This document shows positions 1 to 64,000 of a stretch of 64,000 bases of DNA, in pieces. The notes beneath the pieces were generated by a model. That model had not been told where the DNA came from, ran no database searches, and was given only the letters and a program-made list of their open reading frames with translations. The stretch spans positions 1 through 64,000 of the forward strand of contig QHTE01000060.1 of assembly GCA_003220685.1 (NCBI GenBank), read 5' to 3'. Source of the stretch: Candidatus Rokuibacteriota bacterium (lineage in GTDB: Bacteria > Methylomirabilota > Methylomirabilia > Rokubacteriales > CSP1-6). Made by a program: the position numbers and the translations under genes. The stretch's first letter is position 1. Every line of letters begins with the position of its first letter.

Positions 1-188
1 ACGTAGTGCTTCAAGGTCGGCTGGTAGACGATCAGCGGCATGATCCGCGCGTTGTAGAGCTCGCGGTTGGGCTTGATCGAGGTGATCAGCATCCAGTAGA
101 ACGGAAACAGCATGCCGACCAGGAACACCGCCAGCGGCACGTAAAGCCGCAGCACGCGTCCGCCGAGGCCTTTTCCGCCGACCATCAT
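1..188 (-). CDS. ABC transporter permease, MalG/UgpE class, partial at left edge
   Basis: About 62 N-terminal residues are visible; the rest lies outside the window. Two Met codons in a row (188 or 185) begin a short basic tail, then one hydrophobic helix (about residues 15-36) and the sequence LITSIKPNRELYN. A Lys-Pro/Glu stretch of this kind after the first helix is typical of MalG/UgpE-type permeases, which form half of the inner-membrane channel of a sugar or polyol importer. It lies 10 bases after the stop of a MalF-type partner permease and follows a solute-binding protein, so the order is binding protein, permease 1, permease 2. No ATPase is visible; it may lie further left. The family call rests mainly on context. 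Confidence 0.75.
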   Translation of the reverse strand, partial: MMVGGKGLGGRVLRLYVPLAVFLVGMLFPFYWMLITSIKPNRELYNARIMPLIVYQPTLKHY

Positions 189-198
189 AGTCGGGTGA

Positions 199-1131
199 TC
201 ATTCCCGCCGCAGATAGAACGTGAGCCCGACGATGAGGACCGCCAGTACCGGCAGGATCGCCAGCGCCACCGCCGCGCCCATCCCGAGCTGCCCGGCCGA
301 CATGCCGATGTCGAACGACCACGTCGAGAAGACGTGGGTCGCGTTGGCGGGCCCGCCGTGGGTGAGCGCGTAGATGAGCTGGAAGTCACCGAAGGTGAAG
401 ATCACCGAGAACATCGTGACGATGATCAGCACGGGTTTGATGACGGGCAGGGTGACGTACAGGAAGCGCTGGACCCCGGTGGCGCCGTCGATGGCGGCGG
501 CCTCGTAGAGGTCGGACGAGATCGTCTGCAGCCCCGCCAGCAACGTGATGCCGTAGAACGGCATGCCGCGCCAGGTGTTCACGACGATCAGCGAGCCCAT
601 CGCCAGGGTCGAGTTGCCCAGGAACGAGTAGCCGCTGGTGATGATGCCGCCGTGGACCAGCAGCCAGTTCACGACGCTGAAGGTCGGGTCGAGGATCCAC
701 ATCCAGGCGACCGTCGAGAGCGCGGTCGGGACGATGAACGGCAGCAGGAGAGATGCGCGGACCAGGTTTCGGCCGCGGAACGCCTGGTTCATGACCAGTG
801 CCATCCCGAGTCCGCCCGCGAGCTTCAGCACCGTCGTAACCGCGACGTAGACGAGGGTGTTGCGCACGATCTGCCAGAAGATGGAGTCGTGCGCGAGTGT
901 CACGAAGTTGGCGAAGCCGACGAAGGTGCCCGGGCTGGCGACCCGCCGCTCCTCGAGGCTCAGGAAGATGCCGTAGAAGAAGGGGTAGGCCACGAACGCG
1001 AGCAGGAAGAGGACGCCGGGGCCCAGCATGAGCCACCCGAAGACCCCTTCCCGCTCGAGGACCGTGCGCAGCGTGAGCCGCCGGCCGGCGAGGGGAGCGG
1101 GGCGCGCGAGCGTCGCCGGCCCGACGGCCAT
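199..1131 (-). CDS. ABC transporter permease, MalF/UgpA class
   Basis: Inner-membrane permease of a carbohydrate-type ABC importer, 310 aa, the usual length. After a basic N-terminus the first membrane helix lies at about residues 31-55, with five more helices to the end (last about 285-306). The EAA loop that contacts the ATPase is clear near residue 210 as EAAAIDGATGVQRFLYVTLP. The start is the ATG at 1131, 3 bases after the stop of the binding-protein gene, so the two are translationally linked. The substrate cannot be read from the sequence; MalF/UgpA relatives move sugars, glycerol phosphate or polyols. Confidence 0.9.
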   Translation of the reverse strand: MAVGPATLARPAPLAGRRLTLRTVLEREGVFGWLMLGPGVLFLLAFVAYPFFYGIFLSLEERRVASPGTFVGFANFVTLAHDSIFWQIVRNTLVYVAVTTVLKLAGGLGMALVMNQAFRGRNLVRASLLLPFIVPTALSTVAWMWILDPTFSVVNWLLVHGGIITSGYSFLGNSTLAMGSLIVVNTWRGMPFYGITLLAGLQTISSDLYEAAAIDGATGVQRFLYVTLPVIKPVLIIVTMFSVIFTFGDFQLIYALTHGGPANATHVFSTWSFDIGMSAGQLGMGAAVALAILPVLAVLIVGLTFYLRRE

Positions 1132-1134
1132 CGG

Positions 1135-2409
1135 CTACTGCGCTTTGTAGATCTGCTTCAGCTGCGCCGCCGCCGTCGCGATGACGTCCTTCGTCGAATC
1201 GCCGCGGCACGCCTTGGCGAACATGTCGACGAGGACGTATTTCGCAACGCTCTCGGACATCGCGTGACTCGGCGGCCCGGGCCACCCGTGCAGGTGCGTC
1301 GTCTTGAGCGACTCCTTGTAGGGCAGGTAGCGCGGCTCCGGATTCCACATCGGGTGGTTCTCGTAGGCGGCGAGGAACGGTGCGTAGTACGCCTCACCGG
1401 CGGCGAGCCAGCGGAAGAGCTGCTTGTCGTCGTACAGCCACCGCAGAAACGCCTTGGCCGCCGCCTGGTCGGGCGCGTGGGTCATGAGCGCGTGCGAGGC
1501 CGCCTGCATGATGTGAAAGCGCCCCTTGGGCCCTTGCGGATTGAGCGCGTGATCGGTGACCTTCGCGATCTCGGGGAAGTCCCGCTTGGCCACGACCAGG
1601 ATGGACGACGCGTTGTTGGTGCACGAGATCTGCTCCCCGAGGAACGCCTTGTTGTTGTTCACGTCGGTCCAGGCCAGCACGTCCTCCAGCATCGTCTCCC
1701 TGTAGAAGCGCCGGCAGAAGTCGACCGCCTTGGCCGTCTCGTCGGAGTCGATCAGCACCGTCTTGCCGTCGCGATCCACCTCGCGGCCGCCGTAGGACCA
1801 CAGCAGCGGGTAGAGCCAGCCGTGGTTGTCGCCGAAGCCGTGACCGAGCTCGAAGCCGAACGGATGCCCCTTCTTCTTGAGCAGGCGTCCGGCGGCCAGC
1901 AGGTCCTCCCAGTTGTCGGGGAACTTGGTGACCCCGACCTCCTTGAACCAGTCGGTGCGGTACACCTCGAGCTGGCCGATGTTGCCCCAGGGCAGGGCCT
2001 TCCACTTCTTGTTCACGACCACGGCGGGGAAGACGTTGTCGTGCCAGGGGCCGATCTTCTTGCCGATCTCGGCGGCGACGTCACTGAGGTCGACGAGGCT
2101 CTGGTCGAACAGCCAGGGCCAGTTGACGCCGGTGCCGACGATCTCGGGGCCCGACTTGGTCTCGGCGATGGTCGTGAGCCGGGTGAGCATCCCTCCCACG
2201 CTCACCGCGTCGTAGTTGACCTTGATCCCCGTGAGCTTCTCGTACTCGGGGGCCAGCGTGTTGGCGAAGTAGTCGTCGAAAGGCTTGATGAACGAGCTCT
2301 CGCGGACGACGGTCATCGCCTTGGGCGCGGCGCTCGCGCGTCGTGGGCCGAGTGTCGCGCCCGCGACGGCGCCGGCGGTCAGGGTCAGGAATTCCCGACG
2401 GGTCTTCAT
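1135..2409 (-). CDS. Extracellular solute-binding protein, family 1, Tat-exported
   Basis: Periplasmic ligand-binding component of the ABC importer encoded downstream, 424 aa. The N-terminus holds a twin-arginine signal: TRREFLTL, a hydrophobic Ala/Gly stretch and a likely cleavage site near residue 27 (RASA). The mature part has the layout of family-1 sugar-binding proteins, including an early YEKLTGIKVNYD motif and a late WLYDDKQL segment. Tat export suggests it folds before secretion. The ATG at 2409 is preceded by a strong GGAGGA ribosome site. A TTGACA-type promoter (2460-2489) lies about 50 bases upstream. The ligand is unknown. Confidence 0.88.
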   Translation of the reverse strand: MKTRREFLTLTAGAVAGATLGPRRASAAPKAMTVVRESSFIKPFDDYFANTLAPEYEKLTGIKVNYDAVSVGGMLTRLTTIAETKSGPEIVGTGVNWPWLFDQSLVDLSDVAAEIGKKIGPWHDNVFPAVVVNKKWKALPWGNIGQLEVYRTDWFKEVGVTKFPDNWEDLLAAGRLLKKKGHPFGFELGHGFGDNHGWLYPLLWSYGGREVDRDGKTVLIDSDETAKAVDFCRRFYRETMLEDVLAWTDVNNNKAFLGEQISCTNNASSILVVAKRDFPEIAKVTDHALNPQGPKGRFHIMQAASHALMTHAPDQAAAKAFLRWLYDDKQLFRWLAAGEAYYAPFLAAYENHPMWNPEPRYLPYKESLKTTHLHGWPGPPSHAMSESVAKYVLVDMFAKACRGDSTKDVIATAAAQLKQIYKAQ

Positions 2410-2459
2410 GAGGTCCTCCCGGGGTCCCTGGGCAGTGCCCTGTTCGACGTGATCCCGGG

Positions 2460-2489
2460 ACAGTAGGCGCGCGGATGCGCGCCTGTCAA
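2460..2489 (-). promoter_or_regulatory. Putative sigma-70 promoter with a dyad in its spacer
   Basis: On the minus strand TTGACA (2489-2484) and TACTGT (2465-2460) are separated by 18 bases, upstream of the binding-protein gene. The spacer plus the flanking base of each element is a perfect inverted repeat, AGGCGCGC-N4-GCGCGCCT (2465-2484). The dyad may be an operator, as in MerR-type promoters, or the terminator hairpin of the upstream gene; there is no T tract. Confidence 0.45.
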
Positions 2490-2505
2490 GCGAGCGGCGG
2501 CGGGG

Positions 2506-3415
2506 CTACTTGACCTCTCTGGCCGCCTGCCTGGCCCGCTCGCGCTCCGCGCGCTCCCCGGCCAGCATCTGCTCTCGGGGTAGCGCGCGAGTCCCGCGTT
2601 GAGCTCGGCCTTGAGCTGGGGGCTGTCCTTGCGGATCATCCAGGCGATCGCCGCGCCGGTACGGACCGCGACGTCGGGACGCGGGGTGATCTTCGTGAAG
2701 ATCTGCTTCCAGAACGCGGCGATGTAATCGTCGGCGATCGTCACCTTGACGAGGCCGGCGTTGACCATCTCGAGAATGTCCTCGGTCTCGAGGGTCTCGG
2801 GCGCCAGCCTGATCTTCACCTTCGGTTTGCCGCCCCGGGCCAGGCTCGCGTTGAGCCTCTCGAGGCTCTCGTGAAAGCTCGACGACCCGCGGACGTAGAC
2901 TTCCTGCCCGGCCAGGTCCTCCACCCCGCCGAGCGTCGGAGCCCCCGGCCCGGTGACCACGATCTCCGAGACGTCCTGCATTGCGGGATCGGCGAAGTCC
3001 ACGAGCTTCGCGCGCTCTTGTGTGACCGTCAGATTGCCCATGGCGACGTCCCCGCGCCCCTCCCGGAGAGCCGACATGAATTCGTTCTGGGCCATGGGGA
3101 TGATCGCGACGTGCACCCTGACGTTCCCGGTCTTGAGCCGTCGGTTGAGGTCCCGCTCGAAGATCTCGCCGATCTCGTAGATCAGGCCGCGCTGGACCCC
3201 TCGGTCGACGAAGTAGAAGGTCTTCGAGTACGGAGCCAGGATCCGGATGAGGCGTCGCGTGATCATGCCGTCGAGATCGCCGGTGAACTGCGTGTCGAGG
3301 CTCGGCAGCGCGAAGGCGGGCTGGGCCGGCGCTGGCTTCGCGGGAGCCTGGGCGTATGCGGCGGTGGCAATCAGGCAAAGGGCCGCCGCGGCGCGAATGT
3401 CGCGACGCGGTTCAT
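2506..3415 (-). pseudogene. Family-3 solute-binding (MltF-like) protein, two frameshifts
   Basis: The central frame encodes a periplasmic SBP_bac_3 domain of the kind in MltF and amino-acid-binding proteins. Visible landmarks are RILAPYSKTFYFVDRG, the middle GRGDVAMGNLTVTQER and VDFADPA. Neither end is in that frame. The best start is ATG 3415, after GGAGG, giving MNRVATFA; the signal peptide core (LCLIATAAYAQ) continues in another frame, so one base seems missing near 3385-3400. Near 2575 the frame is lost again after LARYP; restoring one C in a CCCC run gives PREQMLAGERAERERARQ and a stop at 2506. Both breaks look like single missing bases, so sequencing error is as likely as real decay. 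Confidence 0.7.
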
Positions 3416-3491
3416 AGACGACCTCCAGGAACCAGAGTAATGAATGGGCGGACGGGATCGAAATTCCGCGTTCGCCGCCGCCCCGACGTCC

Positions 3492-3520
3492 TTGACACTC
3501 GTGGGCCGGCCGCGTATCAC
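3492..3520 (+). promoter_or_regulatory. Sigma-70-type promoter for the PEP-mutase-family gene
   Basis: A perfect TTGACA (3492-3497) and TATCAC (3515-3520) are separated by exactly 17 bases. The predicted transcription start near 3527 leaves a leader of about 35 bases before the ATG at 3563, which has GGGGAGG just upstream. This is among the best housekeeping-type promoters in the window. Confidence 0.65.
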
Positions 3521-3562
3521 CCTATCGGATCGGCCCTTTCGGGCCCAAGGGGAGGACACACG

Positions 3563-4498
3563 ATGCGCGCGACCTCGCGGCTCCGGCAGCTCTTGCAATC
3601 CGGTAAGACGCTCTTCGTTCCCGGCTGCTACAACGCGCTCAGCGCCCGGATCCTCGCCGACGTCGGCTTCCCGGCCGTCTACATGACCGGCTACGGCACC
3701 TCGCTCTCGCTGCTCGGAATGCCCGACGCCGGGCTGGCGACGATGTCCGAGATGCACCTGAACGCGCGCTACATCGCCAACGCGGTGCCGGTGCCCGTCA
3801 TCGCCGACGCCGACAACGGTTACGGCAACGCGATCAACGTGATGCGCACGGTGCGCGAGTACATCGGCACCGGCGTCGCCGGCATCCACATCGAGGACCA
3901 GGTGATCCCCAAGCGGTGCGGCCACGTGGCCGGCCGGCGCGTGATCCCGATCGAGGAAGCGGTGGGCAAGTACCGCGCGGCGGACGCGGTGCGGCGCGAG
4001 CTCGACCCGGATTTCGTCCTCGTCGCCCGCACCGACGCTCGCGGCGCCAGCGGCGGCTCGCTCGACGAGGCGATCCGCCGCGCCAACGCCTACCTGGAAG
4101 CCGGGGCCGACCTCGCCTTCGTCGAGGGGCCGACGAGCGTCGAGGAAGTGCGCCGCGTGTGTCGCGAGGTGAAGGGCCCGGTCTTCTACAACCAGACCGG
4201 CGTGTCGCCGCGGTTCAGCCTCGCCCAGATGCAGGAGCTCGGGATCGCCGTGACGATCGTCCCCGGCGCGACCTTCCGCGCAACCATCGAGGCGGTCTAC
4301 GATCTGGCGGTGGCGCTTCGCGACGAAGGGCCGCTGGCCGAGGAGCGTTTCGCCGAGCGCTTCAAGCGCCATCCGCTGGGCGACGTGCACACCTTCGCCG
4401 GCTTCGATCGCATCCGCGAGTGGGAGGCGCAGTACCTGCCGCCCGACGAGGCGGAGAAGTACGCCGATTCGGTCGGCCATCAGCCGACGCGCAGGTGA
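3563..4498 (+). CDS. Isocitrate lyase/PEP mutase superfamily enzyme
   Basis: A 311-aa alpha/beta-barrel enzyme of the PEP mutase/methylisocitrate lyase group, which makes or breaks C-C or P-C bonds next to a carboxylate using Mg2+. Diagnostic motifs are PGCYNALSA near the N-terminus, DADNGYGN (metal-binding region), HIEDQ and KRCGH, the loop carrying the catalytic Cys of lyases. ARTDAR follows in its usual place. Possible activities include methylisocitrate or dimethylmalate lyase and oxaloacetate decarboxylase. ATG 3563 is chosen because GGGGAGG precedes it and the promoter lies just upstream; the longer open frame before it is not coding-like. The downstream peptidase starts inside its stop codon. 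Confidence 0.85.
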   Translation: MRATSRLRQLLQSGKTLFVPGCYNALSARILADVGFPAVYMTGYGTSLSLLGMPDAGLATMSEMHLNARYIANAVPVPVIADADNGYGNAINVMRTVREYIGTGVAGIHIEDQVIPKRCGHVAGRRVIPIEEAVGKYRAADAVRRELDPDFVLVARTDARGASGGSLDEAIRRANAYLEAGADLAFVEGPTSVEEVRRVCREVKGPVFYNQTGVSPRFSLAQMQELGIAVTIVPGATFRATIEAVYDLAVALRDEGPLAEERFAERFKRHPLGDVHTFAGFDRIREWEAQYLPPDEAEKYADSVGHQPTRR

Positions 4499-5202
4499 GC
4501 GCGTCGCCGGTGCGCAAGCAGATCGTCGCGATGGGCGGCGGCAGCTTCAGCGTCGAGCCCGAGGGCTCGGCGCTCGACGCCTACGTCCTCGGGCTCACCG
4601 GCAAGCCGCGCCCGAAGATCTGCTTCGTCCCCACGGCGAGCGGCGACTCGCCGGAGTACACGACGAAGTTCTACGACGCGTTCGCCCGGCGGGCGGAGGC
4701 GACGCACCTCCATCTCTTCGGACGCCCGCGCACGGACATCGCCGGCTTGCTCGCGAGCCAGGACATCATCTACGTCGGCGGCGGAAACACCGCGAACATG
4801 CTCGCGGTGTGGCGCGTGCACGGCGTTGACCGGATGATGCGCGACGCGTGGGAGCGCGGCGTGATCCTGACCGGCGTCAGCGCCGGGATGATCTGCTGGT
4901 TCGAGTGCGGAGTGACCGATTCGTTCGGACCGCTGGCCGCGCTGCGCGACGGCCTCGGCTTACTGTCGGGGAGCGGGTGCCCGCACTACGACGGCGAGAA
5001 AGACCGGCGGCCGACCTATCAGCGGCTCGTTCGCGGCGGCTTCCCGGCCGGCTACGCGGCGGACGACGGCGCCGCGCTGCACTTCGTCGGCGCCGACCTC
5101 GTGGCCTGTGTGGCCTCGCGGCCGACGGCCGGCGGCTATCGCGTCCGCGCCGAGAGCGAGGCAGTCACCGAGACTCCGCTCTCGGTCCGGCTCCTCGACT
5201 GA
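4495..5202 (+). CDS. Peptidase S51 family (dipeptidase E-like)
   Basis: A 235-aa cytosolic serine peptidase of the S51 family, which removes Asp-X dipeptides (peptidase E) or acts on cyanophycin. The nucleophile elbow is visible as GVSAGMICWFE, preceded by YVGGGNTANML, the conserved Gly-rich strand. The N-terminal MGGGSFS is also typical. The GTG at 4495 overlaps the previous stop (GTGA), indicating translational coupling; GTG 4510 or ATG 4531 are alternatives. The length matches the family. The link with the upstream lyase is positional only. Confidence 0.85.
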   Translation: MSASPVRKQIVAMGGGSFSVEPEGSALDAYVLGLTGKPRPKICFVPTASGDSPEYTTKFYDAFARRAEATHLHLFGRPRTDIAGLLASQDIIYVGGGNTANMLAVWRVHGVDRMMRDAWERGVILTGVSAGMICWFECGVTDSFGPLAALRDGLGLLSGSGCPHYDGEKDRRPTYQRLVRGGFPAGYAADDGAALHFVGADLVACVASRPTAGGYRVRAESEAVTETPLSVRLLD

Positions 5203-5354
5203 AACGCGCGCAACTGGATCACGGCGCGGCTGCGACCGCCCTGGCGCGGGTGGTTGGGCAGGCTCTCGCCGAAGTAATCGATGATCCGGTCGATGCGCCG
5301 CGCCGAATCTCGCTTGAAGGGCGTGAACCGATCGAGCACGACCCTGGTGTTCAT
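5136..5354 (-). CDS. Possible small protein coupled to the thioredoxin-fold gene
   Basis: A 72-codon open frame whose ATG overlaps the stop of the upstream thioredoxin-fold gene as ATGA, the spacing seen in real gene pairs here. It starts MNTRVVLDRFTPFK and is basic, with no membrane segment or recognised domain. Its 3' 67 bases overlap the end of the convergent S51 peptidase gene, and its last third is low-complexity. It may be a real short gene or chance. The stretch 5203-5350 otherwise holds nothing I can recognise. Confidence 0.25.
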   Translation of the reverse strand: MNTRVVLDRFTPFKRDSARRIDRIIDYFGESLPNHPRQGGRSRAVIQLRAFQSRSRTESGVSVTASLSARTR

Positions 5355-5824
5355 GCTCCGTGAGCACACTCAACTTCGATGCCACCGCCGACCGCTGCGT
5401 TGACGGGGACTTCGCAGAGCGGTCGCGCCGGCTCGCGTTTCCAAACGGAACACGGCGTTTCTCGACGAAACGGTGAGCGCGGATCGCGTGGCGCTCGGGT
5501 CTCCAGCAGGTTCTCGAGCACGCTCCGGGTCGCGGTGCCGATGACCCGATCCACGACCACGCCGTCCTTGAGCAGCAGGACCGTGGGCGTCTGGGTGACA
5601 GAGTAGCGGGTGGCGAGCGCGGGCCGCGCGTCGGCGTCGATGTCGGTCACGTGGACCCGACCCGCCGAGGCCTGCGCCAGGACCGTCACGATCGCCGCGA
5701 CACGGTCGCCGGCGTCTGAGCCGGGGGCACGGAAGAGCGCCATGACCAGGCCGGGCCGGGGAGACAGCGCTTCATCCAGGGCGCCCGGCGTCAATCCGCG
5801 GAGCGTCGCTACCGAATTTTTCAT
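5351..5824 (-). CDS. Thioredoxin-fold protein without the CxxC motif
   Basis: A 157-aa protein with the order of a thioredoxin domain: VMALFRAPGSD in place of the usual WCGPC strand, then a second half ending in the cis-Pro segment SVTQTPTVLLLKDGVVVDRVIG (about residues 77-98). The two active-site Cys are absent (APGSDAGD), so it cannot be a normal disulfide oxidoreductase; a binding or chaperone-like role is possible. The start is ATG 5824, since residues before it in the open frame are low-complexity. The C-terminal 50 residues after the fold have no recognisable features. It has no signal peptide, so it is probably cytosolic. Confidence 0.6.
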   Translation of the reverse strand: MKNSVATLRGLTPGALDEALSPRPGLVMALFRAPGSDAGDRVAAIVTVLAQASAGRVHVTDIDADARPALATRYSVTQTPTVLLLKDGVVVDRVIGTATRSVLENLLETRAPRDPRSPFRRETPCSVWKREPARPLCEVPVNAAVGGGIEVECAHGA

Positions 5825-5933
5825 ATTGTTTGGACGCGCGCGGCGCGCCGTCGGATTCCGGGGAAGCGGGCCGATCAACCGCCGGGTCGAATTGCTCGGC
5901 GACAGGCGGACGTCGGGTGCCCGTCCGCTCCGA

Positions 5934-6866
5934 TCAGCCCGCGCCGATGTGCGCCGCCATCCGGTCGCGCATCGCCGCGTCGGGCAGCCTGCCGGCCGCC
6001 GCCCTGAGATTGTCGACGAGGTGCTGGGGACGGCTCGTCCCGGGGATGGCGCACGTCACCGCCGGGTCGGCCAGGATCCACTTCAGGAAGAACTGCGCCC
6101 AGCTCTCGCAGTCGAACTCGGCGGCCCACGACGGCACGGCCTGAGCGCGCACGCGCTGGAAGAGCCCGCCCTCGGCGAACGGGCGGTTGGCGAGAACGGC
6201 GACCCCGCGGTCGCGGGCCAGGGGCAGGATGCGGCGCTCGGCCTCGCGCTCGCCGAGCGAGTAATTCACCTGCACGAAATCGAGCGTCTCGGCGCGCAGC
6301 ACGCGCTCGAGCTCGTCGTATGCGCTCGACGTGTAATGCGTGACGCCGAGATAGCGAATGCGGCCGGCCGCCTTCCACTCTCTGAGCGTCTTGAGGTGCG
6401 CGCGCCAGTCGAGCAGATTGTGGATCTGGATCAGGTCGAGCCGCCGGGCGCGCAGCCGCTTGAGCGACTGCTCCATCTGTGCCACGCCGGCGTCACGTCC
6501 GCTCGTCCAGACCTTCGTGGCGAGGAACAGCGTGTCGGTGATCGCCAGCTCGGCGGCCAGATCGCCGACGACCGACTCGGCCGCGCCGTACATCGGCGAC
6601 GAATCGACCACGCGTCCGCCGAGCTCGACCAGGTTCTTGAGCACGTCCCTCAGCGGCGCCCGCTCGGCCTGCGCGCCGCCGACGTCGAACACGCGCCACG
6701 TCCCCAACCCCACCACCGGAATCGTCTCGCCGCTCGCGGGAATAGGACGGCTCAGCATCTGGGGCGCGGCGCCGGCTCCAGCCGGAAGCGCGGCGGCAGC
6801 GGCCATCAGCCGTAGCACCCCACGCCGCGTGATCTGTCCGGCAGGGCTCTCATCTCTCCCTCTCAT
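5934..6866 (-). CDS. Aldo/keto reductase with Tat-type signal
   Basis: A 310-aa NAD(P)H-dependent aldo/keto reductase. The catalytic tetrad can be read: Asp and Tyr in VVDSSPMYG, Lys in LATKVWT and His in LIQIHN; the C-terminal AIPGTSRPQHLVDNL is the usual cofactor-binding end. The N-terminus carries ITRRGVLRLMAAAAALPAGA, a twin-arginine signal, so the protein is probably exported folded or membrane-anchored, which is uncommon in this family. The start at 6866 puts the RR pair about 13 residues in; the in-frame ATG at 6938 would give an implausibly basic extension. The substrate is unknown. Confidence 0.85.
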   Translation of the reverse strand: MRGRDESPAGQITRRGVLRLMAAAAALPAGAGAAPQMLSRPIPASGETIPVVGLGTWRVFDVGGAQAERAPLRDVLKNLVELGGRVVDSSPMYGAAESVVGDLAAELAITDTLFLATKVWTSGRDAGVAQMEQSLKRLRARRLDLIQIHNLLDWRAHLKTLREWKAAGRIRYLGVTHYTSSAYDELERVLRAETLDFVQVNYSLGEREAERRILPLARDRGVAVLANRPFAEGGLFQRVRAQAVPSWAAEFDCESWAQFFLKWILADPAVTCAIPGTSRPQHLVDNLRAAAGRLPDAAMRDRMAAHIGAG

Positions 6867-6953
6867 ACCACGGACATACCACGACCGCCGAATCGGCAGC
6901 CGACGGGAACGTTCACGCGTCCGACTTCGTCTGAACAACCGAGGAGGTACCCA

Positions 6954-7301
6954 ATGAAGAAGCTAATTGCGGCCCTCGCGATGGTCGTCCTGGCAGCGTC
7001 TCCGGTATTTTCCACACCGATCGGTCACGACGGTTTCCATGGCGCGCCCCATTTCCCAGGCGGCCACCCCGGCCCGTTCGAGCACCACGGCGCGGATGGG
7101 CATCGCGAATTCCACCGAGACGTACACGGTCGTGTCTTCATCGGTGTCGGTCCGTGGTTCTACTGGGCCGCGCCGCCGGCTTACGCGTACGCGCCGCCGC
7201 CACCGACCTACTGGTATTACTGCCCGAGCGCCGGAGCCTATTACCCGTACGTGGCGAGCTGCCCGGAGCCCTGGGTTCCAGTGCCCACCGCGACGCAATA
7301 G
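6954..7301 (+). CDS. Small secreted His/Pro/Tyr-rich protein
   Basis: A 115-aa protein with a clear Sec signal peptide (residues 1-20, KKLIAALAMVVLAASPVFS), a His/Gly-rich middle with many FHG, GGH and HHG clusters, and a Tyr/Pro-rich tail. The tail contains YYCPSAGAYYPYVASCPEPW, a pattern I associate with small envelope proteins of Gram-negative bacteria. The His-rich part might bind metal. A strong GAGGAGGT site precedes ATG 6954. It is a single gene, convergent with the NtrC-type regulator only 5 bases after its stop. Function unknown. Confidence 0.75.
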   Translation: MKKLIAALAMVVLAASPVFSTPIGHDGFHGAPHFPGGHPGPFEHHGADGHREFHRDVHGRVFIGVGPWFYWAAPPAYAYAPPPPTYWYYCPSAGAYYPYVASCPEPWVPVPTATQ

Positions 7302-7306
7302 CAGGG

Positions 7307-8653
7307 CTAGCGATCGATCCCGTATTCTTTGAGCTTCCGCCAGAGCGTCGTGCGCCCGATCCCGAGCGCCTCGGCCGCGCTCGAGTGATTGCGCCCGAAG
7401 CGCTCCAGCGTCTGAAGAATGTGCACGCGCTCGGCCTCGGCGAGCGTGGTTTGCCGCGGCAGCTGGGGCGAGGGGCCGAGCTGGAGACCAGCCGAGACGT
7501 GCGGCGGCAGATCGTCGGGCTCGATGGTATCGCGGCGGGCCAGGATTGCGGCGCGCTCGATCGCGTTCTCGAGCTCGCGCACGTTGCCCGGCCAGGGGTA
7601 GCGGAGCAGCCGCTCGACGGTCTCGGGCGAGAGGCGCAGCTCGCGGCCGAGCTTACCGCCGGACCGGGCCAGGAAATGCTCGGCGAGCGCCGGAATGTCC
7701 TCGCGACGATCGCGCAGCGGGGGCAGCACGACCTGGATGACGTTCAGCCGGTAGAAGAGGTCCTCGCGAAAGCTGCCCTGCGCGAGCAACGCCGACAGGT
7801 CGCCGTGGGTGGCCGCGATCACGCGCACGTCGATGGTCGTCGACTGCGTCGCGCCGAGCCGGCGCACCTCGCCGCTCTGGAGCGCGCGCAGGAGCTTCAC
7901 CTGGAGCGCGGCGGGCATCTCGGCGATCTCGTCCAGGAACAAGGTGCCGCCGTCGGCTTCCTCGAAGAGACCGAGCTTGGAGACCGCGGCGCCGGTGAAG
8001 GCGCCTCGCATGTAGCCGAACAGCTCGGACTCGAGCAAGGTCTCGGGCACCGCGCCGCAGTTCACCGCCACGAACGGACGCGCCGCGCGCGGGCTCGCGT
8101 GGTGCACGGCCTTGGCGATGACTTCCTTGCCGGTGCCGGACTCGCCCTGGACGAGCAAGGTCGCGTCCGTCGGCGCCACGCGCTCGACGAGGTCCAGCAC
8201 GTCCTGCATCGCCGACGACTGGGCGATCAGCCCGGGCAGGCCGTAACGCTCGCGCAGCTGGGCGCGGAGGTTCTCGTTCTCGCGGCGGAGCGCGCGGCCG
8301 GCCAGCGCCTTGTCGATGCGGTGATAGAGCTCGTCGGGCTCCTGCCCCTTCTCGAAGTAGTCGAGGGCCCCGAGGCGGATCGCCTCCTTGGCCGACTTCC
8401 ACTCGGCGTACGCGGTCAAGAGGATCACCTCGGTCGCCGGCGCGTGGGCCTTGGCCGCCCGCAGCACGTCGAGCCCGTCGCCGTCGGGCATGCGCAGATC
8501 GGTCACGACGAGATCGAACACCTCGTCCGAGAGCCGCGCCGTCGCGGAGGCGAGGCCGTCGGCCTCGAGGACGCGGTGGCCGCGCTTGCGGAGCAGGAGG
8601 GCCAGGGTGCTTCGCGCCGACGGCTCGTCGTCCACCACCAGCAGATGGGCCAT
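7307..8653 (-). CDS. Sigma-54-dependent response regulator, NtrC family
   Basis: A 448-aa enhancer-binding activator with three domains. The receiver (about 1-120) has VVDDEPS, the phospho-acceptor in TDLRMPDGDG and LTAYAEWKSAK. The AAA+ domain (about 140-370) has Walker A GESGTGKE, the sigma-54 contact loop GAFTGA and Walker B TLFLDEIAEMP. A Fis-type helix-turn-helix closes the C-terminus (NHSSAAEALGIGRTTLWRKL). GAFTGA shows it can open sigma-54 promoters. Its gene lies 1 base after the stop of the partner kinase. Dyads and -24/-12 promoters at 10.0-10.7 kb are the obvious candidate targets, including its own operon. Confidence 0.95.
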   Translation of the reverse strand: MAHLLVVDDEPSARSTLALLLRKRGHRVLEADGLASATARLSDEVFDLVVTDLRMPDGDGLDVLRAAKAHAPATEVILLTAYAEWKSAKEAIRLGALDYFEKGQEPDELYHRIDKALAGRALRRENENLRAQLRERYGLPGLIAQSSAMQDVLDLVERVAPTDATLLVQGESGTGKEVIAKAVHHASPRAARPFVAVNCGAVPETLLESELFGYMRGAFTGAAVSKLGLFEEADGGTLFLDEIAEMPAALQVKLLRALQSGEVRRLGATQSTTIDVRVIAATHGDLSALLAQGSFREDLFYRLNVIQVVLPPLRDRREDIPALAEHFLARSGGKLGRELRLSPETVERLLRYPWPGNVRELENAIERAAILARRDTIEPDDLPPHVSAGLQLGPSPQLPRQTTLAEAERVHILQTLERFGRNHSSAAEALGIGRTTLWRKLKEYGIDR

Positions 8654-8654
8654 G

Positions 8655-9977
8655 TCAGGCGGCCTCGAGCGGAAACAGCAAGGTCACGCGCGTGCCGCGA
8701 CCGACCTCGGAGTCGATCTCGATCCGGCCCCCGTGCGCGCCCACGATGCGCTCGGCGATCGTGAGCCCGAGCCCGCTGCCGTTCGGCTTGCCCGTGTAGA
8801 ACGGCTCGAACACGTGCGGCAGGTTCTCCGCGGCGATCCCGGTCCCGGTGTCGCTCACCGAGAGGGCGACGTCGCCCTTCTGGCGATTGACCTCGAGCGA
8901 GAGCCGGCCGCGCCCGTGCATCGCCTCGACGGCGTTGAGCGCCACGTTCCACAGCACCTGGATGACCTGGTCTCGGTCGAACGCGAAGCGCGGAACAGCC
9001 GGGTCGACCGCCACGCGCACGTCCACGCGCGCCGCGCGCGAGCGGTCCCCGCGGATGAGCGAGCCGACGTGCTGGACCACCTCGCGAATGTCGCCCGGCG
9101 CCCGCCGCGCCGCCTGCGGACGCGCGAGCTGGAGAAAGTCGGACAGGATACGGTTCAGGCGGCGCGTCTCGGTCCGGAGCGCTGCGAGCGTCGAGGCGCG
9201 CTCCTCCGGCGTCAGCCCGGTGTCGTCGGTGAGGAGCGCGGTGGCGTTGAGGATGGCCGCGAGCGGATTGCGGATCTCGTGCGCCATGCCGGCGGCCAGC
9301 TCGCCCGCGGTCGCCAGCCGCTCGGCCTCGCGCAGGCGCGCGTGGAGCCGCTCGCTGTCGCTGCGCGCGCGCTCGAGCACCATGATGATCACGGCGAAGG
9401 TCGAGAGGAAATAGAGGAGGATGAACACCGCGTGCACCGCGAGGTAGCCGGCCGATCCCGGGGCCGTGCTCATGAACTGCGTCACGACGCGGTGAATGCC
9501 CCAGAGCGTGAGGAAGCCGGCCAGGAGCCGCTCGCCGCGGAATCCGGCGAGGCGCGCCTGCGAAGGCCAGAACAGCAGGCCGGCCGCCATCTGGACGGCG
9601 CCGAGCGCGATGCCGACCGCGCGCTGTGTGTCGTCGGCGGCCAGCTCCCCGGCGAGGGTGAGCACGACCGCGACGGCGGTGCCGATCAAGATGTCGCGGG
9701 CGCGCAGGCGATACGCCCAGCGATGCGCGAACGCGGCCGCCAGGGTGAAGCCGACCGCGGCGACGGTGGTGAGATCGGTGACGAAGCTCGGATGATCGAC
9801 GCCCAGCACGAGCACGTCGACGAGCTTGAGCCCCTTCGAGAGCGTGTAGGCGCCCCAGGCGAGGAGCAGGTACTGGAAGAAGCGCAGCCGGTGCGACTGA
9901 TACAGGTAGGCGAAGATCATCAGTTGAACCGCGAACGCGACGGTCGAAACGAACGTCATGATCAGCGGCGCCGGCAT
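8655..9977 (-). CDS. Membrane sensor histidine kinase, partner of the NtrC-type regulator
   Basis: A 440-aa kinase with about seven hydrophobic helices in residues 1-215 and no large periplasmic domain. This suggests it senses a membrane-associated or small-molecule signal. HisKA follows with the phospho-acceptor His in MAHEIRNPLAA (about 235), then HATPase with the N-box WNVALNAVEAM, SDTGTGIAAENL and GSGLGLTIAERIV. The C-terminus ends one base before the regulator's start, so the pair is co-translated. A GGAGG site precedes ATG 9977. A minus-strand sigma-54 promoter at 10007-10022 suggests the pair is positively autoregulated. Confidence 0.92.
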   Translation of the reverse strand: MPAPLIMTFVSTVAFAVQLMIFAYLYQSHRLRFFQYLLLAWGAYTLSKGLKLVDVLVLGVDHPSFVTDLTTVAAVGFTLAAAFAHRWAYRLRARDILIGTAVAVVLTLAGELAADDTQRAVGIALGAVQMAAGLLFWPSQARLAGFRGERLLAGFLTLWGIHRVVTQFMSTAPGSAGYLAVHAVFILLYFLSTFAVIIMVLERARSDSERLHARLREAERLATAGELAAGMAHEIRNPLAAILNATALLTDDTGLTPEERASTLAALRTETRRLNRILSDFLQLARPQAARRAPGDIREVVQHVGSLIRGDRSRAARVDVRVAVDPAVPRFAFDRDQVIQVLWNVALNAVEAMHGRGRLSLEVNRQKGDVALSVSDTGTGIAAENLPHVFEPFYTGKPNGSGLGLTIAERIVGAHGGRIEIDSEVGRGTRVTLLFPLEAA

Positions 9978-10006
9978 CAGAACCTCCGATTCAGTCTACG
10001 CTGCCC

Positions 10007-10022
10007 CGCAAATCGCATGCCA
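10007..10022 (-). promoter_or_regulatory. Sigma-54 promoter for the kinase/regulator operon
   Basis: On the minus strand, TGGCATGCGATTTGCG reads from 10022 to 10007. GG and GC are exactly 10 bases apart, and TGGCA and TTGC match the -24/-12 consensus. The predicted start near 9995 leaves an 18-base leader with GGAGG before ATG 9977. It points away from the other sigma-54 promoter across the shared dyads. Confidence 0.65.
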
Positions 10023-10063
10023 CGGCCGTCCCGCGTCGAATCGCACGAAATCGCCCCGCGCGC

Positions 10064-10165
10064 GTTTCACTCCGGAACGACGTTTCACTGCGGAACCCGC
10101 GGTGAGTCGGGGCCCGACGGTCGGCGCATCTGGTTCAGCGTGAACCCGGCGTTTCGGCTTGGAAC
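10064..10165. promoter_or_regulatory. Four 15-bp dyads, likely enhancer sites for the NtrC-type regulator
   Basis: Four near-identical dyads occur: GTTTCACTCCGGAAC (10064-10078), GTTTCACTGCGGAAC (10082-10096), GGTTCAGCGTGAACC (10132-10146) and GTTTCGGCTTGGAAC (10151-10165). They share TTC-N5-GRA. They are arranged as two pairs (offsets 18 and 19 bases) between two divergent sigma-54 promoters, roughly 70-180 bases from each predicted start, the usual enhancer distance. The gap 9978-10280 holds these elements and no gene. Confidence 0.7.
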
Positions 10166-10219
10166 CGGCGCGTGAGGTCGTCGCACGTGGGGCTTCAACG
10201 ATTTCACCGTCTTCGCGTC

Positions 10220-10235
10220 TGGCACGTCCTCTGCT
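10220..10235 (+). promoter_or_regulatory. Sigma-54 promoter for the DIQAPR repeat gene
   Basis: TGGCACGTCCTCTGCT has a perfect TGGCACG -24 box and GG-N10-GC spacing to the -12 GC. The expected start near 10246 gives a leader of about 35 bases containing AAGGAGG before ATG 10281. Confidence 0.75.
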
Positions 10236-10280
10236 CTACCGCAGTGCGAGTCGAACGAAACCACGAAGGAGGATGATGAC

Positions 10281-10508
10281 ATGAAGCGGAGCAGCGCACT
10301 CGCGATCTTCTTGGGGACCGCGCTCCTTGCCGGCACGGCGAGCGCCTCGATGGCGCAGTTCGAGAACATCCAGGCGCAGCGCGCGTCGAGCCAGGACATC
10401 CAGGCGCCGCGGTCGTCCAGTGAGGACATCCAGGCCCCACGCACCGACAGCCAGGACATCCAGGCCCCGCGAACCAGTTCGGAAGACATCCAGGCGCCCC
10501 GCGGCTGA
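10281..10508 (+). CDS. Secreted 75-aa protein made of DIQAPR decapeptide repeats
   Basis: A Sec signal peptide (residues 1-22, MKRSSALAIFLG...TASA) is followed by about 50 residues made almost entirely of five 10-residue units. The first unit is degenerate (ENIQAQRASS); then come QDIQAPRSSS, EDIQAPRTDS, QDIQAPRTSS and a truncated EDIQAPRG. The units alternate between E and Q at position one. There is no Cys and no hydrophobic core, so the mature peptide is probably disordered and secreted or periplasmic. A strong AAGGAGG ribosome site, a dedicated sigma-54 promoter and a hairpin after the stop make it a complete single-gene unit. I know no function for it. Confidence 0.8.
   Translation: MKRSSALAIFLGTALLAGTASASMAQFENIQAQRASSQDIQAPRSSSEDIQAPRTDSQDIQAPRTSSEDIQAPRG
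10362..10505 (+). repeat. 30-bp in-frame tandem repeat, about five units
   Basis: The unit is about (c/g)aggacatccaggc(g/c)cc followed by 12 variable bases. Boundaries are 10362, 10392, 10422, 10452 and a partial unit from 10482. The conserved core codes for DIQAPR; third-codon positions differ between units, indicating selection on protein rather than recent slippage. Confidence 0.9.
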
Positions 10509-10515
10509 TGGCCGA

Positions 10516-10550
10516 GCCGGGCGAGCGAGCGATGCACTCGCTCGCCCGGC
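10516..10550 (+). terminator. Strong hairpin after the DIQAPR gene
   Basis: A perfect 14-bp stem, GCCGGGCGAGCGAG (10516-10529) with CTCGCTCGCCCGGC (10537-10550), and a 7-base loop, 8 bases after the stop. No T run follows, so it may act as a terminator or 3'-end stabiliser. A second, shorter inverted repeat GCCTGTTT/AAACAGGC lies at 10576-10613. Confidence 0.6.
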
Positions 10551-10642
10551 GCGGCGGCGCGAGGCTCAGCCACCTGCCTGTTTAGTCGGCACGCCGGCGC
10601 GCAAGAAACAGGCACGCCAGCACGGCCGCGACGCGAATCGTG

Positions 10643-10703
10643 ACTCCGGAACGAGCTTAACGCGACGCTCGATCGATCGGCGCTCGTTGGCACGCGCCGT
10701 GCT
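10643..10703 (+). promoter_or_regulatory. Sigma-54 promoter and half dyad before the winged-helix gene
   Basis: TGGCACGCGCCGTGCT (10688-10703) has a perfect TGGCACG and GG-N10-GC spacing. Its predicted start near 10714 lies about 20 bases before ATG 10736. Upstream at 10643-10652 is ACTCCGGAAC, identical to the right ten bases of the first dyad at 10064, suggesting a weak site for the same activator. Confidence 0.65.
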
Positions 10704-10735
10704 GTGAACGGGCGAAGCCCGAGCAGGAGGCGGCG

Positions 10736-10921
10736 ATGACGGATTGGTGGAGCGAGCTCGACGACGAAATCGTGAACTGCCTCGTCGATCAAGAGTCCTT
10801 GACGCCTGCTAAGCTGGGCCAGAAGATCGGCATGTCGCCGGAGGCGGTAACCTCATTGCTCGGACGGCTCGCTCAGGAGGGGAGGATCGCCATCCTGCGA
10901 GTCGCGCGAACGTCCGGCTAG
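10736..10921 (+). CDS. Small winged-helix/HTH protein
   Basis: A 61-aa cytosolic protein consisting of one winged-helix domain. ELDDEIVNCLVDQ forms helix 1; TPAKLGQKIGMSPEAVTSLL is the helix-turn-helix; QEGRIAILRVA is the wing. It resembles the DNA-binding core of MarR/LexA-like families without any effector domain, so it may be a small transcription factor or protein-binding module. AGGAGG precedes ATG 10736 and a sigma-54 promoter lies just upstream. It ends with TAG in the same reading frame as the following hydrolase, which has no normal start codon of its own. Confidence 0.75.
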   Translation: MTDWWSELDDEIVNCLVDQESLTPAKLGQKIGMSPEAVTSLLGRLAQEGRIAILRVARTSG

Positions 10922-11830
10922 CGCGGAGGCGAGATCCCTCGGGGCTTCGTCGAGCTGCCAGGCCGTGGCCGTGTCTCCTATCTCAGCGAGGGCAGCGGCG
11001 CGCGCACGGCGCTGCTGATCCACGGCTCGGGCATGAGCGCGCGCTCCTGGATGAAGCAGCTCCAGAGCCTGCCGGGGGCGGTGCGCCTGATCGCGCTCGA
11101 CCTGCCTGGACACGGTGAGTCCGATCCGGCGCCGGGCGCGAGCGTCGAGGACTACGCCGCTGTCGTCGCCGACTTTCTGATCGCCCTCGACTGCGGGCCC
11201 GTCGTCGTCGTCGGGCACTCGCTGGGCGGCTCGATCGCCATCGCGCTCGCGGCGCGTCGACCGGCCCTCGTGCAAGGCCTCGTGCTGATCGCGAGCTGCG
11301 TGACGCTTCCGCTGGTCGACAGCGTGGGCGAGCGTCTCGTCGCGTATCTTCCGGGGCCGCTGCGCCGGCTGTTCTTCTTCTCGATGGCGAAGAAGGTCCT
11401 GTTCGCGCCCGGCGCGCCTGCCGACGCGATCGCGATCACGATGCAGGAGCTGCGCGCGTGCCGACCGGAGACCATCGCGGCCGACGTGCGCACTGCCCGC
11501 GCGATGGATCTGACGGAGCAAGCGGCCGCGCTCGACGTGCCCGCCCTCGTCCTGGCCGGCAGCCGCGACCGGCTCACCACGCCGGCGCTGGCCGAGCGGC
11601 TGAGCGCCTCGATCCGCAGATCGCGGCTGCGGATCGTCGACGGCGCCGGCCACATGCTGCCGCTGGAAGCGGCGGAGCGGGTGAACCGCGAGATCGTGAC
11701 GTTCGTCGAGTCGCTCGCCGCGCCGTTGCCTGCCTCGAAGCCAGATGCGCGCGACCGGTCGCTCTCGCGTCTCCTCGACCGGCTCGCCGGGTTCGCGCGG
11801 CGCCTGCGCGGGGCGCCGCCGCCGCCCTGA
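10922..11830 (+). CDS. Alpha/beta hydrolase, start codon unresolved
   Basis: An alpha/beta-fold hydrolase of about 300 aa. It has the oxyanion segment LIHGSGMS, DLPGHGESD, nucleophile elbow VGHSLGGS, acid in AGSRDRLTT and catalytic His in GAGHMLPLE. The first ATG (11033) lies after the oxyanion motif and would remove strand 3, so translation must begin earlier. Yet between the upstream TAG (10919-10921) and 11033 there is no in-frame ATG, GTG or TTG. GGAGG at 10925-10929 suggests a non-standard start (ATC 10934 or CTG 10955). Alternatively, the TAG is an error and the protein is fused to the winged helix. The range given is the open frame. Substrate unknown. Confidence 0.7.
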   Translation, partial: RGGEIPRGFVELPGRGRVSYLSEGSGARTALLIHGSGMSARSWMKQLQSLPGAVRLIALDLPGHGESDPAPGASVEDYAAVVADFLIALDCGPVVVVGHSLGGSIAIALAARRPALVQGLVLIASCVTLPLVDSVGERLVAYLPGPLRRLFFFSMAKKVLFAPGAPADAIAITMQELRACRPETIAADVRTARAMDLTEQAAALDVPALVLAGSRDRLTTPALAERLSASIRRSRLRIVDGAGHMLPLEAAERVNREIVTFVESLAAPLPASKPDARDRSLSRLLDRLAGFARRLRGAPPPP

Positions 11831-11990
11831 CCTAGACCGCGGCGATCGCGGTGTCGCGGGCGGCGTCTCGGGCTTTCTGCCCGAACACTTCGTCACGCCG
11901 CTGACGCCGTGCCGAAATCTCCGCGAAGCGCCGGCCGCCGAATCGTGCAGGGACTGCGGGACATCAAGAGGGGAAGGAGGAGCGAGTCTC

Positions 11991-14900
11991 ATGTGGATCG
12001 TTCGATTGGCGCTCCGGCGCCCCTACACCTTCGTGGTGATGGGCCTCGCGATCCTGCTGCTCGGCTTCTCCGCCATCGTGACGACGCCGACCGACATCTT
12101 CCCCGAGATCGACATCCCGGTCGTCTCGGTGATCTGGAACTACGACGGTTTGACGACGGAGGACATGGCTTCGCGGATCACCACGTTCTCCGAGTACACG
12201 ATCTCGTCGGCGGTCAGCGACGTGCGCTCGATCGAGTCGCACACGTACCCGGGCGTCGGCGTCATCAAGATCTACTTCCAGCCGAACGTGAACGTGGAGG
12301 CCGCGCTGGCGCAGGTGACGGCCGTGTCGCAGACGATTCTGCGCCGCATGCCGCCCGGCGCGGTACCCCCGTTCATCCTTCAATACAACGCCTCGAGCGT
12401 GCCGATCATCCAGCTGGCGCTCAGCGGCAGGGCGATCCCGGAGGCGCAGCTCTACGACTACGGCATCTATCGCATCCGCCAGCAGGTCGCGCCGATCCAG
12501 GGGATCACCTTGCCGCTGCCGTACGGCGGCAAGCCGCGCCAGATCATGGTCGACCTCGATCCGCGGGCGCTCCTGGCCAAGTCCATCTCGGCGGCGGACG
12601 TCAGCAACGCGGTCAACCTCCAGAACCTGACCCTGCCGTCGGGCAGCGTGAAGCTCGGCCCGCAAGAATACCGGGTGAGCCTCAACAGCAGCCCCGAGGC
12701 CGTGTCGGCGCTCAACGAGCTGCCGGTCAAGGTCGTCAACGGCGCCACCGTGTACCTGCGCGACGTGGCGCACGTGCGCGACGGCTTCGCGGTGCAGACC
12801 AACATCGTCCGTCAGGACGGCCGCCGGTCGGTGCTGCTCACGGTGATCAAGAAGGGCGGCGCCTCGACCTTGACGATCGTCAAGCAGCTGAAGGCGCTGC
12901 TGCCGTCGATCCGCGCCGCCGCGCCGCCCGGCCTCGAGGTGAAGGAGCTCTTCGACCAGTCGCTGTTCGTGCGCGCGGCCATCGCCGGCGTGCTCACCGA
13001 AGGCGCGATCGCGGCGTGCCTGACCGGCCTCATGATCCTCCTCTTCCTGGGCAGCTGGCGGAGCACGCTCGTCGTCATCACGTCGATCCCGCTCTCGATC
13101 CTCACCTCGCTGGCGATCCTGAGCGCGATCGGCCAGACGCTCAACGTGATGACCCTGGGCGGCCTCGCGCTGGCGGTCGGCATCCTGGTCGACGACGCCA
13201 CCGTCGAGATCGAGAACATCCACAGAAACCTCGGGCTCGGCAAGCGGCTGGTGCAGGCGATCCTCGACGGCGCCCAGCAGATCGCCACGCCCGCCTTCGT
13301 CTCGACGCTCTCGATCTGCATCGTGTTCGTCCCGGTGGTGTTCCTGACCGGCCCGGCGAAGTACCTCTTCACGCCGCTCGCGCTGGCCGTGGTGTTCGCG
13401 ATGCTGGCCTCGTAACTGCAGGCCGACGCCGGCGTCCCGACCAGCATCTTCGGCCGGATCCACGCCGGCTTCCAGCACCGCTTCGAGCGGCTGCGGACGG
13501 CGTACGTCCAAGCCCTGGACAACGCCCTGGCGCAGCGCACGCGGGTGCTCGTAGGCTTCGGCGTGATCGCGGCGAGCGGGCTGGCCCTCCTTCCGTTCGT
13601 CGGGCGCGACTTCTTCCCCGAGGTCGACACGGGGCAGTTCCGGCTGCACGTGCGGGCGCCGGCCGGCACGCGGATCGAGGAGACCGAGCAGATCTTCGCC
13701 AACGTCGAGGGCACGATCCGCCGGACCATCCCGAAGGATCAGATCCAGCTCGTCATCGACAACATCGGCCAGCCGCAGCCGATCAACCTGGCCTTCACGG
13801 ACAGCGTCACCATCGGGCCCTCGGACGGCGAGATCCTGGTCGCGCTCAATCCCGAGGGCCACGAGCCGACCACCCGCTGGATGAAGACCTTGCGCGAGAC
13901 GCTTCCGCGCGAGTACCCGGGCGTGACGTTCTTCTTCCAGCCAGCCGACATCGTGAGCCAGATCCTGAACTTCGGGCTGCCGGCGCCGATCGACGTGCAG
14001 GTGACCGGATTCAACCAGCCGGCGACCCACGAGATCGCGTTGGAGGCCGCCGCGCGCATGGCGCGCATTCCCGGCGCGGCGGACGTACACCTGCACCAGG
14101 TCGTCAACGCGCCCTCGTTGATGGTCAACGTCGACCGGTCGCGGCTGGCCGAGCTCGGGCTGACCCAGCGTGACGTGGCCAACAACGTCCTCGTCACCTT
14201 GAGCTCGAGCGCGGTCGTGGCGCCGAACTACTGGTCGGACCCGCGCAGCGGCATCAACTACGTCGTCGCGGTCCAGACGCCGCAGAGCCGCGTCGACTCC
14301 GTCAACAATCTGATGAACACGTCGGTGACCCCGGCCACGGCCGGGCCGCCGCAGCTCCTGAGCAACCTGGCGACGCTCGAGCGGCGCGAGGTCCCGGCCG
14401 TCATCAGCCACTCGAACGTGCAGCCCGTGTTCGACGTCTACGCCAACGTGCAGGATCGCGATCTCGGCAGCGTCGCCTCCGCCGTGCAGCGGATCGTCGC
14501 CGAGCTCCGGCCCAAGCTGCCGCCGGGCCACACGATCACGGTGCGCGGCCAGGTCGAGAGCATGAACTCCGCGTTCCTCCGCCTGGGCTTGGGGCTGATC
14601 TTCGCCGTCCTGCTGGTCTACCTGCTGATGGTGGTCAACTTCCAGTCCTGGCTCGACCCGTTCATCATCATCACCGCGCTGCCGGCCGGCTTCTGCGGCA
14701 TCGTGTGGATGCTCTTCGTCACGCACACGACGTTCAGCGTTCCGGCCCTGATGGGCGCGATCATGAGCGTCGGGGTGGCCACCGCCAACAGCATCCTGGT
14801 CGTCACCTTCGCGAACGATCAGATGCTGGAGGGCCACGATTCGCGGAGCGCCGCGCTGGCGGCCGGCGCCACGCGCCTGCGCCCGGTGCTGATGACGGCG

Positions 14901-15128
14901 CTGGCCATGATCATCGGCATGCTGCCGATGTCACTCGGCCTCGGCGAGGGCGGCGAGCAGAACGCGCCGCTCGGGCGCGCGGTGATCGGCGGCCTGACGG
15001 TCGCGACCTTCGCCACGCTCTTCCTGGTGCCTCTGGTCTACAGCGTCCTGCGGCGCCGGGCGCCGAAGCGGGACTTCCTGGCCGATGCCGAACCCCACGG
15101 GACGGCGTCGCCTGCCGCTCAGGAGTGA
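11991..15128 (+). pseudogene. RND efflux transporter permease, interrupted by an in-frame stop
   Basis: An inner-membrane proton-driven pump of the HAE/RND superfamily, 1046 codons in one frame, broken by TAA at 13413-13415. The N-terminal half (IVRLALRRPYTFVVMGLAIL, then FPEIDIPVVSVIW) and the C-terminal half (FVGRDFFPEVDTGQF to the last helices) are otherwise intact and in phase. The stop follows FAMLAS, where relatives have SY and then helix and linker residues. Here only about ten residues separate it from IFGRIHAGFQHRFERLR, so a short segment also seems missing. GGAAGGAGGAG precedes ATG 11991. The membrane-fusion partner follows 3 bases later. The region 11831-11990 holds no gene. Confidence 0.85.
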
Positions 15129-15131
15129 ACG

Positions 15132-16442
15132 ATGCCCAAGTCACGAACGACCTGGAGTCTTCTCGTCGGGGCGGTGCTCCTCGTGATCCTGCTCGGCATC
15201 GGCGTGCTGCCGCGTCTGCGCCAGAACGCCGAGCTCGTCGCCGCGTCCACGGCGCCCGACGCCGGGATCGTGCAGGTGAGCGTGGCGACGCCGCGGCGGT
15301 CGGACGGGCCGATCGACCTCGTGCTGCCGAGCAACATCCAGGCGATCGAGGAGACCACGATCTACGCCCGCACCAACGGCTACGTCCGCGAGCGCTTCGT
15401 CGACATCGGCGACCGCGTCACGGCCGGCAAGGTGCTCGCCCAGATCGACACGCCGGAGCTCGACCAGGAGCTGAGCCAGGCACGCGCCGCCCTCGCCCAG
15501 ACGCGCTCGGGTCTCGCGCAAGCCCGCGCGAGCCTCACGCAGGCGCAGGCGAACCTGAACCAGGCGCGCGCCGGGCTCGAGCAGTCGAAGGCGAACGAGA
15601 GCTTCGCCCGGGTCACCGCCGACCGCTTCGGCAAGCTCGAGCGCGACGAGCTGGTGGCCCATCAGGACGCGGACGAGAAGCGGACGGCGCTGGCCGCGGC
15701 GAGCGCGACCACCGCGGTCTCCGAGGCCAACGTCGCCGCGATGCAGGCCAACCTCGGCGCCCTCGAGGCCAGCGTCGAGGCGGCGCGCGCCAACGTGGCG
15801 GCCAGCGAAGCCAACGTGCAGCGGCTGGTGGCGCTCCAGTCTTTCCAGCGAGTGGAGGCGCCCTTCGCCGGGATCATCACGGCTCGCGGCATCGATCGGG
15901 GCGCCCTGATCACGTCGGGCAGCGGCAACGGCGCCACGTGGATGTTCCGGCTGGCCCACGTCGAGGATCTGCGCGTCTTCGTCAACGTGCCCCAGACCTT
16001 CGTGCGCTCGATCGCGCCGGGGCAGCAGGCGCAGGTGCTCGTCGCGGAGTTCCCCAAGCGGGCGTTCGTCGGGAAGATCGCGAGCACCGCCGGCGCCCTC
16101 GATCCCACGTCGCGTACCCTGCTGACGGAAGTGCGCCTGCCGAACGACGACCGCGCGTTGTTGCCGGGGATGTACGCCCAGGTGAAGTTCGGCCTCGTGC
16201 CCGCGGACGCCGTGTGGGTGGTGCCCGCGACCGCGCTGATCGCGCGCTCGGCGGGCCCTCAGGTCATCGACGTGCGGCGCGACGGCACCGTGCACTATCT
16301 CGGCGTGCAGCTCGGACGCGACCTCGGTCAGTCGGTGGAGGTCGTCGCCGGGCTCAGCGGCGGCGAGCGGCTCGTGCTGAGCCCGCCGGACGGGCTGAAG
16401 GAAGGCATGCGCGTCGCGGCCGAGGAGCTCAAGCGGAATTAG
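15132..16442 (+). CDS. RND efflux periplasmic adaptor (membrane fusion protein)
   Basis: A 436-aa adaptor that joins an RND pump to an outer-membrane channel. One N-terminal helix (about residues 10-27) anchors it. The lipoyl half-motif [20 protein letters not shown] is at about 80. A long alpha-helical hairpin (about 115-235) is rich in Ala/Gln heptads such as [19 protein letters not shown]. The second lipoyl half ([18 protein letters not shown]) and beta-barrel domains follow. It starts 3 bases after the permease stop. No TolC-like gene is nearby, so it must share an outer-membrane channel encoded elsewhere. Substrates unknown. Confidence 0.9.
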
Positions 16443-16473
16443 TGCTAATCTGCCGCCCGGGAGAGCGCCCGGG

Positions 16474-17865
16474 ATGTCTGGAACGATGTTCGAGAAGATC
16501 TGGGCCCGGCACGTGGTGGCCGAGGGCCCGGGCGGTCACGTCCTCCTTTATGTCGACCGCCACCTGCTGCACGAAGGCACCACCGCCGCGTTCGGACGGC
16601 TCGCCCGGAGTGGGCGGCGCGTGCGCCGGCCGGATCTCAGCTTCGCGACGGCCGATCACTATCTGCTGACCTCGCCGGGATCGGCGACGAGCGACGCCGA
16701 GACCCGCGGCATGGTCGAGGCGCTCGAGCGCCACACCGCCGACCAGGGCATCCTCTATTTCGGGGTCGGCGACCCCCGGCGCGGCATCGTGCACGTGATC
16801 GGCCCGGAGCAGGGGCTGACGGTGCCGGGCATCACGCTCGTCTGCGGCGACTCGCACACGGCGACCCACGGCGCCTTCGGCGCGCTCGCGTTCGGGATCG
16901 GCTCGAGCGAGGTCGAGCACGTGCTGGCCACGCAGACCCTGTGGCAGAAGAAGCCCTCGACCATGCGGATTTCGGTCGACGGCCGACTGGGGCCCGGCGT
17001 CGACGCCAAGGACCTGATCCTGGCGGTCATCGCGACGATCGGCGCGGGCGGCGGCGTGCGGCACGCGATCGAGTACGCGGGCTCGACGATCCGGGCCATG
17101 TCGATGGACGAGCGCATGACCGTCTGCAACATGTCGATCGAGGCCGGCGCGCGCGCCGGCATGATCGCGCCCGACGAGACGACGTTCGCCTACGTCGAGG
17201 GCCGACCGCTGGCGCCGCGAGGCGACGCGTGGCGCGCCGCGCTCGAGGAGTGGAAAGCGCTGCCGAGCGACCCCGGCGCCGTGTTCGACCGCGAGGTGCG
17301 GCTCACGGCGAGCGAGATCGCGCCGACCGTCACGTGGGGCACGAGCCCGCAGGACGCGCTCCCGATCACCGCGCGCGTGCCCGACCCGATGGCGGTCGCC
17401 GATCCCGGGCGGCGCGAGAGCATGGCGCGCGCGCTCGCCTACATGGGGCTCGCCCCGGGCACGCCGCTCGGCGACGTCGCGGTGAATCGCGTCTTCATCG
17501 GCTCGTGCACCAACAGCCGCCTGGACGATCTGCGCGCGGCGGCCCGCGTCGTGAAGGGCCTGCGTGCGGTTGTGCCGGCGTGGATCGTGCCGGGTTCCGG
17601 ACTGGTCAAGCGCGCGGCCGAGGCGGAAGGCCTCGACCGCATCTTTCTGGACGCCGGCTTCGAGTGGCGGGAGGCCGGCTGCTCGATGTGCGTCGGGATG
17701 AACGGCGAGACGGCGGCCGCCGGCGAGCGCGTGGCGTCGACGTCGAACCGCAACTTCGAAGGCCGCCAGGGCAAGGGCGCCCGGACCCACCTGATGTCGC
17801 CGGCGATGGCGGCGGCGGCGGCCGTCACCGGCAAGCTCACCGACGTGCGGACGCTCGGGCCCTAG
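16474..17865 (+). CDS. leuC: 3-isopropylmalate dehydratase-type large subunit
   Basis: A 463-aa aconitase-superfamily large subunit. The three cluster ligands are visible: Cys345 in SCTNSR, and Cys403 and Cys406 in [29 protein letters not shown] and the final [18 protein letters not shown] are family signatures. With the small subunit it isomerises 2-isopropylmalate via a 4Fe-4S cluster. However, no leuA or leuB is nearby and the operon continues with a MaoC hydratase, a FAH-type hydrolase and a TPP decarboxylase, so it may act on a related 2-hydroxy acid. ATG 16474 is used. A small dyad ATTAG-TG-CTAAT (16438-16449) lies just upstream. Confidence 0.88.
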
Positions 17866-17866
17866 G

Positions 17867-18496
17867 ATGGAGCCGTTCCGGCACCTCACCGCCGTCGCCG
17901 TGCCGATCGATCTGCCGAACGTCGACACCGATCGGGTCATTCCGGCGCGCTTCCTCCGTAAGGACCGGAGCGTGCCGGAGTACGCGAGCTTCCTGTTTCA
18001 CGACGTCCGCTTCACCGCGGACGGCGCCGAGCGCCCCGAGTTCATCCTGAACCAGGCGCCGTACCGCGGTGCGCGCATCCTGGTCGCGGCCGAGAACTTT
18101 GGCTGCGGCTCTTCGCGCGAGGCGGCGGTGTGGGCGCTCGCGGCCAACGGGTTCCGCTTGGTGATCGCGCCGAGCCTGGGCGACATCTTCCATCAGAACT
18201 GCTTCAAGAACGGCCTGCTGCCGGTGATCCTGCCGGCCGACGCCGTCGCGGGTTTGCGACGCGGGCTGCACGAGCGACCGGGCGCCACGCTCACGGTCGA
18301 TCTCGAGACGCAGACGGTGACCGCGCCGGACGGCGGCCGGCACGGCTTCGAGGTCGACGCGTTTGGCAAGGAAATGCTGCTGAGCGGCCGAGACGAGATC
18401 GGCCTGACGCTCGGCTTCGACGCGAAGATCGCCGAGTTCGAGGCGCGCCACGCCCGGGGCATGGCCTGGGCGGTTCCCCCGCGCGCCGGCACCTAA
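17867..18496 (+). CDS. leuD: 3-isopropylmalate dehydratase-type small subunit
   Basis: The 209-aa swivelling subunit of the dehydratase, starting 1 base after the leuC stop. Family marks include DTDRVIPARFLRK near residue 20, the substrate-contact motif AENFGCGSSREAAVWAL and PSLGDIFHQNCFKNGLLPV. Length and motifs fit LeuD. The partner subunit and operon context decide whether the substrate is isopropylmalate or an analogue. Confidence 0.88.
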   Translation: MEPFRHLTAVAVPIDLPNVDTDRVIPARFLRKDRSVPEYASFLFHDVRFTADGAERPEFILNQAPYRGARILVAAENFGCGSSREAAVWALAANGFRLVIAPSLGDIFHQNCFKNGLLPVILPADAVAGLRRGLHERPGATLTVDLETQTVTAPDGGRHGFEVDAFGKEMLLSGRDEIGLTLGFDAKIAEFEARHARGMAWAVPPRAGT

Positions 18497-18512
18497 TCGC
18501 CAGGAGGGACAG

Positions 18513-18980
18513 ATGCCCGCCACGCTCAAGGTGGAGTATCCCAAGGATCTGTTGAAGCTCGTCGGCACGGAGCTCGGCCCGTCGGAGTGGATGACGGTCG
18601 ATCAGGCGATGATCGACAAGTTCGCCGAGGCCACCGGAGACCACCAGTGGATCCACGTCGACGTGGAGCGCGCGAAGCGCGAGATGCCCGGCGGCAAGAC
18701 GATCGCCCACGGCTACCTGACGTTGTCGCTCGTCCCGCGGATGGCGGCGACCCTGCTCGAGGTGACGAAGCGCAGCCGCGGCATCAACTACGGCTCGAAC
18801 AAGATCCGGTTCATATCACCGGTGCCAGCGGGCGCGCGCATCCGCGTGCGCCAGCGCATCACCGGCGCCGAGGAAGTGGCCGGCAACGGCGTGCGCGTCA
18901 GCTCCGAGATGACGGTGGAGATCGAGGGGCAGGACAAGCCCGCCCTGGTCGGGGAGATCATCGGCGTCCGCTACGCGTGA
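18513..18980 (+). CDS. MaoC-like hydratase/dehydratase
   Basis: A 155-aa hot-dog-fold enzyme that adds water to or removes it from enoyl-CoA esters. The hydratase-2 motif is present: ATGDHQWIHVDVERA (Asp and His catalytic) followed by IAHGYLTLSL. AGGAGGGAC precedes ATG 18513. It follows leuD by 16 bases and probably shares its transcript. Because it acts on CoA esters, its presence argues for a catabolic role of the whole operon. Confidence 0.88.
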   Translation: MPATLKVEYPKDLLKLVGTELGPSEWMTVDQAMIDKFAEATGDHQWIHVDVERAKREMPGGKTIAHGYLTLSLVPRMAATLLEVTKRSRGINYGSNKIRFISPVPAGARIRVRQRITGAEEVAGNGVRVSSEMTVEIEGQDKPALVGEIIGVRYA

Positions 18981-19016
18981 GACGCGCAAGGCGGGCCACG
19001 CCGGGAGGTACGTGAG

Positions 19017-19709
19017 ATGAAGCTCGTACGGTATGGACGACCCGGCGCCGAGCGCCCCGGCGCGATCGACGCCGACGGCAAGCTCCACGACCTCGGACGC
19101 GTGATCAAGGACGTGACGCCCGCGGCGCTGGCGCCGGCCTCGCTCAAGAAGCTTCGCGGCGTGAGCCTCGCGCGACTGCCGGTCGTGAAAGGCCGTCCTC
19201 GGCTCGGTTGTCCGATCGCGGGCATGAGCAAGATGGTCTGCATCGGCCTCAACTACACGGACCACGCGGCCGAGGTGGGCCTGGCGCTCCCGAAGGAGCC
19301 GACCGTGTTCATCAAGGCGCCGAGCGCGGTCTGCGGCCCCGACGATCCGATCGTGCGTCCGCGCGGCTCGGTGAAGCTCGACTACGAGGTGGAGCTCGGC
19401 GTGGTGATGGGACGCGACACCCGCTACGTGAGCGAGGCCGACGCGCTCCGCCACGTCGCCGGCTATTGCCTGATCAACGACGAGAAGCGGCAGGACGGCA
19501 ACACCGGCAAGATGATCTTCTCGTGCGCGTCCTTGATCGCCTACGTGAGCCGCTTCATGTCGCTGCGCGCGGGCGACGTGATCTCGACCGGGACGCCGGC
19601 GGGCGTGGGCCACGGCGCGAAGCCGCCGCGCTATCTACAGCCGGGCGACGTGGTCGAGATGGGGATCACGGGGCTCGGCACCCAGCGCCACAAGATCGTA
19701 TCGGCGTGA
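19017..19709 (+). CDS. Fumarylacetoacetate hydrolase family, internally shortened
   Basis: A 230-aa member of the FAH family, which cleaves C-C bonds in acylpyruvates or decarboxylates oxaloacetate. Visible marks are CIGLNYTDHAAE, the metal-binding LDYEVELGVVMG and the C-terminal VSRFMSLRAGDVISTGTPAG. Relatives are usually about 280 aa. Here GYCLIND (about residue 150) runs straight into EKRQDGNTGKMIF, skipping about 50 residues that normally hold the KGFDTFxPxGPW loop and the next strands. The frame is kept. The protein may be inactive, or the gap may be an assembly error. Its stop overlaps the GTG start of the next gene. Confidence 0.8.
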   Translation: MKLVRYGRPGAERPGAIDADGKLHDLGRVIKDVTPAALAPASLKKLRGVSLARLPVVKGRPRLGCPIAGMSKMVCIGLNYTDHAAEVGLALPKEPTVFIKAPSAVCGPDDPIVRPRGSVKLDYEVELGVVMGRDTRYVSEADALRHVAGYCLINDEKRQDGNTGKMIFSCASLIAYVSRFMSLRAGDVISTGTPAGVGHGAKPPRYLQPGDVVEMGITGLGTQRHKIVSA

Positions 19710-20851
19710 GCGTCTCCGGAGCCCGGTTCGCGGATCTCCTCGAGCAGCACCGGATCGACTTCTCCGCGGGCGTCCCGTGCTCGCTCATCGAGGACCTCAT
19801 CGCGACGCTCGAGACGCATCCGCGGGTCCCGTACGTGGCGGCCGTGCGCGAGGACGTCGCGGTCGGGCTCGCCGCTGGCGCGTGGCTCGCGGGGTGCCGC
19901 CCGGCGGTCCTCATGCAGAACTCGGGGCTCGGCACCAGCCTCAACGCGCTCGCCTCGCTGTCGCTGATGTACGGACTGCCGGCGCTGCTCCTCGTGACCT
20001 GGCGCGGCTACCAGGGCAAGGACGCCCCGGAGCACATCCTGATGGGCGACATCTCGCCGAAGCTCCTCACGCTCTGCGGCATCCCGCACCGCGTGCTGTC
20101 GGCCGCCTCGATCGAGGCCGATCTCGCGTGGGCCATCGCCGAGATGGAGCAGCGTCTGCAGCCCGTCGCGCTCCTGGTGCCGCCGGGGGTCGTCGAGATG
20201 GGCCGCGCCCACGCGCGGGCGGCCGGCCCGCCGGCGACCCGGGATGGCGGCGGGACGCCGTCGCCGCTCGCGGCCGTCCTCGAGCCGCGTATCTCGCGCC
20301 TGGTCGCGCTCGGCGCCGCCCTCAAGCCGCTCGGCCGCGAGCCGCTCGTCCACGCCAACGGCTACATCTGCCGCGAGTCGTTCTCGCTGGGCGATCGGCC
20401 TCAGAACTTCTACATGATCGGCTCCATGGGCATGGCGTCCGCCATCGGCCTCGGGCTCGCGCTGGCCCGGCCGCATCGCCGCGCGGTCGTCTTCGACGGC
20501 GACGGTAACCTCCTGATGAATCTGGGCATCCTCGCCCAGGTCGGCGCCCGCCAGCCGGCGAACCTGGTCCACTGCGTCTTCGATAACGGGGTCTACGGCT
20601 CCACGGGCAACCAGGCCTCGCTCTCGCACCAGGTCCGGCTCGATCGCCTCGCGGCCGCCGCCGGCTATCGCACCGCCGTCGCCGTCGTCGCGGCCGGCGA
20701 GGTGGAGGCGGCCGTGCAAGCGGCCCTCGGGAGCGAGGGCCCCCACTTCATCCTCGTCAAGGTCACCCGCGAGGAGGCCGAGGCCCCGCGCATCCCGTTC
20801 ACGCCCGCTGAGATCCGCGACCGCTTCCGCGCGAGCCTCCTCGCGGGCTGA
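19706..20851 (+). CDS. TPP-dependent phosphonopyruvate/sulfopyruvate decarboxylase-like enzyme
   Basis: A 381-aa thiamine-diphosphate enzyme joining the Pyr and PP domains found in phosphonopyruvate decarboxylase and fused sulfopyruvate decarboxylase. Near the N-terminus are FSAGVPCSLIEDL and VREDVAVGLAAGAWLAG with the catalytic Glu, then MQNSGLG. The TPP/Mg motif is FDGDGNLLMNLG with DNGVYGSTGN about 30 residues later. The GTG at 19706 overlaps the previous stop (GTGA). It probably decarboxylates a 3-substituted pyruvate. The PEP-mutase-family gene is 15 kb away in another operon, so a phosphonate pathway is not established. Confidence 0.8.
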   Translation: MSVSGARFADLLEQHRIDFSAGVPCSLIEDLIATLETHPRVPYVAAVREDVAVGLAAGAWLAGCRPAVLMQNSGLGTSLNALASLSLMYGLPALLLVTWRGYQGKDAPEHILMGDISPKLLTLCGIPHRVLSAASIEADLAWAIAEMEQRLQPVALLVPPGVVEMGRAHARAAGPPATRDGGGTPSPLAAVLEPRISRLVALGAALKPLGREPLVHANGYICRESFSLGDRPQNFYMIGSMGMASAIGLGLALARPHRRAVVFDGDGNLLMNLGILAQVGARQPANLVHCVFDNGVYGSTGNQASLSHQVRLDRLAAAAGYRTAVAVVAAGEVEAAVQAALGSEGPHFILVKVTREEAEAPRIPFTPAEIRDRFRASLLAG

Positions 20852-20883
20852 GGCGGGAGTCGGGAGTCTCGATACGCGTGATC

Positions 20884-20903
20884 GCGGCCGCGGTCCCGGC
20901 CGC
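20884..20903. terminator. Short hairpin between convergent operons
   Basis: GCGGCCG (20884-20890) pairs with CGGCCGC (20897-20903) around a 6-base loop, in the 50-base gap between the decarboxylase and the convergent cytochrome gene. It could end transcription from both sides. There is no T run. Confidence 0.4.
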
Positions 20904-21451
20904 TACTTCGCGCGCGGCGGATACACGACGATGAAGTTCGACTGATTGGGCATCGTCACCTTCGGCAGCGTCTGGGCGCTCATCTCGTCGCTGTCGCCGA
21001 TGATCCCGTTGAGGTTGAGCAGGTACGCGGTGAGCGCGTACACCTCGTCGTTGCTGAGCGTCTGCGGCTGCATGTAGGGCATCGCGCGCCGCACGTAGTC
21101 GAAGACGGTCGTCGCGTAGGGCCAGTAGCTTCCGATCGTCTTTACCGGCGCCTTGCTCGCGAGGGTGCCCTGGCCTCCGACGAGTCGGTCGTTCGGCTGC
21201 CCCGCGCCGCGGGCGCCGTGGCAGGCCTGGCACTTCTGCTCGTACACGAGCGCCCCTGCTGACGGCGTCCCCTTGCCCGGCGGCAGGCCGGCGCCGTCGG
21301 GTCCGACGCTGATGTCCCAGCCGGCGACCTGCGCCGGGGTCGCCTCGCGCCCGAGGTTCGGACCTTCGGTCGTCCCGGCCGTCACCCCCGCGCCGGCGCA
21401 GCCCCCGACGACGAGTGCCAGCGCCAGGGCGGCGAGATCACGCGTAGACAT
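20903..21451 (-). CDS. c-type cytochrome, SoxD/SorB-like electron acceptor
   Basis: A 182-aa monoheme cytochrome. The N-terminus is a lipoprotein signal (ALALALVVGGCAGAG, Cys18), so it is probably anchored in the periplasm. The single haem site is CQACHG near residue 75; the likely sixth ligand is a Met in MPYMQP. It starts 14 bases inside the end of the SoxC-like gene, a typical pairing in which the cytochrome takes electrons from the molybdenum subunit. Equivalent small cytochromes partner sulfite dehydrogenases (SorAB) or SoxCD. Confidence 0.85.
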   Translation of the reverse strand: MSTRDLAALALALVVGGCAGAGVTAGTTEGPNLGREATPAQVAGWDISVGPDGAGLPPGKGTPSAGALVYEQKCQACHGARGAGQPNDRLVGGQGTLASKAPVKTIGSYWPYATTVFDYVRRAMPYMQPQTLSNDEVYALTAYLLNLNGIIGDSDEMSAQTLPKVTMPNQSNFIVVYPPRAK

Positions 21452-22676
21452 GCTTCACCTCGCCGCCCGCCGCCACGCTCCAGGCCTGGATGCCGTTGAA
21501 GTGAAAGATCGCGTTGTTGCCGTGCTCGGCGACGAACCGGTCGCGCTCCGGCTGCACGGCGCCCGTGTCGTCGGTGGCGCGCGACTTGAGCACGGCCGCG
21601 GCGCCGTCCCACCGCCACGGCAGCCGGAACCGCGTGAGCGCGCGCGGCAGCACCGGCGCGACGAGCGGCGCCGCCGCCCACGTGCGGCCGCCGTCGGTCG
21701 ACACGTCGACCTTCTTGATCGTGCCGTTGCCCGACCACGCGATGCCCGAGATCTGATGGAGCCCGGGCCCCGGCAGGGTCATGCCGTGCGAGGGGCGCGT
21801 GATGACGGACTTCACCTCCATCGGGTAGGTGAACATCAGCGACTTGCCGTCGCCCTGGAGGTCGGTGTAGCGCGACGTCTCGTCCTTCGTCATGACCGGC
21901 GCGGACACGACCTTGAGGCGCCGGAGCCACTTCACGCTCATGTTGCCTTCCCACCCCGGCAGGAACAACCGCACCGGATAGCCGTTCTCGGGACGCAGCC
22001 GCTCGCCGTTCTGGAACAGCGCGAGGATCGCGTCGTCCATCGCCTTGGCCATCGGAATGCTGCGGCTCATGGCGGCAGCGTCCGCGCCCTCGGCGAGAAT
22101 CCACCGGGCGCTCCGGTCGACGCCGGCTTCCTCGAGCAGCACGCGCAGCGGCACGCCGGTCCACTCGCTGCACGACACCAGGCCGTGCGTCTGTCCGGCG
22201 GTGACATTCGGCGGCGTCGGCTGGTAGAGGAGCTGGCTGTTGCCGGAGCACTCGAGGAAGTGGATCCGGGAGACCATCGGATAGCGCAGCAGCGCGTCCA
22301 CGCCGAAGACCAGGGGACGCTTCACCATACCGTGGACGAGGAGACGGTGCTGGGCCGGGTCGATGTCGGGGACGCCGCTGTGGTGGCGTTCGAAGTGCAG
22401 CCCGCTCGGCGTGATCGTGCCCTCGAGCGACTCGAGCGGCGTGCGCGAGGCTCCGCTGCCCGTCGTCCCGGGCTGCGAGCGGATCAGCGTGCGCGTCACC
22501 TTGCTTTCGTACTTCGCGGGGCTGCCGTACTCGCCCATTCCGGCGCCGGGGATCTTCATCGACGGAGGAATTTCGGGCGGCTCGACCGCGCCGGCGCTTC
22601 TGACGCCGCCGGCCGCCAGCCCGCTCGCGAGCACCCCCACGCTCCGTCTGAGGAAACGCCGCTTGGATTCGTTCAC
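21438..22676 (-). CDS. soxC: Molybdopterin sulfite dehydrogenase, SoxC/SorA type
   Basis: A 412-aa periplasmic sulfite-oxidase-family enzyme. A twin-arginine signal (SKRRFLRRSVGVLASG) fits export of a folded Mo protein. The Mo-ligating Cys is in GLVSCSEWTGVPLR, and IHFLECSGNS, LFLPGWEGNMSVKWLRRL and TRPSHGM are typical of SoxC. A C-terminal dimerisation domain (GIAWSGNGTIKKVDVSTDGG) completes it. With the overlapping cytochrome it would oxidise sulfite, or sulfane sulfur as part of Sox. No soxXYZAB genes are in view, so the exact substrate is open. Confidence 0.87.
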   Translation of the reverse strand: MNESKRRFLRRSVGVLASGLAAGGVRSAGAVEPPEIPPSMKIPGAGMGEYGSPAKYESKVTRTLIRSQPGTTGSGASRTPLESLEGTITPSGLHFERHHSGVPDIDPAQHRLLVHGMVKRPLVFGVDALLRYPMVSRIHFLECSGNSQLLYQPTPPNVTAGQTHGLVSCSEWTGVPLRVLLEEAGVDRSARWILAEGADAAAMSRSIPMAKAMDDAILALFQNGERLRPENGYPVRLFLPGWEGNMSVKWLRRLKVVSAPVMTKDETSRYTDLQGDGKSLMFTYPMEVKSVITRPSHGMTLPGPGLHQISGIAWSGNGTIKKVDVSTDGGRTWAAAPLVAPVLPRALTRFRLPWRWDGAAAVLKSRATDDTGAVQPERDRFVAEHGNNAIFHFNGIQAWSVAAGGEVKHVYA

Positions 22677-22719
22677 GATGCACCCCCTGACGATCCCGGC
22701 CGCTCGCCGCTGGCTTCCC

Positions 22720-23466
22720 CTAGCTATCCCCCCGCCACAGCGCCATCCTCTTGAACCCCTCGGCGTGCTTCACGCCGATCTCCTTGCCATCGCGCAGCGC
22801 CCACGCGCGCAAGAGATCGTCGACCCACTCGCCCTTGCCCACCTGCGAGACGTGCGCCCGGAGCGCGGCGCACTTGGGCGCGAGCGTCTCGGTGATGTCG
22901 ACGTAGGTGTCGGCGGGGCTCGCGCCGCTGATGAAGACCTCCTTCACCTTGTGCGGCTCGAGACCCTCTGCCAGCAGCTCCTGGAAGATCACCCGCGTCT
23001 CGGAGGACGGAAAGACCGCGTCGAGCGCGGCGCTGGCGACCGCGCGGTGGTCGGGGTGGTTCAGGTACTGGCGGCCGTACCAGCGCATCGTCGGGTCGCC
23101 GCACACCACCACGTGGGGCCGGACGCGTCGAATCACGCGCGTGAGATCGCGCCGGAGCGCGATGGTCGGCTCGACGACGCCGTCCTGGTAGCCGAGGAAG
23201 ACGACGTCCTTCACGCCGAGGATCTTCGCGGCGTCCCACGACTCGCGCTCGCGGATCGGGATCAGCCCCGTGTTGTCGGGCGTGTGCTCGTTGGTGCCGG
23301 CGCCGCCGGTCGTGACCAGACAGAACACGACGTCGCGTCCTTCGCGCGCCCAGCGGGCGACGCTGCCGGCGATCGTGAACTCGTTGTCGTCCGGGTGCGC
23401 CGAGATGCACAGAATGCGCGTGTACTCGGACGAGAGCGTGTGGGGCTTGCGCTTGCGGTCGGCCAT
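22720..23466 (-). CDS. PIG-L family deacetylase (LmbE-like)
   Basis: A 248-aa zinc-dependent N-deacetylase of the PIG-L/LmbE fold. The metal site is visible as SAHPDDNEF near residue 25 and LNHPDHRAV near residue 135. Family members remove acetyl groups from GlcNAc-linked molecules or antibiotics. It has no signal peptide and so is cytosolic. It is 12 bases after the acyl-CoA carboxylase stop, in the same probable operon. What it acts on here is unknown. Confidence 0.88.
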   Translation of the reverse strand: MADRKRKPHTLSSEYTRILCISAHPDDNEFTIAGSVARWAREGRDVVFCLVTTGGAGTNEHTPDNTGLIPIRERESWDAAKILGVKDVVFLGYQDGVVEPTIALRRDLTRVIRRVRPHVVVCGDPTMRWYGRQYLNHPDHRAVASAALDAVFPSSETRVIFQELLAEGLEPHKVKEVFISGASPADTYVDITETLAPKCAALRAHVSQVGKGEWVDDLLRAWALRDGKEIGVKHAEGFKRMALWRGDS

Positions 23467-23478
23467 GACGCCCCGGAG

Positions 23479-25026
23479 CTATCCGCGCATCCCAAAGCTT
23501 GACGGGCCCGGGCGTCTCAGCGGCGCGGTGAGGTTGGCGAACTCGCAAAGGAGCGGCCGCGTGTCGCGCGGGTCGACGATCTCCTCGATCCAGAAGGCCT
23601 CGGCCGAGCGGAAGGGCGAGCGGAGCTTGTTCAGCCGCGCCTCGATCTCGGCCATCTTCGCCTTCGGGTCGGGCGCCGCGTCGAGGTCGGCGCGGTAGGC
23701 GGCCTCGATGCCGCCCTCGAGCGGCAGGGAGCCCCAGCGGCCCGAGGGCCACGCGTAGCGCAGGCAGTAGCGGCTCTGGTTTCGGTGCGCGGCGCCGGCG
23801 ACGCCGAACGAGTTGCGCACGATCACGGCGCACCAGGGAACCGTGGTCTGCCACATCGCCGCCATCGCGCGCACGCCCTGCTTGATCGTCCCGCTCTTCT
23901 CGGCGTCGAGCCCGATGAGGAAGCCGGGGCAGTCCACGAGATAGACGACCGGCAGATGGAACGTCTGCGCGATGTCGAGGAAGCGCTCGACCTTCTGGCA
24001 GGTGTCGGCCGGCCAGGCCCCGCCGTAGAAGTACGGATCGCTCGCCATGAGCGCCACCGGCCAGCCGTCGAGCCGCACGTAGCCCGTGATGACGGATCGG
24101 CCGTAGAGCGGCGCCACCTCGTAGAACGAGCCCTGATCGACCACGGCCTCGACGATGCGCCGCATCTTGTAGGGTTTGCGCGGGTCGTGCGGGATCGCCT
24201 CGAAGAGCCAGGGATCGCGGCGCTGGGGGTCGTCGCCCCGCGGACCGCGCGGCGGCAGGTCGTCGATCGAGGACGGGAAGTACGAGAGAAAGCGCCGTGC
24301 GCGCGCGAAGGCCTCTTCCTCGCTGTCGACGGCGTCGTCGACCGCGCCGGCCTTGAGCTGGATCTCCCAGCCGCCGAGCTCGTTCTTCGTGAGCTTCTGA
24401 CCGAGGCGCTCGACCACCGGCGGTCCGGCCACGAAAAGCGCCGAGAGGTTCTTCACCATCACCGAGTAGTGCGCCGCGGCGAGGTGGGCGGCGCCGAGTC
24501 CCGCGACCGAGCCGAGACCGAGCGCCACCCGCGGGATCGTCGCCATGTTGTTGACGACCCACTCCCAGCCGTCGACGCCGGGCACGTTCGCGCGGCCCGT
24601 GGTCTCGATCGTCTTCACCGAGCCGCCGCCACCCGAGCCCTCCACGAGGCGGATGAGCGGCAGGCGCAGATCGTGGGCCATCCGCTCGCACTGATTGTGC
24701 TTGCCCTTGATGGTCGCGTCGGCCGAACCGCCGCGCACCGTGAAGTCGTCGCCGCCGATCACGACCGGCCGGCCGTCGATCTCGGCACGGCCGAACACGA
24801 AGTTCGACGGGGTGAAGGCGACCAGGTCGTTGTTCGCGTCGTAGCGGGCGCTGCCGGCGATCTTGCCGATCTCGTGGAAGCTGCCGGGGTCGGCGAGCTT
24901 GGCGACGCGCTCGAGGATCGTCAGCCGCCCGCCGTCGTGCTGGCGCTTCACGCGCTCAGGCCCGCCCAGCTGCGAGGCGAGCTCCTCGCGGCGCCTCAGC
25001 TCGTCCAGCTCCTTTTGCCAGTCCAA
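23479..25026 (-). CDS. Acyl-CoA carboxylase carboxyltransferase (beta) subunit
   Basis: A 515-aa carboxyltransferase with the two crotonase-like halves of propionyl-/methylcrotonyl-CoA carboxylases. The N-half has LVEGSGGGGSVKTIETTG and GLGSVAGLGAAHLAAAHYSV. The C-half has LVDCPGFLIGLDAEKSGTIK, followed by NSFGVAGAAH. It moves a carboxyl group from biotin to an acyl-CoA. The biotin carboxylase and carrier subunits are not in the window. A 48-aa gene lies 13 bases upstream and shares the promoter at 25210. Substrate specificity cannot be read. Confidence 0.9.
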   Translation of the reverse strand: MDWQKELDELRRREELASQLGGPERVKRQHDGGRLTILERVAKLADPGSFHEIGKIAGSARYDANNDLVAFTPSNFVFGRAEIDGRPVVIGGDDFTVRGGSADATIKGKHNQCERMAHDLRLPLIRLVEGSGGGGSVKTIETTGRANVPGVDGWEWVVNNMATIPRVALGLGSVAGLGAAHLAAAHYSVMVKNLSALFVAGPPVVERLGQKLTKNELGGWEIQLKAGAVDDAVDSEEEAFARARRFLSYFPSSIDDLPPRGPRGDDPQRRDPWLFEAIPHDPRKPYKMRRIVEAVVDQGSFYEVAPLYGRSVITGYVRLDGWPVALMASDPYFYGGAWPADTCQKVERFLDIAQTFHLPVVYLVDCPGFLIGLDAEKSGTIKQGVRAMAAMWQTTVPWCAVIVRNSFGVAGAAHRNQSRYCLRYAWPSGRWGSLPLEGGIEAAYRADLDAAPDPKAKMAEIEARLNKLRSPFRSAEAFWIEEIVDPRDTRPLLCEFANLTAPLRRPGPSSFGMRG

Positions 25027-25039
25027 GCCGGACGCTCCG

Positions 25040-25186
25040 CTACTCTTGCCTGCGGCGGCGGTCGTCGCCGCGATTCGGGTAGCGCTGGCGCAGGAGCTCG
25101 ATGAGCTTCTGCTCCTCTTTCCGCGTCAGGGCGTCGAGCCAGCTCCTGTCGTCTCGGCCGTCGTCGCGGTCGGCGTTCTCGGACAC
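25040..25186 (-). CDS. 48-aa charged protein leading the carboxylase operon
   Basis: A GTG-started gene with a very strong GGAGGTGAG ribosome site. The product is SENADRDDGRDDRSW, then LDALTRKEEQKLIELLRQRYP, then a basic tail. The middle is a predicted amphipathic helix; the ends are acidic and basic. It ends 13 bases before the carboxyltransferase start and its GTG lies about 16 bases after the predicted transcription start. I do not recognise it. It might be a small subunit or assembly factor of the carboxylase; the start and stop spacing argue strongly that it is translated. Confidence 0.7.
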   Translation of the reverse strand: MSENADRDDGRDDRSWLDALTRKEEQKLIELLRQRYPNRGDDRRRRQE

Positions 25187-25209
25187 ATCTCACCTCCCAG
25201 GGCCCCGTC

Positions 25210-25242
25210 ATTATACGGGACGCGTGCCGGAATACGGGACGC
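25210..25242 (-). promoter_or_regulatory. Carboxylase operon promoter with 11-bp direct repeats
   Basis: On the minus strand a perfect TATAAT lies at 25215-25210. No TTGACA is at -35; instead two copies of GCGTCCCGTAT (plus-strand 25232-25242 and 25213-25223) sit 19 bases apart, the second overlapping the -10 box. Two-turn spacing suggests a dimeric regulator binding the promoter itself. Confidence 0.6.
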
Positions 25243-25370
25243 CCGCAGGCTCGGCGGTGTGCGACGCATCTACTATTCACAGGCGCGTCGGTCGGCGGGG
25301 CCCGGCCCCGCTACGGTCTCACGCGCGCAGAGCGCGGTGGCGAGCCGACTGGCTCGGAGGGAGGCCCGGC

Positions 25371-25995
25371 GTGGACGAGATACTCATCGGCAAGGGCGAG
25401 CGGCCAGTCCATCTGCTGCCCCGATACGGCAACCGTCACGGCCTGGTCGCCGGCGCCACCGGCACCGGCAAGACGATCTCGCTGATGGTGATGGCGGAAG
25501 GCTTCTCGCGCCTGGGCGTCCCGGTGTTCATGGCCGACGTGAAGGGCGACGTCGCCGGCCTGGCGATGGCCGGCACGCCGAACGAGAAGATCCGGCAGCG
25601 CGTCGCGGAGATCGGCATCCAGGGCTACACCAACGAAGCCAGCCCGGTGGTGTTCTGGGACCTCTACGGGAAGGCCGGTCATCCGGTCCGCGCGACGGTC
25701 AGCGAGGTCGGTCCGAGCCTCCTGGGCCGCATGCTCGAGATCGCCTTCAAGCTCGCGGACGACCGCGGCCTCTTGCTGCTCCTGTTCAGCCAGGCGGCCT
25801 CGGAGATCGTCGCCTCGACGAATCGCCGCTCGTACGACAACGACGCGTTCGCGGGCCGGAGCTGGCTCGTCTCCCCGGAGGGCGAGATCCTGCTGCGAGA
25901 CGAGCGCTGATTCACCGTTCCTGACCGCCGAGGTCGACCTCACCGCCGTCGACCGCGCCCGCCGGAGCTACCCGCGCAACCTCGTGATCCCCTGA
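25371..25995 (+). pseudogene. DUF853-type ATPase start joined to a nitrilase-family end
   Basis: GTG 25371, with GGAGGGAGG upstream, begins a DUF853/HerA-like ATPase (YjgR family). Walker A is GATGTGKT, then DVKGDVAGLA and WDLYGKAGHP. YjgR-type proteins run about 500 aa, but this one follows the family only to RGLLLL (about residue 138), and the ten or so residues usually between GRMLE and IAFKLADD are missing. It then turns into LFSQAASEIV and DNDAFAGRSWLVSPEGEIL, which resembles the end of carbon-nitrogen hydrolases. That frame stops at 25910, but one frame over it continues FLTAEVDL and RARRSYPRNLVIP to 25995. The locus looks like a deletion fusion of two genes, plus a frameshift. Confidence 0.65.
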
Positions 25996-26027
25996 CGCGT
26001 CCCGGCGCTCAACGCGGACCAGCCTGG

Positions 26028-26900
26028 TCAGATCTGGGAGTAGCCGCTGCCCGGCGTGTCGACCCCGCGACCGCGCGCGTCGGTGATCCAGCCGAACTCC
26101 TTGAGGATCTGCTGGCTGTACGTCACGCGCCCTGAAACCTTCTCGAGCGGCTCGGTCGCGAGCAGGAGCGCCGCCTTCGCCATCAGCTCGGGCGCCTCGC
26201 CCCGCGGGTCGTCGATGCTCTTGACGAGGCGGTGATAGACCGTGCCCGGCGTCGGCACGATCTGCGAGGGCGACACGCACGCGACCGACACGCCGTACTG
26301 ATAGACCTCGGCCGCCAGACCCTGCGAGAAGCGCTCGAGCGCCGCCTTCTCCGCGCCGTAGCACGTTCCGCCGCGCGTCCCGACGGCGGGGTCCGGGTAC
26401 GGGCCGCGTCCGGGCCCGATAGCGGCGCCCGACGAGATGTTGACGATCGCGCCCGCGCCCCGGGGAATCATCTCGGCCAGCGCCAGCTGGCTCAGCACGA
26501 ACGGCGCGTGGAAGTTCACGGCCCACGAGCGTAGCCAGCGGCTGAGCGGGAAGTCCTTGGTCGGCAGATAGTAGGTCAGCGCCGCGTTGTTGACGAGCAC
26601 GTCAACTGGGCCGTAGGTCTCGCGCACCGCGCCCATCAGCTTCTCGCACTCGGCGGGCTCGGCGATGTTGGCGGTGAACGCGCGCGCCTCGCCGCCCGCG
26701 GCGCGGATCGCCGCCACGGTCGTCTCGAGCGAGCCCGCGAGCTGGTGGTCGCCCTCGCGCAAAGTGCGCGCCGCGCAGACCACCCGGCCGCCTTCCGCCG
26801 CGAAGAGCCGCGCGATCTCGGCGCCGATGCCGCGCGAGGCGCCCGTCACCACCACGACCTTGCCGTCGAGTCTTCCCATGCGTTTTCGCGGATCTGCCAC
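26028..26900 (-). CDS. Short-chain dehydrogenase/reductase
   Basis: A 290-aa classical SDR. The Rossmann motif is VTGASRGIG (about residue 18). NNAALTYY, the catalytic Ser in VNISSGAAIG and Tyr-x3-Lys in CYGAEKAAL follow in order. It reduces or oxidises an alcohol/ketone with NAD(P)(H). The middle is longer than usual (KDFPLSRWLRSWAVNFHAPF and GPGRGPYPDP), typical of a subgroup without assigned substrate. ATG 26900 is preferred, giving MADPRKRMGRLDGKVVVVTG; the Met at residue 8 is an alternative. Single gene, divergent from the next one. Confidence 0.87.
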   Translation of the reverse strand: MADPRKRMGRLDGKVVVVTGASRGIGAEIARLFAAEGGRVVCAARTLREGDHQLAGSLETTVAAIRAAGGEARAFTANIAEPAECEKLMGAVRETYGPVDVLVNNAALTYYLPTKDFPLSRWLRSWAVNFHAPFVLSQLALAEMIPRGAGAIVNISSGAAIGPGRGPYPDPAVGTRGGTCYGAEKAALERFSQGLAAEVYQYGVSVACVSPSQIVPTPGTVYHRLVKSIDDPRGEAPELMAKAALLLATEPLEKVSGRVTYSQQILKEFGWITDARGRGVDTPGSGYSQI

Positions 26901-27057
26901 CCATGAATAGCGCCCCGGAAGGCCCGGCGCAAGCGCCTTTCGCCCGCCGGCGGCCGGGTTCTCCCGCGTGTCGCCTCAGGGAAAGGCCCTATTGTGACGG
27001 ATCGGTCGCGCCGCGAGAGTATTCCCCAGGAGTGGCGACGTAACCAGGGAGAGGGCC

Positions 27058-27237
27058 ATGACGGTCGTGTGCGCGTGGTGCCAACGCCAGGGACTCAGGA
27101 CGGTGCTCCGTGAAAAGGAGCCGCTCGACTGGCCGGTGGTCTCCCACGGCATCTGCGAGGAGCACGCGAAAGCGTTCCTCGCCGAGGTGCGCGAGGGCAA
27201 GACGGCCGGGCTCCCGCTCGATCGTCGCGGATCCTAG
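27058..27237 (+). CDS. 59-aa putative zinc-binding protein
   Basis: A short gene with GGGAGAGGG before ATG 27058. The product has CAWCQRQ near the N-terminus and HGICEEHAKAFLAEV about 27 residues later. This gives a CxxC...C-x2-H arrangement that could hold one zinc ion. The rest is charged, ending RRGS. No known domain is recognised. Base composition and codon use match neighbouring genes. It stands alone between the SDR and the stressosome operon. Confidence 0.65.
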   Translation: MTVVCAWCQRQGLRTVLREKEPLDWPVVSHGICEEHAKAFLAEVREGKTAGLPLDRRGS

Positions 27238-27278
27238 CCCCCTTCCCACTCAGCCCGCCGAAGGCTCGCCCGAGTCCG

Positions 27279-27331
27279 TCCTGGGGATTTCGTCCTGGGA
27301 ATTCCGCTCGATGGGTCAGGTAAACACCTGA
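27279..27331. promoter_or_regulatory. Tandem 14-bp repeat and palindrome before the stressosome operon
   Basis: TCCTGGGGATTTCG (27279-27292) is followed directly by TCCTGGGAATTCCG (27293-27306), differing at two positions. Next comes the palindrome TCAGGT-AAAC-ACCTGA (27316-27331). Both lie in the 196-base gap before rsbR and look like regulator-binding sites. I cannot place a convincing -35/-10 pair. Confidence 0.4.
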
Positions 27332-27433
27332 TGGGAGTGTCAGCATATGACCTCTAAGGTTGTTCTGGTACATCACAACACGCAGGCGTCCTCGACTGTC
27401 GTCGAGCATGTCGCGCAAGGCCAGGAGGGCCTG

Positions 27434-28333
27434 ATGAATGGGACCCAGGAAGTGGCGGCCGTGACGCAAGCGCGCCTCGAGACTACGGGCTCACGATTGC
27501 GCGAGCTGGTCGCGCACCTTCGGCATCAGCGGGCGCAGCTCCGTGAAGAATGGGCCCGGCTGATCACCGAGGCCAAGCTGCTGACGGCGATGACGAAGGA
27601 AGAGATCTTCGCCGAGGCGACCTCCGTGTACGACAACTACGTGGAGGCGCTCGAGACCGGGACGTACGAGGCGCTGCAGGCGTACGCGCGCAATCTCTCC
27701 GAGCGCATCATTCCGCGGGGCGTCGAGACGCACGAGGTGGTCGGGATCGTGCTCCTCCTGCGCGACGTGCTGGCCCGGTCGCTGTTCGCGACCTACCACG
27801 AAGACTTCAACAAGCTCAACCGGATCCTCGACGCCTACGAGCCTGCGGCCAACCGCATCGCGGCCACCGTGGCCGTCGGCTTCGTGCAGGAGCGCGAGCG
27901 CATCATCCGCGAGCAGCAGGAGGCCATCCGCGAGCTGTCGACGCCAGTGCTCCAGGTGCGCGAGCGGCTGCTGATCCTGCCGATCATCGGCGTCATCGAT
28001 CCGCAGCGCGCCCGCCAGCTGACCGAGCAGCTGCTGCGCGGCATCCGGACCAATCGAGCCAAGGTGGTCGTGCTCGACATCACGGGCGTGCCGTACATCG
28101 ACTCGCCGGTCGCGAACCACCTGGTGCAGACCGTCGAGGCCGCGCGGCTCCTCGGCGCGACCGTGATCGTCACGGGCCTCTCGCCCGAGATCGCCCAGAC
28201 CCTTGTTAATATCGGGGTAGACCTGGGGAAGATGAACACGGTCGGCGATCTCCAGGGTGGTATCGAGGAGGCCGAGCGGTTGCTCGGCTACAAGGTCGTC
28301 CTGATGCAGGAGCCCGCGCTGCAGTCCACATAA
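27434..28333 (+). CDS. rsbR: RsbR-like stressosome sensor (globin-like + STAS)
   Basis: A 299-aa RsbR-type protein. The N-terminal half is all-helical (REEWARLITEAKLLTAMTKE to about residue 170), as in the non-haem globin RsbRD domain. The C-terminal STAS domain starts with STPVLQVRERLLILPIIGVI and contains VVVLDITGVPYIDSPVANHL, where T and S are candidate RsbT phosphorylation sites. RsbR and RsbS build the stressosome scaffold. ATG 27434 is preferred because AGGAGG lies just before it and the 29 residues from the alternative ATG 27347 have unusually low-GC codons. It is the first gene of an RsbR-S-T-X operon. Confidence 0.85.
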   Translation: MNGTQEVAAVTQARLETTGSRLRELVAHLRHQRAQLREEWARLITEAKLLTAMTKEEIFAEATSVYDNYVEALETGTYEALQAYARNLSERIIPRGVETHEVVGIVLLLRDVLARSLFATYHEDFNKLNRILDAYEPAANRIAATVAVGFVQERERIIREQQEAIRELSTPVLQVRERLLILPIIGVIDPQRARQLTEQLLRGIRTNRAKVVVLDITGVPYIDSPVANHLVQTVEAARLLGATVIVTGLSPEIAQTLVNIGVDLGKMNTVGDLQGGIEEAERLLGYKVVLMQEPALQST

Positions 28334-28345
28334 GGAGACCAGGGC

Positions 28346-28726
28346 GTGCAGGTTCCGATCCTCAAGCAGGGCGCCTATCTGATCGCGACGGTGCAGTCCG
28401 CGCTGACCGACGAGGATCTCAAGCAGCTGCGCGACACCCTGGTGCTGCAAGTCAGCAAGGTCCGCGCGCGGGGCGTCATCGTGGACGTCACCGCGCTCGA
28501 CGTGATCGACTCGTTCGCGACGCGCACCTTGCGGGACGTGGCCTACATGATCCGCCTGCGCGGCGCCGAGACCGTCATCGTCGGCATCCAGCCGGAGGTG
28601 GCGTTCTCGATGGTCAAGCTCGGGCTCACGCTCGAGGGGGTCGCGACCTCGCTGGATCTGGAGGAAGGCCTGGCGTACCTCGACCGCAAAGCGAAGGCTC
28701 ACCAGGAGGTTCGCGCCCATCGCTGA
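28346..28726 (+). CDS. rsbS: RsbS-like STAS scaffold protein
   Basis: A 126-aa single-STAS protein. VPILKQGAYLIATVQSALTD opens the fold and VIVDVTALDVIDSFATRTL carries the Ser phosphorylated by RsbT in known RsbS proteins. It forms the stressosome core with RsbR and holds RsbT inactive. GTG 28346 follows AAGGAGA; it lies 12 bases after rsbR and 4 bases before rsbT. Confidence 0.9.
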   Translation: MQVPILKQGAYLIATVQSALTDEDLKQLRDTLVLQVSKVRARGVIVDVTALDVIDSFATRTLRDVAYMIRLRGAETVIVGIQPEVAFSMVKLGLTLEGVATSLDLEEGLAYLDRKAKAHQEVRAHR

Positions 28727-28730
28727 TGAG

Positions 28731-29120
28731 GTGCGTGTCTCGATAGATTGTGACTCCGACGTCGTCGCCGCCCGGCAGAAGGGGCGCGAGCTGGCGTCCC
28801 AGTGCGGGTTTCCGTCGACCGACATGGCCGTCGTCGCCACCGCGATCTCGGAGCTGGCGCGGAACATAGTTCGCTACGCTGTCCGCGGCGAGATCATCCT
28901 CCGCCTCGTGCAGAACAACGGCAAGCGGGGGATCGAGGTCGTCGCCTCCGACGACGGCCCGGGCATCCCCGACGTCGGCCTGGCCATGCAGGACGGCTAT
29001 TCCACGTCGGGGGGCCTCGGCCTCGGCCTGCCGGGCACGCGGAGGCTGATGGACGACTTCGAGATCACCTCCGACTTCGGCAAGGGCACGAGGGTCATCG
29101 TCCGTCGATGGAGACGTTGA
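28731..29120 (+). CDS. rsbT: RsbT-like switch kinase
   Basis: A 129-aa GHKL-fold serine/threonine kinase. The N-box is ATAISELARNIVRYA, the G1 box ASDDGPGIPD and the G2 box STSGGLGLGLPGTRRLMD. RsbT phosphorylates RsbS/RsbR on stress, leaves the stressosome and binds an RsbU-type N-terminal domain. Here the only such domain nearby is on the histidine kinase two genes downstream. GTG 28731 is the likely start; the following gene overlaps its last 13 bases. Confidence 0.9.
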   Translation: MRVSIDCDSDVVAARQKGRELASQCGFPSTDMAVVATAISELARNIVRYAVRGEIILRLVQNNGKRGIEVVASDDGPGIPDVGLAMQDGYSTSGGLGLGLPGTRRLMDDFEITSDFGKGTRVIVRRWRR

Positions 29121-29716
29121 TCAAGCCGCCGATCGAGTGGGCGGTCGCCGAGGTCGCGCAGCGGGGCCAGAGCGAGTCCGGCGACCGCTACGTCGCTCTC
29201 TCGACGCCCGAGGGCGGGCTCGTCGCGGTCGTGGACGGTCTGGGCCACGGCGCCGAGGCCGCGAGTGCCGCGAAGGTGGCGGTGAGGGCGCTGGAGCGGG
29301 GCGCGCATCGTCCGCTCGTCCAGTTGCTCCGCGACTGTCACCAGAGCCTGATCGGGACACGCGGCGCGGTGATCAGCGCCGCCGCGCTCGCCTTCGAGAC
29401 CATGACGTGGCTCGGCGTCGGCAACGTCGAAGGCCTCCTGCTCCGCGCGCCGGCCTCCAGGGGAGCGCGGACCGAGTCGCTCCTCGTGCGCGGCGGCGTC
29501 GTCGGGGTCCATCTGCCGGCGCTCGCGGCGGAGGTTGTCCCCATCCGCCGGGGCGACACGCTGATCCTCGCGACCGACGGCGTCCATAGCGGCTTCCTCG
29601 ACGCGACCCTGCCCTACCAGGAGCCGCAGGCGCTCGCCGACCACGTCCTGGCGCGCTGGGGCACGCACACCGACGACGCGCTCGTGCTCGCCGTCCGCTA
29701 TCTGGGGGCGGCGTGA
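29108..29716 (+). CDS. rsbX: RsbX-like PP2C phosphatase
   Basis: A 202-aa SpoIIE/PP2C-type phosphatase. Metal-site motifs are ALSTPEGGLVAVVDGLGHG and LILATDGVHSGF, with a final TDDALVLAVRY. In known stressosomes RsbX removes phosphates from RsbS and RsbR to reset the complex. ATG 29108 lies inside the end of rsbT and the stop overlaps the next GTG, so the operon is translationally coupled throughout. The length is like RsbX and far shorter than RsbU. Confidence 0.88.
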   Translation: METLIKPPIEWAVAEVAQRGQSESGDRYVALSTPEGGLVAVVDGLGHGAEAASAAKVAVRALERGAHRPLVQLLRDCHQSLIGTRGAVISAAALAFETMTWLGVGNVEGLLLRAPASRGARTESLLVRGGVVGVHLPALAAEVVPIRRGDTLILATDGVHSGFLDATLPYQEPQALADHVLARWGTHTDDALVLAVRYLGAA

Positions 29717-31044
29717 ATCCCGAGCAGCGCGACCTGGCCAAGCAGTACGCACGCGCGCTGCAGGAGTACATCGCGGGGCGCGGGGAGGCCGCGCTGCAGG
29801 AGGCCTGCGACATGGGTCGCAAGGCGCTCAGCGACGGGATCGGCGTGCACGACATGGCGGCGATCCAGCATCGCGCCCTGCTCAAGTCGCTCATGCGCGT
29901 GCGCACGCGCGAGGAGAGCTCGTCCACCCTGCGCGCGGCCAGCCGGTTCATCGTCGAGAGCCTGCTGCCGTTCGAGATGTCCCATCGCCGCAGCCAGGAG
30001 GTCAACGCCGCCCTGCGCGAGTCTGAGGAGCGGTACCGGAGCGTGGTCGACACCGCGCGCGACATCATCTTCACGCTCTCGGCCGACGGCAAGATCATGT
30101 CGATGAACCCGGTCTTCGAGACGGTGACCGGCTGGTCCCGCACCGAGTGGATCGGCCGCGACTTCCTGCCGCTCGTGCATCCCGACGATCGGCCGCGCGC
30201 CGCCGAGATCTACCAGGCCGTGCTGACGGGTCAGGTGCCGCCCCTCTTCGAGCTGGGCGTGCGCGCGAAATCCGGCTTCACCATCCCCGGCGAGTTCGTC
30301 GCCACGCCGCTGGCGCGCGGCTCGCGGATCGTCGGCGTGCTCGGGGTCGCGCGCGACATCACCGATCGCAAGAGTGCCGAGCGCGCGCTGCGCCACCTGA
30401 ACGAGGCGCTGGAGGAAGAGGTCAAGCGGATCGCCCACGCGCTGCACGACGAGGCTGGCCAGCTGCTGGCCTCCGTGCACATCGGCCTCGCCGACCTCGC
30501 CCGCGACCTGCCGGCCCCGGCCGCCCGCCGCCTGGAAGACGTGCGCGGGCTCCTCGACAAGATCGAGGAGCAGCTGCGTCACCTCTCGCACGAGCTCCGG
30601 CCGACGATCCTCGACGACCTGGGCCTCGGCCCCGCGCTCGAGTTCCTGGCCGAGGGCGTCTCCAAGCGCACGGGGCTCTCGATCGCCGTCGAGGGCTCGC
30701 CGGGCAAGCGATTGCCGGCGCCCACCGAGACGGCGCTCTACCGCATCGTGCAGGAAGCCTTGACCAACGTGACCAAGCACGCGCAGGCGACGAAAGTCTA
30801 CATCAAGTTCATGCGCAACCGCCGCTTCCTCCGCGGCGCCATCCGGGACGACGGCGTCGGGTTCGACGTGTCGGCCGTCCTGACGCGGCGGGGCGCGCGC
30901 GGCCTCGGCCTGACCGGGATCCGCGAGCGGCTGCACGCCGTCGGAGGCACCCTCGATATCATCGCCACCCCGCGTGGCGGTACCCAATTGATCCTGACCG
31001 TACCGCTGGAGGCAGACAATGCCGAATCGGATTCTCCTCGCTGA
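29713..31044 (+). CDS. Histidine kinase with RsbU-type N-terminal domain and PAS
   Basis: A 443-aa cytosolic kinase with an unusual front end. Residues 1-85 match the RsbU kinase-recruitment domain (KQYARALQEYIAGRGEAAL, GRKALSDGI, DMAAIQHRAL). A PAS domain (about 100-225) ends VLGVARDITDRK. HisKA_3 has the phospho-His in AHALHDEAGQLLAS. The HATPase has the N-box RIVQEALTNVTKHAQ, DDGVGFD and GARGLGLTGIRERL. In Bacillus this domain lets RsbT switch on the phosphatase RsbU; here it is attached to a NarL-class kinase, suggesting RsbT activates two-component phosphorylation instead. It overlaps its response regulator by 26 bases. Confidence 0.9.
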   Translation: MNPEQRDLAKQYARALQEYIAGRGEAALQEACDMGRKALSDGIGVHDMAAIQHRALLKSLMRVRTREESSSTLRAASRFIVESLLPFEMSHRRSQEVNAALRESEERYRSVVDTARDIIFTLSADGKIMSMNPVFETVTGWSRTEWIGRDFLPLVHPDDRPRAAEIYQAVLTGQVPPLFELGVRAKSGFTIPGEFVATPLARGSRIVGVLGVARDITDRKSAERALRHLNEALEEEVKRIAHALHDEAGQLLASVHIGLADLARDLPAPAARRLEDVRGLLDKIEEQLRHLSHELRPTILDDLGLGPALEFLAEGVSKRTGLSIAVEGSPGKRLPAPTETALYRIVQEALTNVTKHAQATKVYIKFMRNRRFLRGAIRDDGVGFDVSAVLTRRGARGLGLTGIRERLHAVGGTLDIIATPRGGTQLILTVPLEADNAESDSPR

Positions 31045-31651
31045 CGACCACGCGATCGTCCGGCAGGGGCTGAGGGCTTTGCTGGAGCGCGAAGGCTACA
31101 CGGTCGTCGCGGAGGCGGGCGACGGGCAGGAGGCGTTGCGGGAGGCCCGCGAGCGCTGTCCGGACGTCGCCGTCCTGGATTTCTCGATGCCGCTCTTGAA
31201 CGGGCTCGACGCCGCGCGCGAGATCCTCAAGGTCTGCCCGCGTGCCCGGGCGGTCTTGCTGACGATGCACACCGACGACCACTACGTGCTGGAGGCGGTC
31301 CGCGCCGGCATCAAGGGCTACGTCGTCAAGACGCAGGCGTCGGCCGATCTGGTGCGCGCGATCAACGAGGTGCTGCGGGGCATGATGTACCTGAGCCCTG
31401 GCATCTCGCACGCCGTGGTCGAGGCCTATCTGGCCAAGTCGGAGATGCCGCCCGACCCGCTGACCTCGCGGGAGCGCGAGGTGCTGCAGTTGGTCGCGGA
31501 GGGTAAGTCGACGAAGGAGATCGCCCGGCTCCTGGGCATCAGCTTCAAGACCGCCGAGTCTCACCGCACGCGGATCATGAAGAAGACCGACATCCACGAG
31601 ACCGCCGGGCTCGTCCGCTACGCGGTTCGCCGCGGCCTGATCCAGCCCTGA
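31019..31651 (+). CDS. NarL/FixJ response regulator, first copy
   Basis: A 210-aa two-domain regulator. The receiver has LADDHAIVRQGL, the phospho-Asp in AVLDFSMPLLNGLD and YVVKTQAS. The LuxR-type HTH is LTSREREVLQLVAEGKSTKE, then SFKTAESHRTRIM. ATG 31019 lies within the end of the kinase gene, a strong sign of a cognate pair. It is very similar throughout to the next gene, a tandem duplicate. Confidence 0.92.
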   Translation: MPNRILLADDHAIVRQGLRALLEREGYTVVAEAGDGQEALREARERCPDVAVLDFSMPLLNGLDAAREILKVCPRARAVLLTMHTDDHYVLEAVRAGIKGYVVKTQASADLVRAINEVLRGMMYLSPGISHAVVEAYLAKSEMPPDPLTSREREVLQLVAEGKSTKEIARLLGISFKTAESHRTRIMKKTDIHETAGLVRYAVRRGLIQP

Positions 31652-31722
31652 TCCGCCGCGCCGCCTGATTCGACCGCGCGCCGCGGCCCGCCGGGTGTCA
31701 GCTCTCCCCGGCCTGCGGTGAC

Positions 31723-31787
31723 GGGGAAATACCCCCCCCCATTTGCGGCGCTTGCCCGATTTGAGTCCGCGCCGGTGACTCTAGACT
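31723..31787 (+). promoter_or_regulatory. Probable leaderless promoter of the second regulator
   Basis: TTGAGT (31761-31766) and TAGACT (31782-31787) are 15 bases apart. The -10 box ends 7 bases before ATG 31795, so transcription should start at or next to the ATG and no ribosome site is present. Just upstream is GGGG-AAATA-C9 (31723-31740), a possible operator containing a nine-C run. Confidence 0.45.
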
Positions 31788-31794
31788 TCCCGGT

Positions 31795-32427
31795 ATGGCG
31801 ACGCGCGTGCTGCTGGCTGACGATCACACGATCGTCCGGCAAGGTCTGCGGATCCTGCTGCAGCGCGAGGGGTTCGAGGTCGTGGGCGAGGCGGCCAACG
31901 GCGTGGAGGCGGTGCGCATGGCCACCGAGACCGTCCCGGACGTCGTCGTCCTGGACTACGGTATGCCCCTCATGAACGGCCTGGCGGCGGCCCGCGAGAT
32001 CATGGCGGCGTGCCCGCGCGCGAAGCTGATCCTCCTGACGATGCACGCGGACGACCGCTACGTGCTCGAGGCGGTGCGCCTGGGCGTGAAGGGATACGTC
32101 GTCAAGAGCCAGGCGCCCACCGACCTGGTGCGCGCGATCCACGAGGTGCTCAACGGCATGATGTACCTGAGCCCGCGCGTCTCGCGGACGGTCGTCCAGG
32201 CGTATCTGGCGAAGTCGGAGCTGCCGCCCGATCCGCTCACGCCGCGTGAGCGGGAAGTGCTGCAGCTGGTCGCGGCCGGCAAGACCACGAAGGAAGTCGC
32301 CGAGGCGCTCGGCATCAGCGTGAAGACCGCCGAGTCGCACCGGACGCACATCATGCAGAAGCTCGACACGTCCAACACCGCCGGCGTCGTTCGCTACGCG
32401 ATCCGTCAGGGTCTGATCCAGGTCTGA
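31795..32427 (+). CDS. NarL/FixJ response regulator, second copy
   Basis: A 210-aa paralogue of the preceding gene with the same length and layout: LADDHTIVRQGL, VVLDYGMPLMNGL with the phospho-Asp, YVVKSQAP and the HTH LTPREREVLQLVAAGKTTKE, SVKTAESHRTHIM. Most residues are shared by eye, including YLAKSE-PPDPLT in the linker. Differences cluster in the first receiver helices and the last HTH helix region (QKLDTSNTAG versus KKTDIHETAG). It is separated from the operon by 143 bases with its own likely promoter, so it may be expressed independently. It lacks a Shine-Dalgarno sequence. Confidence 0.92.
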   Translation: MATRVLLADDHTIVRQGLRILLQREGFEVVGEAANGVEAVRMATETVPDVVVLDYGMPLMNGLAAAREIMAACPRAKLILLTMHADDRYVLEAVRLGVKGYVVKSQAPTDLVRAIHEVLNGMMYLSPRVSRTVVQAYLAKSELPPDPLTPREREVLQLVAAGKTTKEVAEALGISVKTAESHRTHIMQKLDTSNTAGVVRYAIRQGLIQV

Positions 32428-32473
32428 GCGGCGCGCTCGCGCCGCGCTTTCGTCGCCGCACTCCCCGCTCGAG

Positions 32474-32512
32474 CCCGCACGTCAAAGCCCGGACTGGCCC
32501 GTGCGGGATTTT
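32474..32512 (+). terminator. Intrinsic terminator after the stressosome/regulator block
   Basis: CCCGCACG (32474-32481) pairs perfectly with CGTGCGGG (32500-32507) around an 18-base loop and is followed by ATTTT. It separates the regulators from the exopolysaccharide operon. Confidence 0.65.
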
Positions 32513-32569
32513 CCGAATGCCCATTCGGGGGTTCGGCGAATTGAGCGCGCGTTCCGCGGATCGTAACGT
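32513..32569 (+). promoter_or_regulatory. Exopolysaccharide operon promoter with upstream palindrome
   Basis: TTGAGC (32541-32546) and TAACGT (32564-32569) are exactly 17 bases apart, with a predicted start near 32576. The palindrome CCGAATG-CC-CATTCGG (32513-32528) lies just upstream. The same TTGAG-type -35, 17-base spacer and TAACGTAG occur again at 60164. The leader to ATG 32680 is about 105 bases and holds no other gene. Confidence 0.55.
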
Positions 32570-32679
32570 AGCAATCGATGCATCGCGACGTGACGCGCGC
32601 ACCACACTGGCCGCAGAAGAGCGCGGAGCCTCAGGAAATCGCACAGCGCTCACGAGATCAGGAAAGGGGACGAGTCATC

Positions 32680-33345
32680 ATGATCCTGTACAAGCCCATC
32701 GTCGCCTCGGTCGTCGTCACGCTGATGATCGTGGGGCTCGCGGCCGCGCAAGACGCGACGAAGCGGCCGCCGGCGCCCGCCACGTCCGCCCCCACCGCCG
32801 CGGCGCCGGCCGCGTCGGTGCCGGCCGCGGCGGCGCCCGCCCCGACCGCCGCCGGCGTCGCCGTCGGGCCCGAATACAAGATCGGTATCGACGACGTGCT
32901 GGACATCGCCGTCTGGAACAACACCACGGTCAGCCGGACGGTGCCGGTGCGCCCCGACGGCAAGATCACCCTTCCGCTGATCAACGAGGTGCAGGCGGCG
33001 GGGCTGACGCCCACCCAGCTGCGCGCCTCGATCATGGCCAAGCTGGTCGAGTACATGCCCACGCCGGAGCTCTCCGTGATCGTGCGCGAGGTGCACAGTA
33101 ACAAGATCTCGGTGCTGGGCGAGGTCCGAAAGGCCGGCCGCTACGAGATCACCCAGCGCGCGACCGTGCTGGACGCCGTGGCGCTTGCCGGCGGGTTCAA
33201 CGACTGGGCCCGCCGCTCGAAGCTCGTGATCATGCGGCAGGAAGGCAACGGCGTGAAGCGCATCCCGGTCAACTACAACCGGATCGTCGCCGAGGAGGAC
33301 GAGAACGTCATCCTCCAGCCCGGCGACATCGTGGTCGTCCCGTGA
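32680..33345 (+). CDS. Polysaccharide export protein (Wza/EpsA-like)
   Basis: A 221-aa periplasmic/outer-membrane export protein. A signal peptide (residues 1-24, ending GLAAAQ) is followed by an Ala/Pro-rich linker to about residue 65. The Poly_export domain follows (YKIGIDDVLDIAVWNN, VRPDGKITLPLINEV), then an SLBB domain (ISVLGEVRKAGRYEI, LDAVALAGGFNDWA) and the ending ILQPGDIVVVP. No lipobox Cys is seen, unlike Wza. ATG 32680 is chosen over the longer frame because GGAAAGGGG precedes it and the signal peptide starts there. First gene of the roughly 27-kb operon. Confidence 0.9.
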   Translation: MILYKPIVASVVVTLMIVGLAAAQDATKRPPAPATSAPTAAAPAASVPAAAAPAPTAAGVAVGPEYKIGIDDVLDIAVWNNTTVSRTVPVRPDGKITLPLINEVQAAGLTPTQLRASIMAKLVEYMPTPELSVIVREVHSNKISVLGEVRKAGRYEITQRATVLDAVALAGGFNDWARRSKLVIMRQEGNGVKRIPVNYNRIVAEEDENVILQPGDIVVVP

Positions 33346-34847
33346 ACCTGGCCGCGCTCTCCGCGGTCTGGGCCCGCCGGAAGTACCTGGGGCTCGGCGT
33401 CCTGGCCGCGACCCTGGCGGCGGCCCTGACGGTCGCGCTGGCGATGCCGGGCGTCTACCGCTCCACCGCGACCGTCCTGGTCGCCCGGCCGGAGATGGCG
33501 AACCCGTCGGCCCGGGCGGCGCTCACGAGCGAGCTCGAGGCCCGGGTGAATCGGATCAGCGAGGAGGCCCTGAGCCGCGCGCGGCTCGAGGCCATCATCG
33601 ACAAGTACGGACTTTACGGTCCCCGCGGGAAAGACGAGCAGAGCGTGATGCGTCTGCGGCGCGACATCCGGATCGATCTGAAGGGCGTCGACCCCGTCCA
33701 GCAGCGCGGGACGCCCATCGCCTTCGCCGTGAGCTTCCGCGGCCCCAATCCCGAGACGGTCGCGCGGGTGACCAACGAGCTGGCGGCCTTCTACGTGTCG
33801 GAAAACTCCACCATCCGCGAGCGGCGGGCGGCGGAGGCCCTCCAGGACGTCAAGCGCGAGGTCGAGGACGCGCAGCGCCGGCTCGACGAGCAGGACAAGC
33901 GGACCAACGAATTCAAGCGGCGCAACATGGGCCAGCTGCCCGAGCAGGTCGCCGCGAACCTCGCGATGCTCGAGCGCCTCAACGCCCAGCTCGCCCTCAA
34001 CAACCACAACCAGGTCGTCGCCTTGGAGCGGCGGTCCGCGATGCGCCGGCCCGGCGACGGCGATATGCACGCGGCGGCGACGCCCGAAGAGGCGCTGACG
34101 ATGCGCCTGAACCAGCTGAACTTCGACCTGGCGAAGCTCCAGCGACAGTACAGCGACAAGTATCCAGACGTCATCACGACCAAGCAGGAGATCGAGTCCA
34201 CCAAGAAGCAGCTCGCGGAGCTGCCGCGGTCGCCGAAATCAGGGACGGCCCAGACGCCCCGCCCCAGCGGCGACGACAGCAACATCGCCGCGCTCAAGGC
34301 CGAGGACCAGCGGCTGCGGCAGATGATCGCCGCCTACCAGACGCGGGTCGAGATGGCGCCGGAGCGGGAGCAGGAGCTCCAGCAGCTCTCGCGCGACTAT
34401 CGAGCGACGCGCGAGATGTACGACGCCGTGCTCAAGCGGTATCACGACGCGGAGGCGGCCGTCGAGGTCGAGCGCCTGCGCGCCGGCGCGGAGTTTCAGA
34501 TCCTCGAGCCGGCGATCCCGGCGCGCGAGCCGATGGCGCCGAACCGGCCCAAGCTGATCCTGCTGGGCGTGGTGCTCGCCTGCGCGCTGACCGGGGCGGT
34601 GGTGATGCTGGCCGAGCAGCTCGACACCTCGTTCCACGGCGTCGACGATCTCCGGTCGTTCAGCAAGCTGCCGGTGCTCGTCACGATTCCCGAGATCACC
34701 ACCCGCGCCGACCGCACGCGCCGCCGGTGGCGCCTGCGGCTGGCGGCGTGCGCCTCGGTGGTCGGCCTCGTGCTGATCGTGGGCGTCGCCTACGTGGGCG
34801 CGCACCACGACCTGCTGATCTCGCTGCTGACGCGAACTGGATCCTGA
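33342..34847 (+). CDS. Chain-length determinant protein, Wzz/GNVR type
   Basis: A 501-aa inner-membrane polysaccharide co-polymerase. There is one helix near the N-terminus (about 17-36) and another at about 405-425. Between them is a large periplasmic region with long coiled coils (DVKREVEDAQRRLDEQDKR, SRDYRATREMYDAVLKRYHD). It sets chain length of the exported polymer with the polymerase and the autokinase. A third hydrophobic segment near the C-terminus (about 465-487) is extra. GTG 33342 overlaps the previous stop (GTGA). Confidence 0.9.
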   Translation: MNLAALSAVWARRKYLGLGVLAATLAAALTVALAMPGVYRSTATVLVARPEMANPSARAALTSELEARVNRISEEALSRARLEAIIDKYGLYGPRGKDEQSVMRLRRDIRIDLKGVDPVQQRGTPIAFAVSFRGPNPETVARVTNELAAFYVSENSTIRERRAAEALQDVKREVEDAQRRLDEQDKRTNEFKRRNMGQLPEQVAANLAMLERLNAQLALNNHNQVVALERRSAMRRPGDGDMHAAATPEEALTMRLNQLNFDLAKLQRQYSDKYPDVITTKQEIESTKKQLAELPRSPKSGTAQTPRPSGDDSNIAALKAEDQRLRQMIAAYQTRVEMAPEREQELQQLSRDYRATREMYDAVLKRYHDAEAAVEVERLRAGAEFQILEPAIPAREPMAPNRPKLILLGVVLACALTGAVVMLAEQLDTSFHGVDDLRSFSKLPVLVTIPEITTRADRTRRRWRLRLAACASVVGLVLIVGVAYVGAHHDLLISLLTRTGS

Positions 34848-34858
34848 GGGCCACCACC

Positions 34859-35839
34859 ATGTACCTGAAGTTCTACGGACTGCTCGAGAAGCCGTTCAAC
34901 GCGACGCCGGATCCCCGGTTCCTCTACATGAGCCCGGGCCATCGCGAGGCGCTCGCCCAGCTCCACTACGGGACCCAGGAGCGCAAGGGCTTCATCGTCC
35001 TCACCGGGAGGGTGGGGACCGGTAAGACGACCTTGCTCCACGCCCTGCGTCAGCGGCTCGACGGCCACACCGCGGTCTCGTTCCTCTTCAACTCGACCCT
35101 GCCGTTCGACGACATGCTCGAGTACATCCTGGCGGACCTCGGCGTCACCAAGGGCGAGGAGTCACGGGCGCAGCGCATCATGGCGTTCAACGACTTCCTC
35201 ATCGAGCGCGAGCGCGCCCGCCAGAACACCGTCCTCATCATCGACGAGGCGCAGAACCTGTCCGCCGAGACGATGGAGCAGGTGCGCCTGCTCTCCAACT
35301 TTGAGACGACCACCACCAAGCTCCTGCAGATCTTGCTGGTGGGCCAGCCCGAGCTCAAGGCCAAGCTCGACCTGCCCGAGCTCCGCCAGCTCAAGCAGCG
35401 CATCGGGCTCCGGTGTCAGATCCCGCCGCTGACGGCGGAAGAGGCGCGTCAGTACATCCGCAACCGGCTGCGGATTGCCGGCGCGCGCGACCTGGGCATC
35501 TTCACGGACGCGGCGATCGAGCGCATGACGGATTACTCGGGCGGAATACCGAGAATCCTGAACATCCTCGGCGACCACTGCCTGCTCTTCGGGTACGCCG
35601 ACCAGATCCGGCGGATCGACCGCGCCTCGGTCACCGAGACGATCGAGTACATGGAAGAGGGCATGCCCACGCAGCGCGGGATCTTCTCCTTCGGGAGATC
35701 GGCGCCCCGGCGCCGCTCGCAGTGGTTCGTCAAGACCTCCATGTTCGCCCTCGCGGTGGCGGCGGTCGGCCTCGCGCTCACCTATGACGCGGGCGTCGTG
35801 AACCTCATCGAGTCGCTCCGACGGGTGGTGATGCCATGA
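34859..35839 (+). CDS. ExeA-like AAA ATPase of exopolysaccharide/exosortase loci
   Basis: A 326-aa ATPase of the ExeA/GspA group often found in PEP-CTERM/exosortase-associated polysaccharide loci. It opens with YLKFYGLLEKPFNATPDPRF. Walker A is LTGRVGTGKTTLL, Walker B NTVLIIDEAQNL, and GGIPRILNILGDHCLL is the sensor/arginine region. One C-terminal helix (about 293-312) likely anchors it to the membrane with a short tail outside. ATG 34859 is 11 bases after the Wzz stop. It probably powers or positions export machinery; its exact role is not known in these loci. Confidence 0.88.
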   Translation: MYLKFYGLLEKPFNATPDPRFLYMSPGHREALAQLHYGTQERKGFIVLTGRVGTGKTTLLHALRQRLDGHTAVSFLFNSTLPFDDMLEYILADLGVTKGEESRAQRIMAFNDFLIERERARQNTVLIIDEAQNLSAETMEQVRLLSNFETTTTKLLQILLVGQPELKAKLDLPELRQLKQRIGLRCQIPPLTAEEARQYIRNRLRIAGARDLGIFTDAAIERMTDYSGGIPRILNILGDHCLLFGYADQIRRIDRASVTETIEYMEEGMPTQRGIFSFGRSAPRRRSQWFVKTSMFALAVAAVGLALTYDAGVVNLIESLRRVVMP

Positions 35840-36774
35840 GCAAGTTCTTCAAGGCGCTCGAGCAGGCCGAGCGAGACAACGTGCAGCGCGAACCCCTGAT
35901 CGCGGAGGAGGCGGCGCGCGAGCGCGTGTCCGTCGTTCCCCAGTGGCCCGAGCCGTCGGACGAGCAGCCCCCGGTCTTTCCCCCGCCGCCGCCCCCGCGC
36001 GCGCCGCGGCCCGTGGCGGAGGCCACGCGGGTCGGCTTCGAGACGTCGCGGATCGCGCCCGCGTTGCTGGACGAGCACCTGGTGAGCCTCCAGGCGCCGG
36101 CCACGGCCGCCGCCGAGCAGTACCGCGTGCTGCGGCATCTCGTGGAGACGCTGCGCAACCGGGCGAACCTTCAGGTCATCGCGGTGACGAGCGGCGGGGC
36201 CGGCGACGGGAAGTCCGTGACCGCGATCAACCTGGCCGGCGCGCTCGCCCAGTCGGACGACGCGCGCGTGCTCCTGGCCGACATGGATCTCAGGCGCCCG
36301 TCGATTGCGCGCTATCTGGCGCTCGGCGAGACGCGGCCCACGCTGGCCGACGCGCTCGCGCCGTCCGGGCCGCCGCTCAGGGATGCGGTCGTCCGGCTTG
36401 GGCGCTTCAACCTCTCGGTGCTGCGGGCGCCGGTGTCGGCCGCCGCGCCGTACGAGCTACTCCAGTCGCCGAAGCTCGAGGCGCTGCTGGCCGAGGCACG
36501 CCAGCAGTACGACTACGTCGTGCTCGACACGCCGCCGTTCGTGCCGTTCCCCGATTGCCGGCTGCTCGCGAAGTGCGTCGACGGGTTCGTCCTCGTGGTC
36601 GCCTCCAACCGGACGCCGCGCGGCGTCCTGGCCGAGGCGCTCAAGGCCATGGACTCCGAGAAGGCGGTCGGCTACGTGTTCAACGCTCACCCCATGCCCC
36701 CGTCCACCTACTACGGCGACGGCGACGGGCGCGGGCGAGCTCGCCCGTGGCGCCGCAACGGAGAGCGCTCGTGA
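35836..36774 (+). CDS. Tyrosine autokinase, CpsD/Wzc-C type
   Basis: A 312-aa cytosolic BY-kinase. The N-terminal 70 residues are a Pro-rich linker. VSLQAPATAAAEQYRVLRHL precedes the kinase fold. Walker A is TSGGAGDGKSVTAINLA, Walker A' LLADMDLRRPS and Walker B YVVLDTPPF. The Tyr cluster that is phosphorylated in relatives is reduced to STYYGDGDG at the very end. It would cycle with the Wzz-type protein two genes upstream to control polymer length. ATG 35836 overlaps the ATPase stop. Confidence 0.88.
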   Translation: MSKFFKALEQAERDNVQREPLIAEEAARERVSVVPQWPEPSDEQPPVFPPPPPPRAPRPVAEATRVGFETSRIAPALLDEHLVSLQAPATAAAEQYRVLRHLVETLRNRANLQVIAVTSGGAGDGKSVTAINLAGALAQSDDARVLLADMDLRRPSIARYLALGETRPTLADALAPSGPPLRDAVVRLGRFNLSVLRAPVSAAAPYELLQSPKLEALLAEARQQYDYVVLDTPPFVPFPDCRLLAKCVDGFVLVVASNRTPRGVLAEALKAMDSEKAVGYVFNAHPMPPSTYYGDGDGRGRARPWRRNGERS

Positions 36775-37754
36775 AGGTCGTCGCCATCGGCGGCGGGACC
36801 GGGCTCCCGGTCGTCCTCACGGCGCTGCGCCGTCACCTCGCGTCGAGCGACCGCATCACGGCGGTCGTCACGGCCGCCGACGACGGCGGCAGCTCGGGCG
36901 CCCTGCGCAAGGAATACGGCGTGATTCCCCCCGGAGACATCCGCAACTGTCTCCTGGCGCTCTCGCGCGTTCCACCGGAGGTGTCGGCGGCGCTCCAGTA
37001 CCGATTCGACGGCGGCGACGCGCAGCACCCGGTCGGGAACCTGCTCCTGGCGGCCCTCGACATGGTCGCGACCGACGGGCTCACGGCCATCAAGCTCGCC
37101 GCCGAGCTCCTTGGCGTGGACGATCTGGTCCTGCCCTCCACGACGGAGCGCGTGCACCTGGTCGCCGACCTCGCGGATGGGCGCTCGGTCTACGGCGAGT
37201 CGTCGATTGCTCGAAGCGGCGCCGCGATCAAGCGCGTCCGCATCGATCCGGCCACCGCGGTGGCGACGCCCCTCGCGCTCGAGGCCCTGCGCGAGGCCGA
37301 CGTGATGATCCTCGGGCCCGGCAGCCTCTACACGAGCCTGCTCGCCACGCTGGTCGTCCCCGGCGTGGCCGAGGCGGTGACGCGCTCGTCGGCGACCCGG
37401 ATCTTCGTGTGCAACGCAATGACGGAGCCCGGCGAGACGAACGGCTACGGGACCGCCGAGCACCTCAAGGCGCTCGCCGCGCACGGTCTGCCGCTCGAGC
37501 AGCTCCACTACGTCGTCGCGCCCACGACGCCGATTCCGGCGAAGGTCCTCGGCCGCTACGCCGCCGAAGGAGCCGTCCCGGTGGACGCCGACTTCATGCT
37601 GCCGGGCCCCTCGCCGACGACCGTGCGGGCCGATCTGCTCGAGCTCGGACCAGTGGTCCGGCACGACCCCGACAAGCTGGGGCCGATCCTCTGCGACCTG
37701 GCCACGCGCCGTCGCGAGAGCGGCCTCGCGTCGCGGATGGCCGCGCGGGTATGA
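36771..37754 (+). CDS. YvcK/CofD-family protein
   Basis: A 327-aa protein of the gluconeogenesis-factor (YvcK) group, which binds UDP-sugars and influences cell-wall precursor supply. It begins VVAIGGGTGLPVVLTALRRH and has VTAADDGGSSGALRKEYG, PPGDIRNCLLAL, the middle MILGPGSLYTSLLATL and the later VCNAMTEPGETNGYG. It lacks 2-phospho-L-lactate transferase neighbours, so a CofD role in F420 synthesis is unlikely. Its position between the autokinase and the priming transferase, coupled on both sides by overlaps, suggests it manages UDP-sugar flow to the polymer. GTG 36771 is the start. Confidence 0.88.
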   Translation: MKVVAIGGGTGLPVVLTALRRHLASSDRITAVVTAADDGGSSGALRKEYGVIPPGDIRNCLLALSRVPPEVSAALQYRFDGGDAQHPVGNLLLAALDMVATDGLTAIKLAAELLGVDDLVLPSTTERVHLVADLADGRSVYGESSIARSGAAIKRVRIDPATAVATPLALEALREADVMILGPGSLYTSLLATLVVPGVAEAVTRSSATRIFVCNAMTEPGETNGYGTAEHLKALAAHGLPLEQLHYVVAPTTPIPAKVLGRYAAEGAVPVDADFMLPGPSPTTVRADLLELGPVVRHDPDKLGPILCDLATRRRESGLASRMAARV

Positions 37755-38884
37755 GCGCCTTGGCCTTCGCCCACCAGCTCCTGCCCGAGATGCGATTCGG
37801 CGACGGCGCGCTGTTCGCGGGCCTCGTCGTGCTCGCCCTCGTCCTCGGATCGCGCGTCTACGGCGGTGTCCGGCACGCGCGCGGCGAGCGCCTGTTGATC
37901 GTCGGCACGAGCCCGCTGGCGCGTCTGGTCGTCGAGGAGATCGCCCGGCGCCCGCAGCGCTACGCGCTGGTCGGCGTGGTCGAGGACGGGGCCGATCTCG
38001 ATCGTCTCGTCGCCGAGCGGCGGCCCGACCGGATCGTCGTCGGGTTCGCGGACCGGCGCGGGCGGGTGCCGCTCTGCCGGCTCGTCGAGTCGCGGGCGCG
38101 CGGCATCCGCGTCGAGGACGCCTTGGAGACGTACGAGAGCCTGACCGGCAAGCTCGCGCTCGAGATGATGCCGCCGAGCCGCGTCATCTTCTCGCACGAG
38201 TTCGCGACGGCGCGCTTGCAACCCGTCTTCGCGCGGGCCCTCAGCCTCCTGGTGGCGATCGTCGGGCTGATCGGGCTGGCGCCCGTGATGGCCGCGCTCG
38301 CGCTCGCGATCAAGTTCGACTCCCGCGGCCCGGTGTTCTTCGTCCAGCAGCGCGCCGGGCTCTTCCGGATGCCGTTCAACCTGATCAAGTTCCGGACGAT
38401 GCACCCGATCGAAGGCCTGCACTCCGAGTGGGAGCGGGACAACTCGGACCGGATCACGCGGTGCGGGCGCTGGCTCCGGCGCTTCCGGCTCGACGAGCTG
38501 CCGCAGCTGATCAACATGCTTCGCGGCGACATGAACCTCGTGGGGCCTCGGCCGCATCCGATGACGAACCTCGAGCTGCTCGTGCTCACCGCCCGCAACC
38601 TGAGCGAGGTGTCGGGCGACGCGATCCCGTACTACTCGCTTCGCTGCTCGGTCCGACCCGGCATCACCGGCTGGGCGCAGGTGCGGTACCGCTACGCGAA
38701 CTCGCTCGAGCAGGAAGTGGAGAAGATCCGCTACGACTTCTATTACCTCAAGCACCGGTCGGTCTGGCTCGACATCCGGATTCTCCTCGAGACGGTTCGG
38801 ATCGTCGTGTCGGGTCACCGGACCATCCCGGCCGAGGTCGAGGCCCCGCGCGAGACCGTCGAGGCCGAGCGGGAGCGTGCGTGA
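37751..38884 (+). CDS. Priming sugar-phosphate transferase, WcaJ/EpsB type
   Basis: A 377-aa polyprenyl-phosphate sugar-1-phosphate transferase that starts the repeat unit. Only one helix (about 20-38) precedes the nucleotide-binding-like domain (RLLIVGTSPLARLVVEEIAR); the usual N-terminal bundle of four to five helices is missing. A re-entrant helix near 155-178 leads to the catalytic domain: KFDSRGPVFFVQQR, NLIKFRTMHP, LRRFRLDELPQLINMLRGD, VGPRPH and VRPGITGWAQV. ATG 37751 overlaps the previous stop. This compact form is known in exosortase-type loci. Confidence 0.9.
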   Translation: MSALAFAHQLLPEMRFGDGALFAGLVVLALVLGSRVYGGVRHARGERLLIVGTSPLARLVVEEIARRPQRYALVGVVEDGADLDRLVAERRPDRIVVGFADRRGRVPLCRLVESRARGIRVEDALETYESLTGKLALEMMPPSRVIFSHEFATARLQPVFARALSLLVAIVGLIGLAPVMAALALAIKFDSRGPVFFVQQRAGLFRMPFNLIKFRTMHPIEGLHSEWERDNSDRITRCGRWLRRFRLDELPQLINMLRGDMNLVGPRPHPMTNLELLVLTARNLSEVSGDAIPYYSLRCSVRPGITGWAQVRYRYANSLEQEVEKIRYDFYYLKHRSVWLDIRILLETVRIVVSGHRTIPAEVEAPRETVEAERERA

Positions 38885-40209
38885 TGGCGCGGACGGCCGT
38901 GACCGCGACCGACCTCCGTCGCCGTATCGCCGAGCGCTCCGCCCGCGTGGGCATCATCGGGCAGGGCTACGTCGGCCTGCCGCTCGCCGTCGAGTTCGCG
39001 CGAGTCGGCTTCGCCGTGATCGGTTTCGACACCAGCGCCGATCGCGTCACGAGTCTCAACGCCGGCCGGTCGCACACGCCCGACGTGCCGGACGACGTGC
39101 TCCGGGCGCGCATCGAGGTGGGGCGCTACGAGGCGACGACCAACCTCGCGGCCCTCGCCGAGTGCGACGCGGTGGTCATCTGCGTGCCGACGCCGCTCCG
39201 GAAGTCGAAGGATCCCGACATCTCCTTCGTCGCGGCCGCCGCCGAGGATGCGGCGGCGCGTTTCCGGCCGGCCCAGCTCGTGATCCTCGAGTCGACCACG
39301 TACCCCGGGACGACGCAGGAGCTGTTGGCGCCGATGTTCGAGGCGCGCGGGGCGCGGCTGGGCGTCGACTGCTTCCTGGCGTTCTCGCCGGAGCGGATCG
39401 ATCCCGCCAATCCGACGTTCGCGGTCAAGGACATCCCCAAGGTCGTCGGCGGTCTCACCCCAGAGTGCGCGGCGCTGGCGGCGCTGCTCTACCGCCAGAT
39501 CGTCGACCGCGTCGTGACGGTCTCGAGCCCCCGCGTCGCCGAGCTCGCGAAGCTCTACGAGAACGTCTTCCGCAACGTGAACATCGCGCTCGCCAACGAG
39601 CTGGCGCTGATGTGCCGGCAGCTCGACGTGAGCACGCGCGAGGTCATCCAGGCCGCCGCGACCAAGCCGTTCGGCTTCATGCCGTTCTATCCGGGGCCGG
39701 GGATCGGCGGGCACTGCATCGGTGTGGACCCGGCCTACCTCGCGTGGCGGATGCGTCTGAACGGCTACGAGGCGCGCTTCATCCACCTGGCCGACGAGAT
39801 CAACCGCGCCATGCCGCAGTACGTCGTCGACCTCGTGAGCGAGAGCCTGAACCGCCGGCGGCACTGCCTCAACGGCGCCCGCGTCCTGGCGCTGGGGATC
39901 GCGTACAAGCGGGGCGTCGGCGATACGCGCGAATCGCCGGCCCTCGAGGTGATCGCGCGGCTCATGGACCGCGGGGCGAGCGTCGCGTACGCCGATCCGT
40001 ACGTGCCCGAGATCGCCTTCGAGGGCCGCGCCCTGAAGGCGGTCGAGGTCACGGACGAGCGGCTCGCGGAAGCGGACTGCGTCGTGATCCTCACCGACCA
40101 TGCCGAGTTCGACTACGCCAGGATCGTCGCGCTCGCGGGACTGGTCGTGGACACGCGCGGCGCCACCCACGCCCTCGCGGCGCCCGCGGATCGCGTGGTG
40201 ACGCTCTGA
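38884..40209 (+). CDS. Nucleotide-sugar dehydrogenase, WecC/TviB type
   Basis: A 441-aa NAD-dependent dehydrogenase that oxidises UDP-HexNAc to the uronic acid. NAD site: GIIGQGYVGLPLAVEFA. The catalytic Cys is in FYPGPGIGGHCIGVDPAYL, and the C-terminal domain has LALGIAYKRGVGDTRESPA. The GGHCI context places it with WecC/TviB (UDP-ManNAc/GlcNAc) rather than UDP-glucose dehydrogenases. It suggests an aminouronic acid in the polymer. A one-base stop/start overlap (TGATG) links it to the transferase. Confidence 0.88.
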   Translation: MARTAVTATDLRRRIAERSARVGIIGQGYVGLPLAVEFARVGFAVIGFDTSADRVTSLNAGRSHTPDVPDDVLRARIEVGRYEATTNLAALAECDAVVICVPTPLRKSKDPDISFVAAAAEDAAARFRPAQLVILESTTYPGTTQELLAPMFEARGARLGVDCFLAFSPERIDPANPTFAVKDIPKVVGGLTPECAALAALLYRQIVDRVVTVSSPRVAELAKLYENVFRNVNIALANELALMCRQLDVSTREVIQAAATKPFGFMPFYPGPGIGGHCIGVDPAYLAWRMRLNGYEARFIHLADEINRAMPQYVVDLVSESLNRRRHCLNGARVLALGIAYKRGVGDTRESPALEVIARLMDRGASVAYADPYVPEIAFEGRALKAVEVTDERLAEADCVVILTDHAEFDYARIVALAGLVVDTRGATHALAAPADRVVTL

Positions 40210-41432
40210 TGCCGACCCGCTCGACCCTCGACTCAGGCCGGGCGTCGGCTTCGGTCGCGGATCGGATCCGGCTCCTCACCTTCACGACCCTCTTCGCGAT
40301 CGGCGGCACCGAGCGCCACGTCGCGAGCCTGGCCGGCGGGCTCGACCATTCGCGGTTCGAGCTCGAGTTCGGCTGCCTGCGCCGCTCGGGCGAGTTCCTC
40401 GAGCAGATCCAGGCGCGCGGGCTGACCGTCAACGAGTACGCGGTGGCGCGCCTGTACGGGCCGCACACCGTGGCCCAGCAGATCCGCTTCTCCCGCCACC
40501 TGCGGCGCAGGCGGATCCAGATCATGCACAGTTACAACTTCTATCCGAACGTCTTCGCGATTCCGGCCGCCCGCCTGGCCCGGACGCCGGTGGTGCTGGC
40601 CTCGATCAGGGACACCGGCGCCTACCTCACGCGGCGCCAGCGCCGCGTGCAGCGCCTCGCGTGCCGGTTCGCCGACCACATCCTGGTCAATGCCGAGGCG
40701 GTGAGGCAGTGGCTGACGACCGAAGGGTACGACCCGACTCGGATCAGCGTGATCAGGAACGGTCTGGACCTGTCGCGCTTCGCGCCGGCCGGCGACGACC
40801 CGGCGCTACGCCGAGAGCTCGGGCTCCCAGCCGACGCGCCACTCGTCGCGATGCTCTCCCGGTTGAGCCGGATGAAGGGGATCGAGGACTTCCTGGACAC
40901 CGCGGCCGTCGTGGCCGAGCGCTTCAAGGATGCGCACTTCCTCGTCATCGGCGACACGATCGATCCCGACGGCCCCCGCTACCGGCGCGAGCTCGAGGAC
41001 CGTGCGGTGCGCCTGGGGCTCGGCAAGCGTGTCGTCTTCACCGGCTTCCGGCTCGACGTGCCCCGGCTCCTGTCGACGGTCGCCGTGTCGGTCCTCCCGT
41101 CGCTCAGCGAAGGGCTCTCCAACACGATCCTCGAGTCGATGGCGGCCGGCACGCCGGTAGTCGCGACGCGGGTCGGCGGCAGCGCTGAAGCGCTCGAGGA
41201 CGGCGTGGACGGACTGCTCGTCCCGCCGCAGGACTCGGCGGCGCTGAGCCGCGCGATCGGCTGGGTGCTCGAGTACCCGGAGGCATCACGCGAGCTCGGA
41301 CGTCGCGCGCGCGCCCGGGTGGCCGAGGAGTTCTCGCTCGAGCGCATGATCCGCGAGACCGAGTGCCTGTACGCGCGGCTGCTGGAAAGCCCGCCGCGCC
41401 GACGGCGCATGGCGAGTCCGGGCGCCCGATGA
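40209..41432 (+). CDS. Glycosyltransferase family 4
   Basis: A 407-aa GT-B glycosyltransferase. The N-half has TTLFAIGGTERHVASLAGGL, the donor half VAMLSRLSRMKGIEDFLDTA, and the nucleotide-sugar motif SEGLSNTILESMAAGTPVVA with the paired Glu residues. It would add one sugar to the lipid-linked repeat on the cytosolic side. The stop of the preceding gene and this ATG overlap by one base. Confidence 0.87.
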   Translation: MPTRSTLDSGRASASVADRIRLLTFTTLFAIGGTERHVASLAGGLDHSRFELEFGCLRRSGEFLEQIQARGLTVNEYAVARLYGPHTVAQQIRFSRHLRRRRIQIMHSYNFYPNVFAIPAARLARTPVVLASIRDTGAYLTRRQRRVQRLACRFADHILVNAEAVRQWLTTEGYDPTRISVIRNGLDLSRFAPAGDDPALRRELGLPADAPLVAMLSRLSRMKGIEDFLDTAAVVAERFKDAHFLVIGDTIDPDGPRYRRELEDRAVRLGLGKRVVFTGFRLDVPRLLSTVAVSVLPSLSEGLSNTILESMAAGTPVVATRVGGSAEALEDGVDGLLVPPQDSAALSRAIGWVLEYPEASRELGRRARARVAEEFSLERMIRETECLYARLLESPPRRRRMASPGAR

Positions 41433-42535
41433 CCGCGGTGGGCCGGGCGCACCTCAAGACGGGACTGGCGCTGATGCTCGGCGTCACGCGCACCGACCGG
41501 CTGATCCGGCTCATGTCCGGTACCCGCCGGCTGCCGCTCGTCGTCGGCTATCACCGGGTGGTCGACGACGGCCGTCAGCGGCGAGCGTCGATCATCGCGC
41601 CGATGCTCGTGAGCCGCCGGATGTTCGAGCGCCAGCTCGACTGGATCGGCCGGCGCTTCCGGTTCGTCGCGCTCGACGAGCTCGGCGCGCAGCTCGAGTC
41701 CGGGGACCCGTTCGAGACGCCTACCGCCGCGATCACGTTCGACGACGGCTACCGCGACATGTACGAGCACGCGTATCCCGTGCTCAAGCGCAAGGGGATT
41801 CCGGCGGCCGTGTTCGTGGTGACCGACTGGATCGACCGCGCGAGCGCCCTCTATCACGACCGGCTCTACCTCCTGCTCACGCGCGACTGGCCGGCGTCGT
41901 GCGAGGTGCTGGTCGACCTCGGCGTGATGACCGCCGAGCAGGCCCTGGCGGCGCGCGGGCCCAACGAGCCGTTCGTCGCCCTGCGCCACCTCCTCACGTC
42001 CCTGTCCCAGGAAGGGCTCGCGCGCGTGACCGCGGCGCTGGAGGCGAAGCTCGCGGTCGACACCGGCCGGCTCGAGGGTCTCAAGCCGCTGAGCTGGGCC
42101 ATGCTCGCCGAGATGCAGCGCGGCGGCATCACGGTGGGCTCGCACACGCGGACGCACGCGCTCCTCACGCGCGAGAGCCCGTCGCGGATGCTCGAGGAGA
42201 CGGCCGGCGCCCGCCGCGCGCTCGAGGAGCGGCTCGGGACCCCGATCGATCACTTCGCCTATCCCGACGGCGCGTTCGACGCCGAGACGGTCGAGACGGT
42301 GGCGCGCGCGGGCTACCGGTTCGCGTACACGACCTGCCACCACCGTGACCGGCGTCATCCGCTGCTGACGATCCCGCGCTGCGTGCTGTGGGAGAACTCG
42401 TGTCTCGATCCCGCGGGCCGCTTCTCGGCCGCGGTCGCAAGCTGCGTGACGAGCGGCATCTTCCACTTCGCCTCGGGCTGCCGGCATCGCCACGGCGTGG
42501 CGCCGCGCCCGGCCTCGCTGCTGGTGCTTCGATGA
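41429..42535 (+). CDS. Polysaccharide deacetylase, NodB fold
   Basis: A 368-aa carbohydrate esterase family 4-like protein. The catalytic/metal motif is AAITFDDGYRDM, the zinc His pair is in VGSHTRTHALL and the later FAYPDGAFDAETVE is conserved. There is an insertion of about 90 residues between the first and second motifs. No signal peptide is seen, so it probably acts on the cytosolic lipid-linked intermediate. ATG 41429 overlaps the previous stop. Confidence 0.87.
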   Translation: MTAVGRAHLKTGLALMLGVTRTDRLIRLMSGTRRLPLVVGYHRVVDDGRQRRASIIAPMLVSRRMFERQLDWIGRRFRFVALDELGAQLESGDPFETPTAAITFDDGYRDMYEHAYPVLKRKGIPAAVFVVTDWIDRASALYHDRLYLLLTRDWPASCEVLVDLGVMTAEQALAARGPNEPFVALRHLLTSLSQEGLARVTAALEAKLAVDTGRLEGLKPLSWAMLAEMQRGGITVGSHTRTHALLTRESPSRMLEETAGARRALEERLGTPIDHFAYPDGAFDAETVETVARAGYRFAYTTCHHRDRRHPLLTIPRCVLWENSCLDPAGRFSAAVASCVTSGIFHFASGCRHRHGVAPRPASLLVLR

Positions 42536-43920
42536 CCGCGCCGCGGGCCTCGCTCGTCTCCATACCCGATCCGCAGTGGTGGCGACCCGAGCCCGACGCG
42601 CCGCGCGCGGCCGCCGACGAGGCGCGCGCCGAGGCGCTGCCGTCGGACGGGGCGGGCGCGCCGCTGGCCTTCTGGGCGCTGATCGGATTCACCTTCGTGC
42701 TGCTGATCGCGCCACAGAACATCGTCCCGGCCCTCCGTCCGCTTCGCCTCGGCATGCTCGCCGCGGGAACCGGCCTCGGCATGATGGTGATCGACCGGCT
42801 CGGGCGCGGCCTGCCGCTCACACGGATGACGCGCGAGATCAAGATCGCCGCCGGCCTCCTCGTGTGGGCAATCGTGACGGTGCCGTTCTCGTACTGGCCG
42901 GGGGGATCGATCGGCCTGCTGACCGACCTCTATATCAAGACCCTGGCGATCTTCCTCCTGATCGCGAACGTGGTGAGCACGGTTGACCGTCTCCGGAAGG
43001 TCGCGTGGGCCCTCGCGCTCATGACGATCCCGATCGCGCTGAAGGGGGTCCAGAACTCCCTCGCCGGCGTCTACGTCCACGGCGGCATGGGCCAGACGGT
43101 CAAGCGCATCGTCGGCTACGAGGGGGCGCTCACGCTGAACCCGAACGACCTGGCACTCCTGCTGAACCTCATCCTGCCGCTGACGGTCGCGCTCTTACTG
43201 CTCACGCCCTCCGCCGCGGCGCGTACCGGTCTCGTCGCCATCGTCGGCCTCCAGGTGGTCGGCATCGTGGTCACGTTCTCGCGGGCCGGCTTCCTGACCC
43301 TTGCCGTCACGCTCGTCGTCTGCGCGCTGACCTCCGCCGGGCGACTGGATCGGCGCTGGACCTACACCGTGCTGATCCTGGCCATCGTCTGCCTGCCGCT
43401 GCTGCCGGCGGACTACGTGAGCCGCCTGTTCACGATCACCGATATCGATACCGATCCGACGCGCTCGGCTCAGGACCGCTGGGCGCAGCAGATCGCGGCG
43501 GTGGGCTACCTCGCGGCCCATCCGCTCATCGGCGCCGGCATCGGCCAGAACGTCCTGGCCATGAACGAGATCCTCGGGCCGGCCTGGCTCATGGTGCACA
43601 ACGCCTATCTCGAGTACGCGATCGATCTCGGGCTGCCCGGCCTGGCGCTCTTCGTCGCCCTGGTCGCGGCGAGCATTCGGAGCGCCGGCCATGCCGCGCG
43701 CATCGCGGCGGTCCGGACGAGCGGGCGCGAGCTGAGCGTGCTGGCCAACGGCATCCGCACGAGTCTCCTGGCGCTGGCGGTCGCGGCCTGCCTTTCTCCG
43801 GTCGCCTATCAATTCCACTTCTATTACTTCGCGGGCCTGGCCGTCGCCGCCCTCGCGATCGCCCAAGGCGACGCGGGCGCGGCGGCGCTCGAGCAGGCCG
43901 GCGACGGCGATCCGGCATGA
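42532..43920 (+). CDS. O-antigen ligase/polymerase-like membrane protein
   Basis: A 462-aa polytopic protein with 10-12 helices. The Wzy_C/ligase-type periplasmic loop lies around residues 305-355, with AQQIAAVGYLAAHPLIGAGI and MVHNAYLEYAIDLGLPG, a motif of the WaaL/O-antigen polymerase superfamily. It is the best polymerase candidate in the operon. The first 45 residues are a hydrophilic cytosolic tail. It is coupled by ATGA to the deacetylase. Confidence 0.87.
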   Translation: MTAPRASLVSIPDPQWWRPEPDAPRAAADEARAEALPSDGAGAPLAFWALIGFTFVLLIAPQNIVPALRPLRLGMLAAGTGLGMMVIDRLGRGLPLTRMTREIKIAAGLLVWAIVTVPFSYWPGGSIGLLTDLYIKTLAIFLLIANVVSTVDRLRKVAWALALMTIPIALKGVQNSLAGVYVHGGMGQTVKRIVGYEGALTLNPNDLALLLNLILPLTVALLLLTPSAAARTGLVAIVGLQVVGIVVTFSRAGFLTLAVTLVVCALTSAGRLDRRWTYTVLILAIVCLPLLPADYVSRLFTITDIDTDPTRSAQDRWAQQIAAVGYLAAHPLIGAGIGQNVLAMNEILGPAWLMVHNAYLEYAIDLGLPGLALFVALVAASIRSAGHAARIAAVRTSGRELSVLANGIRTSLLALAVAACLSPVAYQFHFYYFAGLAVAALAIAQGDAGAAALEQAGDGDPA

Positions 43921-45302
43921 TTGCGACGGCGCACGACCTGGTCTCGATGGGCCTGCTGCAGCCGGCGCGCCGGCTCTACCGGCTCGCGCGGCCGTCCCTC
44001 CGCCAGGCGGCGCTCGCCTCCGGCGAGGGACTGCGCTTCCGCGAGCGGGCTGCCGGCTGGTCCCTGGACCAGCGCCGCGAGTGGATGCTCGCGCGGCTTC
44101 GCCAGGCGGTTCGCCGCGCGTGCTGGACGACGCCCTACTACAAAGGGTTGTGCGACGAGATCGGATTCGACCCGCGCAGCAATTTCACGTTCGACGACTT
44201 CGCGGCGTTCCCGACGCTCGAGCGCGCGGACGTGCATCGGGCCGGTCCGGCCCTGGTGTCGGTCGCCCTGCGCCCCGAGGAGCTCAAGCCGGACGCGACC
44301 GGCGGCTCCACGGGCGTTCCCACCCTGGTGTGGCTCGGGCCGAGCGAGCGGGGCTGGCGCGAGAGCGGGATCGAGCACTACATGCGGCGGATCGGTCTGC
44401 CCTCCGGCACGCGCGCGGCGAGCCTCTGGGGCCACCACCTCGATCCCCAGGCCGGCGACAGCCTCGGCGAGCGCGTGCGCGCCTTCGTCGACAACGCGCA
44501 CGCGCTCGAGTGCTTCCGGCTCTCGCCCTCGGCGCTGGCCGAGTATCACGCGACCCTCGAGCGGTGGCGCCCGCGCTACCTGCTCGCCTACGCGAACGCG
44601 CTCGGGGCGCTGGCGGCCGAGGTCGGCGCGCGCGGCTGGCGCCCGAGCTATCCAACGCGGTGCTTCGTGACCGGCGCCGAGAAGCTCACCCCGGCGGTGC
44701 GCGAGCTGGTCGAGTCGGTGTTCGGCCGGCCCGTACACGAGCGCTACGGCAGCCGCGACGTCGGCCTGATCGCCTTCCAGACGGACCCGAGCCGGAGCCT
44801 CGAGCTCGAAGTCGATTGGGCCAACGTGCTCATCGAGCCGGAGACGCGCGAGCCCGCCGCCCCGATCCTCGTCACGAAGCTCCACGGCGACGGCATGCCG
44901 ATGCTGCGCTATCGGATCGGCGACGTGGCTCGCTTTCCGGCCGGGAGCCGTCCCGGGCATCCGGTCTTCGCGCTCGAGGAGGTCGTGGGCCGTGAGCTCG
45001 ACCGGATCTGGCTGCCCGGCGGCCGCTGGATCCACGGCATCGAGTTCCCTCACATGATGAAGGATCATCCCGTCCGCGAGTACCAGATCGTCCAGACCGG
45101 CGACGCGAGCGTGACCGTCCGCGTGGTGCCGGCCCCGAGCTTCGGCGAGGACAATCGCGCCGACATTCTCCGGACGCTGCGCGCGAACCTCGACGGGCTT
45201 CCCGTGAGCCTCGAGCTCTGCGAAACCCTGCCGCGGACTCGCGCCAACAAGGTGCGTGCCGTCGTGAGCGAGCTCGACGAGCGCCGGCGAGCCGAGCGAT
45301 GA
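43917..45302 (+). CDS. CapK-like adenylate-forming enzyme
   Basis: A 461-aa protein of the phenylacetate-CoA ligase/CapK group. P-loop-like DATGGSTGVPTLVW, the later HERYGSRDVGLIAFQ and the C-terminal RTRANKVRAVVSEL with the catalytic Lys are visible. Such proteins in capsule loci are thought to activate a small acid by adenylation, but the substrate is unknown. It overlaps both neighbours by 4 bases and is paired with a DUF362 protein. Confidence 0.85.
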   Translation: MIATAHDLVSMGLLQPARRLYRLARPSLRQAALASGEGLRFRERAAGWSLDQRREWMLARLRQAVRRACWTTPYYKGLCDEIGFDPRSNFTFDDFAAFPTLERADVHRAGPALVSVALRPEELKPDATGGSTGVPTLVWLGPSERGWRESGIEHYMRRIGLPSGTRAASLWGHHLDPQAGDSLGERVRAFVDNAHALECFRLSPSALAEYHATLERWRPRYLLAYANALGALAAEVGARGWRPSYPTRCFVTGAEKLTPAVRELVESVFGRPVHERYGSRDVGLIAFQTDPSRSLELEVDWANVLIEPETREPAAPILVTKLHGDGMPMLRYRIGDVARFPAGSRPGHPVFALEEVVGRELDRIWLPGGRWIHGIEFPHMMKDHPVREYQIVQTGDASVTVRVVPAPSFGEDNRADILRTLRANLDGLPVSLELCETLPRTRANKVRAVVSELDERRRAER

Positions 45303-46756
45303 CCGACCGGGACTTCACGCGCGATCGGCAGGTCGCCGCGCTGCAGGCGCCCGGGCGCGCGCACGGGTCGGAAGGCGCCGCCGCGCTCTCGACGCGCCTC
45401 GGGCGTCTCGCCGCGCTGCTCGGCTGGAGCGGCGGGGGCAGGGGGCCCTTCGGGAGCGCGATCCCGGCCGGGGCGCGCGTGGTCGTGAAGCCGAACTGGG
45501 TGAGCCATCAGAACCGCGGACCGTGGGGGCTCGAGCCGCTCGTCACCGATCCCGCGCTGATCCGCGCCGTCGTCGACGGCGTGCTGGCCGCGAGGCCCTC
45601 GCGGGTGATCGTCGGCGACGCGCCCCTGCAGGGCTGCGACTTCGCGCGGCTGATGCGCGACACCGCGCTCGAGCGATGGGCCGCCGAGCTGCAGGCGCGC
45701 GAGCCGCGATTCGGGGGGCTGCGGGACTTCCGGCGGACCACGTGCGCCTTTCGCTACGGCGTGCGGATGGCCCGCGAGGATCAGATCCCGGAGTCGGACT
45801 TCGTGCTATTCGACCTCGGCGCCGAGAGCCTGCTCGAGCCGATCACCGACACGCGGGGCTCGTTCCGCGTCACCCAGTACGACCCGCGCGAGCTTCGCAA
45901 GACGCATGCCCCCGGCCGCCACCGCTATCTCGTCGCGCGAGCGATCGTCGAGGCCGACGTCGTGATCAACGTGCCGAAGCTGAAGACCCACTGCAAGGCC
46001 GGGATCACCGGCGCCCTCAAGAACCTGGTCGGCATCAACGGCAACAAGGAGTTCCTGCCTCACCACCGCGTCGGCGGCTCGCGCCACGGCGGCGACTGCT
46101 ACCCCGGCGGCAGCGTGCTCAAGCGGGCGATCGAGCTCGCGCTCGACCAGTCGAATCTCGCCCACGCGCCGGGAGCTCGCGCGCTCGCGTGGAGCGCGAC
46201 CGGCGACGTCCTCGGCCGCCTCTTGCAGCGGATGGGCGACCAGATCGGCGTCGAGGGCGCGTGGTCGGGCAACGACACGGTCTGGCGGACCTGCCTCGAC
46301 CTGAACCGGATCCTTCACTACGGCCGGCCCGATGGGACGCTCGCCGAGACGGCGCAGCGCCGCGTGCTGCACGTCGTGGACGCGATGGTCGCCGGCCAGG
46401 GCGACGGTCCGCTGGCCCCGGAGCCGCTGGATCTGGGGCTGCTGCTCGGCGGCGGCAACCCGGCCGCGGTCGACTGGGTCGGCGCCCACCTGCTCGGCTA
46501 CGATCCGCGCCGCGTCGCGCTCACGCGCGAGGCGTTCGGGCGCTTCCACTGGCCGCTCGCCGCGTTCGAGTCCGACGAGATTCGCCTGACCGGCGATCTC
46601 GAGGACGAGGCGGGATCGCTGGCCGGCGCGCTCGGCGGGGCACACTCGGTGAAGCACCCGCCGGGCTGGCGCGATTCGGCGGCCGCGCCGCTGGCCGTTG
46701 CGGGACCGGCGCCCCGACGGCCGAGGCGCGCCTCTGAATCCGGGGTGGACCGGTGA
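45299..46756 (+). CDS. DUF362 domain protein
   Basis: A 485-aa protein with the DUF362 fold: VVVKPNWVSHQ near residue 60, DVVINVPKLKTHCKAGITGA at about 220, LKNLVGINGNK, and DAMVAGQGDGPL further on. Many DUF362 proteins are fused to ferredoxin domains, but no CxxCxxC cluster is present here. Its biochemical role is unknown. The tight coupling with CapK suggests they act together on a polymer modification. The C-terminal 60 residues are low-complexity. Confidence 0.8.
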   Translation: MTDRDFTRDRQVAALQAPGRAHGSEGAAALSTRLGRLAALLGWSGGGRGPFGSAIPAGARVVVKPNWVSHQNRGPWGLEPLVTDPALIRAVVDGVLAARPSRVIVGDAPLQGCDFARLMRDTALERWAAELQAREPRFGGLRDFRRTTCAFRYGVRMAREDQIPESDFVLFDLGAESLLEPITDTRGSFRVTQYDPRELRKTHAPGRHRYLVARAIVEADVVINVPKLKTHCKAGITGALKNLVGINGNKEFLPHHRVGGSRHGGDCYPGGSVLKRAIELALDQSNLAHAPGARALAWSATGDVLGRLLQRMGDQIGVEGAWSGNDTVWRTCLDLNRILHYGRPDGTLAETAQRRVLHVVDAMVAGQGDGPLAPEPLDLGLLLGGGNPAAVDWVGAHLLGYDPRRVALTREAFGRFHWPLAAFESDEIRLTGDLEDEAGSLAGALGGAHSVKHPPGWRDSAAAPLAVAGPAPRRPRRASESGVDR

Positions 46757-48309
46757 TGCGCGCAACGCTCGCGCGGCGGGTCGTCTGGCTCGCGTCGGCG
46801 AAGGCGGTGGCCTTCGGGCTCGGCTTCGCCCTGCCGCTCATCCTCGTGCGCAGCCTGAGCCAGGCCGAGTTCGGCCTGTATAAGCAGATGTTCCTCCTCG
46901 TCAACACGGCGATGACGATCCTCCCGCTCGGCTTCGCGATGAGCGCCTTCTACTTCCTGCCTCGATGCCAGGACGCCCCCGGACGGGTGGCCTTCAACAT
47001 CGCGCTGTTCCACCTGATCGTCGGAGGCCTGACCGGGCTCGCGCTGCTGGCGTGCCCGGGACTTCTCGCGATGATCCTCGGCGGTCACGAGCTCGTGGCC
47101 CACGCCCACGGCCTGGCGCTGCTCGTCTTCCTGGCCGTCGCCACGTCCGTGCTCGAGATCGTCACGGTGGCGAACGGCGAGGTCGCCCTGGCCGCGCGCC
47201 TGATCGTCGCCACGTACCTGGTCAAGACGCTGCTCCTCCTGGGCGCCGCGTGGCTAGCCCCGTCGATCGAGGCGCTCATCACCGCCGCGACGCTCAACTA
47301 TCTGCTGCAGGCGGCGCTCCTCGCCTGGTACCTCGGCTCGCGGTTCCCGCGGTTCTGGACCGTGGCCGACTGGCCGATGATGCGCGCGCAGCTCGGCTAC
47401 GCGCTGCCGCTCGGCGCGGCAGCGATGCTCTCGATGGCCCAGCTCGACCTGCACAGCTACTTCGTCGCGCGCTCGTTCGACACCGCCACATTCGCGATCT
47501 ACGCGGTCGGCTGCTTCCAGCTGCCGCTCCTCTACATCGTCAACGACTCGGTCGGCGCCGTGATGATCCCGGCGGTCAACCGGCTCCAGCTCGAGAACCA
47601 GCCGCGCGAGATCGTTCGGCTCGTCGCCCGGATGATGCGCACGCTCGCGGCGCTGTACTTCCCGCTCTACGCGGGCCTGCTCGTCACCGGGCGCGAGTTC
47701 GTCACCGTGCTCTTCACCGAGAGCTACCGCGGGAGCTGGCCGATCTTCGCGGTGAACCTGACCCTGATCCCGCTCTGCATCCTCACCGCGGCCTGCGACC
47801 CCGTGCTGCGCGCCTATCCGGCGTACACGTCGCTCCTCGTTCGGATCCGCGTCGTACTGGTCGCGGCGATGGTCGTCGGGCTCTGGGTCGTGACGGCGCG
47901 CCACTGGCTGCTCGGCGCGATCGTCGTCATGGTGGGCGTCAGCGTGATCGACCGCCTCACCGTGAGCGCGCTGCTCGCCCGCGTGCTCGAGGTGTCGTGG
48001 CGCGACCTGGTGCTCTTCCGCGACATCGCGAAGCTGGCGGCGGCCGCGGCGTTCGGCGGCGCGGCGGCCGCGCTCGTGCGCGTGCTCGTCGCGGGGGCGG
48101 GCCCGCTCGCCGTGCTCGCCGCCTGCGCGGCGGCGCTGGGGACTGTCTACGTCGCGTCGGTGGCGGCGCTCGGCGTCCCCACGGCGGCCGAGCGCGCGGC
48201 CCTCCGCCGGCGGGCGCTCGCGGTCCTGCTCCGCTTCGGATCCGATCTGCGCGAGCCGGCCCTCGGCGAGGTCGCGGTTCGCCGGGAGCGCACGAGGTTC
48301 GAGCCGTGA
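46753..48309 (+). CDS. Wzx-type flippase, MATE-like polysaccharide exporter
   Basis: A 518-aa membrane protein with about 14 helices over residues 10-480. It starts with LARRVVWLASAKAVAFGLGF and LPLILVRSLSQAEFGLYKQM, characteristic of polysaccharide_synt/Wzx flippases. It would carry the finished lipid-linked unit to the periplasm for polymerisation. The start is GTG 46753 or the adjacent ATG 46756, both overlapping the DUF362 stop. Confidence 0.87.
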   Translation: MMRATLARRVVWLASAKAVAFGLGFALPLILVRSLSQAEFGLYKQMFLLVNTAMTILPLGFAMSAFYFLPRCQDAPGRVAFNIALFHLIVGGLTGLALLACPGLLAMILGGHELVAHAHGLALLVFLAVATSVLEIVTVANGEVALAARLIVATYLVKTLLLLGAAWLAPSIEALITAATLNYLLQAALLAWYLGSRFPRFWTVADWPMMRAQLGYALPLGAAAMLSMAQLDLHSYFVARSFDTATFAIYAVGCFQLPLLYIVNDSVGAVMIPAVNRLQLENQPREIVRLVARMMRTLAALYFPLYAGLLVTGREFVTVLFTESYRGSWPIFAVNLTLIPLCILTAACDPVLRAYPAYTSLLVRIRVVLVAAMVVGLWVVTARHWLLGAIVVMVGVSVIDRLTVSALLARVLEVSWRDLVLFRDIAKLAAAAAFGGAAAALVRVLVAGAGPLAVLAACAAALGTVYVASVAALGVPTAAERAALRRRALAVLLRFGSDLREPALGEVAVRRERTRFEP

Positions 48310-49364
48310 GGATCGCGGTCGTGGCGCCGAGCCTCGACATCGTCGGCGGCCAGTCGATCCAGGCCGAGGCGCTCTGCGCCGGCCTGCGTCAGGCGGGCTA
48401 CGAGGTCGACTTCGTGCCGATCAACCCGCGGTTTCCGCGCGGGCTCGGCTGGCTTCGGCGCTGCCCGTACGCCCGGACCCTGTTGAACCAGGCGCTCTAC
48501 CTGCCGAGCCTCCACCGGCTGCGCGAGGCCGACGTCGTCCACGTCTTCTCGGCCTCCTACTGGTCGTTTCTGATCGCCGTCGCGCCCGCGCTCCTGGCCG
48601 CGCGGCGCTTCGGCAAGCGGATATTGCTGAACTACCACAGCGGCGAGGCCGCGGACCACCTCGAGCGCTGGGGCGCTCTCGTTCATCCCTGGCTGGCGCT
48701 CGCCCACGAGATCGTCGTGCCCTCCGAGTATCTGCGCGCGGTGTTCGCGCGGCACGGCTACCCGGTGCGCGCGGTGCCGAATCTCGTGGACACGACGCGA
48801 TTCCGGTACCGGGACCGGATGCCGCCGCACGCGCGCTTCCTGTCGGCCCGGAACCTCGAGCCCTACTACCGCGTGGACGTCACGCTCGAGGCGTTCGCGC
48901 TGGTGAGAGAGCGATTCCCGCTGGCGACCCTGACGATCGTCGGGGACGGCTGCGAGCGGGGCCGCCTCGTCCGCCGGGCGGCCGCCCTCGGCGAGCGCGG
49001 CATCCGGTTCGTCGGCCGGGTCAATCCAGCTGAGATGCCGACCCACTACGAGGCCGCCGACGTCTTCGTCAACTCGTCGATCGTCGACAATCAGCCGCTG
49101 TCGGTGCTCGAGGCATTCGCCGCGGGGCTACCGGTGGTCTCGACCGCGACGGGAGACATCGGGGCGCTCGTGCGCGACGGGGAGACCGGGCTGGTCGTCC
49201 CGCCCGATGATCCGGCCGCCACGGCCAAGGCGCTGACGGTCATCCTCGAGTATCCGGTCCGCGCCCTGCGGATGGCGCGTCAGGCGCGCTTCGAGGTCGA
49301 AGCGTTCACGTGGGCGCGGCTGCGCGATCAATGGGTCGCCGCCTACGCGGGGGTGCCGGCGTGA
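48306..49364 (+). CDS. Glycosyltransferase family 4
   Basis: A 352-aa GT-B enzyme. It begins RIAVVAPSLDIVGGQSIQAE; the donor domain has FLSARNLEPYYRVDVTLEAF, and the signature is DNQPLSVLEAFAAGLPVVST with both Glu-type positions partly conserved. GTG 48306 overlaps the flippase stop. Donor and acceptor sugars are unknown. Confidence 0.87.
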   Translation: MRIAVVAPSLDIVGGQSIQAEALCAGLRQAGYEVDFVPINPRFPRGLGWLRRCPYARTLLNQALYLPSLHRLREADVVHVFSASYWSFLIAVAPALLAARRFGKRILLNYHSGEAADHLERWGALVHPWLALAHEIVVPSEYLRAVFARHGYPVRAVPNLVDTTRFRYRDRMPPHARFLSARNLEPYYRVDVTLEAFALVRERFPLATLTIVGDGCERGRLVRRAAALGERGIRFVGRVNPAEMPTHYEAADVFVNSSIVDNQPLSVLEAFAAGLPVVSTATGDIGALVRDGETGLVVPPDDPAATAKALTVILEYPVRALRMARQARFEVEAFTWARLRDQWVAAYAGVPA

Positions 49365-51556
49365 TCGGGCGGCTCGCGCGCACCGGGACCGACGAGCTGA
49401 TCTGCCGCGGCCGTCAGGAGGCCTCGAAGCTCCTCGAGCGCGCGGGCGTGATCGCGCGCGTCGGGCTCGGATCCACACACGGCGTGACGCTCGAGCGCTT
49501 CCGCGCCGTCGCCCCGCGGCGTTTCTTCGACGGCGCGGTGAGCGGCGACACGCCGAGGCTCCTGATCGACCGGATGCCGGCCGTGCGCGACGAGATCGTG
49601 ACGGGAGCCGAGGCGGCGTGTCGCGGCCGCTTCGATCTGCTCGGCTACGAGGGCCTGTCGTTCGGCGATCCGGTGGACTGGAGCCTCGATCCGGTCTCCG
49701 GTCGCCGCGCGCCCCGCAAGCACTGGAGCCGGCTCGACCCGCTCGACCGGAACACGGTCGGCGACAGCAAGGTCATCTGGGAGCTGAACCGCCACCAGTG
49801 GATGGTGCGGCTCGGGCAGGCCTACGGCCTGACCGGCGAGCTCCGCTACGCCCGCGCCTTCGCCGAGTACATAACGCAGTGGATCGACGCGAATCCGCCC
49901 GGGATCGGGATCAACTGGGCGAGCAGCCTCGAGGTCTCGTTCAGGCTGATCGCGTGGTGCTGGGCGCTGCTGCTGCTCCGGGGCGCGCCGGTGCTGTCAC
50001 GAGCGCTCTTCGACCGGATCGTGCGCGCGCTCTGGGCCCACGCCGCGCACGTGGAGCGCTACCTCTCGTACTACTTCTCGCCGAACACGCATCTCACCGG
50101 CGAGGCTCTCGGGCTCGTCTACGCCGGGTCGATCTTCCCGGAGCTGCCGCGCGCCGCCCGCTGGCGCGAGCTCGGCACGCGGATCCTGCTGGAGCAGAGC
50201 GCGCGCCACATCCTGGACGACGGCGTCTACTTCGAGCTGTCGACCGGCTACCAGCGGTACACGCTCGAGTTCTACCTGCACCTGCTGATACTGAGCACGC
50301 GCAACGGTCGGCCGCTTCCGCCGGCGGTCGCCGAGCGCGTGGGCCGGATGCTCGACTTCCTGCTGGCCATCCGGTGCCCCGACGGCTCGATGCCGCAGAT
50401 CGGGGACGCCGACAGCGGGACGCTCGTGCCGCTCGCGCGGCGCGCCCAGGACGACGTCCGCGGCGTGCTCGCGACCGCCGCCGTCGTCTTCGGCCGCGCC
50501 GACTGTGCGTGGGCGGCCGGCGCCGCGGCGCCCGAGGTGCTCTGGCTGCTGGGCCCGGCCGGGCTCGAGGCCTTCGACTCGCTCCGGCCGGCACCGCCGG
50601 CCGGACCGCCCTCGCGCCTCTTCGCGCACGGCGGTTACGCGGTCATGCGGAGCGGGTGGGCGCCGGACGCTCATCAGCTGATCTTCGACGTGGGGCCGCT
50701 CGGCTGTCCGGTGAGCGGCGGGCACGGCCACGCCGATCTCCTGAGCGTGCAGTGCGCGGTCTTCGGCGAGCCCTATCTCGTCGACGCCGGTACCTACTGC
50801 TACGCCGGCGATCTCGTGAGCCGCCGCTATTTCCGCTCGACGGCCGCGCACAGCACGGTGGTGGTGGACGGCGCGTCCCAGGCGGCGCCGGCCGGACCGT
50901 TCCGCTGGGCGGCGCGGCCGGAGGCGCGGCTCCTCGACTGGCGGTCGACGCCGGATCTCGACTGCGCGGAGGGCCATCACCGCGCGTACGTCGAGCTGGC
51001 CTGCGGCGGCGTCGTCCATCGGCGTCGCGTGGTCTTCGTCAGGGGCGCCTACTGGGTCGTCGTCGACGACCTCGAGGGCGAGGGCGAGCACCAGGTCGAG
51101 CTCCAGTTCCAGTTCGCGCCGCTCGAGGTGCAGGTCGACCCGACCTTGTGGGCGCGCGCGCGCGGGCGAACCGGGAGCGAGCTGCTGGTGCGCCCGTTCG
51201 CGAGCGTCGCGCTCAAGGCGAGCGTGCACAGCGGCGAGCTCGATCCGCTTCGCGGCTGGGTCTCGCCGGTCTACGGGCGGCGGGAGCCCGCGCCGCTCCT
51301 GGTCTACTCCACCGTCACGACCTTTCCCCTTCGCGTGCTGACACTGCTCCTGCCGAGCCGCGGTCCGCGCGCGTCGGCGCCCTCGGTGTCGTCGGTGGCC
51401 GGCGCCGACGGCGAGCCCATCGGCCTCGTGCTCGAGGCCACGGGCGAGCGCCTCGCGTTCGGTGAGCACGGACGGCCGGAGATTCGCAACCACGCGATAC
51501 CGGCGGCGCGCGACCCCGAGCCGCCGGCGACGTGGACAACGAGCGGTGAGCCATGA
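49361..51556 (+). CDS. Heparinase II/III-family polysaccharide lyase
   Basis: A 731-aa protein with an alpha-toroid N-half (NRHQWMVRLGQAY, NWASSLEVSFRLIAWCWALL, YYFSPNTHLTGEAL) and a beta-sandwich C-half. The latter begins at GCPVSGGHGHADLLSVQCAV and contains AHSTVVVDGASQAAP. These are hallmarks of heparinase II/III and oligo-alginate lyases, which cut uronic-acid-containing chains by beta-elimination. No clear signal peptide is seen. With two uronate-forming dehydrogenases in the operon, it probably trims or degrades the polymer made here. GTG 49361 overlaps the previous stop. Confidence 0.87.
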   Translation: MIGRLARTGTDELICRGRQEASKLLERAGVIARVGLGSTHGVTLERFRAVAPRRFFDGAVSGDTPRLLIDRMPAVRDEIVTGAEAACRGRFDLLGYEGLSFGDPVDWSLDPVSGRRAPRKHWSRLDPLDRNTVGDSKVIWELNRHQWMVRLGQAYGLTGELRYARAFAEYITQWIDANPPGIGINWASSLEVSFRLIAWCWALLLLRGAPVLSRALFDRIVRALWAHAAHVERYLSYYFSPNTHLTGEALGLVYAGSIFPELPRAARWRELGTRILLEQSARHILDDGVYFELSTGYQRYTLEFYLHLLILSTRNGRPLPPAVAERVGRMLDFLLAIRCPDGSMPQIGDADSGTLVPLARRAQDDVRGVLATAAVVFGRADCAWAAGAAAPEVLWLLGPAGLEAFDSLRPAPPAGPPSRLFAHGGYAVMRSGWAPDAHQLIFDVGPLGCPVSGGHGHADLLSVQCAVFGEPYLVDAGTYCYAGDLVSRRYFRSTAAHSTVVVDGASQAAPAGPFRWAARPEARLLDWRSTPDLDCAEGHHRAYVELACGGVVHRRRVVFVRGAYWVVVDDLEGEGEHQVELQFQFAPLEVQVDPTLWARARGRTGSELLVRPFASVALKASVHSGELDPLRGWVSPVYGRREPAPLLVYSTVTTFPLRVLTLLLPSRGPRASAPSVSSVAGADGEPIGLVLEATGERLAFGEHGRPEIRNHAIPAARDPEPPATWTTSGEP

Positions 51557-52677
51557 TCTGGATGGCGGTTCTCGGCCTCGGTCTCGTCGTCGTCTTCGTC
51601 TCGTACGGCGGCTACGCGCTGTGGGTGGCGTGGCTCGCGCGCGTGCGACCCGTGCCGACGGCCGCGCGCTATCTGCCGGACGCGCTCCTGCCCAGCGTCA
51701 CCTGCGTGATGGCGGCTTCGAACGAAGCCGTGCTCATTCGTCACAAGCTCCGGGGACTCACGCGGCAGGACTACCCGGCGGACAAGTTCGCGATCATCGT
51801 CGTGAGCGATGGATCGACCGACGCCACTGACGCCATCGTGCGCGCCTGGGCCCGTCGCGATCGCCGCATCCGCCTCTTGCGCACGGAGCGGCGCAGCGGC
51901 AAGCCGACCGCGCTGAACCTGGCGCGCTCTCACATCGCGAGCGACGTCACGGTGCTCATGGACGTCCGCCAGTCGCTCACGCAGGGGGCGATCCGCGAGC
52001 TCGTGGCGCACCTCGCCGACCCCGGCGTCGGTGTCGTCTCCGGGGACCTGCGGATGAAGGGCGACGCGTACTGGACGTACGAAAGGTTCGTGCGCAAGTG
52101 CGAGTCACGCTCCGGATCGATGGTGCAGGTCACCGGCTCGCTCTACGCGGTGCGGACGGCGGATCTGCCGGAGATCCCCCCGGACATGATCCTCGACGAC
52201 GTGTACGTGCCGCTGAAGATCGCGCTGAGCGGCCGGCGGATCGTCATGGCCGAGGGCGCCGGCAGCCTGGACGTCGCTACCCGCTCGGCGAGCGACGAGT
52301 TCGTGCGCAAGGTGCGGACGCTCGCCGGGCTCGTCCAGATCTGCCACTGCTTCGAGGGATGCCTCAATCCGGCGAAGAACCCGGTCTGGGGACGCTTCGT
52401 GCTGCACAAGCTCTCGCGGCTGGCCTGCCCGTACGGTCTACTCCTGGTGCTCGCGGGCGCCGCGATGGCCGAGGGCCTCGGCTACGGCACGGCGATCGTG
52501 AGCGGCGTCGGGGTCGGCCTCGTCGGCCTCACGCGGTGGCCCGGGCCCTCGCCGCGTCTGGTGACCCTGGTCCGATCGTTCCTGGCGCTCAACCTGGCGG
52601 CCCTCTGGGCGATGCCGTCCTACTACCTCAGGCGCACTTCAGTGACGTGGCGACGGGTTGAGGTCGACCGTACATGA
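51553..52677 (+). CDS. Glycosyltransferase family 2, membrane-bound
   Basis: A 374-aa GT-A enzyme with an N-terminal helix (about 3-30) and two or three C-terminal helices. Motifs: VMAASNEAVLIRHKL, VVSDGSTDATD (nucleotide binding), VLMDVRQSLTQGAI where DxD is expected, MILDDVYVPLKIAL and a weak C-terminal acceptor site. It resembles IcaA/BcsA-like synthases but lacks a clear QxxRW. It probably adds sugars at the membrane. ATG 51553 overlaps the lyase stop. Confidence 0.85.
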   Translation: MIWMAVLGLGLVVVFVSYGGYALWVAWLARVRPVPTAARYLPDALLPSVTCVMAASNEAVLIRHKLRGLTRQDYPADKFAIIVVSDGSTDATDAIVRAWARRDRRIRLLRTERRSGKPTALNLARSHIASDVTVLMDVRQSLTQGAIRELVAHLADPGVGVVSGDLRMKGDAYWTYERFVRKCESRSGSMVQVTGSLYAVRTADLPEIPPDMILDDVYVPLKIALSGRRIVMAEGAGSLDVATRSASDEFVRKVRTLAGLVQICHCFEGCLNPAKNPVWGRFVLHKLSRLACPYGLLLVLAGAAMAEGLGYGTAIVSGVGVGLVGLTRWPGPSPRLVTLVRSFLALNLAALWAMPSYYLRRTSVTWRRVEVDRT

Positions 52678-52796
52678 GCCCGCGACGCCTCCGCGTGCAC
52701 GTCGTCACCGAGGACGACCCGTTCGCCGAGCTGCCGCAGGACCGGGTCCAGCTCCTGGCCATCGACATCACGCCCATGGGGTATCGCCTCGTATGA
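52674..52796 (+). pseudogene. 40-codon remnant, possible formyltransferase-like N-terminus
   Basis: A short frame starting at an ATG that overlaps the GT2 stop (ATGA), as a real gene here would. It reads RRLRVHVVTEDDPFAELPQD, then VQLLAIDITPMGYRLV and stops. The opening resembles the first strand of formyltransferase-like sugar-modifying enzymes, but nothing else of such an enzyme remains. Its stop overlaps the next fragment. It is best seen as the left side of a deletion. Confidence 0.4.
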
Positions 52797-53020
52797 TTCC
52801 CTGTCTGCACTCCTGGGAATTCGACCCCGACCAGCCGCGCGTTGGCCGCGCGGGCCGGATGCGGACGGCTCGCCACTACGTGAGCCTCTCGCGCACCCTG
52901 CCGCGCATCCGGCGACTCATCGGGTGGCTCGAGGGCGCCGGCGCCAGCTTCATGACGGCGCGCGACTTCGTCGAGCGCGTCGCAGCGCAGGCGCGGTCGC
53001 CGCGCGCGGTGGGACCATGA
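52793..53020 (+). pseudogene. C-terminal fragment of an exosortase-type polysaccharide deacetylase
   Basis: A 75-codon fragment reading LHSWEFDPDQPRVGRAGRM, then RHYVSLSRTLPRIRRLIGWL. This is the characteristic end (DUF3473 region) of deacetylases found in PEP-CTERM/exosortase polysaccharide loci. The NodB catalytic domain, with its TFDDG motif, is missing. The fragment is open and coupled to its neighbours by ATGA overlaps, so it could still be translated. A deletion that joined it to the previous fragment is the simplest explanation. Confidence 0.6.
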
Positions 53021-53874
53021 GGGCCGGCGCGCTGGAGAAGCTCTCGGACTGGGACGTCTACCGGTTCGGCCTCGAGGTCGGGGCCCGGACGCTGCCCCTC
53101 GCGCCGCGCGACGCGCTCAAGCGGCTCGTCCTGCCCGTCGAGTACATCCGCTGCGCCGAATTCCGCTACGTGCTCGAGCACCTCGACGTCGCCGCGGATC
53201 ATCAGGTCCTCGACATCGGGAGCCCGAAGCTCTTGTCGCTGTTCCTGGCTGCGCGCGTCGGCGCCCGCGTGTGGGCGACCGACCTCGTCGACTATTTCTT
53301 CCCGGCGTACGCCGCCTACGCGGCGTGCGTGCTCGGTGGGCACCGCGAGCGCTTCCGCATGGAGACGCAGGACGCCCAGGGGCTCACGTACGAGGACGGC
53401 GCCTTCGACCGGGTCTTCTCCGTCTCGGTCGTCGAGCACATTCCGGGCGACGGCGACGTCGCCGCGATGCACGAGATCGCGCGCGTGCTCCGGCCAGGCG
53501 GCCTCGTCTGCCTCACGGTGCCCTGGAGCGACCGCGGATATGTCGAGGAGTTTCAACGCCCGGACTCAGACGCCTACTGGGTGAAGCCGGGCGATGGGGA
53601 GCCGGTGTTCTATCAGCGGGCCTACGACCGCGACTCGCTGCGCAAGCGTCTGCTGGGCCATCACCGTCTCGACGTGGTCGACGTGAGCTTCTGGGGCGAG
53701 CGTCGGATCGCGGTCGAGGACGCGATCCTCAGCCGTCGCCTGCCGCGCCTGGCCCGGTACGCGATGCTCCCCGCTCACTTCGCGCTCAACCGCCTCTTCC
53801 TGCGCCGGCTCGGAGAAGCGGAGCCCTCGCGCAAGAAGGTCGCGTGCGTGACCATGCGCCGGCGGGCGACCTGA
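53017..53874 (+). CDS. Class I SAM-dependent methyltransferase
   Basis: A 285-aa methyltransferase. Motif I is HQVLDIGSPKLLSLFLA, followed by ATDLVDYFFPAY, DGAFDRVFSVSVVEHIPGDG and RVLRPGGLVCLTVPW. It would methylate a sugar or lipid-linked intermediate. ATG 53017 overlaps the stop of the deacetylase fragment. Target unknown. Confidence 0.87.
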   Translation: MRAGALEKLSDWDVYRFGLEVGARTLPLAPRDALKRLVLPVEYIRCAEFRYVLEHLDVAADHQVLDIGSPKLLSLFLAARVGARVWATDLVDYFFPAYAAYAACVLGGHRERFRMETQDAQGLTYEDGAFDRVFSVSVVEHIPGDGDVAAMHEIARVLRPGGLVCLTVPWSDRGYVEEFQRPDSDAYWVKPGDGEPVFYQRAYDRDSLRKRLLGHHRLDVVDVSFWGERRIAVEDAILSRRLPRLARYAMLPAHFALNRLFLRRLGEAEPSRKKVACVTMRRRAT

Positions 53875-53887
53875 GGGGGCGCTGACC

Positions 53888-55813
53888 ATGTGCGGCATCG
53901 TCGGCATCGTCGGCCTGAACTCGCGCGAGCCCGTGGACGAGACGCGCCTGAAGATCGCGCGAGACGTCCTGCGCCACCGCGGGCCCGACGGCGAGGGACT
54001 CTGGAGCGAGGGGCCGGTAGGGCTCGGCTTCCGGCGGCTCGCGATCATCGACGTCGAGGGCGGCGCCCAGCCGATGCCCAACGAGGACGGCAGCGTGTGG
54101 GTCGTCTTCAACGGCGAGATCTACAATCACGCCGCGCTCCGGCCGTGGCTCGAGGCGCGCGGCCATCGCTATCGCACGCGCAGCGACACGGAGACGATCG
54201 TGCACCTCTACGAGGAAGAGGGCGAGCGCTGCGTGGAGCGGCTGCAGGGCATGTTCGCGTTCGCCGTGTGGGACCGCGCGCGACGGCGGCTGCTCCTCGC
54301 GCGCGACCGGCTCGGGATCAAGCCGCTCTACTACGCGCTGACCGATCGCGAGCTGGTCTTCGCCTCCGAGATCAAGGCGATCCTGGCATCGGGCGCCCTG
54401 CCGGCGGCGCTCAACACCGCAATCGTCCCCGAGTTCCTCGCCAACCGGTACGTGGCCGGCACCGAGACGTTCTTCCGCGGGGTGACGAAGCTCCTGCCCG
54501 GACGCACCCTGACCTGGTCGGCGGAGGCGGGCCTGTGCGAGCGCCGCTACTGGAGCTTGCCGGCCGAGATGGACGGCGCCGGCTTGAGCCTGGGGGAGGC
54601 CGCGGCCGGGACCCGGGCCGGCCTCGAGGCCGCCGTGCGCAGCCACCTCATGAGCGACGTGCCGCTCGGGCTCTTCCTCTCGGGCGGGCTCGACTCGAGC
54701 GCGCTGGCCGGGCTGATGTCACGGATGGTCCCGGGACGGATCCGGACGTTCTCGGTGGGCCTGCCCGACGCCGACTCGAACGAGCTCGACTACGCGCGGC
54801 TCGTGGCGCGCGCCGTCGGCTCCGCGCACCGCGAGGTGGTGGTGACATCCGGCGAGTTCTTCGACGCCCTGCCACGGCTCATCCGGCACGAGGACGAGCC
54901 GATCGCGTTCACGTCGAGCGTGCCGCTCTACTTCGTCTCGCGCCTGGCGGCCGAGGACGTGAAGGTGGTGCTGACGGGCGAGGGCGCCGACGAGCTGTTC
55001 CTCGGCTATCACCGGTACCGGATCACGCACTGGAACGACCGCGCGGGTCGCGTCTACGGCACGCTGGCGCCGTCGGGCCTGCGCCGGAGCGTCCGCCGCT
55101 CGCTCGGCCGGCTGCCGCGGCGGCTCGGACGCTACGCGGCGCGGACGTTCCTCGCGCTCGAGTCCGACCCGCGCCACCTCTTCTGCGAGAACTTCGCGGT
55201 CTTCCCGACCGCCCTTCAGCGAGAGCTTCTGGCCGATCCCGAGCTGCTCGCCGTGCGCGATCCGTACGCCGCAGCGCTCGAGCGGTACGCGGCGGCGCCG
55301 GGCGGTGATCTCGATCGGATGAGCCACGCGGATCTGCAGACCTACCTCGTCGAGCTCCTGATGAAGCAGGACCAGATGAGTATGGCGGCCTCGATCGAGA
55401 GCCGGGTGCCCTTCCTCGACCACGAGTTCGTCGAGCGCGTCGCCGGGATGCCCGGCCGCCTCAAGCTCCGCGGCTGGCAGACCAAGGCCGTGCTGCGCGC
55501 GGCCGTCCAGGACGTCGTGCCTCGCGAGATCCTCGCCCGGCGCAAGATGGGCTTTCCGGTGCCAGTGGGCCGCTGGCTGCGGGGCCCCTTCCGGCCCCTG
55601 GTCAACGAGCTCGTGCTCGGACCGCGCGCGCTCGGCCGCGGGCTCTTCGATCCGGGCGCGTTGCGCCGGCTCACCGAATCGCACCGCGCCGGCGCCGCCG
55701 ATCACGGCGATCGCCTGTGGCTCCTCATCAACCTCGAGCTCTGGCAGCGCATGTTCCTCGACGGCGAGGACGCCGCCGGCATCATGGACAGTCTCGGGGC
55801 GTCATGCGCCTGA
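53888..55813 (+). CDS. Asparagine synthase-like amidotransferase of polysaccharide loci
   Basis: A 641-aa glutamine-hydrolysing enzyme. Cys2 in MCGIVGIVG is the glutaminase nucleophile. The synthetase half has the PPi loop LFLSGGLDSSALAGL and VVLTGEGADELFLGYHRYR. It resembles the exosortase-A-associated amidotransferase that is thought to amidate uronic acids. With uronate-forming dehydrogenases on both sides it may convert a uronate to its amide. It starts 13 bases after the methyltransferase and overlaps the next GT by 10 bases. Confidence 0.88.
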   Translation: MCGIVGIVGLNSREPVDETRLKIARDVLRHRGPDGEGLWSEGPVGLGFRRLAIIDVEGGAQPMPNEDGSVWVVFNGEIYNHAALRPWLEARGHRYRTRSDTETIVHLYEEEGERCVERLQGMFAFAVWDRARRRLLLARDRLGIKPLYYALTDRELVFASEIKAILASGALPAALNTAIVPEFLANRYVAGTETFFRGVTKLLPGRTLTWSAEAGLCERRYWSLPAEMDGAGLSLGEAAAGTRAGLEAAVRSHLMSDVPLGLFLSGGLDSSALAGLMSRMVPGRIRTFSVGLPDADSNELDYARLVARAVGSAHREVVVTSGEFFDALPRLIRHEDEPIAFTSSVPLYFVSRLAAEDVKVVLTGEGADELFLGYHRYRITHWNDRAGRVYGTLAPSGLRRSVRRSLGRLPRRLGRYAARTFLALESDPRHLFCENFAVFPTALQRELLADPELLAVRDPYAAALERYAAAPGGDLDRMSHADLQTYLVELLMKQDQMSMAASIESRVPFLDHEFVERVAGMPGRLKLRGWQTKAVLRAAVQDVVPREILARRKMGFPVPVGRWLRGPFRPLVNELVLGPRALGRGLFDPGALRRLTESHRAGAADHGDRLWLLINLELWQRMFLDGEDAAGIMDSLGASCA

Positions 55814-57009
55814 TCTGGGTGAAGGTCGGGGGCCTCTGGCCGGTCAACACGGGCGGCCGCATCCGCAGCTTTCACATGCTGCGCGAGCTCTCCCGCCGTC
55901 ACGCGGTGACGCTCCTCACGACTCACGGCCCCTCGGAGGATCCGCGACTGCTCGCGGCGGCACTCCCGGAATGCGAGGTCGTCTCGATTCCCTGGGCCCT
56001 GGCCAAGCGCGGCAGCGCCCGCTTCGCGCTGGCGCTCGTCCGGTCGTGGCTCTCGTCGCTGCCGGTCGATCTCTACAAGGCGCGGGTCCCGGCGCTCCGG
56101 CGCGAGGTCGAGCGAAGGCTGGCATGCGGGGGAGTCGATCTGGTCGTCGCCGACTTTCTGCTGGCCGCGCCGAACCTCGCGTGCACCGCCGCGCCCCCGA
56201 CCGTGCTGTTCGCCCACAACGTCGAGCACGTGATCTGGCAGCGGCTCGGCGAGGTGGAGCGCCGCGCCTGGCGGCGGATCTTGCTGTCGCTCGAGAGCCG
56301 CAAGATGCGCCGCTACGAGGCGCGCGCGTGCGCGCAGGCGCGCCTGACGATCGCGGTGTCGGACGCCGACCGCGAGCTCTTGGCCGCCGCCGCGCCGGGC
56401 GCCAGCGTCCGCGCGGTGCCGACGGGTGTCGACATCGACTACTTCGCTCCCGACGGCGTCGCGGAGGTCCCGGGCCGGCTCGTGTTCACCGGATCGATGG
56501 ACTGGTACCCGAACGAGGACGGCATCGCCCACTTCATCGAGGCGGTTCTGCCGCGCGTCCGCCGCGAGGTGCCGGCGGCCACCCTGACGGTGGTCGGCCG
56601 CAACCCGTCGGACCGTCTCCGCGACGCCGCGGCGGCGGCCGGCGTGCGCGTCACCGGTCTCGTGGACGACGTGCGGCCGCACATGGCAGAGGCGGCCGTG
56701 TACGTCGTGCCGCTCCGGATCGGCGGCGGGACCCGGCTCAAGATCTTCGAGGCGCTCTCGATGGCCAAGGCGGTCGTCTCGACCGCGGTGGGGGCCGAGG
56801 GCCTGCCGGTGGCGCCGGGCCGGCATTTCCTGCAGGCCGACGAGCCCGCCGCATTCGCCGAGGCCGTGACCTCGCTCCTGCGCGATTCGGCCCGACGCCG
56901 CGCGATCGGCGCCGCGGGCCGCCGCCTGGTCGAGGAGCGGTACTCGTGGTCGAAGGTCGTCGACGAATTCGAAAAGCAATGCGGGGAGGTGCTTCGTCAT
57001 GCGAGTTAG
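55804..57009 (+). CDS. Glycosyltransferase family 4
   Basis: A 401-aa GT-B enzyme starting LIWVKVGGLWPVNTGGRIRS, a form common in exosortase-type loci. The donor side has LVFTGSMDWYPNEDGIAHFI and VVPLRIGGGTRLKIFEALSM with the conserved Glu. The final WSKVVDEFEKQC is the usual C-terminal helix. It overlaps both neighbours, by 10 and 11 bases. Confidence 0.87.
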   Translation: MRLIWVKVGGLWPVNTGGRIRSFHMLRELSRRHAVTLLTTHGPSEDPRLLAAALPECEVVSIPWALAKRGSARFALALVRSWLSSLPVDLYKARVPALRREVERRLACGGVDLVVADFLLAAPNLACTAAPPTVLFAHNVEHVIWQRLGEVERRAWRRILLSLESRKMRRYEARACAQARLTIAVSDADRELLAAAAPGASVRAVPTGVDIDYFAPDGVAEVPGRLVFTGSMDWYPNEDGIAHFIEAVLPRVRREVPAATLTVVGRNPSDRLRDAAAAAGVRVTGLVDDVRPHMAEAAVYVVPLRIGGGTRLKIFEALSMAKAVVSTAVGAEGLPVAPGRHFLQADEPAAFAEAVTSLLRDSARRRAIGAAGRRLVEERYSWSKVVDEFEKQCGEVLRHAS

Positions 57010-58303
57010 CGTGTTCGGTCTCGGGTACGTGGGGTGCGTGACGGCGGCTTGCCTGGCGAAGGCCGGCCACGCGGTCGTGGGGGTGGACATCAATGCGGAG
57101 AAGGTCGCGATGATCAACGCCGCGACCCCGCCGATCGTCGAGCCCGGGCTCCCCGATCTCCTGCGCGAGGTGGTGGGGACCGGCCGCCTGCGGGCGACGA
57201 CCTCCAGCGACCACGCGGTCGCCGAGTCCGACCTCTCGCTGATCTGCGTCGGCACGCCCAGCCGCGCCAACGGCCGCCTCGACGTCGACGCCGTCGTCCG
57301 GACCGGCCAGAGCATCGGCCAGGCGGTGCGCAAGCGCGCCGAGCCGCACACGGTGGTGCTGCGCAGCACGGTGCTGCCGGGCACGGCCGAGCAATACCTC
57401 GTGCCGGCCCTGCTCGCCGGCGCCGGCGGGCGGGCGGCAACCCGACTTGCGGTGAACCCGGAGTTCATGCGCGAGGGCTCGTCGCTGAGCGACTTCGCCA
57501 GGCCGCCGATGACGTTGGTCGGCTGCGGCGATCCGGCGACGGCGTCGCTCCTGCGCCTGCTCTACGAGAGCGTCCAGGCCCCGTTCGTGCACACCTCGAT
57601 CCGCACCGCGGAGATGGTCAAGTACGCCGCGAACGCGTACCACGCGCTCAAGGTGTGCTTCGCCAACGAGATGGCCGACGTCTGCGCCGCGCTCGGGGCG
57701 GACGGCAACGAGGTCATGCGCGTGTTCGCCTTGGACCGAAAGCTCAACGTGTCCGAGGCGTATCTGAGGCCCGGCTTCGCTTTCGGCGGCTCGTGTCTGC
57801 CGAAGGATCTGCGCGCGCTGCTCCACGCCGCCCGCGCCGCCGACGTGTCGACGCCGGTGCTTGGATCGATCCTGCCCTCGAACGAGGGGCAGGTGCGCCG
57901 CGGCGTCGACGCGGTGCTGGCCTCGCGGCGCCAGCGCATCGGGGTGGTCGGCCTGTCCTTCAAGGCGGGGACCGACGATCTCAGAGAAAGCCCGATGGTC
58001 GGGCTCGTCGAGACCCTGATCGGCAAGGGCTGCGACGTCCGGATCCTCGACCGCAACGTCGCGACCGCGCGTCTGGTCGGCGCCAACCGCCGCTACATCG
58101 AGGGAGAGATCCCGCACATCGCGGCCCTGATGTGCCCGGGCGCCGAGGCCCTCCTGGCCCACGCCGAGGTCATCGTGATCGGCAACGCGTGCGAGGACGC
58201 GGCGGAGGTGCTGGCCGGCGTCCGGCCCGAGCACGTGACCGTCGATCTCACGCGAGGCCACGCGACGCGTGCGGCGGCGTCGCGGGCCGGTGGGGGAAGC
58301 TGA
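56999..58303 (+). CDS. UDP-glucose/GDP-mannose 6-dehydrogenase
   Basis: A 434-aa NAD-dependent sugar-nucleotide dehydrogenase. NAD site: VFGLGYVGCVTAACLAKAGH. Substrate/catalytic region: RPGFAFGGSCLPKDLRALLH with the catalytic Cys. VGLSFKAGTDDLRESP belongs to the C-terminal domain. The GGSCLPKD form fits UDP-glucose or GDP-mannose dehydrogenases (Ugd/AlgD), unlike the WecC-type gene upstream. It would supply glucuronate or mannuronate. A beta-helix protein follows, which recalls alginate-like loci. Confidence 0.9.
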   Translation: MRVSVFGLGYVGCVTAACLAKAGHAVVGVDINAEKVAMINAATPPIVEPGLPDLLREVVGTGRLRATTSSDHAVAESDLSLICVGTPSRANGRLDVDAVVRTGQSIGQAVRKRAEPHTVVLRSTVLPGTAEQYLVPALLAGAGGRAATRLAVNPEFMREGSSLSDFARPPMTLVGCGDPATASLLRLLYESVQAPFVHTSIRTAEMVKYAANAYHALKVCFANEMADVCAALGADGNEVMRVFALDRKLNVSEAYLRPGFAFGGSCLPKDLRALLHAARAADVSTPVLGSILPSNEGQVRRGVDAVLASRRQRIGVVGLSFKAGTDDLRESPMVGLVETLIGKGCDVRILDRNVATARLVGANRRYIEGEIPHIAALMCPGAEALLAHAEVIVIGNACEDAAEVLAGVRPEHVTVDLTRGHATRAAASRAGGGS

Positions 58304-58306
58304 CGG

Positions 58307-59905
58307 ATGCCGTCGGCGGCGCGAGGGATCGCGGTCGCCTCGCTGCTGCTCGTCCATGCCGCCTGGGCCGCCGGCCCGGGGGAAGGACCGGCGGTCGCGC
58401 AGCCGCCGGCGGCCGTCGTCGACACCGCGGCGGTCGAGCCGTCAGGTCGCGCCATCGCCGTGCCGAGCGGCGGCGACCTGCAAGCGGCGCTCGATAGCGC
58501 CCGACCGGGGGACGTCGTCACCCTCGAGCCCGGCGCCGTCTATCGAGGGCCGTTCACCCTGCCGAAAAAGTCGGGATCGGGCTGGATCGTGGTGCGGACC
58601 GGCGGCGACGCGAGGGCGGCCACGGCCCTGCCCCGGATCGATCCCGGCCAGGCCCCGAAGCTGGCCAAGCTCGTGGCGGCGTCGGGATCGGTCGTGAAGA
58701 CCGCGCCCGGCGCCCATCACTATCGCCTCAGCGGCCTGGAGATCCGGCCGACCGAGGGCGCCTTCGTCCACAACCTGATCGAGATCGGATCCGCCGAGAC
58801 GTCGACCGAAGACCTGCCACACCACGTGATCGTCGAGCGCTGCCTCCTTCGCGGCGACCCGCGCCGAGGGGCCCGCCGCGGCGTCGCGCTCAACGGCGCG
58901 CACGCTGCGGTGATCGATTCCTACATCGCGGACATCAAGGAAGTGGGCGCTGACTCCCAGGCCATCGCGGGCTGGAACGGGCCCGGCCCGTTCCAGATCG
59001 CCAACAACTACCTCGAGGGCGCCGGCGAGAACGTCATGTTCGGCGGCGTCGATCCGTCGATCCGCGATCTCGTGCCCTCGGACATCGAGATCCTCCGCAA
59101 CCACGTGGCCAAGCCCCTGGCCTGGAAGGCGGACGCGCCCTCGTACGCGGGCACCCCGTGGACCGTCAAGAACCTCTTCGAGCTGAAGAACGCCCGCCGC
59201 GTGCGCGTCGAAGGCAATCTCTTCGAGCACAGCTGGGTCCAGGCGCAGATCGGCTTCGCGATCGTCCTGACCGTGCGCAATCAGGACGGGCGCGCGCCGT
59301 GGTCGGTCGTCGAGGACGTGACCTTCGCCAACAACGTGATCCGGGGCGCGACCTCCGGCGTCAACATCCACGGCCGCGACAACAACCACCCGAGCCAGCC
59401 GACGCGGCGCATCGCGATCAGGAACAACCTGTTCGCCGACATCGGCGGCCCGCACTGGGGCGGCGAGGGACGGCTCTTCCAGATCGTCGACGGCACCAGC
59501 TCGGTCGTCATCGAGCACAACACGGCGCTCCACATCGGCACCATCATCACCGCCGAAGCGGCGCCGCACCGCGGCTTCGTCTTCACCGACAACATCGTCG
59601 CCCACAACACCTACGGCATCACGGGCACCGGCGTCGGCATCGGGACCCAGGCCCTGGACGCGCTCTTCCCCGGCGCGGTGGTACGGCGCAACGTCATCGT
59701 GGGCGGAAGCTCGGCCCAGTATCCGCGCGACAACTTCTTCGTGCGCTCGTGGGCGCAGGTCAAGTTCGAGGACCTGGCCCAGGGACGGGTTCGCCTGACG
59801 GATGCCAGCCCCTTTCGCCGCGCCGGCCTGGACGGGACCGACGTCGGTGTCGACGCCAGCGCCCTGACGCAGACCATCCGTCCGGGAGGAGATGGCCGCC
59901 GATAA
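58307..59905 (+). CDS. Secreted right-handed parallel beta-helix protein
   Basis: A 532-aa protein with a signal peptide (residues 1-22) followed by a short Pro/Ala stretch. VPSGGDLQAALDSARPGDVV at about residue 50 is the usual first turn of right-handed beta-helices. Successive rungs with Asn ladders (FQIANNYLEG, VTFANNVIRG, IAIRNNLFADIGG, VFTDNIVAHN) run to about residue 480. Such folds occur in polysaccharide lyases and epimerases. It may modify or bind the exported polymer in the periplasm. It starts 3 bases after the dehydrogenase stop and overlaps the next gene by 14 bases. Confidence 0.87.
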   Translation: MPSAARGIAVASLLLVHAAWAAGPGEGPAVAQPPAAVVDTAAVEPSGRAIAVPSGGDLQAALDSARPGDVVTLEPGAVYRGPFTLPKKSGSGWIVVRTGGDARAATALPRIDPGQAPKLAKLVAASGSVVKTAPGAHHYRLSGLEIRPTEGAFVHNLIEIGSAETSTEDLPHHVIVERCLLRGDPRRGARRGVALNGAHAAVIDSYIADIKEVGADSQAIAGWNGPGPFQIANNYLEGAGENVMFGGVDPSIRDLVPSDIEILRNHVAKPLAWKADAPSYAGTPWTVKNLFELKNARRVRVEGNLFEHSWVQAQIGFAIVLTVRNQDGRAPWSVVEDVTFANNVIRGATSGVNIHGRDNNHPSQPTRRIAIRNNLFADIGGPHWGGEGRLFQIVDGTSSVVIEHNTALHIGTIITAEAAPHRGFVFTDNIVAHNTYGITGTGVGIGTQALDALFPGAVVRRNVIVGGSSAQYPRDNFFVRSWAQVKFEDLAQGRVRLTDASPFRRAGLDGTDVGVDASALTQTIRPGGDGRR

Positions 59906-60119
59906 AGCGATGATCGCGAGGGACAAGGTTGCGGCATTCTTGCTCGCTCACCGAGGCCGCGCCTTCTGCGAACGGTGCCTGGGCCACGCCGTCGGGATCG
60001 ACCCGTCGACGGGGCACCGCGCCGCGACTCGGATCGCGCGTGCCGGCGGGTTCGTCAGGGAGTACGAAGTCTGCTCCGAGTGCGGCGAGAGCCGCCTGGT
60101 GACGCGAGCGCCCGCCTGA
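59892..60119 (+). CDS. 75-aa zinc-ribbon-like protein at the operon end
   Basis: A small protein with FCERCLGHAVGID near residue 26 and VCSECGESRLVT near residue 60. The two CxxC pairs suggest a zinc-binding module. The middle is helix-turn-helix-like (DPSTGHRAATRIARAGGFVR). It may bind DNA or protein. ATG 59892 lies within the end of the beta-helix gene, so it is co-translated as the last gene of the exopolysaccharide operon. I do not recognise a named family. Confidence 0.7.
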   Translation: MAADKAMIARDKVAAFLLAHRGRAFCERCLGHAVGIDPSTGHRAATRIARAGGFVREYEVCSECGESRLVTRAPA

Positions 60120-60163
60120 GTTCCTCCGGACTTTCCCGCGCCCCATCACAGGGGTTTCCCGCA

Positions 60164-60192
60164 TTGAGACTCGGCAGCTCGACAGATAACGT
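60164..60192 (+). promoter_or_regulatory. Promoter like that of the exopolysaccharide operon
   Basis: TTGAGA (60164-60169) and TAACGT (60187-60192), 17 bases apart, with TAACGTAG as at 32564. TTTCCCGC is repeated directly at 60132-60139 and 60155-60162 upstream. The predicted start near 60199 precedes the sensor gene's GAGGAG site (60217). Confidence 0.55.
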
Positions 60193-60231
60193 AGACGCTG
60201 GGGCGTCGAGGCTCCCGAGGAGCCGTAACGT

Positions 60232-62133
60232 TTGGTGGCGACAGTAGCCGGTCGGCGAGCTGAATCCCCCGTTGAGGTCGGCGAGGCGCGCCGCATGGCG
60301 TGGCCCTCGCTGGCATGGCTCTGGTGGAGGCTCGTCGCCCTCACCGGTGTCTACTTCGCCGCCGGAAAGATCGGCCTGTCGCTCGCGTTCGTCCACGCCA
60401 GCGCGACGGCGGTATGGCCCCCGACCGGCATCGCGCTGGCGGCCCTCCTGCTGTACGGATTCCCGGTGTGGCCGGCGATCTTCCTCGGGGCGTTCCTGGT
60501 GAACGTGACGACGGCCGGATCGGTCGCCTCGTCGCTGGGCATCGCCACCGGCAACACCCTCGAGGCGGTCATCGGCGCCTGGCTCGTGAATCGCTGGGCC
60601 GGCGGGCGCGAGGTCTTCCTCCACGCCCGGGGCTTCTTCGCGTTCGCCGCGCTGGCGGGCGGCGCGGGTACGGCGGTGAGCGCGACCTTTGGTGTCACGA
60701 GCCTGGCACTCTCCGGATACGCGAGCTGGTCGCGCTTCGGCGAGATCTGGCTGACGTGGTGGCTCGGCGACATGGCCGGTGCGCTCGTGCTGGCGCCGGT
60801 CCTGTTCCTGTGGGCCACGGGTCGGGACAAGCCGCTCGCGCGACTGGCCGTGCCGGAGCTCGCGCTCGCGCTCGCGTCGGTCGTCCTCGTGGGCGGCGTC
60901 GTGTTCGACGGGCTCGGACCGGCGTGGGCGCGCGGCTATCCCCTCGAGTTCCTCTGCATCCCGCCGCTCGTCTTCGCGGCGTTCCGGTTCGGCCAGCGCG
61001 AGGCGGCGACGTGCGTGGCGCTGCTCGCACTCCTGGCGATCCTCGGAACGCTGGCGGGGCACGGGCCGTTCGCGCGAGACTCCCAGAACGAGTCGCTCCT
61101 GCTGCTCCAGGCCTTCCTGATGACGCTCACGATCGTGACGATCCCGCTGGCGGCCGTGGTGCGCGAGCACGAGCGCAGCGAAGCGGCCCTCGCGCGCACC
61201 GCGGCCATCGTGGCCTACTCCGACGACGCGATCATCGGCAAGACGCTGGACGGGATCATCACCTCGTGGAACGAGGGCGCCGAGCGCCTCTACGGCTACA
61301 CGGCCGCCGAGGCGATCGGGCGGCCGATCACGCTGATCATCCCGCGCGAGCTGAGCCACGAGCTGCCCGAGATCCTCGAGCGGCTCCGGCGGGGCGAGCG
61401 GGTCGAGCACTTCGAGACGTTGCGGGTCGCGAAGAACGACCGTCACATCGACGTCTCGGTCACGATCTCGCCGGTGCAGGACACGAGCGGCCGGATCATC
61501 GGCGCCTCGTCGATCGCCCGCGACATCACGCACCGAAAGCGTATCGAGGCGACGAAGCGCGAGCGGGACACCTTGCGGTCGGTCGCGAGCCTGGCGGCGG
61601 GAGCGGCGCACGAGATCAACAACCCGCTCGCGGTCGTCCTGGGCCACGCCCAGCTCATGGCCGAGGAGGTCGTCGGCCCGGCGCGCCAGCGGATCGGGGA
61701 GATCCTCGAGGCGATCGATCGCATCCGCGCCATCGTGGCCCGCATGCGGCACCTGACGCGCGTCGAGCTCCTCGAGGACACTCCCGGGCTTCCCCCGATC
61801 CTGGATCTCAGACGATCCAGCGAGCCGGAAACGGAGGCGCCGGCGAACCCGCCCGGAGAGCTGCCGCCGGCCGGCGACTGGCTCGTCATCGTCGCGCGCG
61901 ACGGGCCGGCGCGCTACAAGAGCGTCCAGAACACGTTCGCCGGGGCGGCCACCGAGGTGGTCGTCGATCGCCGGATGGGCGAGCGCCGGCGCGCCGGCTC
62001 CGACGCCTCGGGCGGTCGACGTCGAGGGAACCGGCGTCAGCGCGATATCAGCGGTGATCTCCGGACGCGTGGCTGGGCGCTGGTGGCGCGGTTGGTGAGT
62101 CGCATCGCCCCCGGAGCGCTGTCAGATTCCTGA
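60232..62133 (+). CDS. MASE1-PAS-HisKA protein without ATPase domain
   Basis: A 633-aa membrane sensor. About eight helices (residues 25-310) form a MASE1-like domain (AGKIGLSLAFVHASATAVWP, PPTGIALAALL). A PAS domain follows (AIVAYSDDAIIGKTLDGIIT to ARDITHRKR). HisKA has the His in GAAHEINNPLAVVLGHAQL. After RMRHLTRVELLEDTPGLPPI the HATPase expected next is absent; instead a tail of about 110 residues is basic and Arg-rich (VVDRRMGERRRAG, RTRGWALVAR). It cannot autophosphorylate alone and may be phosphorylated by, or dimerise with, the hybrid kinase downstream. The start is TTG 60232 or GTG 60235. Confidence 0.82.
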   Translation: MVATVAGRRAESPVEVGEARRMAWPSLAWLWWRLVALTGVYFAAGKIGLSLAFVHASATAVWPPTGIALAALLLYGFPVWPAIFLGAFLVNVTTAGSVASSLGIATGNTLEAVIGAWLVNRWAGGREVFLHARGFFAFAALAGGAGTAVSATFGVTSLALSGYASWSRFGEIWLTWWLGDMAGALVLAPVLFLWATGRDKPLARLAVPELALALASVVLVGGVVFDGLGPAWARGYPLEFLCIPPLVFAAFRFGQREAATCVALLALLAILGTLAGHGPFARDSQNESLLLLQAFLMTLTIVTIPLAAVVREHERSEAALARTAAIVAYSDDAIIGKTLDGIITSWNEGAERLYGYTAAEAIGRPITLIIPRELSHELPEILERLRRGERVEHFETLRVAKNDRHIDVSVTISPVQDTSGRIIGASSIARDITHRKRIEATKRERDTLRSVASLAAGAAHEINNPLAVVLGHAQLMAEEVVGPARQRIGEILEAIDRIRAIVARMRHLTRVELLEDTPGLPPILDLRRSSEPETEAPANPPGELPPAGDWLVIVARDGPARYKSVQNTFAGAATEVVVDRRMGERRRAGSDASGGRRRGNRRQRDISGDLRTRGWALVARLVSRIAPGALSDS

Positions 62134-62268
62134 AACGGACTGTCAGGCGGCCGACTCCGCTCGGCCTTCGTCGGCGCGGTGCGCGGCCGATGTGCGTGTC
62201 GGCGCCCTCGACTCGATGCGACGCAATTTCCAGATCTTCAGCCGTCCCGCGGTTCCGCGTCGCGCGCC

Positions 62269-62284
62269 TGGCATCATCGATGCT
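62269..62284 (+). promoter_or_regulatory. Candidate sigma-54 promoter before the hybrid kinase
   Basis: TGGCATCATCGATGCT has GG-N10-GC spacing and TGGCA/TGCT boxes. It lies 68 bases before ATG 62352. No copy of the 10-kb dyads is nearby, so it is weaker evidence than the other three sites. Confidence 0.35.
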
Positions 62285-62351
62285 GGCCGTGTTCCTCGGA
62301 AGGCCGTCACGGTGACCAGTGGTCAAGAGAGAGAGACGCCGAGGAGATTTC

Positions 62352-63920
62352 ATGGAGCCTGAGCCGTTTCGCGACGCCGGGATCCTGATCGTCGACGACG
62401 AGCGGTCAATGGTACGCCTCCAGGAGGAGCTGCTCGCGCACGCCGGCTACACGAATCTTCGGAGCACGAGCGATTCGCGCGAGGTCTTGGGACTCTGCGC
62501 CGCATTCCAGCCCGATCTGATCTTGCTGGATCTGCGGATGCCCAATCTCGACGGCATCGAGGTGCTCAGGCGGCTCAAACCGCAGCGGGCGGAGGCCTAT
62601 CTGCCGGTGCTCGTCCTGACGGCCGACGTCTCGCGCGAGAGCAAGCGGGCGGCGCTCGAGGCCGGCGCCAGCGATTTCGTCATCAAGCCCTTCGAGCAGA
62701 TCGAGCTGCTCCTACGCGTGCGCAATCTCCTCGAGATGCGGTTTCTCCATCAGGACCTGCGGCGCCAGAACGAGGATCTGGAGCTCCGCATCCAGGAGCG
62801 CACGCGTCAGCTGCTCGAGGCGGAGAAGCTGGCGACGATGGGAAATCTGCTCGCCGGCGTCGCGCACGAGCTCAACAGCCCGCTGTCGGTCATCCTCGGG
62901 CAGGTCGGACTGTTCGCGCCCAGCGGCGTCGACCCGAACGCGCGCACCCGGATCAAGGACATCGGCGAGGCCGCCGACCGCTGCGTGCGGATCGTCCGGA
63001 GCTTCCTGACGATGGCCCGTCGCCACCCGCCGGAGCGGGGCCACGTGTCGCTCAATCACCTCTTGCGCGACGCGGTGGAGCTCCTGGCCTTCGAGCTGCG
63101 GATCGCCAACATCGAGGTGGGCTTCGATCTCGCGAAGGATCTGCCGCTCGTCTGGGCCGACGCGCACCAGCTCAAGCAGGTCGTGGTGAACCTCGTGACG
63201 AACGCCCGCCAGGCGGTCCAGGACGCCGCGCCGCCGCGCCGGTTGACCCTGCGGACGCGCCCTGACGCGCAAGGGCAGAAGGTGCGCATCGAGGTCGCCG
63301 ACAGCGGCCCGGGGATTCCGCGCGAGATCAGGGCCCGGATCTTCGAGCCGTTCTTCACGACCAAGCCCGAGGGGGAAGGCACGGGGCTCGGCCTGGCGCT
63401 GGCCCGCGGAATCGTCGAGAGTCACGGCGGCGAGATCGACGTGGAGGGCGCGCCGGGAGAGGGCGCGCGCTTCGTCATCGATCTGCCGGTGGGCGCACCG
63501 CCGGCGCCGGCCGACGAGCCCGACGATCTCGACGCCGCGCCGCCGGTGCCCGGCAAGACCATCCTCGTGGTGGACGACGAGCCCGCCGTCGCCTCGCTCC
63601 TGGCCGAGGCGCTGTCACGCGACGGCTACAAGGTCGACCTGGCCGCGAACGGCGCCATCGCGCTGCGGATGCTCGGGACGCGCGACTACGACCTGATCGT
63701 CAGCGACAGCGGCATGCCCGTGCTGAACGGCCCCGAGCTCTACTGCGAGGTGGAGCGGCGCGAGCCGCGCCTGACCCGGCGGTTCGTCTTCGTCACCGGG
63801 GACATCCTGAATGCGCGGACGCTGGCGTTCCTGGCGCGCACGGGCGCCCCTCAGCTGGAGAAGCCCTTCACCGTCGAGAGCGTCAAGCGCGTCGTGCGGC
63901 GCGCGTTGCTCGCGCAGTAG
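62352..63920 (+). CDS. Hybrid histidine kinase, REC-HisKA-HATPase-REC
   Basis: A 522-aa soluble protein. The first receiver (about 8-125) has [22 protein letters not shown] and FVIKPFEQ. A coiled linker ([20 protein letters not shown]) leads to HisKA ([19 protein letters not shown]) and HATPase ([36 protein letters not shown]). A second receiver (about 395-522) has [24 protein letters not shown] and a late LEKPFTVES. The architecture suits a relay integrating another kinase's signal. GAGGAG precedes ATG 62352. It follows the ATPase-less HisKA protein. Confidence 0.9.
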
Positions 63921-63932
63921 CGCTCCGGCCGG

Positions 63933-64000
63933 TCAGACCTTCCAGCCCCACCGGACCGCCGCGCGGTAGCGCCAGCCCGTGCTGGATCTCAGCACCGCCA
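63933..64000 (-). CDS. C-terminal end of an unidentified protein
   Basis: The last 22 codons of a minus-strand gene entering from the right edge, ending SSTGWRYRAAVRWGWKV and TGA. Aromatic and basic ends like this occur in several families; none can be named from so little. The gene is convergent with the hybrid kinase, 12 bases after its stop. Confidence 0.35.
   Translation of the reverse strand, partial: AVLRSSTGWRYRAAVRWGWKV

Follow-up and report, generated by a model that had tools for sequence, protein, structure and literature searches.

In Escherichia coli, ZraR binds the spacer between the divergent zraP and zraSR and autoregulates (PMC8249747), zraP and zraSR are both direct ZraR targets (PMC7657598), and RpoN polymerase binds the same spacer (PMC8743547). 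The window analysed here, a 64,000-nucleotide stretch that forms part of contig C63 of a Candidatus Rokuibacteriota genome (6.09 Mb in 137 contigs, 88% complete), contains a locus of comparable anatomy. As in ZraPSR, a kinase/sigma-54 regulator operon is divergent from an accessory gene for an apparently exported product, each with its own -24/-12 element, the signal peptide in the window having been recognised by eye. In addition, the kinase core has its best solved fold match in the cytoplasmic domain of ZraS (9jfj, 33% identity).

On the other hand, several features separate the locus from ZraPSR. The kinase scores 206.6 against a ZraS cut-off of 479 and the regulator 397.1 against a ZraR cut-off of 760, the accessory peptide is not a ZraP homologue (neither Pfam nor NCBIfam gave a match up to E 0.01), the sensor is predicted to have seven helices before its core, and relatives of the locus have extra dyad-marked targets, namely small-protein and ECF sigma factor genes. 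By analogy, the locus may work like ZraPSR, but by the features tested it is no member of that system. With regard to AtoSC and other NtrC-type systems, the regulator shares their REC-AAA+-HTH architecture, and its best NCBIfam scores are those for AtoC (443.2), NtrC (419.3), and ZraR, all of which lie below the curated cut-offs (714 for AtoC and 558.6 for NtrC).

A third comparison is offered by the HrpRS-sigma-54-HrpL cascade, in which a sigma-54 activator drives the gene of an ECF sigma factor, a step that is also proposed below for relatives of the locus. Unlike in that cascade, the activator here belongs to a two-component system and apparently also drives its own expression and that of a peptide gene. 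The window's own genome, moreover, yielded no ECF gene next to dyads.

The first-pass annotation knew of no description of this circuit. Its topology is already known from zraP/zraSR (PMC8249747, PMC7657598, PMC8743547), and it is the peptide family, the kinase with its seven predicted helices, and the ECF branch that differ. The unusual aspects are a geometry that is almost constant across genera, a peptide family without a name, and targets that include small-protein and ECF genes.

Organization of the Locus

The intergenic region (9978-10280) has the kinase/regulator operon on one side and the DIQAPR-repeat peptide gene on the other (Table 1). The regulator is an NtrC-type sigma-54 response regulator, with a REC domain, an AAA+ domain whose GAFTGA motif is at residue 217, and a Fis-type HTH domain; relatives with 64-97% identity occur in 15 of the 56 other genomes of the family (E<=1e-170). 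The HEIRNP box of the kinase begins at residue 233. In the AlphaFold model, whose confidence is modest (mean pLDDT 69.4), seven predicted helices precede the dimerisation domain, and the seventh continues into the dimerisation helix. The best 50 PDB matches to the model carry the titles of kinase cores, full-length kinases, and close kin, and no ligand of the helical part is named in any of these 50 titles. Eleven named kinase relatives come from Candidatus Rokuibacteriota MAGs; ten belong to the AR series, and the eleventh is an M_DeepCast isolate.

An aldo/keto reductase gene (5934-6938 in the window) lies 3′ of the regulator in some genomes and adjoins the peptide gene in others (G001 and G008 were compared), and this difference indicates that the neighbourhood rearranges while the switch stays. 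In another genome (G015, locus L064), the kinase is about 40 residues short and the regulator match is split in two, with promoters and dyads retained; these defects may reflect decay or an assembly error.

Table 1. Features of the two-component locus and its surroundings, in window coordinates.
Feature	Position	Strand	Basis or distance
Small ORF, 72 aa, core RRIDRxIDYFGE	5136..5354	-	codon-position pattern
-24/-12-like element with GA replacing GC, TGGCATCGAAGTTGA	5369..5384	-	GG-N10-GA in 8/8 genomes compared
Near dyad, second apparent target	5437..5451		73 bp from -12
Far dyad, second apparent target	5457..5471		93 bp from -12
NtrC-type response regulator (REC + AAA+ + Fis-type HTH)	7307..8653	-	Pfam, motif check
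Histidine kinase, HisKA/HATPase core	8655..9977	-	Pfam, motif check, AlphaFold, fold match
-24/-12 element of kinase/regulator operon, TGGCATGCGATTTGCG	10022-10007	-	GG-N10-GC, 12/12 genomes
Dyad 1, near, kinase-promoter pair, GTTTCACTCCGGAAC	10064..10078		centre 63 bp from kinase -12
Dyad 2, far, kinase-promoter pair, GTTTCACTGCGGAAC	10082..10096		centre 81 bp from kinase -12
Dyad 3, far, peptide-promoter pair, GGTTCAGCGTGAACC	10132..10146		94 bp from peptide-side -12
Dyad 4, near, peptide-promoter pair, GTTTCGGCTTGGAAC	10151..10165		centre 75 bp from G of -12 GC
-24/-12 element of DIQAPR gene, TGGCACGTCCTCTGCT	10220..10235	+	GG-N10-GC, 12/12 genomes
DIQAPR-repeat gene, 75 aa, five DIQAPR-like repeats	10281..10508	+	ORF, homologues
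Terminator-like hairpin after DIQAPR stop codon, 14-bp stem, no T run	10516..10550	+	folding
-24/-12-like site before HTH gene 10736-10921, TTGGCACGCGCCGTGCT	10687..10703	+	no dyad nearby; membership uncertain

Conservation of the Promoters and Dyads

The kinase is held by 13 of the 57 genomes of the family, the window's own included (E<=1e-95). One contig (G005) stops within the kinase, so its spacer is unreadable and 12 readable genomes are left. The coordinates and letters of the two GG-N10-GC elements were given correctly by the first-pass annotation, which had staked its reading on the retention of these elements and of the dyads in homologous loci. On that comparison, both -24/-12 elements are kept in all 12 readable Rokuibacteriota genomes and the four dyads in 11 (matrix score >6), the exception being G012, which has three and lacks dyad 3; under the stricter written consensus, G006 and G012 have three dyads each. 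Mean column identity over the 12 genomes is 0.91 for the dyad arms and 0.91 and 0.87 for the two -24/-12 elements, as opposed to 0.61 for the other 179 columns, and none of 169 shifted footprints matched the observed identity of 0.915 (best shifted, 0.892).

Sigma-54 promoters have a GG-N10-GC core in a TGGCAC..TTGC-like context, and by this consensus both spacer elements are probable sigma-54 promoters, conserved in 12/12 genomes. However, GG-N10-GC is common in this GC-rich DNA, with several matches in each spacer inspected, and among 300-bp stretches of the window 8.8% reach a -24/-12 score of at least 16 and 2.8% of at least 17, compared with 17.4 and 18.4 for the two spacer promoters. Because the motif is frequent by itself, support for the promoters comes from conservation and fixed distance, not from the motif alone. 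The site at 10687-10703 has the top -24/-12-like score among seven promoters compared, and a similar site occurs in G003.

The dyads are 15 bp long with the consensus GTTYC-N5-GRAAC, and follow one another in the spacer at offsets of 18, 50, and 19. The TTC-N5-GRA core that had been reported for all four, and the pair offsets of 18 and 19, were confirmed; the dyad at 10132 (GGTTC-N5-GAACC) is off the fuller consensus and has the lowest matrix score of the four. The 6.09 Mb genome contains 15 exact matches to the consensus versus 5 for the reversed-pattern control, and five of the 15 belong to the locus (three in the spacer, and those at 5437 and 5457). The occurrence of dyads at the locus is no chance effect. 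Elsewhere in this genome (G000), a second dyad was absent beside the 4 exact single dyads examined of 10.

Across the family, 12 of the 57 genomes contain an 18-offset pair (at most 2 mismatches), one pair per genome, and the reversed control gave no match. Eleven of these 12 are kinase holders, the twelfth being G060, and the kinase genomes without such a match are G005, whose spacer is missing, and G012, whose offset is 19. A 20-offset pair was found in 14/57 genomes (control matches in 2), and G022 has a dyad pair with 2 mismatches. In 29 control loci (89,199 bases), the dyad matrix yielded 2 single matches and 0 pairs. As the matrix was derived from the switch and target loci themselves, its scores on them are circular; the distances are not. 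The pair in G060 (2 mismatches) was rejected as a target, no -24/-12 element being found at a fitting distance in the stretches examined, as was a pair in G073, with no GG-N10-GC behind it.

It is through co-occurrence that the regulator appears to be the protein that binds the dyads. In another reading, judged very improbable, the dyads are operators of some other factor, e.g., a repressor, with the binding sites of the NtrC-type regulator lying elsewhere. Two genomes lean that way: G032 (98% complete) has a small-protein/ECF promoter with dyads and G073 (93% complete) has its dyad pair, both with no regulator match at E<=1e-170, and at such completeness an assembly gap is not the likeliest cause of the absence. 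Nevertheless, the dyad pair tracks the kinase across genomes, and it stands at a fixed distance from -24/-12 elements in front of several different target genes, both of which favour the regulator. In one genome with a regulator (G020, 72% identical), the kinase promoter is without a dyad pair and the pairs are located elsewhere.

Geometry of the Dyad Pairs

Distances run from the near dyad's centre to the -12 G. At the peptide-side promoter, the near dyad lies at 73-77 bp in 12/12 genomes (sd 1.0), and at the kinase promoter at 63-65 bp in 10 of the 12, with 73 and 75 bp in the remaining two, displaced by roughly one turn of the helix. Where four dyads are present (11 genomes), the two pairs are separated by 16 to 61 bp (sd 10.8), and the distance from the kinase promoter to the peptide-side pair drifts as well (sd 12.2). 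Beyond the 12 genomes, distant regulators have a kinase-promoter pair at 63/83 bp (G070) and 65/84 bp (G078), while G066 has one dyad at 62 bp and no pair; in these three cases, the promoters have GA at -12 and were chosen by a loose pattern.

These measurements bear on the claim of the first-pass annotation that the four dyads together serve both promoters as one shared enhancer array. NtrC-type enhancers can work from a distance and in either direction, and all four window dyads are 63-164 bp from both -12 elements, so a shared array would be feasible. It is nevertheless considered unlikely, as the gap between the pairs drifts whereas each pair keeps its distance to the promoter it adjoins, and single-promoter targets carry one pair only, at a similar distance. 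Fixed distance to the own promoter, combined with the lack of mutual register between the pairs, gives preference to two back-to-back modules. Judging by spacing, each promoter probably owns its dyad pair, and cross-activation between the two promoters may occur alongside.

Additional Candidate Targets

The first-pass annotation had suggested scanning the genome for more targets, and such a search found the pair at 5437/5457, which it had not listed. The near-dyad distance of this second apparent target is 71-73 bp in 7 of 8 genus genomes and 62 bp in one; at the cut-off used, two of the eight (G008 and G001) have the near dyad only. No such pair was found in G005, the ninth genus genome, whose contig is short, or in the stretches examined of G012, G015, G061, and G062. 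In the ORF downstream (5136-5354), the variable core columns number 5, 5, and 14 at codon positions 1, 2, and 3 (8 genomes), and this concentration at position 3 is the pattern expected for coding sequence. The protein has no Pfam match.

Small proteins with a RxIDRYIDYFG-like core were found in 16/57 family genomes (22 matches at E<=0.01; loci L084-L105), in a search that missed the window's own 5136-5354 ORF. Dyad pairs are present at four of these 22 loci (in G006, G007, G032, and G020) and absent at 18; one locus (L093) has one weak dyad, far away, and the small-protein copies of G003 and G004 have no dyads. Two IDYFG-related proteins tested had no match in Pfam.

Some of these small proteins accompany an ECF sigma gene. 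In G007, G006, and G032, a dyad pair (75/95, 74/94, and 81/101 bp, respectively) precedes a TTGGTC..TTGCAT element, behind which come a small protein, whose core is IDYFGD, and an ECF sigma gene, whose G007 copy was identified by Pfam. Behind the divergent promoter, G061 has the DIQAPR gene, then the small protein, then the ECF gene, and G062 has the small protein and the ECF gene with no DIQAPR gene. An ECF gene lies behind a dyad pair in G070 (promoter distances 72/92 bp). In G020 (L067, 4928-5653), a single ORF behind a dyad pair has a small-protein-like start (MSWMDFNEY...) and continues into an ECF sigma domain, which may be explained by fusion or by a start further along. Sigma-70 regions 2 and 4 are present in the ECF genes of G061, G062, G070, and G020. 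Altogether, a dyad-marked promoter precedes an ECF gene in seven of the genomes examined (G006, G007, G020, G032, G061, G062, and G070). Among 20 ECF homologue loci, two have dyads (L171 in G007 and L172 in G032), the dyad-marked copies of G006, G070, and G020 having fallen outside that set. No ECF gene beside dyads was found in the window's own genome (88% complete), which has two ECF homologues, on contigs C99 and C80; the dyad check covered the C99 locus, which has none.

Several promoters of the set have GA instead of GC at -12. In G078, a single dyad-marked promoter (72/93 bp, second dyad weak) is followed first by an IDYFGG ORF and then by a DIQAPR gene. Exported-looking peptides of 35-39 aa, ending in NSIQVE and NSIQTP, lie behind dyads in G020 (L067) and G078 (L162; by eye), and their position suggests that the regulon has further small exported products.

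The DIQAPR Peptide and Its Relatives

The DIQAPR peptide has a signal-peptide-like N-terminus (by eye), and no match to it was found in Pfam, NCBIfam (up to E 0.01), or PDB. Over the first 22 codons, its gene differs from that of G006 by 8 synonymous and 2 amino-acid-changing substitutions. The hairpin that follows the gene has a folding energy of -48.2 kcal/mol over a 66-nt stretch (z -4.31). The product is probably exported, as its N-terminal sequence suggests, and would be an envelope or extracellular accessory.

DIQAPR-type proteins, short and long, are present in 26 of the 59 genomes examined, the window's own included, and all 26 belong to the window's family. Their repeats vary in number, spacers, and letters (DIQAPR, DVQAPR, DVVEAPR, and DTQAPR). 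A peptide gene stands behind the promoter in 11 of the 12 readable genomes; in G062, none is found within 1000 bp of the kinase start, and dyads and promoters are kept, which indicates that a peptide gene behind the promoter is dispensable for retention of the switch.

Exported-looking long proteins (about 185-450 aa where complete) with QDVQAPRG-like repeats were also observed (L013, L016-L028, L030-L034, and L036-L038), most of which have a CPPEV- or CPAEV-like N-terminal part and an EAEAACKAG-like C-terminal part. As regulon members, they were rejected, no strict-pattern dyad being found upstream in stretches some of which were ended by contig ends; L037 has one weak dyad match just beyond its long-protein gene. 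Pfam matches to a long repeat protein were likewise discarded, since no stretch passes alone and they look like repeat artefacts.

Multi-copy repeats that end in arginine, a sensor predicted to be polytopic, and divergent genes sharing the same kind of dyad pair could together be explained by a peptide-signalling loop of the quorum type. In such a self-sensing or cell-to-cell circuit, the exported repeat peptide would be cut at its arginines and the fragments sensed by the kinase with its seven predicted helices, in a positive feedback through which the regulator would amplify itself, the peptide, and, in some relatives, the ECF sigma branch. We regard this as quite improbable: G062 keeps the switch with no peptide gene behind it (at this locus), the repeats vary as described above, and DIQAPR-type proteins are present in genomes without this kinase. 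No such peptide circuit in this phylum was found in the literature searched, which included no preprints and few subscription papers, and a text search for the peptide and small-protein motifs had a lone match, in a woody-plant proteomics paper (PMC3663981).

Proposed Mechanism

The locus and its relatives are most readily seen, and we think with good likelihood, as a sigma-54-dependent two-component module of Rokuibacteriota, comprising an autoactivated operon, a co-induced peptide, and other targets marked by dyad pairs. NtrC-type regulators bound as phosphorylated dimers to paired sites assemble into the ATPase by which sigma-54 complexes are opened. Briefly, the kinase would phosphorylate the regulator, dimers of which would oligomerise on each dyad pair and act on sigma-54 polymerase at that promoter. 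The kinase/regulator operon would thereby be autoactivated and the DIQAPR peptide co-induced, together with the IDYFGE-type small protein (5136-5354) and, in some relatives, the ECF sigma factor, both marked by dyad pairs. An ECF sigma gene among the targets would make a sigma cascade. ZraP is said to repress ZraSR, and the DIQAPR peptide might plausibly feed back on its kinase in the same way, an analogy that is the least supported step of the scheme. The self-activating switch with a secreted peptide, as first annotated, stands in its anatomy and, judged by sequence, in its apparent autoregulation, but probably not in its single enhancer array.

Significance

The module represents a regulon defined by sequence, in a phylum that was represented in this analysis by MAGs alone. 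The dyad-pair rule, with its near-constant spacing, picks out apparent targets, including small proteins without a Pfam match. In addition, the genome set is a natural experiment on sigma-54 enhancer geometry, in which the distance from pair to promoter is held within a few bp, or moved by roughly one turn of the helix, whereas the remaining spacer sequence drifts. Should feedback of the DIQAPR peptide on the kinase prove true, the peptide would represent a new type of exported regulator.
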